A stretch of DNA of 34,716 nucleotides from Oscillospiraceae bacterium (GTDB taxonomy: Bacteria; Bacillota; Clostridia; Oscillospirales; Oscillospiraceae). The stretch is taken from NCBI GenBank assembly GCA_017410425.1, contig JAFQQV010000051.1, positions 1-34,716 of the forward strand, in the 5' to 3' direction. The notes below the pieces were generated by a model. That model worked only from the letters and a program-made list of their open reading frames with translations, did no database searches and was not told the DNA's origin. Made by a program: the position numbers and the translations under genes. Below are positions 1 through 34,716 of the stretch, piece by piece; position 1 is the stretch's first letter; the number at the start of each line of letters is the position of its first letter.

Positions 1-1673
<1,673 letters not shown>

Positions 1674-1688
1674 TTAATATATTGTGGG

Positions 1689-1784
1689 TTTGCCCAGCTC
1701 AACAGGAATCGGATCCGTGCCGTACACGGAAATCCGCCCCAGCAAAACCGGTACGGATTCGATTCCCATCGAGCAAAAGGCAAA
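1689..1784 (-). repeat. Long imperfect hairpin in the nifJ 5' leader
   Basis: Three nested arm pairs lie in register. TTTGCC (1689-1694) pairs with GGCAAA (1779-1784), GCTC (1697-1700) with GAGC (1771-1774), and GGAATCGGATCCGT (1705-1718) with ACGGATTCGATTCC (1753-1766), the last with one G-T wobble or mismatch. The inner part (1716-1730) can form CCGTG/CACGG. The element lies wholly between the predicted nifJ transcription start and its ribosome site, so it would be in the mRNA. There is no U-tract, so it is not a simple terminator. It could be a regulatory RNA structure, an mRNA stabiliser or a small palindromic mobile element. Confidence 0.7.
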
Positions 1785-1799
1785 TCTACAGACATGTAT

Positions 1800-1828
1800 A
1801 GAATATAACATTTTGTCAATTTTGTAAA
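1800..1828 (-). promoter_or_regulatory. SigA-type promoter of nifJ
   Basis: On the minus strand, TTTACA (1828-1823) is followed after 17 bases by TATTCT (1805-1800). Transcription would start near 1793, giving a leader of about 135 nt that contains the long hairpin. Confidence 0.6.
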
Positions 1829-1995
1829 GGTGGATTGCAATTTTTTTGGCAAATTACCTAATTTTGTTTTGGCTTTTTTGCCCCATTATTCCCATGGGTT
1901 TTAACTCTGGTATGTCTGAGCCCTCGGATTCTGATACCTTTTTCACAAAGTTAGGCTTGAAAAAGGGCATTTTTCAGCCGGAAATAGTTCAATTT

Positions 1996-2012
1996 GCACA
2001 GTAAAACTGTGC
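1996..2012. promoter_or_regulatory. Perfect 7-3-7 dyad upstream of larA (candidate operator)
   Basis: GCACAGT and ACTGTGC are perfect inverted repeats separated by AAA. The dyad ends eight bases before the predicted -35 of larA, where an activator or repressor could touch polymerase. The regulator is unknown and is not encoded nearby. Confidence 0.55.
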
Positions 2013-2020
2013 TATTACCC

Positions 2021-2049
2021 TTGCACTGGGTTTTTGTTTATGGTATGCT
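2021..2049 (+). promoter_or_regulatory. SigA-type promoter of the larA-glcD operon
   Basis: TTGCAC (2021-2026), a 17-base spacer and TATGCT (2044-2049). The predicted start near 2056 leaves a leader of about 70 nt before larA. The rest of the 470-base intergenic region (1659-2128) is AT-rich and holds no gene that I can see. Confidence 0.5.
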
Positions 2050-2128
2050 CATCTGAGGAAGGCTTTGCAGGCTTCTCCAGAAGAAACAGTTTCTAATTGT
2101 TCAACACCAAAGATAAAGGAGTCATTTT

Positions 2129-3385
2129 ATGGTTCATATTCCCTACGGCAGAACAGTTATTGAATATGATGAGGGCAATGCAAATGTCCTCTGCTCCCGC
2201 ATTGACGAGCTCAAGGCTGAGGGCGATGGTCTGTCCATCGTAAAGGCCGCCATGGAAAACCCCATTGACAGCCCCAGACTCAAAGAGCTTGCAAAGGGCA
2301 AGAAAAACTGCGTCATCATTATTTCCGACCACACCCGCCCCGTACCCAGCCGCGACATTCTTCCCAATATGATCGCAGAGCTGAAGGAAGGCAGCCCCGA
2401 CATTGACATCACCCTGCTGGTAGCCACCGGCTTCCACCGCGGCAGCACCAAGGAAGAGCTTATCAACAAGATGGGTGAAGAACTCTACAACAGTTGCAAG
2501 ATCGTTATCCACGACTGCCGCAACGCTGAAAGCAACGTGCAGATCGGCATACTCCCCTCCGGCGCCCCCTGCGTTATCGACAGACTGGCTGTAGAAACTG
2601 AGCTGCTGATCTCCGAAGGCTTCATTGAGCCCCACTTCTTTGCCGGCTTCTCCGGCGGCAGAAAGAGCGTGCTGCCCGGTGTCTGCGATCAGGTCACCGT
2701 TCTGGGCAACCACTGCAGCCGCTTTATCGACAGCGAAAAGGCCCGCACCGGCAAGCTGGACGGCAACCCCATGCACGAGGACATGCTGGCCGCTGCAAAG
2801 CTTGCAAATCTGCAGTTTATTGTTAACGTTGTCATCGACGAGGACAAGCGTACTGTCGCCGCCTTCGCCGGCAACTATGTCACCGCCCACAGAAAGGGCT
2901 GCGACTTCCTGCTGGACTATGCCAAGGTCAAGCCCGCATACGCTGACATTGTCATCACCTCCAACGGCGGCGCTCCCCTGGATCAGAACATCTACCAGTC
3001 CGTCAAGAGCATGAGCGCAGCTGAGGCCAGCTGCAATCCCGGCGGCGTCATCATCGAGGTCTCCGAATGTCTGGACGGTCACGGCGGTCAGGTCTTCTAT
3101 GAAGCCCTGCGCGACTGCGTAAGCCCTGAGGCTCTCTACGATGAGATTATGGCCACCCCCCAGGACAAGACCGTGCCCGACCAGTGGGAAAGCCAGATTC
3201 TGGCCCGCATCCTGAAAAAGTACACTGTTATCATGGTGTGCCTGCCCAAGTACAAGAGCATCGTTGAAGACATGAAGATGAAGTATGCCGAGACTCTGGA
3301 CGAGGCAATCGCAATGGCAAAGGCCATGGGTAAGGAGAGTATGACCTTCATCCCCAACGGCGTCTCTGTCATTGTCAGTGAATAA
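2129..3385 (+). CDS. larA: Nickel-dependent lactate racemase family protein (LarA)
   Basis: LarA enzymes interconvert D- and L-lactate, or other 2-hydroxyacids in divergent members, by hydride transfer to a nickel-pincer nucleotide. The 418-residue length is normal. Visible signatures are SDHTRP (66-71), TGFHRG with His103, and EPHFFAGFSGGRKSVLPG with His169 and Lys179. His195 lies in GNHCSRF. In characterised LarA the equivalent lysine holds the cofactor, two histidines are catalytic and the last binds nickel, so this protein looks catalytically competent. The start follows an AAAGGAG site. The gene is 34 bases from the downstream glcD oxidase, so racemisation and oxidation are probably coupled. 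The LarB, LarC and LarE genes that make the cofactor are not in this window and must be elsewhere if the enzyme is active. The exact substrate cannot be read from sequence. Confidence 0.9.
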   Translation: MVHIPYGRTVIEYDEGNANVLCSRIDELKAEGDGLSIVKAAMENPIDSPRLKELAKGKKNCVIIISDHTRPVPSRDILPNMIAELKEGSPDIDITLLVATGFHRGSTKEELINKMGEELYNSCKIVIHDCRNAESNVQIGILPSGAPCVIDRLAVETELLISEGFIEPHFFAGFSGGRKSVLPGVCDQVTVLGNHCSRFIDSEKARTGKLDGNPMHEDMLAAAKLANLQFIVNVVIDEDKRTVAAFAGNYVTAHRKGCDFLLDYAKVKPAYADIVITSNGGAPLDQNIYQSVKSMSAAEASCNPGGVIIEVSECLDGHGGQVFYEALRDCVSPEALYDEIMATPQDKTVPDQWESQILARILKKYTVIMVCLPKYKSIVEDMKMKYAETLDEAIAMAKAMGKESMTFIPNGVSVIVSE

Positions 3386-3419
3386 GTTTATTAATATTTC
3401 TACATAAGGAGATAAGAAA

Positions 3420-4844
3420 ATGGCTGAATACACCAAGATCACTCCTGAACTTGCCGAAGAGCTCAAGGCCTTTGTAGGCCCCGGCAGGTTCTTCTACGCA
3501 GAGGAAGTCCCCGATGACTACTCCCGCGACGAAATGCCCATCTACGGTACCCACTTCCCCGAAGCAGTTTTCGAGGTTGAGAGCACCGAAGAAGTTGCAG
3601 CCATCATGAAGTACTGCAACGAGCACAAGATCCCCGTCACCCCCCGCGGCGCAGGCTCCGGCCTCGTCGGCGGCGCTGTCCCCCTCTGCGGCGGCGTTGT
3701 TATCTGCACCACCCGCATGAACAAGATCATCAACTACGACATGAACAACCTCTGCGTTGACGTTCAGGTCGGTGTACGTCTCTGCGATCTGGCTGCAGAC
3801 GCACTGAGCCACGGTCTCATGTATCCCCCCGATCCCGGCGAGAAGACCGCTACTGTCGGCGGCAACGTCAGCACCAACGCAGGCGGCATGCGCGCTGTCA
3901 AGTATGGCGTCACCCGTGACTACGTACTGAGCATGACCGTTGTTCTGCCCAGCGGCGAAATTATGAAGCTGGGCCGCTCCGTATGCAAGACCAGCTCCGG
4001 CTACAGCCTGCTGCACCTGATCTGCGGCTCTGAGGGCACTCTGGCCATGATCACTGAGCTTACTCTCAAGCTCATCCCCGCTCCCGAGTGCGATGTTTCC
4101 CTGATCCTGCCCTTCGCAGATCTGGAGACTGCTATCTCCGCTGTCCCCGCCATCAAGCTTGCAAACCTTGACCCCCAGTCCATCGAGTTCATGGATGCTG
4201 ACATCGTTGCTTCCTCCGTTGCCTACACCGGCACCTCCGTCTTCCCCACCGAGGTTGACGGCGACGAAGTAGGCGCCTGCCTGCTGGTCACCCTGGTTGC
4301 CGGCAGCGAGGACGAGCTGGACATGAGAATGGAAAAGTTTGCCGAGGCCGCAGAAGAATTCGGCTGCATGGACATTCTGGTTGTTGACACCCCCTCCCTC
4401 AAGAAGGACGTATGGGCTGCACGCAGCTCCTTCCTCACCGCCATCGAGGCTGACACCAAGTGGCTGGATGAGATGGACGTTGTTGTCCCTGTTGACCAGA
4501 TTGCTGAGTTCCTCGGCTTCGTGCGCGAGACCGGCGCTGCTCAGGGTCTGAACATCCGTAACTTCGGCCACGCCGGCGACGGCAACCTCCACATCTACTG
4601 CTGCTCCAACACCATGGAAGAGGCAGAGTTCCTGGAGAAGAACAAGATCGTCATGGATCTGTGCTACGCCCGCTGCCAGGAAATCGGCGGCCAGGTCTCC
4701 GGCGAGCACGCTATCGGCCACGCAAAGAAGCAGTATCTGCTGGATTCCGTGGGCGAGACCGGCGTTGCCCTGATGGCAGGTATCAAGAAGGTCTTTGACC
4801 CCAACATGATCCTCAACCCCGGCAAGGTCTGCACCAATATCTGA
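3420..4844 (+). CDS. glcD: FAD-linked 2-hydroxyacid oxidase, GlcD/D-lactate dehydrogenase family
   Basis: Oxidises a 2-hydroxyacid such as D-lactate or glycolate to its 2-oxoacid, passing electrons to a flavin and then a protein partner. The 474 residues hold an N-terminal PCMH-type FAD domain, with PVTPRGAGSGLVGGAVP at 72-88 and the GGNVSTNAGGMRAVKYG segment at 148-164. The C-terminal cap carries HAGDGNLH (384-391) and the GEHAIG motif with Glu429 and His430; these histidines bind a metal in related dehydrogenases. Many clostridial homologues work with electron-transfer flavoprotein subunits EtfAB in electron confurcation, but no etf genes are next to this copy. AAGGAG lies before the ATG. 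It follows larA by 34 bases and is followed by a terminator, so larA-glcD is a two-gene operon. Substrate is inferred from its neighbour. Confidence 0.92.
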   Translation: MAEYTKITPELAEELKAFVGPGRFFYAEEVPDDYSRDEMPIYGTHFPEAVFEVESTEEVAAIMKYCNEHKIPVTPRGAGSGLVGGAVPLCGGVVICTTRMNKIINYDMNNLCVDVQVGVRLCDLAADALSHGLMYPPDPGEKTATVGGNVSTNAGGMRAVKYGVTRDYVLSMTVVLPSGEIMKLGRSVCKTSSGYSLLHLICGSEGTLAMITELTLKLIPAPECDVSLILPFADLETAISAVPAIKLANLDPQSIEFMDADIVASSVAYTGTSVFPTEVDGDEVGACLLVTLVAGSEDELDMRMEKFAEAAEEFGCMDILVVDTPSLKKDVWAARSSFLTAIEADTKWLDEMDVVVPVDQIAEFLGFVRETGAAQGLNIRNFGHAGDGNLHIYCCSNTMEEAEFLEKNKIVMDLCYARCQEIGGQVSGEHAIGHAKKQYLLDSVGETGVALMAGIKKVFDPNMILNPGKVCTNI

Positions 4845-4858
4845 GTTTAATAAACGCC

Positions 4859-4897
4859 AAAACAGGTCGGCTTAAGCTGGCCTGTTTTCTTTTATTG
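4859..4897 (+). terminator. Rho-independent terminator of larA-glcD
   Basis: AAAACAGG (4859-4866) pairs with CCTGTTTT (4881-4888), followed by CTTTTATT. It begins 15 bases after the glcD stop codon. Confidence 0.8.
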
Positions 4898-4912
4898 AAG
4901 ATGGAAGCCCAC

Positions 4913-5017
4913 AAAGGCCCCCTTGTAAAGGGGGGCTGTCGAACATAGTGAGACTGGGGGATTGCAATCCCTCCGTCTCCGCTTCGCGGAGCCACCTCCC
5001 TTTACAAGGGAGGCTTT
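4913..5017. repeat. Palindromic intergenic element (MITE-like)
   Basis: A 105-base element with 26-base imperfect terminal inverted repeats (4913-4938 and 4992-5017, 21 of 26 positions matching). Each arm is itself palindromic around CCCTTGTAAAGGG. Two further hairpins lie inside: GGGATTGCAATCCC (4958-4971) and CTCCGC-TTC-GCGGAG (4977-4991). It has no coding capacity. Elements of this style recur in many Oscillospirales genomes, from general knowledge; the copy number here is unknown. Confidence 0.75.
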
Positions 5018-5073
5018 AAATTGTCAAAATTCCGGTGTATAATATCCCCATCCTATCGAAAGGGCGTGTGCCT

Positions 5074-6945
5074 ATGCCACCCGGAATGCGCGGTCTGGGC
5101 CCCAGAGGCTTCCTTACCGACGAAGAAAAAAAGAACATACCCAAGGTAACAAAAGAACTGATTTTCCGCATACTCTCCTATCTCAAGCCCTATAGCCTGC
5201 AGTTGGGTCTGGTGCTCATTGCCATACTGCTCAGCTCCGTTGTGGGTCTTTTGCCCTCAATCATCACCGGCCGCATTGTGGACGAGGCTCTGGTTGGCCG
5301 GGACATGGCACTGCTGATAAAGCTGCTGGTTCTGGCATTCGTCACATTATTTGCATCCCAGATCATAAGTGTGCTGGAGAGCTACATCAACGCCTGGATA
5401 AGCCAGCGCATTATCTTCGATATGAAAAACCAGATGTACGACCATCTGCAGCACATGCCTCACTCCTTCTTCACCACCGAAAAACAGGGTGACATCATCA
5501 CCCGCATGAACACCGATATAAACGGCGTAAGCTCCGTTATCTCCGGCACTCTGGCCAGCATCGTCAGCAATATTGCCACCGTGCTCACCACCACTGTTGC
5601 GCTGTTTTCCATGAGCTGGCAGCTTGCCATTGTGGGCATTCTGGTCATTCCCCTGCTGATCCTGCCCACCCGCAGCGTGGGCCGCACCCGCTGGCAGCTT
5701 CTCAACGAAAGCCAGGAAAAGCAGGACGAGATGAACCAGCTGATAAACGAGACTCTCTCCGTCTCCGGCTCCCTGCTTGTAAAACTCTTCACCCGGGAGA
5801 AAACCGAGTACGACCGCTTTGTTGACGTAAATGAAGAGGTCACCCAGCTTGCGCTCAAGGAGCAGCGCAGCGGCAAGTGGTTCCGCGTGGTAATGGGCAT
5901 GTTCACCCAGGTTGGACCCTTGCTCATCTATTTTGCCGGCGGCTTTCTTATTATCAACAATATCGACAGCGCCCTCACCGTCGGTACAATCACCGCCACC
6001 GTGGCCCTGATAAACCGGCTCTACCGTCCGGTGGAATCCCTGCTGAACATTCAGGTGGACTTCACCCGGTCTCTGGCCCTGTTTACCCGTATCTTTGATT
6101 ACTTTGACAAGGAAATCGGCATCACCTCCCCCAAGTACGGCAAGAAGCCGCCCATGGGCGAAAAGGCCAGCATCCGCTTTGACCATGTAAGCTTTTCCTA
6201 TCTGCCGGACAAGCCCCTGCTGACAGATATTGATTTCCACGTGCCCAGCGGTGAGATGTACGCAATCGTCGGCCCCTCCGGCTCAGGCAAGTCCACGGTG
6301 GTCAACCTTATCCCCCGCCTTTACGATGTGCAGGGCGGCCGTGTCACCATAAACGGAGTGGACGTGCGCTATATGGATTTAACTTACCTGCGCTCCAAGG
6401 TGGGCGTGGTAACACAGGACACCTATCTTTTCAACGGCACCATCAAGGAAAACCTGCTCTACGCTAAGGCCGAGGCCACAGACGAGGAGCTTATTGAGGC
6501 CTGTAAGACCGCCAACATCTATGACTTTATCCTCAACCAGCCCGAGGGCTTTGACACCATGGTGGGTAACCGGGGCCTTAAGCTCTCCGGCGGCGAGAAG
6601 CAGCGCCTGTCCCTGGCCCGGGTCATACTCAAGGATCCCCGCATACTGATACTGGACGAGGCCACCTCGGCTCTCGACTCCATCTCAGAAAACTCCATAC
6701 AGAACGCGCTGGAGGCCATGATGAAGGGCCGCACCAGCATCGTCATTGCACATCGCCTTTCCACCATCCTCAAGGCCAACAAAATCCTTGTGGTCAAGGA
6801 CGGTGTTATCGCCGAGCAGGGCGCCCACGAGGAGCTGCTGGAGCAGGGCGGCGTGTATAAGAGCTTGTACGAGACTCAGTTCAGACAGATACTGGATATG
6901 GAGTCTGAGGACAAAAAAGAGGAAGAAACTGAATCTGACAAATAA
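5074..6945 (+). CDS. ABC exporter half-transporter (MsbA/BmrA/multidrug type)
   Basis: A fused membrane and ATPase subunit of 623 residues, expected to act as a homodimer and export a lipid, drug or peptide. The N-terminal half has about six membrane segments between residues 30 and 320. The ATPase domain has Walker A GPSGSGKST (400-408), the Q-loop VTQDTYLF, signature LSGGEKQR (504-511), Walker B ILILDE (524-529) and switch His560. The C-terminus is a short acidic and lysine-rich tail. The ATG at 5074 is preferred, with AAAGGG upstream; the frame also opens at a GTG at 5035, but that overlaps a TATAAT-like box (5038-5043) and has no ribosome site. It is monocistronic, with no partner subunit next to it. 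The cargo cannot be inferred; half-transporters also form heterodimers, but the missing partner makes a homodimer likelier. Confidence 0.92.
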   Translation: MPPGMRGLGPRGFLTDEEKKNIPKVTKELIFRILSYLKPYSLQLGLVLIAILLSSVVGLLPSIITGRIVDEALVGRDMALLIKLLVLAFVTLFASQIISVLESYINAWISQRIIFDMKNQMYDHLQHMPHSFFTTEKQGDIITRMNTDINGVSSVISGTLASIVSNIATVLTTTVALFSMSWQLAIVGILVIPLLILPTRSVGRTRWQLLNESQEKQDEMNQLINETLSVSGSLLVKLFTREKTEYDRFVDVNEEVTQLALKEQRSGKWFRVVMGMFTQVGPLLIYFAGGFLIINNIDSALTVGTITATVALINRLYRPVESLLNIQVDFTRSLALFTRIFDYFDKEIGITSPKYGKKPPMGEKASIRFDHVSFSYLPDKPLLTDIDFHVPSGEMYAIVGPSGSGKSTVVNLIPRLYDVQGGRVTINGVDVRYMDLTYLRSKVGVVTQDTYLFNGTIKENLLYAKAEATDEELIEACKTANIYDFILNQPEGFDTMVGNRGLKLSGGEKQRLSLARVILKDPRILILDEATSALDSISENSIQNALEAMMKGRTSIVIAHRLSTILKANKILVVKDGVIAEQGAHEELLEQGGVYKSLYETQFRQILDMESEDKKEEETESDK

Positions 6946-6960
6946 AGCGCAAATTAGCTA

Positions 6961-6989
6961 TTGACTTAAGCACTCCCCTGTGGTATTAT
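6961..6989 (+). promoter_or_regulatory. Promoter of the initiator tRNA gene
   Basis: TTGACT (6961-6966), exactly 17 bases, then TATTAT (6984-6989). Transcription would start about 10 bases before the mature tRNA. Confidence 0.75.
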
Positions 6990-7005
6990 ATCTGAGCTGA
7001 GATAT

Positions 7006-7081
<76 letters not shown>

Positions 7082-7085
7082 CTAC

Positions 7086-7122
7086 AAAGAACTCTCATCC
7101 GTTTGGGTGAGAGTTCTTTTTT
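7086..7122 (+). terminator. Terminator of the tRNA-fMet gene
   Basis: AAGAACTCTCA and TGAGAGTTCTT form the stem around a short loop, followed by a run of T. It lies just after the CCA end. Confidence 0.85.
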
Positions 7123-7183
7123 GATTTAAGCCGTTCTTTATTCCGACAAACAACAGAATGAGCATTTTTTTGAGCAAACTATG

Positions 7184-7212
7184 TTGAAGGTAAATTTTTA
7201 ATAATGTATAAT
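7184..7212 (+). promoter_or_regulatory. Promoter of the NusG_II-Gx-ApbE operon
   Basis: TTGAAG (7184-7189), a 17-base spacer and a perfect TATAAT (7207-7212). The start site would be near 7219, about 34 bases before the first ATG. Confidence 0.7.
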
Positions 7213-7252
7213 AAATAGAATAGAATTTTATGCAGAAAAGAGTCCCCGCAAC

Positions 7253-7615
7253 ATGAAAAAACGTGATGTAATTATAATATCAGTCTTTCTTGCAGTAGCC
7301 ATTATCGGGCTTATTGCAGTAAAGCTTTTCGCCCCTGTGGGCAATATCAGCTATGCTGATATATATGTGGACAGTAGTCTCTATAAATCAGTACCCCTCA
7401 ACAATGACGCTGTCATCACAATAGATCAGGGTGACGGCAAAATCAACTATGTCGAAGTTAAGGATGGTTCTATTTTCATGGCAGACTCCTCCTGTGCAGA
7501 CCATCTCTGTGTCACCCAGGGTAAGATGAACCCTCAGAACTACGAAAGCCGACCCATGCGCAACTGGATCATATGCCTGCCTAATCTTGTCACTGTCGAG
7601 TTGAGGATCGAATAA
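7253..7615 (+). CDS. NusG domain II-containing membrane-anchored protein (EetA-like)
   Basis: A 120-residue protein with one N-terminal membrane segment (about 5-27) and a small extracytoplasmic beta domain of the NusG_II family. Three cysteines typical of the family are present: Cys81 and Cys86 in SSCADHLCVTQG, and Cys108 in WIICLPN. The name refers to fold similarity, not to a role in transcription. It is the first gene of a tight three-gene operon, four bases before the Gx-transporter gene. As I recall, the same pair forms EetA and EetB in the Listeria extracellular electron transfer locus, where a membrane redox or assembly role is proposed. The ribosome site is weak (AAAAGAG). The role here is inferred from context. 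Confidence 0.8.
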   Translation: MKKRDVIIISVFLAVAIIGLIAVKLFAPVGNISYADIYVDSSLYKSVPLNNDAVITIDQGDGKINYVEVKDGSIFMADSSCADHLCVTQGKMNPQNYESRPMRNWIICLPNLVTVELRIE

Positions 7616-7619
7616 TAAT

Positions 7620-8195
7620 ATGAATCAAAAATCCAAAATTACGACCCAGAAGCTTACCAGGCTTGCCCTTCTGGCTTCTGCCTCGGTGGTTCTGGGATAT
7701 ATTGAGGGGCTTATCTGCGCCCTTATGCCCCTCCCCCCCGGCATCAAGCTGGGTCTTGCCAACACAGTGGTTCTTTATTCCATCTATACTCTTGGCATTG
7801 CTTGCTCCATAATGCTGATTATACTGAAAGTTGTGCTGACAGGATTTATGTCCGGCAATCTGGCTGCAGCTTTTCTCTACAGCATGGGCGGTGCGGTGCT
7901 GAGCCTTATCGCCATGCTGCTGGTGAAAAATCTGAGCCGGGATCAGGTCTCTATCGTAGGCGTCAGTGTTGTGGGTGCAGTATTTCACAATGTTGGCCAG
8001 ATTCTGGTAGCTTCCCTGCTGCTGCAGACCCCCGGTCTCATGTTCTACGTATTTGTGCTGATGATTTCCGCCGTAATTACCGGCACACTCACCGGCCTTG
8101 CCGGAAAGCAGGTTATCCGTACTCTGCATATCCCCGAGGATAACAGGCACAAGAAATCAAAGCCCAGTCTCCCCCAGGAAGGATCCAAACAATGA
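7620..8195 (+). CDS. Gx transporter family membrane protein (heptaprenyl diphosphate synthase component I-like, EetB-like)
   Basis: A 191-residue integral membrane protein with about five hydrophobic segments and a charged C-terminal tail. The motif PPGIKLGLANTVVLYS (residues 39-54) is the hallmark of the family annotated as heptaprenyl diphosphate synthase component I or Gx transporter. The enzymatic name is probably misleading, because the protein looks like a small transporter or channel-type subunit. It is squeezed between the NusG_II gene (four-base gap) and apbE (four-base overlap, ATGA), so the three are translated together. In comparable loci this family lies beside flavin transferases and quinone-linked redox proteins, which suggests transport of a flavin or quinone precursor or electron transfer across the membrane. 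The substrate is unknown. Confidence 0.8.
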   Translation: MNQKSKITTQKLTRLALLASASVVLGYIEGLICALMPLPPGIKLGLANTVVLYSIYTLGIACSIMLIILKVVLTGFMSGNLAAAFLYSMGGAVLSLIAMLLVKNLSRDQVSIVGVSVVGAVFHNVGQILVASLLLQTPGLMFYVFVLMISAVITGTLTGLAGKQVIRTLHIPEDNRHKKSKPSLPQEGSKQ

Positions 8196-9190
8196 AAAAA
8201 GCATTAATTGCAGTTATGCTCTGCATAACTCTTTTGCTGACAGCTTGCCAGAGCAAGGCCTCTGAGCCTACCAAGCAGAGCACAGTTGTCTTTTATTTTG
8301 ATACTGTAGTCACCATTACGGTATATTCTGACGACGAGGAAATCCTTGTCGGCCTGGACGAAGAATGTCTTCGCTATGAGAATATGCTGAGCAAGACGGT
8401 TGAAGGCTCTGATGTTTGGAACATCAACCACGCCAACGGCGAAAGAGTGGCTGTAAACGAAGAGACCCGAAACCTTATACTTACAGCTATGGAATTTTCC
8501 CGCCGTTCTGAAGGCCATTTTGACATCACCATTGAGCCCTGCATGGCCCTGTGGGATTTCACCAGCGAGGACAGGGGTACTCTGCCTGATGCTTCTGAGC
8601 TTGCTGCCGCTGCAGAAAAGGTTGACTGGACAAAGGTCGATGTAAACGAGGAAGGCGTGCTTATCCCCAAAGGTATGTCCATTGACCTGGGCGCTATCGC
8701 TAAGGGATATATAAGCGATAGAATCGCTGATTACTTCATCGAAAAGGGCGTTGAAAGTGCCCTGCTCAATGTTGGCGGCAATGTTCGTACCGTGGGCCTC
8801 AAGCCTGACGGAAAAAACTGGCGCATTGGAATACAGGACCCTGAAGGTGTACGCGACCAGAGCATAGTAGGTGTCGTCGATCTGCACGGCAACTCAGTTG
8901 TCACCAGCGGCATTTATGAGCGCGGCTTTACCCTTGGCGATGTGGTTTACCACCACATTCTCGATCCCAATACCGGCTGGAGCGTGCAAAACGAGCTTGC
9001 AGGCGTTTCCATTGTCGCCGAAGAAGCCTGTACTGCCGACGCACTTTCCACCACTGTGTTCACCATGGGCCTTGAAGAAGGTACAGCATTCATCGAAAAT
9101 TTTGATGGTGTTGATGCAATATTTGTCACCAGAGATGGTGATATAAGCTGGACCTCAGGTCTGGATGATCTCTTCAGTCCCAGCAGATAA
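8192..9190 (+). CDS. apbE: FAD:protein FMN transferase lipoprotein (ApbE/FmnB)
   Basis: Transfers FMN from FAD onto a threonine or serine of extracytoplasmic redox proteins. The 332-residue precursor has a lipoprotein signal with the lipobox LTAC and lipidated Cys19, so it acts on the outer face of the membrane. Core motifs are SIDLGAIAKGYISD (163-176), LLNVGGNVRTVG, HHILDPNTG from His254, and TADALSTTVFTMG with Asp283 and Thr287, which match the Mg-binding Asp/Thr pair. The start overlaps the previous stop by four bases. ApbE genes usually lie beside Rnf/Nqr subunits or FMN-binding lipoproteins; no such target is in this window, so the acceptor must be encoded elsewhere. The family is certain; the electron-transfer role comes from the operon. 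Confidence 0.93.
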   Translation: MKKALIAVMLCITLLLTACQSKASEPTKQSTVVFYFDTVVTITVYSDDEEILVGLDEECLRYENMLSKTVEGSDVWNINHANGERVAVNEETRNLILTAMEFSRRSEGHFDITIEPCMALWDFTSEDRGTLPDASELAAAAEKVDWTKVDVNEEGVLIPKGMSIDLGAIAKGYISDRIADYFIEKGVESALLNVGGNVRTVGLKPDGKNWRIGIQDPEGVRDQSIVGVVDLHGNSVVTSGIYERGFTLGDVVYHHILDPNTGWSVQNELAGVSIVAEEACTADALSTTVFTMGLEEGTAFIENFDGVDAIFVTRDGDISWTSGLDDLFSPSR

Positions 9191-9285
9191 GCTCTAATTA
9201 TATTTCAATAACTCTGGCCAAGAAACTGGACGCTATTGTCATTTCCGTCCGGGCGGACGAAGCCTCTGGTAACCCCATTCGTGCT

Positions 9286-9489
9286 ATGCTCAGCATGGAT
9301 GAAATGCTAAACTACCTTAATGACAGCATAGCCAAAAGCCTGGGCAACAAGGAAGCCGAAACCCAGCTTGAGGCATCAGTGTATACAATCAGCATGAGCC
9401 TGAGCAACTTCAACGCGGTGGAAGATCTTGTCCTCCCCGCCGAGGCGGCATCCGCCAGGCCCTACGAGGCAGAGAGCAGCGCAGGCTGA
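9286..9489 (+). CDS. Small hypothetical protein or 3' gene remnant
   Basis: An open frame runs from 9169 to 9489; its first ATG is at 9286 (67 residues). Nothing resembling a ribosome site precedes that ATG. The upstream part of the frame (9199-9285) also reads as plausible protein, with codon use like its neighbours, so this may be the end of a gene that lost its beginning. The stretch ASVYTISMSLSNF followed by a hydrophobic end is vaguely reminiscent of the C-terminus of GerMN domains, but that is only an impression. A strong terminator follows at 9503, so it would be co-transcribed with apbE. I do not recognise it. Confidence 0.35.
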   Translation: MLSMDEMLNYLNDSIAKSLGNKEAETQLEASVYTISMSLSNFNAVEDLVLPAEAASARPYEAESSAG

Positions 9490-9502
9490 GCATTGCGACA
9501 GC

Positions 9503-9538
9503 AAAAGCAGCCCGCATTCTAGCGGGCTGCTTTTGTTG
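9503..9538 (+). terminator. Terminator ending the apbE transcript
   Basis: AAAAGCAGCCCGC (9503-9515) pairs perfectly with GCGGGCTGCTTTT (9522-9534), loop ATTCTA, then TTGTTG. Confidence 0.85.
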
Positions 9539-9584
9539 AAATGAGAGTTATAATGGTCTGAACTAAGACAAAGGAGCTGCCAAC

Positions 9585-9920
9585 TTGACACATTACATGC
9601 ACCTGAACGATGAGCCCTACGCTAAAATCACCGCAGGCACAAAAACAATAGAGCTGCGCTTATACGACGAAAAACGTCGGAAAATCAAGGCAGGAGACAC
9701 CATTGTTTTCACTAGGGCTACCGGCAGTGATTATATCTGCGCCAGCGTAAAAGCTCTGCACATTTTTCCTTCTTTCAGCGCCTTATATGCGGCCATCCCT
9801 CCTGAACGCTGCGGCTATGCCCCCGGGGAAAAAGCCCAGCCCAAAGATATGGAAAAGTACTACAGCAAAGAGGAAGAAGCGCAGTATGGCGTTGTGGGCA
9901 TAGAGCTTTCTCTTTTATAA
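9585..9920 (+). CDS. ASCH domain-containing protein
   Basis: A 111-residue cytoplasmic protein matching the ASCH fold, a PUA-like RNA- or nucleotide-binding domain. Visible features are the N-terminal repeat-like YAKITAGTKTIELRLYDEKR (residues 13-32), GDTIVF, the SFSALYAAI helix and the C-terminal QYGVVGIEL strand. The start is taken as TTG at 9585, because AAGGAG lies eight bases upstream; the next in-frame ATG (9597) would be 20 bases from it. Some ASCH proteins hydrolyse N4-acetylcytidine or bind RNA, but the biological role of this subgroup is unknown. It stands alone between the apbE terminator and the GtrA gene. Confidence 0.85.
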   Translation: MTHYMHLNDEPYAKITAGTKTIELRLYDEKRRKIKAGDTIVFTRATGSDYICASVKALHIFPSFSALYAAIPPERCGYAPGEKAQPKDMEKYYSKEEEAQYGVVGIELSLL

Positions 9921-9968
9921 TACCGGTAGCCGGAAATTTTCACCGGAATTTCTTTTCAGTTTTTTTAC

Positions 9969-9997
9969 TTGTATAAAATGGAGAGCACCATTATAAT
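9969..9997 (+). promoter_or_regulatory. Candidate promoter of the GtrA-family gene
   Basis: TTGTAT (9969-9974), 17 bases, then TATAAT (9992-9997). The -35 is only half-consensus; the -10 is perfect. Confidence 0.45.
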
Positions 9998-10030
9998 TTT
10001 GGCATTCATTTTCCGGAGGTTAAAATCAAC

Positions 10031-10441
10031 ATGACCGACAGCAGAAAAGAACTTATGCGTTCTGTCAAGTTCGTATTGTTTTCAGCCAGTGCAGGCCTGA
10101 TTCAAATAATAAGCTTCACCCTCTTTGAGGAGCTATTAAAGCTTCCGCATTGGATGAGTTATCTGTGCGCGCTCATACTTTCCGTTCTGTGGAACTTCAC
10201 ACTCAACCGCAAATTTACTTTCCGCTCTGCAGGCAATGTTCCGAAAGCCATGGCGCTGGTGGCGCTTTATTATATTGTTTTCACTCCCCTGTCCACCTGG
10301 TGGACAGCAGTGCTGACCGGGCCTTCGGCAGCCTGGAATGAGTACCTTGTGCTGGGCCTGACGATGCTGGTAAACTTCAGCACCGAATATCTCTACCAGC
10401 GTTTTGTCGTGTTCCGCGGTTCAATTGACAGTGCAGTATAA
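10031..10441 (+). CDS. GtrA family membrane protein
   Basis: A 136-residue protein with four predicted membrane segments (about 10-30, 38-58, 70-92 and 100-122). Family features are the N-terminal FVLFSASAGLIQ, the central SVLWNFTLNRKFTF (residues 50-63) and the C-terminal FSTEYLYQRFVVF, whose basic aromatic loops resemble each other across the protein. GtrA proteins are thought to help flip undecaprenyl-phosphate-linked sugars or take part in cell-wall glycan modification; the exact activity is unsettled. CCGGAGG lies before the ATG. No glycosyltransferase lies next to it, so its partner is not identifiable here. It is monocistronic, ended by a terminator at 10448. Confidence 0.85.
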   Translation: MTDSRKELMRSVKFVLFSASAGLIQIISFTLFEELLKLPHWMSYLCALILSVLWNFTLNRKFTFRSAGNVPKAMALVALYYIVFTPLSTWWTAVLTGPSAAWNEYLVLGLTMLVNFSTEYLYQRFVVFRGSIDSAV

Positions 10442-10447
10442 ATAATG

Positions 10448-10480
10448 CTCCGGCAAATTTTCATTTGCCGGAGTTTATTA
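10448..10480 (+). terminator. Terminator after the GtrA gene
   Basis: CTCCGGCAAAT (10448-10458) pairs with ATTTGCCGGAG (10463-10473) around TTTC, followed by TTTATTA. Confidence 0.85.
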
Positions 10481-10487
10481 GCTATAT

Positions 10488-10516
10488 TTGACAATGAATA
10501 TAAAAAGTTCTATTAT
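10488..10516 (+). promoter_or_regulatory. Promoter of the EamA gene
   Basis: A perfect TTGACA (10488-10493), a 17-base spacer and TATTAT (10511-10516), 33 bases before the ATG. Confidence 0.75.
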
Positions 10517-10548
10517 TAAAAAAATTTATTTTACAGGATAAGCAGCAA

Positions 10549-11490
10549 ATGAATCTCAACGAAAAAACCATGCAGAAGGCCTCAGTGGTGGTAAGCCTTG
10601 CGATACTTGCCAATCTGCTCTGGGGCAGCGCTGCCCCCACCATAAAAACCGGATACCGCATTTTTGAGCTGGCATCCAACGATATTCCCTCTATCATTCT
10701 TTTTGCAGGCATAAGATTTTTCATTGCCGGCATACTCACCGTTATCATCGGCAGCATCATAAACGGCAAGCTGCTGATCCCCGGCAAAAGCGCTCTGCCC
10801 AAAATCTGCGTGCTGGCAAGCTTTCAGACCGTGCTGCAGTATATTTTCTTCTACATAGGCTGTGCACACGCCACAGGATCCAAGGCCACCATTCTCTCCT
10901 CCACCAGTTCCTTTTTCAGCATCCTTCTCTCATCGCTGATTTTTCACCATGAGAAGCTGACAGTGCGTAAGATTCTAGGCTGTGTTGTGGGCTTTATGGG
11001 TGTAATTCTGGTAAATGTCAAGGCCGCGTAAGGCATCAACCTGGACATGAGCCTTGTTGGCGAAGGCTTTATTATCATCTCCACCATGGCCTTTGCCATG
11101 TCCACCGCCGCAACAAAGCAGTATTCCAAAACCGAAAACCCGGTTTTGCTCTGCGGCTATCAGTTTATTCTGGGCGGCGCTGTTATGATAATCGCGGCGT
11201 TGATTATGGGCGGCAGACTCGGCTACCCCGGCCCTGCCGGCATTGCGCTGATCCTTTATCTGGCTATGGTTTCTGCTGTAGCTTTCAGCATCAACAGTAC
11301 CCTTATCAAGTATAATCCGGTGTCCCGCGTCTCCATCTTCGCCTTCTTCAACCCCATTTTCGGCGTAACACTCTCCATGATTATCCTCAACGAGAGCAGC
11401 CAGGAGTTCGGCTTCAAGGGCATTATTGCACTGCTGCTTGTCTGCCTGGGCGTGTTCATCGTAAACTACACGAAAAAGGATAAAGCATAA
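10549..11490 (+). pseudogene. EamA/DMT-family transporter interrupted by an in-frame TAA
   Basis: Conceptually a 313-codon drug/metabolite transporter with two EamA repeats and about ten membrane segments, the normal size for the family. A TAA at 11029-11031 ends the first repeat after 160 residues. The same frame continues without shift, and the next ATG (11047) opens the complete second repeat of 147 residues. The promoter, terminator and both halves are otherwise intact, with no other lesions, so this is a recent nonsense mutation, a sequencing error or a real split into two half-transporters. The second ATG lacks a good ribosome site, but the 15-base gap after the stop could allow reinitiation. 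The substrate (metabolite or drug) is unknown. The pseudogene label is my most economical reading, not proven. Confidence 0.75.
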
Positions 11491-11521
11491 AAAAACAGGT
11501 GCCTTCCGGCACCTGTTTTTT
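11491..11521. terminator. Bidirectional terminator between the EamA gene and the convergent minus-strand gene
   Basis: AAAAACAGGTGCC (11491-11503) pairs with GGCACCTGTTTTT (11508-11520) around TTCC, giving a T-run on both strands. Confidence 0.85.
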
Positions 11522-11522
11522 A

Positions 11523-11975
11523 TTATTTGGTCTGACCAAAGGGCATGAGGAAATTGCCTTTTTCATCAATATATGAATACAGCTCTATCTCCTCATCCTT
11601 TTCCTTGCCGTAGCCCTGGGAGTCGGCATAGTACCAGCCGTCCGGCTGGAAGCGCCACATAATCTGGGCACGCCCTTCGGAAAAATTGCTTATCGCAAAA
11701 ACAAAGCGCACCTTATTTTCTATGGGGTACTCTGCATCCTTGACCCAGTCCCCCATATCAAAGCCGGGAAAATTCTGGATCTGGCCTGCTTCGTCTATAA
11801 TACAGCGGGCAAAGTGGGGATCCTTTTCGCTGAAAAGCCAGAGGTCCATATCACGGTAGCCCCCGATTCCATTGGAAACCTGGTCATAGGTATAGTAAAG
11901 ACCATTGCCCAGATCGTGATGGGGCCTGTCCTTTTTGGGGTTTGAAGCTTGCTTTGCTTTTTTGAAAAACAACAT
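11523..11975 (-). CDS. Hypothetical protein, 150 residues
   Basis: I do not recognise this family. The protein is soluble, with no signal peptide or membrane segment. It starts with a basic lysine-rich stretch (residues 5-20) and is rich in aromatic residues and glycine, with short blocks such as GNGLYYTYDQ, GGYRDMDLW and QPDGWYYAD that suggest a compact beta-rich fold. It ends with DEKGNFLMPFG. TAAGGAG lies eight bases before the ATG, and a promoter (TTTTCA-17-TAAAAT, 12032-12004) is visible, so it is probably a real expressed gene. It is divergent from rubredoxin and shares that intergenic region, including the GTGA-N5-TCAC dyad. That may or may not link it to oxidative-stress control. Confidence 0.75.
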   Translation of the reverse strand: MLFFKKAKQASNPKKDRPHHDLGNGLYYTYDQVSNGIGGYRDMDLWLFSEKDPHFARCIIDEAGQIQNFPGFDMGDWVKDAEYPIENKVRFVFAISNFSEGRAQIMWRFQPDGWYYADSQGYGKEKDEEIELYSYIDEKGNFLMPFGQTK

Positions 11976-12003
11976 GATATCAGCTCCTTACAAGGTTTGA
12001 ATC

Positions 12004-12032
12004 ATTTTATCATGCATATTTTCCAATGAAAA
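12004..12032 (-). promoter_or_regulatory. Candidate promoter of the minus-strand hypothetical gene
   Basis: Read on the minus strand, TTTTCA (12032-12027), 17 bases, TAAAAT (12009-12004), about 29 bases before the ATG at 11975. Confidence 0.45.
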
Positions 12033-12042
12033 GCAAAAATAA

Positions 12043-12098
12043 GTGACATTGTCACGGAAGATTATTTTTCTATCGCATATAATAAAGCCACAAAGAAA
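12043..12098 (+). promoter_or_regulatory. Rubredoxin promoter with GTGA-N5-TCAC dyad and shared 17-mer
   Basis: The perfect palindrome GTGACATTGTCAC (12043-12055) precedes a perfect TATAAT (12078-12083); the -35 position (CGGAAG) is non-consensus. If transcription starts near 12090, the dyad centre (12049) is at about -41, where class II activators bind. The 17-mer ATAAAGCCACAAAGAAA (12082-12098) recurs identically upstream of desulfoferrodoxin at the same distance (33 bases) from the dyad centre. Confidence 0.7.
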
Positions 12099-12156
12099 AG
12101 AGAAGCATAAACAATCTAAAATATAATTCACACTAATATACAGGAGGTATAAAATT

Positions 12157-12312
12157 ATGAAGCATGTTTGCGAAGTATGCGGCTGGGAATACAATGAGGC
12201 CGAAGGTTTTGCCGAAGGCGGTATCGCTCCCGGCACCAAGTGGGAAGACATCCCTGAAGATTTCGTCTGCCCCCTGTGCGGCGTAGGCAAAGAGAACTTC
12301 TCCGCAGAATAA
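12157..12312 (+). CDS. Rubredoxin
   Basis: A 51-residue one-iron electron carrier. The two cysteine pairs that hold the iron are CEVCG (Cys5, Cys8) and CPLCGVGKENF (Cys38, Cys41), with the usual WEYNEAEG and PGTKWEDIPEDFVCP segments between them, so the fold is complete. AGGAGG lies nine bases before the ATG. It is monocistronic, with promoter and terminator, but is followed by desulfoferrodoxin, whose active site is re-reduced by rubredoxin in anaerobes. The two genes also share promoter architecture, so the physiological pairing is well supported. Rubredoxins also serve other partners such as rubrerythrin, which is not in this window. Confidence 0.96.
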   Translation: MKHVCEVCGWEYNEAEGFAEGGIAPGTKWEDIPEDFVCPLCGVGKENFSAE

Positions 12313-12324
12313 ATTAAAGATTAC

Positions 12325-12356
12325 AACAGGCTGTGAAAACAGCCTGTTTTTTGCTT
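12325..12356 (+). terminator. Rubredoxin terminator
   Basis: AACAGGCTGT (12325-12334) pairs with ACAGCCTGTT (12339-12348) around GAAA, then a T-rich tail. Confidence 0.85.
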
Positions 12357-12377
12357 TTCAAAACATTTTTCTCCTTA

Positions 12378-12434
12378 TGTGAGAAAGTCACAGAAAACAA
12401 TAATCGTTCCTGTTATTATAAAGCCACAAAGAAA
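12378..12434 (+). promoter_or_regulatory. Desulfoferrodoxin promoter with the same dyad and 17-mer
   Basis: TGTGA-GAAAG-TCACA (12378-12392) is followed by TATTAT (12414-12419) and the 17-mer ATAAAGCCACAAAGAAA (12418-12434). Dyad centre to 17-mer is 33 bases, as at rubredoxin. The -35 position (CAGAAA) is again non-consensus, which suggests an activator-dependent promoter. Confidence 0.7.
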
Positions 12435-12486
12435 GAAACACCAAAAAAAAATTAAAAATAAATGAAATTACGGAGGATTTATAAAT

Positions 12487-12870
12487 ATGAAGAACAGCAA
12501 GTTTTACATCTGCTCCCACTGCGGCAACATTGTAGAGATGGTCAAGGATGTCGGCGTAAAGCCCGTCTGCTGCGGCCAGCCCATGAATGAACTGGTCCCC
12601 AACACCGTTGAGGCCAGCGGCGAGAAGCACAAGCCCGAGGTCAAGGTCGAGGGCAAGGTGGTCACCGTCAATGTGGGCAGCGTCAACCACCCCATGGAAG
12701 AAGTCCACTGGATCGAGTGGGTACAGCTTAATACCGATAAGGGCAGCTACCGTAAGGAGCTCATTCCCGGCCAGGCCCCCAATGTCAGCTTCCTGCTGAA
12801 CGACGAAAAGCCTCTGGGCGTATACGCATACTGCAATCTCCACGGTCTCTGGCTCACCGAACTCAACTAA
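12487..12870 (+). CDS. dfx: Desulfoferrodoxin (two-iron superoxide reductase)
   Basis: Reduces superoxide to hydrogen peroxide without releasing oxygen. The 127 residues contain both centres. The desulforedoxin-like centre I has Cys9, Cys12, Cys28 and Cys29 (YICSHCG and VCCGQPM). The catalytic Fe(His4Cys) centre II has His48, His68, His74, Cys116 and His119 (GEKHKP, NHPMEEVHW and YCNLHGLW). Glu46 and Lys47 match the EK pair next to the active site that guides superoxide. ACGGAGGA lies before the ATG. It stands between rubredoxin, its likely electron donor, and an FMN reductase. The peroxide it makes could be removed by AhpC encoded 0.8 kb downstream. The promoter matches that of rubredoxin. 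Confidence 0.96.
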   Translation: MKNSKFYICSHCGNIVEMVKDVGVKPVCCGQPMNELVPNTVEASGEKHKPEVKVEGKVVTVNVGSVNHPMEEVHWIEWVQLNTDKGSYRKELIPGQAPNVSFLLNDEKPLGVYAYCNLHGLWLTELN

Positions 12871-12880
12871 CAAAACACAC

Positions 12881-12915
12881 AGCGGTGCGGCTACATAGCC
12901 GCACCGCTTTTTTCT
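12881..12915 (+). terminator. Desulfoferrodoxin terminator
   Basis: AGCGGTGCGGCTA pairs with TAGCCGCACCGCT around CA, followed by TTTTT. Confidence 0.9.
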
Positions 12916-12957
12916 TGCAACAGGCCCAAACACATATAATCCAACGGAGGTATTGAT

Positions 12958-13506
12958 ATGAAAAACATCCTTATGATAGTAGGCTCCCTCAAGAAAAACT
13001 CCTTTAACCGCCAGCTTGGCCGCGAGATAGAATGCCTGCTCCACGGCAAGGCAAATGTAAGCTATCTGGAATACAGCGATCTGCCATTTCTCAACCAGGA
13101 CATAGAATACCCTGTGCCTGAAAGCGTGGCAAAGGTTCGCTCCGCCGTACAAAAGGCGGACGGCATCTGGATTCTCTCCCCCGAATACAACTACAACATT
13201 CCCGGCGTGCTGAAGAATCTGCTGGACTGGCTGAGCTGTCCCATGGATCCCTGTGACAGACATTCCTGCTCCGCGGCAAAAAGCAAGCCCGTCAGCATTG
13301 CATCCGCCGCAGGCAAAAGCGCCGGCATCGGCCTGAGAAAAAATCTCAAGACCCTGCTGGAGATCATGTCCATGAAGGTTATCGGCGAGGAGGGCACAGG
13401 CTATGTGCTGGATGCCGAAGCCTTCCGCAGCGGCACTCTCTCCCTGTCCGACAGCGAACGCGCGACCCTGAAAGCCCACGCGGAGAGCTTCCTTGCAGCC
13501 ATCTGA
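12958..13506 (+). CDS. NADPH-dependent FMN reductase (flavodoxin-like fold)
   Basis: A 182-residue flavoprotein of the NADPH-dependent FMN reductase family. The N-terminal strand and phosphate loop GSLKKNSFNRQL (9-20) and SPEYNYNIPGVLKNLLDW (74-91) are the FMN-binding signatures. Such enzymes reduce free flavins, quinones, chromate or azo dyes, and some protect from oxidants by two-electron quinone reduction. Cys94, Cys99 and Cys103 in the loop after the second motif are unusual and may be incidental. AACGGAGG precedes the ATG, and a TATAAT (12935-12940) without a clear -35 lies upstream. It is inside the oxidative-stress island but has no shared operator that I can see. The physiological substrate is unknown. 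Confidence 0.85.
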   Translation: MKNILMIVGSLKKNSFNRQLGREIECLLHGKANVSYLEYSDLPFLNQDIEYPVPESVAKVRSAVQKADGIWILSPEYNYNIPGVLKNLLDWLSCPMDPCDRHSCSAAKSKPVSIASAAGKSAGIGLRKNLKTLLEIMSMKVIGEEGTGYVLDAEAFRSGTLSLSDSERATLKAHAESFLAAI

Positions 13507-13541
13507 TACAGGGAAAAACTCATTCACAAAAAATTCAATAT

Positions 13542-13561
13542 TAATAATGATTATTATTATT
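13542..13561. promoter_or_regulatory. Fur/PerR-like box upstream of ahpC
   Basis: TAATAATGATTATTA (13542-13556) is a perfect 7-1-7 palindrome differing from the PerR consensus (TTATAATNATTATAA) by one position in each arm. Read as a 19-mer (13543-13561), it matches 16 of 19 positions of the classic Fur box. It abuts the -35 of ahpC, a repressing position. No fur or perR gene is in the window. Confidence 0.7.
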
Positions 13562-13588
13562 GACAAATGAGTTAGTTTATGCTAACTT
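13560..13588 (+). promoter_or_regulatory. ahpC promoter with overlapping AGTTAG-N6-CTAACT dyad
   Basis: A perfect TTGACA (13560-13565) and, 17 bases on, a poor TAACTT (13583-13588). AGTTAG (13570-13575) and CTAACT (13582-13587) form an 18-bp dyad covering the spacer and -10. It loosely resembles DtxR-family operators, which is a suggestion only. Confidence 0.55.
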
Positions 13589-13655
13589 ATAGTCACAAGG
13601 AATAAACAAGCAACGAACTCAAACAATAAAACTAATAATAAAGGAGATTAAAAAT

Positions 13656-14219
13656 ATGTCTTTGATCAATAAGGAAGTTTCCGATTTCAGCGTACAGGCT
13701 TTTGTAGATAACAATTTCAAGACCGTCAGCAAGTCTGACATTCTCGGCAAGTGGAGCGTATTCTTCTTCTACCCCGCAGACTTCACCTTCGTCTGCCCCA
13801 CCGAGCTTGAGGATCTGAACAACATCTATGACAAGTTCCAGGATGCCGGCTGCGAGATCTACTCCGTATCCACCGACACCCACTTCGTCCACAAGGCATG
13901 GCACGATCACTCCGAGCGCATCAGCAAGCTCCGCTACCCCATGCTGGCTGACCCCACCCACGTTATCTCCCGCGACTTCAACGTTCTGATTGAGTCCGAC
14001 GGTATGGCAGAGCGCGGCAGCTTCATCGTCAATCCTGAAGGCAAGATCGTATCCTACGAGGTAAGCGCAGGCAATGTTGGCCGTAACGCAGACGAGCTCT
14101 TCCGCAAGCTGCAGGCATGCCAGTTCGTATACAGCCACGGTGACGAGGTCTGCCCCGCAAAGTGGCAGCCCGGTGCCGAGACTCTCAAGCCCAGCCTTGA
14201 CCTGGTCGGCATGCTGTAA
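13656..14219 (+). CDS. ahpC: Alkyl hydroperoxide reductase peroxidase subunit AhpC (typical 2-Cys peroxiredoxin)
   Basis: Reduces hydrogen peroxide and organic peroxides with a redox-active cysteine. At 187 residues it is the typical AhpC length. The peroxidatic Cys47 is in FYPADFTFVCPTE, the catalytic Thr44 is three residues before it, and the resolving Cys166 is in DEVCPAKW near the C-terminus. Arg119 in MAERGSF matches the conserved active-site arginine. AAAGGAG precedes the ATG. The next gene, 92 bases on, is an AhpF-like reductase. A terminator lies between them, so the reductase is probably made at a lower level through read-through or from its own promoter. Control by a peroxide- or metal-sensing Fur-family repressor is suggested by the upstream box. 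Confidence 0.96.
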   Translation: MSLINKEVSDFSVQAFVDNNFKTVSKSDILGKWSVFFFYPADFTFVCPTELEDLNNIYDKFQDAGCEIYSVSTDTHFVHKAWHDHSERISKLRYPMLADPTHVISRDFNVLIESDGMAERGSFIVNPEGKIVSYEVSAGNVGRNADELFRKLQACQFVYSHGDEVCPAKWQPGAETLKPSLDLVGML

Positions 14220-14233
14220 TAATTGATACCCAT

Positions 14234-14264
14234 ACAGCGCCGGAACAATCCGGCGCTGTTTTAC
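14234..14264 (+). terminator. Terminator or attenuator between ahpC and the AhpF-like gene
   Basis: ACAGCGCCGG pairs with CCGGCGCTGT around AACAAT, followed by TTTTA. It may set a higher AhpC than reductase level. Confidence 0.8.
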
Positions 14265-14311
14265 TAAAAACCAAGGCAAATTATATTAAGCCCCAAGGAG
14301 GTAAAAAACGA

Positions 14312-15931
14312 ATGAAAAATTTATATGACGTAGTCGTTATCGGCGGCGGCCCCGCGGGGCTTACCGCAGCAATATATCTGGCAAGAGCAAAGTACCGTGT
14401 ACTGGTTGTGGAAAAGGAAAAGTTCGGCGGTCAGATCACCATCACCCATGAGGTTGTGAATTACCCCGGCGTAGGCCGCACCAGCGGCGCAGAGCTCACC
14501 GAAACCATGCGCCAGCAGGCGGAATACTTCGGCGCAGAGTTCATGCTGGCAAGCGTTGACAAGCTGGATATGTCCGGCGATGTGAAAACCGTTTACACCG
14601 ATCGCGGCGAGCTGAAGTGCTTCGGCGTGCTGCTGGCTACCGGCGCCCACCCCCGCATGGTTGGCTTTCCCGGCGAGGAAGATTTCCGCGGCCGCGGTGT
14701 TGCCTACTGCGCCACCTGCGACGGCGAGTTCTTCACCGGCAAGGACGTATTCGTCATCGGCGGCGGATTTGCCGCAGCCGAGGAGGCAGTATTCCTCACC
14801 AAGTACGCAAATCACGTCACCATTCTGGTGCGCCGCGACGATTTCTCCTGCGCCAAGAGTGCAGCAGATGCAGCACGCAATCACCCCAAGATCACCGTGC
14901 TCACCAACACCGAGGTGGACGGCGTATTCGGCGACAACACTCTCCGCTCCATCCGTTATCGCAACAAGCTCAGCGGCGAAGTCACCGAGCACAAGGCCCC
15001 CGAGGGCAGCAACATCGGCGTGTTCGTATTTGCAGGCTATGAGCCCGCAACTTCCCTTGTAAAGGGTCTGGCAGAGCTGGACGGCTCCGGCTACATTGTC
15101 ACCGACACCAACATGAAGAGCTCCGTTGAGGGTCTCTATGCCGCAGGCGATGTTCGCATCAAGCCTCTGCGTCAGGTGGTCACCGCCACCGGTGACGGCG
15201 CACTGGCAGCCACCGAGCTTGAAAAATATGCAGCATCCATGCAGCGCAAAACCGGCCTTGTGCCCCAGCGTCCCGAGAAGGAGGCCGCTCCCGCTCCCGT
15301 GCAGGAAAAAGCCAAGGCTGAGCCTCAGAGCTCCGGCAGCCTCTTTGATGCAAACATGCTGGCCCAGCTCAACACCGTGTTCTCCAGAATGGCGCAGCCT
15401 CTTGTGCTCAAGCTGACTCTGGACGATCGTCCCGTGTCCAGAGAGCTGAAGGGCTACATGGAAGAGCTCAGCTCCCTCACCGACAGGCTGAGCGTGGAGA
15501 TCTCCGACGAGGGTGACGATGCCCCTGTTGTCCGTATCTGCCGCGCAGACGGCAGCTGGACCGGCCTTGCCTTCCACGGTGTGCCCGGCGGGCATGAGTT
15601 TACCAGCTTCGTGCTGGGTCTCTACAACGCTGCAGGCCCCGGTCAGGCAGTGGATGAAGAGTCTGTCAGGAAGATCCGCGCCATCGACAAGGATGTGGAC
15701 ATCAAGGTCCTGGTCTCTCTCAGCTGCACCATGTGCCCCGAGCTTGTGACCGCAGCCCAGCGCATCGCAGCCGAAAGCAGCAAAGTCACGGCTCAGGTCT
15801 ATGATCTGAACCACTACCCCGAAATCCGCGACCGCTACAACGTGATGAGCGTGCCCTGCCTCGTGATCGGCGACGGCGAAGTGGTCAGCTTCGGCAAGAA
15901 AAACGTAAAGCAGATACTCGAGCTGCTGTAA
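14312..15931 (+). CDS. AhpF-like reductase with permuted domains (TrxR core plus C-terminal double thioredoxin fold)
   Basis: Predicted to move electrons from NAD(P)H through FAD and disulfides to AhpC. Residues 1-310 are a thioredoxin reductase: FAD motif GGGPAG (11-16), active disulfide Cys133-Ala-Thr-Cys136, second dinucleotide motif GGGFAA (150-155), and GLYAAGDVR for the flavin. A proline-, alanine- and glutamate-rich linker (about 320-345) follows. The rest resembles the AhpF N-terminal domain, a tandem thioredoxin fold with the redox pair Cys472-Thr-Met-Cys475 in SCTMCPELV. E. coli AhpF has the opposite order, with the double thioredoxin domain first, so this is a circular domain arrangement; related fusions exist in other clostridia. 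CCAAGGAGG precedes the ATG. Next to ahpC, it is the obvious reductase partner, although it may also serve thioredoxin-like proteins. Confidence 0.9.
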   Translation: MKNLYDVVVIGGGPAGLTAAIYLARAKYRVLVVEKEKFGGQITITHEVVNYPGVGRTSGAELTETMRQQAEYFGAEFMLASVDKLDMSGDVKTVYTDRGELKCFGVLLATGAHPRMVGFPGEEDFRGRGVAYCATCDGEFFTGKDVFVIGGGFAAAEEAVFLTKYANHVTILVRRDDFSCAKSAADAARNHPKITVLTNTEVDGVFGDNTLRSIRYRNKLSGEVTEHKAPEGSNIGVFVFAGYEPATSLVKGLAELDGSGYIVTDTNMKSSVEGLYAAGDVRIKPLRQVVTATGDGALAATELEKYAASMQRKTGLVPQRPEKEAAPAPVQEKAKAEPQSSGSLFDANMLAQLNTVFSRMAQPLVLKLTLDDRPVSRELKGYMEELSSLTDRLSVEISDEGDDAPVVRICRADGSWTGLAFHGVPGGHEFTSFVLGLYNAAGPGQAVDEESVRKIRAIDKDVDIKVLVSLSCTMCPELVTAAQRIAAESSKVTAQVYDLNHYPEIRDRYNVMSVPCLVIGDGEVVSFGKKNVKQILELL

Positions 15932-15951
15932 CAAAATCAAAAAAAGTTCAG

Positions 15952-15979
15952 GCGGCGCACTTCACATGAGGTGCGCCGC
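15952..15979. other. GC-rich hairpin after the AhpF-like gene
   Basis: GCGGCGCAC (15952-15960) pairs with GTGCGCCGC (15971-15979). No T-run follows on the plus strand, but seven A residues precede it (15939-15945). It therefore looks like an intrinsic terminator only for minus-strand transcription, where no gene ends. On the plus strand it may act as an mRNA 3' stabiliser. Confidence 0.5.
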
Positions 15980-16021
15980 TGTGCTATAGTCTGTATATAA
16001 GAAAAAATGGAGGCCCCTGCC

Positions 16022-16849
16022 ATGGATAAAAACGGACTGAAAACTCTGCTGCTGGATATTTTCCGCAAAGCCCCCGACAATCGCCTGCCCGGCGAGGAGA
16101 AAAGGCCCATATATGACGAGCCGCTGATAGGCTTTGCCTCGGCAGATGACGCGCTCTTTGAGGAATACAAAAAGCCGGATGTCATCGGCCCATGGCACAT
16201 GAGCCCTGAAGAATGGCTGAGCGGAGCCAAGTGCGTAGTATCCATTTTCTATCCCTTTTCCGAGGATGTGCGTTCAGCCCACCGGCAGAGCCGTGAGACC
16301 ATCGCCTTTGAATGGCTTTGGGCCAGAGTTGAAGGACAGGCCCTGCTGGACAGCATGATGAAGCAGGCAGTTCAGGAGCTGGAGGCCATGGGTATAAGAG
16401 CTGTTGTGCCGGCTATTGATCCCCGATTCAAGGCAATGCAGGGCGGCAAGGGCGGAATACAGGGCTACGCCGAGATTAACGAAAGCTCCTTCGGCAGTAC
16501 CTGGTCTGAGCGCCACGCGGCCTATGCCTGCGGTTTGGGCACCTTCGGTCTTTCCAAGGGCATAATCACAGAGAAGGGCATGGCCGGCCGCTTTGCCAGC
16601 ATTATCCTTGACCTCGAAATTGAAGCGGATGAACGCCCCTACACGGATATTTACGAATACTGCTCCAAGTGCGGCGCCTGCATACGCCGCTGCCCCGTGG
16701 GCGCCATCAGCCTTGAAAAGGGCAAGGATCACAATATCTGCGGCCCCTGGGTGGATCAGAGCAAGCAGACCTATGCCCCCCGCTATGGCTGCGGCCTGTG
16801 TCAGACGGCTGTCCCCTGTGAATACGGAATACCCAAAAAGGCAAAATAA
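16022..16849 (+). CDS. QueG-like iron-sulfur protein (epoxyqueuosine reductase family, function uncertain)
   Basis: A 275-residue protein with a long alpha/beta region followed by two ferredoxin-type clusters. Cluster 1 has Cys214, Cys217, Cys220 and Cys224 (CSKCGACIRRCP). Cluster 2 probably uses Cys240, Cys257, Cys260 and Cys266. The layout matches QueG and the related corrinoid reductases, but the protein is about 100 residues shorter than QueG and lacks its C-terminal repeat region. Automated annotation as epoxyqueuosine reductase would therefore be risky. The stretch ERHAAYACGLGTFGLSKG is the conserved region near the cobalamin or substrate pocket of the superfamily. The ATG at 16022 has GGAGG eight bases upstream; an earlier in-frame ATG (16007) overlaps that site. 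It is monocistronic; electron donor and substrate are unknown. Confidence 0.8.
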   Translation: MDKNGLKTLLLDIFRKAPDNRLPGEEKRPIYDEPLIGFASADDALFEEYKKPDVIGPWHMSPEEWLSGAKCVVSIFYPFSEDVRSAHRQSRETIAFEWLWARVEGQALLDSMMKQAVQELEAMGIRAVVPAIDPRFKAMQGGKGGIQGYAEINESSFGSTWSERHAAYACGLGTFGLSKGIITEKGMAGRFASIILDLEIEADERPYTDIYEYCSKCGACIRRCPVGAISLEKGKDHNICGPWVDQSKQTYAPRYGCGLCQTAVPCEYGIPKKAK

Positions 16850-16880
16850 AAAACAGGCCCCATATAGGGCCTGTTTTTAT
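16850..16880. terminator. Bidirectional terminator between convergent genes
   Basis: AAAACAGGCCC and GGGCCTGTTTT flank CATATA, with T-runs on both strands. It serves the QueG-like gene and the minus-strand secreted protein. Confidence 0.85.
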
Positions 16881-16885
16881 CTTAT

Positions 16886-17557
16886 TTACTTGACGATTTC
16901 TGCGCCCTCAATAGCGGCACCGCTTTCGTCCAGAAGCTCAATCTCTGCAGAGTCTTCTGCAATGCTCATGGCGAGAGTGAAGGCCTGATTGTGGCAGGCT
17001 TCGGGCAGCTTGACCAGGATATCGCCAACGCGGACGCTTATGCTCTCCACCTCATCATCCAGAGCGGGGCAGCTGAAAATTACCTTTTCGGCAGAGTCTG
17101 CAGCTACAAGGCGGTACTCCAGAGAAGCGGTGCTGCCTACTTCCCTGAGATAATCAAAGCTGCATTCTACCTGAGTATGGATAAAACCGGCACTGCGGTA
17201 CAGATTTTCAGCCAGCTTGTCTTCCTCAAAATAGCCCAGCAGAACTTCCTTCACAGCCTCGTTTTCATCAAGGAAGGCCTGATTTTCCATCTTGTCGTCA
17301 TAGAAATAAGGCTGCTCCACCTCGGCAACAATGGTATCAAGTCTATCGCCGGCCTCATCGCGATCGGTGATCAGAAATACTCTCAAAGACTCAATATACT
17401 CAAGTTCCTGCTCTTCCTTCTCGGCGCCTTCAAGGATTTCATCACAGAGGCAGGGCCAGATAGGACAGCTGTCCAGGTGGCCCCAGATTGCAAAGGCGGA
17501 AGGTGCCAGAGCCAGCATAAGACACATAACCAGAATAAGGCTTAATATCTTTTTCAT
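16886..17557 (-). CDS. Secreted protein of unknown function
   Basis: A 223-residue protein with a clear Sec signal peptide: basic MKK start, hydrophobic core and a signal peptidase I site after SAFA near residue 23. There is no lipobox cysteine at the cleavage point. The mature part is acidic, starting with the cysteine-bearing segment HLDSCPIWPCLCDE, which has three cysteines (residues 31-38). A middle part, about residues 43-130, is rich in Glu and Asp. Later comes a beta-rich region with evenly spaced short strands, ending in GAAIEGAEIVK. CAGGAGGA precedes the ATG, and a good promoter is visible. I recognise no family; the beta-rich C-terminal half could be an immunoglobulin-like or carbohydrate-binding fold, but this is only a guess. 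Neighbours give no functional hint. Confidence 0.8.
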   Translation of the reverse strand: MKKILSLILVMCLMLALAPSAFAIWGHLDSCPIWPCLCDEILEGAEKEEQELEYIESLRVFLITDRDEAGDRLDTIVAEVEQPYFYDDKMENQAFLDENEAVKEVLLGYFEEDKLAENLYRSAGFIHTQVECSFDYLREVGSTASLEYRLVAADSAEKVIFSCPALDDEVESISVRVGDILVKLPEACHNQAFTLAMSIAEDSAEIELLDESGAAIEGAEIVK

Positions 17558-17624
17558 TTTATAATCCTCCTGTTTTCATTTTCCGCTGGGGGCTTCTCAC
17601 AGAAAAGCTCCCATAATTATTTTT

Positions 17625-17653
17625 ATTTTATATCTTTTCTTATCCACGGTCAA
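17625..17653 (-). promoter_or_regulatory. Promoter of the secreted-protein gene
   Basis: On the minus strand TTGACC (17653-17648), 17 bases, TAAAAT (17630-17625), 68 bases before the ATG. Confidence 0.65.
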
Positions 17654-17693
17654 GCAAAACAAGGCTTTTGTCTGCTTACGGGTATACAGACGC

Positions 17694-17745
17694 GTTGCAT
17701 TTTCAAAACCATCATGGTAAACTTAAGTCTATTCAAAATGCAACA
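17694..17745 (+). promoter_or_regulatory. Candidate promoter of the CEOS gene flanked by a 10-bp inverted repeat
   Basis: TTGCAT (17695-17700), 18 bases, TAAACT (17719-17724) is a plausible promoter. GTTGCATTTT (17694-17703) and AAAATGCAAC (17736-17745) are perfect inverted repeats that bracket it at 32-base spacing. The left arm overlaps the -35, so it could be a pair of operator half-sites rather than an RNA hairpin. Confidence 0.45.
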
Positions 17746-17800
17746 ATCCTGCGGAGTTGCTTTATATCAACAGCCGCTGCCGCCGCGGCAAGGTGAACAC

Positions 17801-18784
17801 ATGAAAACTATGGGCTTTGTCATCAGCCATAAAAACGGTGAACAGAGAAGAGCTATTCTCCCTGCCGACATTGCAGCGCTGAAGTACCCCGGTCAGCTTT
17901 ATTTTGAAAGCGGCTACGGCCTGTCCGTAGGCGCATCCGACGAGGAATACACCGCTGCAGGCTGCCATGTGGTCAGCCGCGAGGAGGCCATGGCCTGCGA
18001 TATTATTGCAGACGTGAAGCTGGGCGATGCAGATTATCTCGACAAACTCAGCCCCAACAAGATTCTTTTCGGATGGGCACACACTGTGCAGAATCTTGAC
18101 TTTACCAGCGCTATGCTCAACGATAATCACAGCGTTATCGCCTGGGAGGAAATTTTTGAGGATGGCCGCTATATCTTCTACCGCAACCGCGAGGTAGCCG
18201 GCGAAGCTGCCGTGCTCCATGGCTTCCGTTACTGCGGCAGAATGCCCTATGACTCCCGTGTTGCAATCCTCGGCAACGGACAGACCGCCAAAGGCGCCAT
18301 GCGTATCCTGCACGGTCTGGGTGCAGAGGTGGATGTGTACGGCCGACGCCAGGAGCAGCTTTTCAGAAAGAAAATGTTCGAGTACGACGTGCTGGTAAAC
18401 TGCATCATGTGGGATACCTCCCGCGAAGATAGGATCATCTACAGGGAGGACCTGAAGAAATTCAGACCCGGCACTTTGATCATCGATGTCAGCTGTGATC
18501 CTGAGCTGGAGATTGAGACCTCCCGCCCCACCACCATCGAAAACCCCGTTTACACCGTGGACGGCGTTATACACTACGCAGTAGACAACACCCCTGCCAT
18601 GTTCCCCATTACCGTCACCAAGGTTCTCAGCCGGGGCATAGGAAAGTACATTGACATGGTGCTGGAGCTTGACTTTGACTCCTACCCCGACAATCTGAAA
18701 AAGGCCCTTGTAATAAGAGAGGGGCACATTCTGGATGAACGCATACGCAGCTTCCGCGAAAAGCGGGGCATATTCTGCAAATAA
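17801..18784 (+). CDS. N5-(carboxyethyl)ornithine synthase (alanine dehydrogenase-like opine synthase)
   Basis: An NADPH-dependent enzyme that condenses pyruvate with the side-chain amine of ornithine (or lysine) to make carboxyethyl amino acids, as known from Lactococcus lactis. The 327-residue protein matches in length. N-terminal MKTMGFVISHKNGEQRRAI (1-19) and the block EVAGEAAVLHGFRYCGRMPY (131-150) are near those of the lactococcal enzyme as I remember it. The Rossmann nucleotide motif is VAILGNGQTAKG (154-165). C-terminal signatures are IIDVSCDPELEIETS and NPVYTVDGVIHYAVDNTPAMFP. The start is placed at the ATG preceded by CAAGGTG; a frame open further upstream has no ribosome site. It is followed 23 bases later by an AzlD protein, suggesting an amino-acid-related operon. 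Saccharopine or alanine dehydrogenase activity is possible but less likely. Confidence 0.85.
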   Translation: MKTMGFVISHKNGEQRRAILPADIAALKYPGQLYFESGYGLSVGASDEEYTAAGCHVVSREEAMACDIIADVKLGDADYLDKLSPNKILFGWAHTVQNLDFTSAMLNDNHSVIAWEEIFEDGRYIFYRNREVAGEAAVLHGFRYCGRMPYDSRVAILGNGQTAKGAMRILHGLGAEVDVYGRRQEQLFRKKMFEYDVLVNCIMWDTSREDRIIYREDLKKFRPGTLIIDVSCDPELEIETSRPTTIENPVYTVDGVIHYAVDNTPAMFPITVTKVLSRGIGKYIDMVLELDFDSYPDNLKKALVIREGHILDERIRSFREKRGIFCK

Positions 18785-18807
18785 TTTTTCGCAAGGGAGG
18801 GCCGGAT

Positions 18808-19122
18808 ATGGACAACAGACAAATAATTATCCTGATTCTGGGCCTCAGCCTTGTCTGCTTTATCCCCAGAGCAATCCCGGCACTGTTTGCCGACAAAATG
18901 CAAAGTCTCGGTCCCAAGGCTGAGAAGTTTCTGAGGCTTATTCCCTACACCGCTATGGCAGCGCTGATTTTCCCCGGCGTGCTGAGTGTGGATGCGTCAA
19001 AGCCCGGTGTCGGCATAGCAGGCGCCGCTGTGGCAGGGCTGCTGGCCTGGCTTAAATGCTCGGTAATGGTCTGCGTTACGGCGGCAATTGCAGCGGTCTT
19101 TGTTATATATTTATTCATTTAA
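18808..19122 (+). CDS. azlD: AzlD family branched-chain amino-acid transport subunit
   Basis: A 104-residue membrane protein with three to four hydrophobic segments. The family core is FIPRAIPALFADKM (residues 18-31) followed by FLRLIPYTAMAALIFPGVL (residues 41-59). AzlD forms a two-component exporter with AzlC, the larger subunit, which extrudes branched-chain amino acids and, in B. subtilis, 4-azaleucine. No AzlC gene is adjacent, which is unusual because the pair is normally side by side. AAGGGAGG lies before the ATG. It sits 23 bases after the carboxyethylornithine synthase gene, so both are likely in one transcript, with a possible role in exporting an unusual amino acid. That last link is inference. 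Confidence 0.85.
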   Translation: MDNRQIIILILGLSLVCFIPRAIPALFADKMQSLGPKAEKFLRLIPYTAMAALIFPGVLSVDASKPGVGIAGAAVAGLLAWLKCSVMVCVTAAIAAVFVIYLFI

Positions 19123-19177
19123 TTTCATTGTTTATCACAGTGAATAGTTGCCTGCGGGAGACAGTGTCTTTAATCTC

Positions 19178-19193
19178 TTGTCAAAACTGACAA
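19178..19193. promoter_or_regulatory. TTGTCA-N4-TGACAA dyad
   Basis: Perfect 6-4-6 inverted repeat in the 240-base gap between azlD and the binding-protein gene, upstream of the terminator at 19215. Its role is unknown; no -10 or -35 is positioned around it. Nothing else is seen in 19123-19214. Confidence 0.3.
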
Positions 19194-19214
19194 AAGCTAA
19201 ATATGGTAATTGTT

Positions 19215-19248
19215 AAAAGTGCGGAATTTTAGTCATTCCGCACTTTTT
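19215..19248 (+). terminator. Terminator after azlD
   Basis: AAAAGTGCGGAAT (19215-19227) pairs with ATTCCGCACTTTT (19235-19247) around TTTAGTC, followed by T. Confidence 0.85.
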
Positions 19249-19251
19249 GCG

Positions 19252-19280
19252 TTGATTTATCCGGCGCAATAGATTATATT
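19252..19280 (+). promoter_or_regulatory. Promoter of the oligosaccharide uptake operon
   Basis: TTGATT (19252-19257), 17 bases, TATATT (19275-19280). It is followed by the LacI-type operator at 19297. Confidence 0.6.
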
Positions 19281-19296
19281 TATTCACGGAAGCGTA

Positions 19297-19310
19297 TGGA
19301 AACGTTTCCA
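19297..19310. promoter_or_regulatory. LacI-family operator TGGAAACGTTTCCA
   Basis: A 14-bp perfect palindrome with the central CG typical of LacI/GalR-family sites. It lies just downstream of the predicted start, a roadblock position. The likely binder is the LacI-type protein encoded at 22543 in the same locus. A catabolite-control (cre) role for CcpA is an alternative, but the third base differs from the cre consensus. Confidence 0.8.
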
Positions 19311-19361
19311 CAATTCAAAAAACACCAGAAACTATCTGGAAAATTTTTAGGAGGATCATCA

Positions 19362-20687
19362 ATGAAGAAGCTTATTGCATTGCTGCTGGCTCTGACCATG
19401 GTCTTCGCCCTGTGCGCTTGCGGCGCAAAGGAAGAAGCTCCCGCAGCTGCCCCCGCAGCCCCCGCAGAAGAAGCTGCCGCTCCTGCTGAAGAAGCAGTTG
19501 CAGGCTCCGTTTACTATCTCAACTTCAAGCCCGAGCAGGATGAAGCCTGGCAGAAGCTGGCTGCTGAGTACACCGCTGAGACCGGCGTTCCCGTCACTGT
19601 TCTGACCGCTGCTTCCGGCACCTACGAAGAGACCCTGATGGCTGAGATGGGCAAGACCGAAGCCCCCACCATGTTCCAGGTCAACGGCCCTGTCGGCCTT
19701 GCCAACTGGAAGGACTACTGCTACGATCTGTCCGGCTCTGAGCTGTACAGCCACCTGACCTCTGACAGCTTCGCTCTCACCGAGGACGGCGCTGTTTACG
19801 GCATCGCTTACGTTATCGAGTCCTACGGCATCATCGCCAACAAGGCTCTGCTGGCTGAGGCTGGCTACGCCGCTGAGGACATCAACTCCTTCGAGACTCT
19901 GAAGGCTGTTGCTGAAGACATCACCGCCCGCTCCGCTGAGCTTGGCTTCGCTGCCTTCTCCTCCGCCGGTATGGATTCTTCCTCCGACTGGCGCTTCAAG
20001 ACCCACCTTGCAAACCTGCCCATCTACTTTGAGTATCAGGCAGACGGTATCGGCACCACCACCGAAATCAAGGGCGACTACCTTGACAACTACCGCCAGA
20101 TCTGGGATCTGTACATCAACAACTCCACCTGCGCACCTGCTGAGCTGTCCGCAAAGACCGGTGACGACTCCCGCAACGAGTTCCTCAACGGCGAGGCTGT
20201 CTTCTTCCAGAACGGTTCCTGGGAGTACGGTTCTCTGAGCGCAGTTTATGCTGACGAAGATCTCGTTATGCTGCCCATCTACATCGGCGCTGGCGACGAG
20301 GCAAACCAGGGTCTGTGCACCGGCACTGAGAACTACTGGTGTGTCAATGCTGATGCTTCCGAGGAAGACATCGCTGCAACTCTCGAGTTCATGAACTGGT
20401 GTGTCACCGAGGGTGCTGACTCCATGGCTAACGACATGGGCTTCGTTATCCCCTTCGACACTGCTGTTGAGTCCCCCAACCTCTTCGTAAAGCAGGACGT
20501 TGCTTACACCGCAGAGGGCAAGACTCCTGTTTCCTGGAACTTCCCCACCATGCCTTCCGAGGAGTGGAAGAATGTTGTCGGCTCCGCTCTGACCGCTTAC
20601 GCTGCAGATCAGACCGATGCTAACTGGGATGCTGTTGTCACCGCATTCGTTGACGGCTGGGCTTCCGAGTACGCTCTGCTTGGCTAA
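19362..20687 (+). CDS. Sugar ABC transporter substrate-binding lipoprotein (maltodextrin type)
   Basis: A 441-residue lipoprotein that captures a sugar outside the cell and hands it to the permeases encoded next. The signal peptide is KKLIALLLALTMVFALCAC with the lipidated cysteine at residue 20; a flexible linker rich in Ala, Glu and Pro (about 22-48) tethers it. The mature part has the family-1 binding protein fold; NGPVGLANWKDYCYDLS and FFQNGSWEYGS are recognisable conserved blocks. The ATG at 19362 has TAGGAGGA upstream. The frame opens further upstream at 19296, but that part overlaps the operator. Being beside two permeases, a LacI regulator and malQ, it most likely binds maltodextrin or another alpha-glucan. 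Hairpins after the gene would keep the binding protein in excess of the permeases. Exact ligand unproven. Confidence 0.9.
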   Translation: MKKLIALLLALTMVFALCACGAKEEAPAAAPAAPAEEAAAPAEEAVAGSVYYLNFKPEQDEAWQKLAAEYTAETGVPVTVLTAASGTYEETLMAEMGKTEAPTMFQVNGPVGLANWKDYCYDLSGSELYSHLTSDSFALTEDGAVYGIAYVIESYGIIANKALLAEAGYAAEDINSFETLKAVAEDITARSAELGFAAFSSAGMDSSSDWRFKTHLANLPIYFEYQADGIGTTTEIKGDYLDNYRQIWDLYINNSTCAPAELSAKTGDDSRNEFLNGEAVFFQNGSWEYGSLSAVYADEDLVMLPIYIGAGDEANQGLCTGTENYWCVNADASEEDIAATLEFMNWCVTEGADSMANDMGFVIPFDTAVESPNLFVKQDVAYTAEGKTPVSWNFPTMPSEEWKNVVGSALTAYAADQTDANWDAVVTAFVDGWASEYALLG

Positions 20688-20718
20688 TTTAATCTGATTT
20701 AGCGATCGTCATTACCTT

Positions 20719-20801
20719 CTGAGGGTGGGCTTCCTGCCCACCCTCAGATTTCTGATAGCAAAAGAGAGACGGCAGAGCTGCCGTTTGTCTTTTGCTTTTA
20801 G
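20719..20801 (+). terminator. Two tandem hairpins between binding protein and permease genes
   Basis: The first (20719-20747) pairs CTGAGGGTGGGC with GCCCACCCTCAG and lacks a T-run, so it fits an mRNA stabiliser. The second pairs ACGGCAG (20769-20775) with CTGCCGT (20778-20784) and is followed by a T-rich stretch to about 20799, so it can act as a partial terminator. Confidence 0.75.
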
Positions 20802-20842
20802 AACACTATTGAGAGAGAAGAAATATAAGGAGGATCATTTCA

Positions 20843-21694
20843 ATGGTCAAAGCAACCAAGAAGTGGTGGCCCGTATTCGTGCTGCCCACCGTTGCCGCAT
20901 TCATGATCGGCTTCGTTATTCCCTTCCTTGAGGGACTTTATCTGTCCTTCTGCAAGTTCACCACCATCAACAAGGCAAGCTGGGTCGGTATCAGCAACTA
21001 TGTAAAGGTATTTCAGGATGCTCAGTTCTGGGATTCCCTCACCTTCACCGCAAGCTTCACCGTGGTTTCCACCGTGCTTATAAACGTGCTGGCCTTTGCC
21101 ATCGCGTTGGCACTTACCCGTGGTCTCCGCGGCACCAACCTTTTCCGCACCGTGTTCTTCATGCCCAACCTCATCGGCGGCATCGTTCTGGGCTATATCT
21201 GGAACATCCTGATAAACTGCCTGCTGAGCATTCTGGGTCAGCCCCTGATTGCCCTGAACACCAACGCCGGTTACTGGGGTCTTATCGTGCTTATGTGCTG
21301 GCAGCAGATAGGTTACATGATGATAATTTACATTGCGGGCCTCCAGTCCATCCCCAATGACTATATTGAGGCTGCACGAATTGACGGCGCTACCTCTCCC
21401 CAGATTCTTTTCAAAATCAAGATTCCCAATGTGATGCCCTCCATCACCATCTGCATGTTCCTCACCCTCACCAACTCCTTCAAGCTCTTCGACCAGAACC
21501 TGGCACTTACCGGCGGCGATCCCAACCACGCCACCGAAATGCTGGCTCTGAACATCTATAACAACTTCTACGCCCGCTCCGGCGCTGCATGGAAGGGTAT
21601 CGGTCAGGCCAAGGCTGTTATCTTCTGCATCATGGTCATCACCATCTCCCTCATCCAGCTGCGTGCAACCCGCTCCAAGGAGGTACAGCAGTAA
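20843..21694 (+). CDS. Sugar ABC transporter permease (MalF/UgpA type)
   Basis: Inner-membrane permease of 283 residues with six membrane segments. The cytoplasmic EAA loop, which contacts the ATPase, is YIEAARIDGATSPQILFKIKIP at about residues 173-194, with the expected EAA and G positions. AAGGAGGA precedes the ATG. The stop overlaps the start of the next permease by one base (TAATG). The protein is shorter than E. coli MalF, which has an extra periplasmic domain, as is usual in Firmicutes. With MalG it forms the channel for the sugar bound by the upstream lipoprotein. No ATPase (MsmX/MalK type) is encoded here; a shared ATPase from elsewhere is usual in Firmicutes. Confidence 0.92.
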   Translation: MVKATKKWWPVFVLPTVAAFMIGFVIPFLEGLYLSFCKFTTINKASWVGISNYVKVFQDAQFWDSLTFTASFTVVSTVLINVLAFAIALALTRGLRGTNLFRTVFFMPNLIGGIVLGYIWNILINCLLSILGQPLIALNTNAGYWGLIVLMCWQQIGYMMIIYIAGLQSIPNDYIEAARIDGATSPQILFKIKIPNVMPSITICMFLTLTNSFKLFDQNLALTGGDPNHATEMLALNIYNNFYARSGAAWKGIGQAKAVIFCIMVITISLIQLRATRSKEVQQ

Positions 21695-22536
21695 TGAACA
21701 ACAAGCCTACTCTTGCAGATAAGATTCTGCCTGCATTCCTGGGTGCCCTGTGCATCGTATGGGTCTACCCCATCATTATGATTCTCTTCAACTCCCTGAA
21801 GAAAGAAACCGCCATTTCCACCAACACCGCTTTCCAGCTCCCCACCGCGGAGAGCTTCGCCGGCCTTGAAAACTTTGTCAACGCCGTAATGTCCAAGGGC
21901 TTCATTGATGCCTTTGTCACCAGCCTTATCATCACCATCACCTCTGTTGCAGCAATCCTTCTGTTCTGCTCCATGTGCGCATGGTATATCACCCGTGTTG
22001 AGAACATCTTTACCAAGGCAATCTACTTCTCCTTTGTTTTCTCCATGGTTGTGCCCTTCCAGATGCTGATGTTCACCCTGGCCTCCACCTCTGATATGCT
22101 CAAGCTGAACACCCCCTACAATATCTGGATCATTTATCTGGGCTTCGGCGCAGGCCTTGCAGTATTCATGTTCACCGGCTTTATGAAGTCCATCCCTCTG
22201 GAGATTGAGGAAGCCGCCATGATTGACGGCTGCAATCCCTTCCAGACCTACTTCAAGGTAGTTCTGCCCATACTCAAGCCCACCATGATCTCCGTCGGTA
22301 TTCTGGAAACCATGTGGGTCTGGAACGACTATCTGCTCCCCTATCTGGTCCTTGACCGTAAAAAGTATTCTACCGTTCCCATTCTTATTCAGTACTTCAA
22401 GGGCAGCTACGGCCGCGTTGAGATGGGCCCCATGATGGCCTGCATCATTCTCACCGTTCTCCCCATTATCATTATCTATCTCTTCTGCCAGAAGCACATC
22501 ATCAAGGGTGTTGTGGCAGGTGCAGTTAAGGGCTGA
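21694..22536 (+). CDS. Sugar ABC transporter permease (MalG/UgpE type)
   Basis: Second channel subunit of 280 residues with six membrane segments. The EAA loop reads PLEIEEAAMIDGCNPFQTY (about residues 168-186), and the following LPILKPTMISVGIL block is typical. The ATG at 21694 overlaps the stop of the preceding gene by one base and has CAAGGAGG upstream, giving translational coupling and equal amounts of the two permeases. Six bases after its stop the LacI regulator begins, so regulator and transporter form one operon. The substrate is inferred from malQ and the binding protein. Confidence 0.92.
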   Translation: MNNKPTLADKILPAFLGALCIVWVYPIIMILFNSLKKETAISTNTAFQLPTAESFAGLENFVNAVMSKGFIDAFVTSLIITITSVAAILLFCSMCAWYITRVENIFTKAIYFSFVFSMVVPFQMLMFTLASTSDMLKLNTPYNIWIIYLGFGAGLAVFMFTGFMKSIPLEIEEAAMIDGCNPFQTYFKVVLPILKPTMISVGILETMWVWNDYLLPYLVLDRKKYSTVPILIQYFKGSYGRVEMGPMMACIILTVLPIIIIYLFCQKHIIKGVVAGAVKG

Positions 22537-22542
22537 TATTTT

Positions 22543-23547
22543 ATGACTATCAAGGACCTGGCCAAAAAAACAGGATATGGCGTGGCAACCGTCTCCCGTG
22601 TGCTCAACGGTCAGCCAAGTGTAAGCGAAACGGCGCGCAGTGTAATACTGCGCGCCGCTGAGGAGAGCGGTTTTCAGCTCAACTCCAACGCAAAGCAGCT
22701 TAAACAGCAGCGTTCAAACGCTATACTGGTTGTGGTAAAAGGCCGCGCAAACGAAATGTTCTCCGAACTGCTGGAGTACATTCAGACTCTGGCTGCCCAG
22801 GTCCATCTGCCTCTGCACGTTGACTACATGGATGAAAGTCTCAACGAAGTGCAGCGTGCAGTGCAGCTCTGCCGCGAGATGAAGCCTCTGGGCCTTCTTT
22901 TCCTCGGCGGAGACGAGCAGAATTTCAGCTCAGATTTCCACAGCATTGACATCCCCAGCGTTCTTGTCACAAACGACGCTTCCAAACTGGGCTTCCCCAA
23001 TCTTTCCAGCGTATGCACCAATGACCGGCTGGCCTCCCGGGCGGCAATGGAGAAAATGCTGGAGCTGGGTCACCGCAGCATTGCCATAGTCGGCGGCTGC
23101 AAAGAGATCTCCACCACCAGTCTCCTGCGCTATGAGGGCTGCATGGACGCACTCAGAAGCTATGGGCTGGATTTTGATGAAAAGAACAGCTATCGCGGTG
23201 TTATTTTCTCCTATGAAAACGGCTACAGGGCCACAAAGGAGCTTATAGACAAAGGCTGTAATTTTACGGCACTGTTTGCTGCGGCAGATGTTATGGCCAT
23301 CGGCGCCATCCGCGCTCTGCGGGACGGCGGCTACAGAGTTCCCGAAGATGTGTCCGTCATGGGATTTGACGGCTTGCCCCTGGGTTCATACCTTGTACCC
23401 CAGCTTTCCACAATACGCCAGTCAGTAGCTGACATGGCAAAACTCAGCGTAGATATGCTCATATCCCAGATCAGGGACGGAGCTCCTGCGCGCCACATTT
23501 TTGTGCCCTTCACACTCTGGCAGAGGGAGAGCACACGTTCCATTTGA
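22543..23547 (+). CDS. LacI-family transcriptional regulator of the uptake operon
   Basis: A 334-residue repressor. The N-terminal helix-turn-helix is TIKDLAKKTGYGVATVSRVL (2-21), followed by the hinge region around residues 46-60. A periplasmic-binding-protein-like effector domain runs from residue 60 to the end, with VSVMGFDGLPLGSYLVP near the dimer region. It starts six bases after the permease gene, which suggests self-control. The palindrome at 19297 has the spacing and central CG expected for its operator. The inducer is likely a maltodextrin or another oligosaccharide, by analogy with MalR proteins. The downstream malQ starts 13 bases after its stop and is probably in the same transcript. 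Confidence 0.92.
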   Translation: MTIKDLAKKTGYGVATVSRVLNGQPSVSETARSVILRAAEESGFQLNSNAKQLKQQRSNAILVVVKGRANEMFSELLEYIQTLAAQVHLPLHVDYMDESLNEVQRAVQLCREMKPLGLLFLGGDEQNFSSDFHSIDIPSVLVTNDASKLGFPNLSSVCTNDRLASRAAMEKMLELGHRSIAIVGGCKEISTTSLLRYEGCMDALRSYGLDFDEKNSYRGVIFSYENGYRATKELIDKGCNFTALFAAADVMAIGAIRALRDGGYRVPEDVSVMGFDGLPLGSYLVPQLSTIRQSVADMAKLSVDMLISQIRDGAPARHIFVPFTLWQRESTRSI

Positions 23548-23560
23548 TAAGGAGCTTTTT

Positions 23561-25027
23561 ATGAGAAAAAGCGGTATTTTGATGCATATATCCTCCCTGC
23601 CCGGCCCCTACGGCATTGGCAGCATGGGTAAATGCGCATATGATTTTGCAGATTTCCTCTGCAAGGCCGGACAGAGCTATTGGCAGATTCTCCCGCTAAG
23701 CCCCACGGGTTACGGTGATTCCCCTTACCAGAGCTTTTCCATCTTTGCAGGTAACCCATATCTTATTGATCTTGACGCGCTGATTGAATCCGGGCTTCTC
23801 AATCAGGAAGAAGTGGACGCAGTGAAGTGGTTTGACGATGAAAAAAGCGTTGACTACGGATGCCTCTATGAAAACCGGGGCAGGCTGCTTATGCTGGCCT
23901 ACCAGCGCTATACTCCCGACGAGAGCTTTGACAGCTTTGTAAAGGATAATCCCTGGCTTGAAAATTACAGCCTGTTCATGGCCCTTAAAGAGTATTTCGG
24001 CGGCGTTCCATGGCAGAACTGGCCTGAGGAGCTGGTCTTGCGCGACGAAGCTGCAATGAACGAGTTCCGCGAAAAGCTCTCCCGTGAGTGCGGCTACCAC
24101 AGCTTTGTGCAGTATATTTTCTACAGTCAGTGGCAGAAGCTGCGCGCCTACGCCAACAGCAAGGGCCTGAGCATCATTGGTGACGTGCCTATCTATGTCC
24201 CTCTGGACTGTGCCGATGTCTGGGCCAGCCCCAGGCTCTTCCAGCTGGACGAACACTGCCGTCCCACCGGCCTTGCCGGCTGTCCTCCCGATTCCTTCTG
24301 TGCTGATGGTCAGTTCTGGGGCAATCCCCTTTACAACTGGGATATCATGAAGGAAGAGGGCTATGCGTGGTGGATTGAGCGCCTTGACGCTGCCCAGCGC
24401 ATGTACGATATTGTCCGCTTTGACCATTTCCGTGGTTTTGAGAGCTATTGGGCCATCCCCGCCGATGCCGCCACCGCTGCCGAAGGCAAATGGGTTATCG
24501 GCCCCGGCATGGACTTTATCTCCGCTGTGCAGAAGGGTCTGCCCGGTCTGGACTGTATAGCTGAGGATCTGGGCTATGTTACCCCTGAGGTGCGTCAGCT
24601 GCAGGAGGATTCCGGCTATCCAGGCATGAAGGTGCTGGAGTTTGCTTTTGACTCCCACGAGGAGGGCAACTACCTGCCTTATACCTATCCTGTCAATTCC
24701 GTGTGCTATTCCGGCACCCACGACAATCTGACCCTCAAGCAGTGGATGGATGAAGCCATCCCTGCTGACCGACAGCATGCAATAGATTATCTTGGTCTCA
24801 ACGAGGGTGAGGGTTATATCAAGGGCCTTATCCGCGGCTGCATGGCTTCTGTAAGCAGGATGTGCATCATTCAGATGCAGGATTATCTTGAGCTGGGCGC
24901 AGAGGGCCGCATGAACAGCCCCGGTACTCTGGGCACAAACTGGACCTGGCGCGCCGAGGCCGGTTTTGACAGCGATGAGCTTGCCGCCTACATCCGCACA
25001 CTTACCGAGCGCTACGGCAGAATTTAA
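23561..25027 (+). CDS. malQ: 4-alpha-glucanotransferase (MalQ, GH77), copy 1
   Basis: Moves maltosyl or longer glucan units between maltodextrins, releasing glucose and rebuilding chains. The 488 residues are normal for bacterial GH77. Catalytic positions are visible: nucleophile Asp288 in VRFDHFRGFE, acid/base Glu335 in IAEDLGYVTPEV, and transition-state Asp388 in SGTHDNLTL. The N-terminal SSLPGPYGIGSMG and SYWQILPLSPTGYGDSPYQS also match. The ATG at 23561 has TAAGGAG upstream and is preferred to earlier openings of the frame. It is at the end of the uptake operon, just after the LacI gene. A second, more distant malQ follows 1 kb downstream; the two may differ in chain-length preference. 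Confidence 0.95.
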   Translation: MRKSGILMHISSLPGPYGIGSMGKCAYDFADFLCKAGQSYWQILPLSPTGYGDSPYQSFSIFAGNPYLIDLDALIESGLLNQEEVDAVKWFDDEKSVDYGCLYENRGRLLMLAYQRYTPDESFDSFVKDNPWLENYSLFMALKEYFGGVPWQNWPEELVLRDEAAMNEFREKLSRECGYHSFVQYIFYSQWQKLRAYANSKGLSIIGDVPIYVPLDCADVWASPRLFQLDEHCRPTGLAGCPPDSFCADGQFWGNPLYNWDIMKEEGYAWWIERLDAAQRMYDIVRFDHFRGFESYWAIPADAATAAEGKWVIGPGMDFISAVQKGLPGLDCIAEDLGYVTPEVRQLQEDSGYPGMKVLEFAFDSHEEGNYLPYTYPVNSVCYSGTHDNLTLKQWMDEAIPADRQHAIDYLGLNEGEGYIKGLIRGCMASVSRMCIIQMQDYLELGAEGRMNSPGTLGTNWTWRAEAGFDSDELAAYIRTLTERYGRI

Positions 25028-25035
25028 GACTATAA

Positions 25036-25075
25036 GCATTACCCGGACCGGATTATTCCAGTTCGGGTTTTTTGA
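25036..25075 (+). terminator. Terminator of the malQ copy 1 operon
   Basis: ACCCGGACCGG (25041-25051) pairs with CCAGTTCGGGT (25058-25068) with one G-U pair and one mismatch, around ATTATT, followed by TTTTT. Confidence 0.8.
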
Positions 25076-25114
25076 TACAGTTTTATTTTTTTGTCTCATG
25101 TTGTCGATTATTGA

Positions 25115-25143
25115 TTGGATTAAAACTGAATATATAGTATAAT
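25115..25143 (+). promoter_or_regulatory. Promoter of the cysteine-rich membrane protein gene
   Basis: TTGGAT (25115-25120), 17 bases, perfect TATAAT (25138-25143). Confidence 0.6.
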
Positions 25144-25176
25144 TTATTTCAGTTTTTTAGAAAGCGAAGTGTTGAT

Positions 25177-25941
25177 TTGGCTCTGTTTATGAAGATGTCC
25201 CCCACATCTGTTATGCACTACCTCAAGCTAGTGGGCAGGAGCGCCATGTTCCTGCTGGCAGTGGTTTTATATATTATCGGAAAAATAAATGCCAATGGTA
25301 TGTTTGCCGGCTTTGAAAACAGCCTGCTGCCCCTGATTTACACAGTGATCTTTTCCTTTGAAATGCTGCTGCGCTTCTTCCCCTCCAAGCTTGAGAGCAT
25401 GGGCTGCCAGAAGCATTTCAAGCAGAATTTCAAGGCCCGGGGTCAGATAGACAGAAAGGCGCTGAGAAAGCGTTCTCTCAAGGCCGTTACGCCTGTGATA
25501 ATCTTCTGGGTGCTGCTCAACGGGCTTATTTTCGCGCTTTATTTTGCAGGCATCATCGACTGGGGTGTGCTGGTTCTCATTTCCCTTGCATACTCAATCT
25601 GCGACATGATATGCATTCTGTTCTTCTGCCCCTTCCAGAGCTGGATGATGTTCAACAAATGCTGCGGCAGCTGCCGGATTTACAATTGGGACTTTATAAT
25701 GATGTTCACGCCCCTGATTTTCTTCCGGCACCCCTTTGCATATGTGCTGCTTGGCTTGTCTCTGCTGCTCCTGCTGCGCTGGGAGCTGGGTGCATATTTC
25801 ACTCCGGAACGATATTTCGAGGACAGCAATGCCTGTCTTAGCTGCGCCAACTGCACAGAGCATCTCTGCCACCACAAAAAGCAGCTGCGCGGCCTGCACA
25901 AGCGCCTTATCCGCATGGGATATGAATTAATAAGAAAGTAA
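25177..25941 (+). CDS. Multi-pass membrane protein with two cysteine clusters, unknown function
   Basis: A 254-residue protein (from TTG at 25177; 250 from ATG at 25189, start undecided because no clear ribosome site is visible). About four to five hydrophobic segments lie between residues 20 and 200, with a basic loop at 85-102. Two cysteine groups stand out. One is KCCGSCRIYNWD (Cys162, 163, 166) next to a membrane segment, with Cys142, 146 and 151 before it. The other is NACLSCANCTEHLCHHKK (Cys220, 223, 226, 231) in the C-terminal tail. The CxxCxxC spacing resembles metal or iron-sulfur ligands. I do not recognise the family. It has its own promoter and terminator and separates the two malQ genes. 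A redox or metal-binding membrane role is possible, but not shown. Confidence 0.8.
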   Translation: MALFMKMSPTSVMHYLKLVGRSAMFLLAVVLYIIGKINANGMFAGFENSLLPLIYTVIFSFEMLLRFFPSKLESMGCQKHFKQNFKARGQIDRKALRKRSLKAVTPVIIFWVLLNGLIFALYFAGIIDWGVLVLISLAYSICDMICILFFCPFQSWMMFNKCCGSCRIYNWDFIMMFTPLIFFRHPFAYVLLGLSLLLLLRWELGAYFTPERYFEDSNACLSCANCTEHLCHHKKQLRGLHKRLIRMGYELIRK

Positions 25942-25947
25942 ATCAAG

Positions 25948-25980
25948 GCCCTCTGAATGTGCTTCAGAGGGCTTATTTTG
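25948..25980 (+). terminator. Terminator of the membrane protein gene
   Basis: GCCCTCTGAA (25948-25957) pairs with TTCAGAGGGC (25963-25972) around TGTGC, followed by TTATTTTG. Confidence 0.85.
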
Positions 25981-26009
25981 TTGACTATATGGCACAAAAT
26001 TGGTAAAAT
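25981..26009 (+). promoter_or_regulatory. Promoter of malQ copy 2
   Basis: TTGACT (25981-25986), 17 bases, TAAAAT (26004-26009). It starts immediately after the preceding terminator, so the second malQ is transcribed separately. No LacI-type palindrome lies near it. Confidence 0.7.
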
Positions 26010-26055
26010 GTATATACGGGTTTTTCCCGAATATTTGTTTTGAAAAGGATTCATT

Positions 26056-27585
26056 ATGGAACGCAGCAGTGGTATTTTGATGCACATGAGCTCCCTGCCC
26101 TCTCCTTACGGAATCGGCAGCATGGGCAAGTGCGCCTACAAATTTGTTGATTTTCTGGCTGAGGCCGGACAGAAATATTGGCAGCTTCTCCCCCTGGGTC
26201 CTACCAGCATCGGCAACAGCCCTTATTCCTCTTACTCCACCTTTGCCGGCAACCCCTATCTGATTGACCTTGATCTACTGGTTGAGTATGGTCTGCTCAA
26301 GCGCAAGGAGCTCAACGCCATCGACTGGGGTGACAATGTTGAGCGTGTGGATTTTGGCAAGATTGCTGCTAACAAGGACAATATCCTGCGCCTTGCCTAC
26401 AGCCGCAGAACTGAGGAGCAGATCGAGGAGTGCATGGAATTTCGCGCCGAAAACCGCAGCTGGCTTGATAACTACGCCCTGTATATGGCACTGAAAAAGC
26501 ACTTTGAAAATAAAAACTGGATGGACTGGCCCGAGGACATCCGCAAGCGCTGGCCCGAAGCCGTAGAGTACTACACTGAGCTTCTCGCCGATGAGATGGA
26601 TTATCAGTTCTTCCAGCAGTATCTTTTCTTCAAGCAGTGGAAGGTTCTGAGAGCTTATGCCGCTGAAAAAGGCATTAAGTTTATCGGCGATATTCCCTTC
26701 TATGTTGCGCTGGATTCCGCCGATGTCTGGAGTGAGCCTCATTTCTTCCAGCTGGACAGCGAGAACAGACCTGTTGAGATTTCCGGTGTTCCCCCTGATG
26801 CCTTCTCTGAGGATGGGCAGCTCTGGGGCAACCCCCTCTATAACTTCGATGCTATGCGCGAAGATGGCTACGGCTGGTGGATCCGCCGTGTTGGCGGCGC
26901 TGAAAAGCTCTACGACATGATCCGCATTGACCATTTCCGTGCTTTCGAAAGCTATTGGGCTGTGCCTGCCGATGCTGAGTCTGCAAAACTGGGCAAGTGG
27001 CGTCCCGGCCCCGGCATGGATCTGGTTGGGCGTCTTACCGGTTGGTTCAAGGATCTCAAGTTTATTGCGGAGGATCTGGGCATTATCACTCCCGAAGTCC
27101 GCAAGCTGCTGGACGATTCCAAGCTGCCCGGCATGAAGGTTCTTCAGTTCGCCTTTGACGCATCCTGGGAGTCCAACTATGTACCACATCGCTGTGTTGA
27201 AAACAGCGTTTGCTTTGTTGGCACCCACGACAACGACACCGTTAAAGGCTGGCTTAAGACCGAAAAGAAGGAAAACGTCAGCTTTGCAAAGAAATACATG
27301 AACATCAGCGAAGACGAAGGCTGGTGCTGGGGCATGATTCGCACCGGTATGTCCACTGTAAGCTCCATCTTCGTTGTGCAGATGCAGGATGTGCTGGAAC
27401 TGGGTACCGAGCACCGCATGAACATCCCCGGTACTCCCGATGCAAACTGGGGTTGGCGTATGGCTCCCAAGGCCATTGACAAGAAGCTCAGCAAAAAGCT
27501 TGCTGAATACACCAAGAGATACGGCCGCTTCAACTATCCTCCCAAGAAGGAAGAAGAAAAGCCTAGCATCGAAGTCGCAGAATAA
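26056..27585 (+). CDS. malQ: 4-alpha-glucanotransferase (MalQ, GH77), copy 2
   Basis: Second disproportionating enzyme, 509 residues. Catalytic residues are Asp292 in IRIDHFRAFE, Glu339 in FIAEDLGIITPEV and Asp392 in VGTHDNDTV. N-terminal SSLPSPYGIGSMGKCAYKFV and KYWQLLPLGPTSIGNSPYSS match copy 1 closely, so the two are paralogues, but they differ in many positions and the C-terminal end (PPKKEEEKPSIEVAE) is an extra acidic-lysine tail. AAAAGGA precedes the ATG. Unlike copy 1 it has its own strong promoter and no LacI-type site, so it may act as a constitutive housekeeping copy in glycogen or maltodextrin turnover, with the other induced by substrate. That split is inference. Confidence 0.95.
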   Translation: MERSSGILMHMSSLPSPYGIGSMGKCAYKFVDFLAEAGQKYWQLLPLGPTSIGNSPYSSYSTFAGNPYLIDLDLLVEYGLLKRKELNAIDWGDNVERVDFGKIAANKDNILRLAYSRRTEEQIEECMEFRAENRSWLDNYALYMALKKHFENKNWMDWPEDIRKRWPEAVEYYTELLADEMDYQFFQQYLFFKQWKVLRAYAAEKGIKFIGDIPFYVALDSADVWSEPHFFQLDSENRPVEISGVPPDAFSEDGQLWGNPLYNFDAMREDGYGWWIRRVGGAEKLYDMIRIDHFRAFESYWAVPADAESAKLGKWRPGPGMDLVGRLTGWFKDLKFIAEDLGIITPEVRKLLDDSKLPGMKVLQFAFDASWESNYVPHRCVENSVCFVGTHDNDTVKGWLKTEKKENVSFAKKYMNISEDEGWCWGMIRTGMSTVSSIFVVQMQDVLELGTEHRMNIPGTPDANWGWRMAPKAIDKKLSKKLAEYTKRYGRFNYPPKKEEEKPSIEVAE

Positions 27586-27620
27586 AAAATATACCCTGCC
27601 TATAGGCAGGGTATATTTTT
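27585..27620. terminator. Bidirectional terminator between malQ and lepA
   Basis: AAAAATATACCCTGCC (27585-27600) pairs perfectly with GGCAGGGTATATTTTT (27605-27620) around TATA. Runs of A and T on both sides make it active in both directions. Confidence 0.9.
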
Positions 27621-29425
27621 TATTCGTCCAGTTTAAGCACTGCAAGGAAGGCCTCGGTGGGTATCTGTACAGTACCCAGCTGGCGCATTTTCTTTTTGCC
27701 TTCCTTCTGCTTCTCCAGCAGCTTCTTTTTACGGGTGATGTCACCGCCGTAGCACTTGGCAAGAACGTCCTTGCGCATGGCCTTTACGGTTTCACGAGCG
27801 ATTATCTTGCCGCCGATAGCAGCCTGAACAGGCACCTCGAAGAGCTGGCGAGGAATATTCTCCTTGAGCTTTTCGCAGAGCTTTCTGGCGCGTCCATAGG
27901 CCTTCTCACGGTGGGCAATAAGGCTGAGAGCATCAACCTGATCACCATTGAGGAGCATATCAACCTTTACAAGGTCGGAAAGCTTATAGTCGGTCAGCTC
28001 ATAGTCCAGAGAGGCGTAGCCCTTGGTGCGGGCCTTGAGAGTGTCAAAGAAGTCGTAGATAATCTCATTGAGAGGCATTTCATAGTGCATCTCAACCAGG
28101 CGGGTATCAAGATACTGCATATTCTTATACTCGCCGCGGCGATCCTGGCACAGAGGCATGATGTTGCCCACAAACTCGTTGGGCGTGATGATGGATACCT
28201 TCACATAGGGCTCATAGGCCTCGGCAATGTTGACAACCTCGGGATAGTTATGGGGATTGTCAACCATTACAACGCTGCCGTCGGTCTTGATGACCTTGTA
28301 GATAACGCTGGGCAAGGTGGTAACCAGTTCCAGGTCAAACTCACGCTCCAGACGCTCCTGAATGATTTCCATATGCAGCATGCCGAGGAAGCCGCAGCGG
28401 AAACCAAAGCCCAGCGCAACAGAGCTTTCAGGCTCATAGGACAGGGATGCGTCGTTGAGCTTCAGCTTGTCCAGAGCTTCGCGCAGGTCAGGGTACTTGG
28501 AGCCGTCCTCAGTGTAGATACCGCAGTAGACCATGGGCCTTGCAGGGCGGTAACCGGGCAGAGCCTCAGTGGCGGGACGGGAAGCCAGGGTGACAGTGTC
28601 GCCAACCTGAGTGTCAGCAACATTCTTGATGCTGGCGGTAAAGTAGCCAACGTCGCCGGCTGCCAGTTCTTCACAGGGCTCAAGGCCGATGGGACGCAGG
28701 TGGCCCACTTCCACGACCTTGTACTTGGCGCCGGTGGACATGAGCAGAATCTCGCTGTCACGGCGGATCTTGCCGTCGATTATGCGCATGAAAACGATAA
28801 CGCCGCGGTAGTTATCATACTGGCTGTCAAAAATCAGAGCTTTCAAAGGTGCATCGGGATCGCCTGTGGGTGCGGGGATATTCTTTACAACATCCTCCAG
28901 CACAGCCTCAACATTGATGCCGGCCTTGGCGCTGATCTCAGGTGCATCCTGTGCGGGCAGGCCGATAATCTCCTCAATCTCGTCCTTGACGCGCTGAGGG
29001 TCAGCGGCGGGAAGATCGATCTTATTTATGCAGGGCAGAATCTCCAGATTATTGTCCAGGGCAAGGTAAGTGTTGGACAGGGTCTGGGCCTCAACACCCT
29101 GGGAGGCGTCTACCACCAGCACTGCGCCTTCGCAGGCTGCCAGAGAGCGGCTGACCTCATAGTTAAAGTCAACATGGCCCGGGGTGTCAATCAGGTTGAG
29201 AGTATACTCCTGACCGTCCTTTGCCTTGTAGTTGAGACCTACTGCGCGGGCTTTGATGGTTATGCCGCGCTCACGCTCCAGATCCATATTATCTAGAATC
29301 TGATCCTCCATTATACGCTGCTCAACAGCGCCGCAGGCCTCGATTAGTCTGTCGGAAAGGGTGGATTTGCCGTGGTCTATATGGGCAATTATGGAGAAAT
29401 TGCGTATATTCTCCTGCTTAATCAT
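27620..29425 (-). CDS. lepA: Translation elongation factor 4 (LepA, back-translocating GTPase)
   Basis: A 601-residue ribosomal GTPase, the standard length, that mobilises stalled ribosomes and aids initiation and assembly. GTPase motifs are AHIDHGKST (about 14-22), the switch-II DTPGH and [10 protein letters not shown]. LepA-specific signatures include [33 protein letters not shown] and the C-terminal [20 protein letters not shown], which binds the tRNA arm and separates LepA from EF-G and TypA. AGGAGGA lies before the ATG at 29425. The start overlaps the stop of the upstream XRE gene by four bases (ATGA), so the two are translationally coupled. Confidence 0.97.
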
Positions 29426-29748
29426 ATTTTGTCCTCCTCGGTGGAAAGCTGTTTTACTTCCTGTCTGGCCTTATCCAGAATCTGCTGCATATTATCCAGA
29501 AAATCCACTGTCATTGCAGCTATATTGTGGACTGGGTTTGTATTATCACTGCGGCAGAGAAGATAATCCGCGCTCACGCCATAATAGTCACAGGCGCGGC
29601 AGACAAAGCTAAGGCCCGGCTCTCTGACGCCGTTTTCATAATGGCTCAACAAAGCCTGGCTTATATTCAGATCAGCCGCGGCGGCTCGTTGGCTTATATT
29701 CCGCTCCCGGCGCAGGGCCGAAAGGGTCTCAGGAAAGCTTCTTTCCAT
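29422..29748 (-). CDS. XRE-family helix-turn-helix regulator coupled to lepA
   Basis: A 108-residue Cro/CI-type DNA-binding protein. The helix-turn-helix (residues about 6-60) has [20 protein letters not shown] and [17 protein letters not shown], followed by [15 protein letters not shown], the classical XRE layout with DYLL at the end of the fold. The C-terminal 40 residues are probably helical (residues 72-100) and may serve dimerisation. It is the first gene of the transcript (promoter TTTACA-17-TATAAT) and ends inside the lepA start codon (ATGA overlap). No effector domain is seen. It could autoregulate, setting lepA levels; the real target is not known. Confidence 0.88.
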
Positions 29749-29785
29749 CGCTCACTCACCTTGTCAATTTGATAACAGTTAGTAT

Positions 29786-29814
29786 ATTATAGCCTTGCTT
29801 TTACGCTTTGTAAA
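29786..29814 (-). promoter_or_regulatory. Promoter of the XRE-lepA operon
   Basis: On the minus strand TTTACA (29814-29809), 17 bases, perfect TATAAT (29791-29786), 37 bases before the ATG at 29748. Confidence 0.75.
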
Positions 29815-29835
29815 TAGAAAAATGTTCATTTTATC

Positions 29836-29864
29836 TTGAAATTAGTGCACGATAGTGATACATT
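29836..29864 (+). promoter_or_regulatory. Candidate promoter of pta
   Basis: TTGAAA (29836-29841), 17 bases, TACATT (29859-29864). The -10 is mediocre; a TATAAA overlaps at 29864. The start would be near 29871. Confidence 0.4.
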
Positions 29865-29881
29865 ATAAAAAAGGCGTTTAA

Positions 29882-29896
29882 TTTAGAGCGTCTAAA
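29882..29896. promoter_or_regulatory. TTTAGA-GCG-TCTAAA dyad in the pta leader
   Basis: Perfect 6-3-6 inverted repeat about 11 bases after the predicted pta start. It could be an operator or a small hairpin in the leader; the binder is unknown. Confidence 0.4.
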
Positions 29897-29937
29897 ATCG
29901 GTATTAAATTTTAACCCTTTTTTTGGAGGTATTTTTT

Positions 29938-30960
29938 ATGCTCGAGAACTTTATGGAGATACTCAGAAAGAATCATCGTTCCATCGCTTTTGCTGAGGGT
30001 ACTGACCCCCGTATAATCCAGGCCGCCTGCCGTCTCAGAGACGAAGGTATCCTTACCCCTGTTCTCATTGGTAACCGCCAGATTATCGACGGCGCCGCTG
30101 TCAGAGCCGGCTGTGATGTAAGAGACATTGAGGTTATTGATCCTCACAAGTACGAGCATATTGATGTTATGGTCAAGGTTATGGTCAAGGCTCGTAACGG
30201 CAAGCTCACTGAAGAGCAGGCACGCGCCACCCTTATGCAGCCCCACTACTTTGGCACCATGCTGCTTAAGACCGGTATGGTCGATGCCCATCTCTGCGGT
30301 GCTGTTTACACCACTGCTGATACCGTCCGTGCAGCTCTGCAGCTGCTGAAGACCTCCCCCGGTAACTCCATGGTTTCTTCCTGCTTTATCCTTATCAGAG
30401 AGGATGACATGAAGTGCTTTGCTGACTGTGGTCTGAACATCAGCTACGAAGATACTCTTGACAAGAAGGGTAATGTTATACGCAGCGCATCTGACAAGCT
30501 GGCCGAAGTGGCTCACCAGACCGCCATTACTGCTAAGGCCTTCGGCATGGATCCCAAAGTCGCATTTCTGTCTTACTCCACCAAGGGTTCCGGTCACGGT
30601 CCTGAGGTTGACCTGATGCGTGATGCATGCTACCTGTTCAAGAAGAAGTATCCTGAATTCCCTGCAGACGGCGAAATGCAGTACGACTGTGCTGTTGTTC
30701 CTGAGGTTGGCCAGCGCAAGATGCCCGGCAGCATTGTTGCTGGTCATGCCAACACCTTCATTTTCCCTGACATTTCTGCTGGTAACATCGGTTACAAGCT
30801 GTTCCAGTATGCTGGTGGTTACTACGCTCTCGGCCCCATTCTTCAGGGTCTGGGCGGCCCCATGAACGACCTTTCCCGAGGCTGCAATGTTGAAGAAGTA
30901 TACCTGATGAGCATTATCACTGCTGCAATGGGTATTTTTGCAGACCGTTTCAAGGTATAA
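29938..30960 (+). CDS. pta: Phosphate acetyltransferase
   Basis: Converts acetyl-CoA and phosphate to acetyl phosphate and CoA, the first half of the acetate-forming ATP pathway. The 340 residues match the short single-domain Pta class. Visible blocks are IAFAEGTDPRIIQAA (17-31), FLSYSTKGSG (209-218), SIVAGHANTFIFPDISAGN (266-284), and PMNDLSRGCNVEEVYLM near the C-terminus. GGAGGT lies seven bases before the ATG at 29938; a TTG further up in the frame overlaps that site. No acetate kinase gene is adjacent, so ackA must be elsewhere. Short phosphotransacylases also include phosphate butyryltransferase, but the motifs favour Pta. It fits downstream of the PFOR at the left edge. Confidence 0.93.
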   Translation: MLENFMEILRKNHRSIAFAEGTDPRIIQAACRLRDEGILTPVLIGNRQIIDGAAVRAGCDVRDIEVIDPHKYEHIDVMVKVMVKARNGKLTEEQARATLMQPHYFGTMLLKTGMVDAHLCGAVYTTADTVRAALQLLKTSPGNSMVSSCFILIREDDMKCFADCGLNISYEDTLDKKGNVIRSASDKLAEVAHQTAITAKAFGMDPKVAFLSYSTKGSGHGPEVDLMRDACYLFKKKYPEFPADGEMQYDCAVVPEVGQRKMPGSIVAGHANTFIFPDISAGNIGYKLFQYAGGYYALGPILQGLGGPMNDLSRGCNVEEVYLMSIITAAMGIFADRFKV

Positions 30961-30967
30961 TTTTTAA

Positions 30968-30994
30968 GGCGGGTCAAAATGACCCGCCTCTTTT
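30968..30994 (+). terminator. Terminator of pta
   Basis: GGCGGGTCA (30968-30976) pairs with TGACCCGCC (30980-30988) around AAA, followed by TCTTTT. The tadA gene starts 22 bases further on, so read-through may contribute to its expression. Confidence 0.85.
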
Positions 30995-31015
30995 AATACT
31001 GTTTCAGGAGTATAT

Positions 31016-31462
31016 ATGGACAGAGAGCATTATATGCAGCTCGCGATGGAGCTTGCAAAAGAAGCCTTTGAAAACAACGAGGTTCCGGTTGGCTGTATTA
31101 TTTGCGGCCCTGATGGAACAATCATAGGCAGGGGGCGCAACAGACGTGAGGAAAGTTCTGACGCCACAGCCCATGCTGAAATTGAAGCCATTCGTGAAGC
31201 CTGTCGTGTTCGTGGCGACTGGAGACTTGATGACTGCACTATGTTTGTTACACTTGAACCCTGTCCAATGTGTACCGGGGCCATAATTAACTCACGGATT
31301 CCAAAGCTTGTCTTTGGGGCGCGCGATGCGGTTACAGGTTCGTGTGGCAGTGTAATTGATCTGTTCTGCGAAAACTACGGGCACAGGCCGGCGGTTTTTC
31401 CAGGTGTGTTGCAAGAAGATTCAGCCGGCTTATTAAAAGACTTCTTTAAAACCAAAAGATAA
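31016..31462 (+). CDS. tadA: tRNA-specific adenosine deaminase
   Basis: Deaminates A34 to inosine in tRNA-Arg(ACG), which lets it read CGU, CGC and CGA codons. The 148-residue length is normal. Zinc and catalytic residues are His53 and Glu55 in ATAHAEIEAI and Cys83 and Cys86 in TLEPCPMCTGAI. The SRIPKLVFGARD stretch (93-104) is also conserved. The C-terminal FFKTKR is a lysine-rich helix typical of TadA. CAGGAG precedes the ATG. It is between pta and the convergent ribosomal cluster. A related cytosine or guanine deaminase is unlikely given the match. Confidence 0.95.
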   Translation: MDREHYMQLAMELAKEAFENNEVPVGCIICGPDGTIIGRGRNRREESSDATAHAEIEAIREACRVRGDWRLDDCTMFVTLEPCPMCTGAIINSRIPKLVFGARDAVTGSCGSVIDLFCENYGHRPAVFPGVLQEDSAGLLKDFFKTKR

Positions 31463-31469
31463 AATAAAA

Positions 31470-31500
31470 AGCAGATATGACTTTCGTCATATCTGCTTTT
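31470..31500. terminator. Bidirectional terminator between tadA and rplQ
   Basis: AAGCAGATATGAC pairs with GTCATATCTGCTT around TTTC, with T-runs on both strands. It ends tadA and the ribosomal operon. Confidence 0.88.
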
Positions 31501-31515
31501 AACTTAGATCAGGGA

Positions 31516-31857
31516 TTAAACGAGCTCAATAACTGCAACCTCTGCAGCATCGCCACGGCGTGCGCCGATGCGGGTGATGCGGGTGTAGCCGCCGTTACGG
31601 TCAGCGTACTTGGGTGCCAGCTCATCGAAGACCTTCTTTGCAACGTCTTCACGGGTGATGAAGCTGAGAGCCTGACGGTAAGAAGCCAGATCCTTGGCCT
31701 TACCAAGAGTTATCATCTTCTCGGCGAGAGGTGCGATCTCCTTGCAGCGGGTAACGGTGGTCTCCATACGGCCGGTGGCCAGGAAATCGGTCACCTGCTG
31801 ACGGAGCATAGCCTTGCGCTGAGCAGTGGTCTTGCCGAGCTTTCTAGTTCCGGGCAT
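31516..31857 (-). CDS. rplQ: Large ribosomal subunit protein bL17
   Basis: A 113-residue protein near the exit tunnel of the large subunit. The start [19 protein letters not shown] (1-19) and the C-terminal [19 protein letters not shown] are diagnostic. GAAGGAGG lies before the ATG at 31857. Last gene of the infA to rplQ cluster, 26 bases after rpoA. The standard order rpsM-rpsK-rpsD-rpoA-rplQ is conserved in Firmicutes. Confidence 0.98.
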
Positions 31858-31883
31858 AATAGCATTTCCTCCTTCTTGAGAGC

Positions 31884-32834
31884 TTACTGGTTGTCGTCAC
31901 TGGCCAGAGACAGACCCATCATGGTGAGCTTGTGCTCAACCTCTTCCAGGGACTTACGGCCAAGGTTACGGACCTTGATCATCTCGTCCTGGGTCTTGCT
32001 TACCAGATCTTCAACAGTATTGATGTTAGCGCGCTTGAGGCAGTTGAAGCTTCTCACACTGAGATCCAGCTCTTCGATAGTCATCTTGAGCATGGTGTCG
32101 GGTTCCTTCTCAACCTTCTCAACAACAGTAGAGCTGTTGCCGATGGTATCGGAGAGGTTGGTGAAAAGCATAAAGTGGTCGCAGAGTATCTTGGAGCCCA
32201 GGGAAAGTGCATCCCTTGCGGTCATGGTCTTGTCGGTCCACACTTCGATGGTCAGCTTATCAAAGTCGGTCTGATTACCAACGCGGGTATTCTCGACAGT
32301 GTAGTTGACCTTCAGCACAGGAGTGTAAATGGAGTCGACAGGAATGGTGCCGATGGGCATCTGGGGATCCTTGTTTCTGTCAGCGGAGACATAGCCTCTG
32401 CCATGGTCGAAAACCAGTTCCATATCCAGTGCGCCGTCGGGGCCAAGGGTTGCGATGGGCTGTTCGGGGTTGAGAATCTCAACTTCAGCGTCTGCCTTGA
32501 TGTCGCCGGCAGTGACAAGGCCCTCGCCGGAGGCTTCAATGTAGAGAGTCTTTGCCTCGGTGCTGTGCAGGCGAGCAATAATGCTCTTGACGTTGAGAAC
32601 GATCTCAGTTACGTCTTCCTTAACACCGGGGATGGTGGAAAACTCATGCTGAACGCCGGCAATCTTGATGCTGGTGCATGCGGTGCCGGGCAGAGAAGAG
32701 AGAAGAACCCTGCGGAGAGAGTTACCAAGAGTTGTTCCGTAGCCGCGCTCCAGAGGCTCTATGATGTACTTGCCATAAGAGCTGTCTGCGGGAGTCTCAA
32801 TGCACTCTATACGCGGCTTTTTAATTTCGATCAT
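31884..32834 (-). CDS. rpoA: RNA polymerase alpha subunit
   Basis: A 316-residue subunit that nucleates RNA polymerase assembly. The N-terminal domain (about 1-230) shows [27 protein letters not shown]-type assembly residues, visible here as [19 protein letters not shown] (34-52). The C-terminal domain, which binds UP elements and activators, shows [20 protein letters not shown] and [18 protein letters not shown] single copy between rpsD and rplQ is the usual order. The start is the ATG at 32834 with GGAGGG upstream in the 80-base gap after rpsD. The intact alpha C-terminal domain means UP-element and class II activator contacts are possible in this organism. Confidence 0.98.
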
Positions 32835-32915
32835 ATAGTTATATAACCCTCCTTTTTAGTTGTGCATCTAGGTTTGTGATGCGTGAATCAGCTTACCAAT
32901 TTGAGGGTGTCTTTA

Positions 32916-33542
32916 TTACTTGGAGTACAACTCGACGATGAGGCGCTCTTCGATGGGCAGGTCGATGTCGTCTCTCTGGGGGACGGCTGCAACCTTAGCT
33001 GCCATGTTGTTAGCGTCATACTCAAGCCACTTGGGTGCAGGACGGAATGCGTTTGCCTCAATGTTAGCCTTGATCTTTTCCAGGCTGCGGCTGCTCTCCT
33101 TGAGGGCAACGATCATGCCGGGCTTAACCTGATAGCTGGGGATGTTGACCTTGCGGCCGTTAACGGTGATGTGGCCATGGGAAACCATCTGGCGTGCCTC
33201 TGCACGGCTCATTGCGAAGCCGAGACGGTAGACAACGTTGTCCAGGCGGCTCTCAAGGATAGCCAGGAGGTTCTCGCCGGTCTGGCCGGGACGGCGGTCA
33301 GCCATCTCGAAGTAACCGCGGAACTGGCTCTCCAGAACACCATAAAATCTCTTTGCCTTCTGCTTTTCGCGCAGCTGCTGGCCATACTCGGATGCCTTGC
33401 TGCGGCCCTGGCCGTGCTGGCCGGGAGCGAATGCACGATTGTTCATTGCGCACTTGTCGGTGTAGCAGCGGTCGCCCTTCAGGAAGAGCTTCTGACCTTC
33501 TCTGCGGCACTGGCGGCAGACTGCTTCAGTATATCTTGCCAT
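32916..33542 (-). CDS. rpsD: Small ribosomal subunit protein uS4 (zinc-type)
   Basis: A 208-residue assembly-initiating 30S protein. The S4 RNA-binding domain is in the middle, with [20 protein letters not shown] and [20 protein letters not shown]. The N-terminus has Cys9, Cys12, Cys26 and Cys31, the zinc-binding form of S4; many Firmicutes have one or two S4 genes with or without this site. The ATG at 33542 has GAAGGAGG upstream; earlier openings of the frame would reach into rpsK territory and have no site. It lies between rpsK and rpoA in the standard order. Confidence 0.97.
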
Positions 33543-33562
33543 AATCAGTTTACCTCCTTCAA

Positions 33563-33958
33563 TTATACACGACGACGCTTGGGAGGACGGCAACCATTGT
33601 GAGGAATGGGAGTGACATCCTTGATCATCGTTACTTCGAGACCTGCGGTCTGGAGTGCGCGGATAGCTGCTTCACGTCCGGAACCGGGACCCTTGACGAA
33701 AACTTCGACGGACTTCAGGCCGTGCTCCATAGCTGCCTTTGCGGCAGTCTCAGCTGCGGTCTGTGCTGCGAAGGGGGTAGACTTCTTGCTGCCACGGAAA
33801 CCGAGGCCACCGGCGGATGCCCAAGACAGAGCGTTGCCCTGGGTGTCGGTGCAGGTTACCATAGTGTTATTGAAGGAAGAGCTGATATGAACCTGGCCCT
33901 TTTCAATATTCTTGCGCTCTCTTCTGCGAGTGCGAACTTTCTTCTTAGGTGCTGCCAT
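33563..33958 (-). CDS. rpsK: Small ribosomal subunit protein uS11
   Basis: A 131-residue protein of the 30S platform that contacts the mRNA exit and initiator region. The core [20 protein letters not shown] and the C-terminal [16 protein letters not shown] are unmistakable. GGAGGGA lies before the ATG at 33958, and the gene is 15 bases after rpsM and 20 bases before rpsD, in the usual operon order. Confidence 0.98.
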
Positions 33959-33973
33959 AATCCATATCCCTCC

Positions 33974-34342
33974 TTACTTCTTCTTATTTGCGATGGTGCG
34001 CTTGGGACCCTTGCGGGTACGAGCGTTGGTCTTGGATCTCTGACCGCGAACGGGCAGACCACGACGGTGACGGAGACCGCGGTAGCAGCCGATCTCGGTG
34101 AGGCGCTTGATGTCAAGGCCGGTCTGGCGGCGCAGGTCGCCTTCGACGATGTAGTTTGCGTCGATGCAATCACGCAGCTTTGCTTCTTCCTCGTCAGTGA
34201 GGTCTTTTACTCTGGTGTCGGGGTTGATTCCGGTCATTTCCAGAATCTTGGTTGCGCTAGTTCTGCCAATACCGTAGACATAAGTGAGACCGATCTCAAT
34301 TCTCTTGTCCTTGGGCAGGTCAACGCCGGCTATACGTGCCAT
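33974..34342 (-). CDS. rpsM: Small ribosomal subunit protein uS13
   Basis: A 122-residue 30S head protein that contacts the P-site tRNA and the large subunit. Start [19 protein letters not shown] and the [20 protein letters not shown] stretch near residues 90-110 are diagnostic. The start is the ATG at 34342, with AAGGAAG nine bases upstream; the frame also opens at an earlier TTG (34348), which adds only Met-Tyr and is not conserved. A 176-base leader separates it from rpmJ, longer than usual in this cluster. Confidence 0.98.
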
Positions 34343-34518
34343 ATACAATATCTTCCTTTCGAAAAATTGTTCCGCATTAACGATACGGGGGACTTGTTCC
34401 CGCCGGAGGGAGCCCCGGGATCCATGCGGGATGTTTTTATAAGGACAGGTTTGGGCTTTAATTAGCCCCGCCTTGTCGCTGAATTAATGGGTGGGGTATC
34501 AATTCCCCGGGTTCTGCA
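34343..34518 (-). other. Long rpmJ-rpsM intergenic leader with several small hairpins
   Basis: 176 bases without a coding signal that I accept. Read on the minus strand, there are hairpins: GGGG-N8-CCCC close to the rpmJ stop, then GGGCT-AATTAA-AGCCC, then CGGGG/CCCCG enclosing TCCC/GGGA before the rpsM ribosome site. It may be a ribosomal-protein-binding leader or a spacer. No convincing promoter is seen, and known r-protein leader motifs cannot be confirmed by eye. Confidence 0.4.
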
Positions 34519-34632
34519 TTAACCCTGGCGCTGCTTGTGCTTGGGGTTCTCGCAGATAACCATGACTTTACCCTTGCGCTTGATGATCTTGCACTTTTCG
34601 CACATAGGCTTAACGGAAGGTCTTACTTTCAT
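34519..34632 (-). CDS. rpmJ: Large ribosomal subunit protein bL36
   Basis: A 37-residue zinc protein of the large subunit. [20 protein letters not shown] (1-20) and the [11 protein letters not shown] end give the ligands Cys11, Cys14, Cys27 and His32, so it is the zinc-type L36. GGAGG is eight bases before the ATG at 34632. It follows infA, with 13 bases between stop and start. Confidence 0.98.
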
Positions 34633-34645
34633 TTTATTATACCTC

Positions 34646-34716
34646 CTACTTGCTTCTCCAGGTGATTCTGCCGCGGGTGACGTCATAGGGAGACATCTGT
34701 ACCGTGACTTTATCGC
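34646..34716 (-). CDS. infA: Translation initiation factor IF-1, C-terminal end (partial)
   Basis: Only the last 22 codons and the stop are in the window, ending [20 protein letters not shown] then Ser-Lys and TAG. This is the conserved C-terminus of bacterial IF-1, an OB-fold factor that closes the A site during initiation. The start lies beyond the right edge. It is immediately upstream of rpmJ, the usual order. Confidence 0.95.

Follow-up and report, generated by a model that had tools for sequence, protein, structure and literature searches.

The window, a stretch of 34,716 nucleotides from an Oscillospiraceae bacterium, carries a rubredoxin gene and, downstream of it, a desulfoferrodoxin gene (dfx), each preceded by an inverted repeat of the form GTGA-N5-TCAC and a predicted promoter (Table 1). 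The source genome (G000; G labels denote genomes and L labels denote loci) is 1.8 Mb in size and 64.5% complete. The rubredoxin scores 78.3 bits with its Pfam family (cut-off 23) and 75.6 bits with NF045768, which is below the cut-off of 90. The desulfoferrodoxin exceeds the cut-offs of both of its Pfam families, and its score of 128.6 bits with TIGR00320 is below the cut-off of 146.9. Because a terminator-like hairpin followed by a T run separates the two genes, each probably forms a transcription unit of its own, with a promoter similar to that of the other.

Table 1. Operators, promoter elements, and genes of the rubredoxin–desulfoferrodoxin region of the window.
Feature	Position	Strand	Remarks
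Operator 1, GTGACATTGTCAC, N5 dyad	12043..12055	.	centre 12049 = -41 of predicted start
Degenerate -35-like CGGAAG, rubredoxin promoter	12055..12060	+	conserved GA 12057-12058 = -33/-32
-10 box TATAAT, rubredoxin promoter	12078..12083	+	22 bases past operator 1
Predicted initiator C(-1) A(+1), rubredoxin promoter	12089..12090	+	within common 17-mer 12082-12098
Rubredoxin, 51 aa	12157..12312	+	PF00301; Shine-Dalgarno aggagg 12142-12147
Terminator-like hairpin aacaggctg...cagcctgtt and T run	12325..12352	+	between rubredoxin and desulfoferrodoxin genes, by eye
Operator 2, GTGAGAAAGTCAC, N5 dyad	12379..12391	.	centre 12385 = -41 of predicted start
Degenerate -35-like CAGAAA, desulfoferrodoxin promoter	12391..12396	+	sequence and 54-promoter alignment
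-10 box TATTAT, desulfoferrodoxin promoter	12414..12419	+	22 bases past operator 2
Predicted initiator C(-1) A(+1), desulfoferrodoxin promoter	12425..12426	+	within common 17-mer 12418-12434
Desulfoferrodoxin (superoxide reductase family), 127 aa	12487..12870	+	PF01880 and PF06397

An earlier note on this DNA had pointed out that both dyads precede the same 17-mer, ATAAAGCCACAAAGAAA, by 33 bases, and the arrangement is exact: the 17-mer begins at 12082 and 12418, counted from dyad centres at 12049 and 12385 (dyads 12043-12055 and 12379-12391). The first dyad has 5-base arms (GTGAC...GTCAC), and the second is mismatched at the fifth base. At both genes, the 17-mer starts within the -10 box. The genome search for the dyad plus 17-mer that the note had proposed was carried out with the pattern GTGAN5TCAC-N{20,32}-ATAAAGCC. 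In the whole 1.8 Mb genome, only the two window places matched (reversed control 0); a search of 60 genomes, including this one, yielded one extra place each in G003 and G016, both upstream of thioredoxin.

Relaxing the pattern revealed a preferred geometry. In 61 genomes of the genus, GTGAN5TCAC with a TATAAT 10-38 bases further on was matched 28 times (reversed control 6), in 14 cases with a distance of exactly 22 bases. We then tabulated inner gaps of 2-9 against spacers of 17-27 in 102 genus genomes. The cell combining N5 with spacer 22 holds 19 of the 98 matches, whereas the other 87 cells have a mean of 0.9 and a maximum of 8, and the reversed control for the whole pattern sums to 36. 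The cell combining N9 with spacer 23 holds 8 matches, of which 6 are, by eye, copies of a single repeated sequence. Across 295 genomes of the order, the pattern GTGAN5TCAC-NG-N20-TATNNT, which contains a G learnt from the genus sites, occurs at 161 sites in 96 genomes and 66 of 149 genera, with a reversed control of 0. The spacing table and this control rule out a chance origin of the dyads. Searches allowing mismatches were noisier: with at most one mismatch, summed matches numbered 48 in the 61 genus genomes (reversed control 10) and 90 in the 15 genomes behind the named loci (control 31), and at most three mismatches gave 60 matches in the window genome (control 29). Given the latter noise, only the eight window-genome matches with at most two mismatches were weighed.

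Promoter anatomy was derived from 54 promoters, obtained from 62 by removing near-identical sites and selected for exact arms, spacer 22, a TANNNT -10 box, and a nearby ORF with a Shine-Dalgarno sequence. Since the source loci were fetched by dfx, by the regulator described below, by PF13545, or by the pattern itself, gene counts in this set lean toward dfx and the neighbors of the regulator. One promoter (L125) is out of register, having TATAAT at spacer 20. The operator consensus is GTGAY-N3-RTCAC, preceded by a weak T; the selection itself fixes both arms, the spacer, and some of the -10 box. At positions free of selection, G is found at -33 in 52/54 promoters and A at -32 in 46/54, leaving a degenerate -35 element, nnGAAn, of which the CGGAAG and CAGAAA of the window are examples. 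The -35 regions thus lack a consensus, as the earlier note had stated, and the -10 boxes that it named, TATAAT and TATTAT, each lie 22 bases past the dyad. The start, likewise free of selection, consists of C(-1) in 43/54 and A(+1) in 47/54 promoters, followed by an A-rich stretch. This is unusually strict: among 99 other sigma-A-type promoters taken from these loci, C(-1) is found in 22 and A(+1) in 51.

With predicted starts at 12090 and 12426, both dyad centers fall at -41. The promoters therefore have the class II arrangement (center near -41.5, degenerate -35) that the earlier note had suspected, as counted from the conserved CA, a predicted start. Past the -10 box, the CA, and the A-rich start, little is conserved downstream in the 54 promoters. 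Judged from this alignment, the 17-mer is the end of the -10 box plus the CA start and an A-rich run; a separate leader element, which the note had considered, is rejected.

The eight window-genome sites comprise five upstream of redox genes, one lacking an ORF (C25), and two that resemble chance matches (C32 and C34). Besides rubredoxin and desulfoferrodoxin, the redox targets are thioredoxin (C12), a rhodanese whose start resembles that of a lipoprotein (C24), and, at C55, where the right arm of the dyad reads TTAC, a flavoprotein similar to thioredoxin reductase (TIGR01292 182 bits, below the cut-off of 343). Hence, the two-member regulon initially envisaged is too small for this genome alone. 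Among the first ORFs behind the 54 promoters, Pfam recognized thioredoxin (20), desulfoferrodoxin (7), rhodanese (5), 4Fe-4S ferredoxin (4), pyridine-nucleotide-disulfide reductase (3), and rubredoxin (3); a by-eye check established that these six classes represent 42 different ORFs. By eye, the other 12 are ccdA/DsbD-like (2), DUF6132-like (3), short-chain-dehydrogenase-like (2), or of other or unknown kinds (5). The one ccdA/DsbD-like ORF that was tested has NCBIfam matches below cut-off, and the one DUF6132-like ORF tested (L127) matches PF19628. At the ccdA-side operators of L127, L135, and L140, the first gene encodes a small membrane protein (DUF6132 in L127), an uncharacterized candidate for thiol or metal handling.

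Relatives add further targets. From named genomes, 22 of the 30 fetched loci, picked for operator-like sites, were inspected. Sites at oxygen-related genes, which the earlier note had hoped to see, occur at ferritin (L311) and flavodiiron-type (L335) genes. Other targets are, in Anaerotruncus colihominis, a protein resembling CoA-disulfide reductase (L347; 511 bits, cut-off 579) and, in Clostridium citroniae, one containing rubredoxin domains (L325). A CopA-like ATPase lies downstream of a dyad with spacer 23, but the TTGACC at its -35 makes it a doubtful target. Named strains with sites include Anaerotruncus colihominis JM4-15, Clostridium citroniae WAL-17108, and Konateibacter massiliensis, and in Evtepia gabavorous KLE1738 a dfx site with spacer 23 and a gene for a 3dv8-type regulator (see below) share one locus. 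In two genomes, the operator is followed by a 123-residue protein (L299:1606-1974 and a similar ORF in L307), for which no Pfam or NCBIfam family was found at E 1e-5 (L299).

Upstream of dfx itself, the site is rare. Among 30 dfx loci fetched in the genus, where dfx has at least 38 matches, an N5 dyad within approximately 110 bases upstream was found only at the window's own gene and in L016, where the spacer is 23 and the GA is absent; no dyad was found at the second dfx of the window genome. In a set of 77 dfx loci from named records, in which the genus itself is represented by one or more genomes (L064, identical to G078), nine loci carry an N5 dyad in the 259 bases upstream. Seven of these have a -10 box at spacer 22, one has it at 23, and one lacks a good -10 box. 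The same regions contain one N2 dyad and no other gap length from N2 to N9. Other rubredoxin sites appeared only in G061 and G078 among the places examined. Given this rarity, rubredoxin and desulfoferrodoxin are patchy members of the regulon, whereas thioredoxin is its core. The expectation that relatives would keep the dyad and spacing at homologous promoters is borne out mainly at thioredoxin and only patchily at the two window genes. Oxygen- and superoxide-related genes are indeed among the targets, as had been claimed, but as a whole the target genes suggest a role in thiol/disulfide homeostasis no less than in superoxide defence.

Some neighboring features deserve description in their own right. 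In L003, L004, and L135, the thioredoxin operator is, by eye, nested in a longer inverted repeat, GCCTTAT...ATAAGGC, which may be the terminator of the neighboring gene. The window-genome site without an ORF (G000:C25:51683-51723, minus strand, locus L263) combines an N5 operator with a -10 box TATTAT and is followed by CTTTCCTCCT, which is complementary to a Shine-Dalgarno sequence, and then by a strong terminator. Its transcript is a candidate redox-controlled small RNA of approximately 80 bases, as read from these elements; it has no Rfam match up to E = 1, and its only matches, short ones in the terminator region, occur in 3 of 101 other genus genomes. In the window, a by-eye peroxiredoxin-like and AhpF-like gene pair (13656-15931) has a different promoter region (13536-13600) with an AT-rich palindrome-like stretch, attaataatgattattattattgaca. 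We take this stretch to resemble a Fur/PerR box; if it is one, the pair belongs to a separate peroxide regulon.

PF13545 matches identified Crp/Fnr genes next to several sites. In G016, G071, and G029, such a gene is flanked by the thioredoxin and ccdA-side sites; in G003, G008, G078 (spacer 21), and G076, it is no more than approximately 500 bases away from a site. Nine site-adjacent proteins align with one another. The three proteins tested score above the cut-offs of PF00027, PF13545, and PF00325, which places them in the Crp/Fnr superfamily, and fall far below those of the NCBIfam CRP equivalog (33.9-47.1 bits, cut-off 266) and Fnr subfamily (31.7-42.9 bits, cut-off 228). The best PDB relative is 3dv8, which the profile matches with 372 bits and the protein of the window genome (G000:C80:2508-3164) with 281 bits over 217 residues; next come CooA (1ft9, 65 bits) for the profile and 7pza (36 bits) for the window genome's protein. 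According to the available text of PMC6955866, 3dv8 is the solved structure of a Crp/Fnr family protein from Eubacterium rectale. Three cysteines (C43, C77, and C83) and an RExxxR motif (R183, E184, and R188) are invariant in 48/48 distinct homologs and are also present in 3dv8. Full-length similarity together with the three cysteines assigns these proteins to a 3dv8-type group, and by sequence the regulator of the window genome is an ortholog of 3dv8.

The distribution of this protein matches that of the sites. At E <= 1e-25, a 3dv8-type protein was found in 114 of the 295 order genomes (78/149 genera). The site is present in 79 of these 114 genomes compared with 17 of the 181 regulator-negative genomes (Fisher p 2.7e-27), and 142 of the 161 sites fall in regulator-positive genomes. 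No exact site was found in 35 of the 114 positive genomes. The 17 negative genomes carry one or two sites each, and the Y5/R9 operator symmetry is seen in 6 of the 18 listed sites from negative genomes (19 in total). Among the sites listed (150 of 161), one lies within 1 kb of 41/120 regulator matches and within 5 kb of 52/120, whereas even placement would give approximately 0.6% of regulators a site within 5 kb. Near the 30 best-scoring of the 120 regulators (105.6 kb), we counted 20 N5 dyads, compared with one N2, four N3, one N4, three N6, and none from N7 to N9. The operator is therefore not of the N6 type of CRP and HcpR (20 N5 versus three N6), and the remark in the earlier note that N5 differs from the N6 of CRP holds. 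In the window genome, no dyad was found near the regulator gene, which argues against autoregulation there. The activator that the note had left unnamed is thus probably a 3dv8-type Crp/Fnr protein, as suggested by co-occurrence, adjacency, and the invariant cysteines.

Taken together, the two dyads very probably serve as operators in a thiol/oxygen-defence regulon of gut Clostridia, where a Crp/Fnr protein of the 3dv8 type would bind them and activate the genes in class II fashion. The sites, their geometry, the target genes, and the co-occurrence and proximity of the regulator are direct observations; binding by this protein, activation, and the signal are inferred. A dimer would bind GTGAY-N3-RTCAC centered at -41, just upstream of the degenerate -35 (nnGAAn), and would recruit sigma-A RNA polymerase to a good -10 box and a strict CA start. 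Through C43, C77, and C83, the protein probably detects when the thiol pool becomes oxidized (oxygen, disulfide, or sulfane sulfur), and it would then switch on the genes for thioredoxin and its reductase, rhodanese, rubredoxin, and desulfoferrodoxin as well as related genes. With somewhat less assurance, we favor a broader reading, namely that an undescribed family of three-cysteine Crp/Fnr redox/persulfide sensors controls this regulon across many genera of gut Clostridia through an operator with one base fewer than the CRP site, which leaves the class II register of the downstream subunit unchanged.

The signal may differ from the one favored here. With the same regulator and operators, it is conceivable, though we lean against it, that reactive sulfane sulfur (persulfide or polysulfide), not oxygen or disulfide stress, is sensed: rhodanese, CoA-disulfide-reductase-like, thioredoxin, and ccdA-like targets recur, and the regulator has three invariant cysteines, whereas the desulfoferrodoxin, rubredoxin, ferritin, and flavodiiron-type targets indicate oxygen. 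Repression by a protein blocking the -35 region is improbable. The operator does abut the -35, and Crp/Fnr proteins can act in either mode (available text of PMC545781), but a degenerate -35 combined with a retained -10 box, start, and 22-base spacing is the class II pattern, and we infer activation. Equally doubtful is binding of the dyads by a different, co-inherited transcription factor. The N5 gap, compared with the N6 of CRP, would fit such a factor, as would the sites in genomes where a 3dv8-type protein was not found. G061 (71% complete) has clear sites, yet its PF13545 matches are weak (best 2.2e-8) and the fetched protein (L171) is of another type; in G012, which also has sites, the Crp/Fnr protein fetched (L147, one of two matches) likewise belongs to another type. 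Co-occurrence and adjacency of regulator and site argue against this, as does the CRP-like RExxxR helix, which is expected to read GTGA. The N6 gap of HcpR, described in the available text of PMC545781, bears on the point in the same way as that of CRP. Interpreting the 17-mer as a leader RNA element or a duplicated segment, with incidental dyads, is hardly credible: the 17-mer is identical at both genes, but little beyond the -10 box, CA, and A-rich start is conserved in the 54 promoters and the dyads recur without it.

A Crp/Fnr protein known from a structural entry gains from this analysis a DNA site, a set of target genes, and a signal that can be tested. The regulon suggests one way in which genes for thioredoxin, superoxide reductase, and sulfur transfer are coordinated in strict gut anaerobes, and the named strains with sites make the regulon testable in culture. 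The N5 operator also offers a clean test of the register change that Crp/Fnr dimers tolerate. In the open-access literature, a description of this operator or regulon was not found, by searches some of which probably miss the spelling Crp/Fnr. The only paper found there to name 3dv8, PMC6955866, gives neither target genes nor an operator for it in the available text.

Among known systems, class II activation by Escherichia coli CRP is the obvious reference. A CRP site has N6 between its GTGA and TCAC half-sites, and the downstream half-site of a class II promoter occupies -38 to -35. The present promoters share the half-sites, the center beside the -35, the sigma-A -10 box, and the downstream half-site at -38 to -35; they differ in having N5, which brings the upstream half-site one base closer than in CRP. 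The C77/C83 segment of the regulator appears to align where the cAMP protein Vfr begins its ligand-binding loop. HcpR of sulfate reducers and clostridia likewise combines CRP-like half-sites with anaerobic hosts and electron-transfer genes, but in the available text of PMC545781 its sites, such as TTGTaAAtTtTTTCACAA, have N6, unlike the N5 operator described here, and its main targets are hcp and frdX. PgRsp of Porphyromonas gingivalis, likened here by description only, is also a redox-related Crp/Fnr protein, and 3dv8 served as the template for its model (PMC6955866). The available text of that paper places PgRsp outside the best-characterized families, most similar to CooA and NnrR (about 5-20%), and proposes heme as its ligand; a count of the term "consensus" in the main text gave 0. 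CooA, a heme/CO sensor, has a cysteine in the same segment as the 3dv8-type regulator and is its second-best PDB profile match, but the 65 bits of 1ft9 are far below the 372 of 3dv8, and the CooA site is TGTCGGC-N2-GCCGACA (available text of PMC545781).
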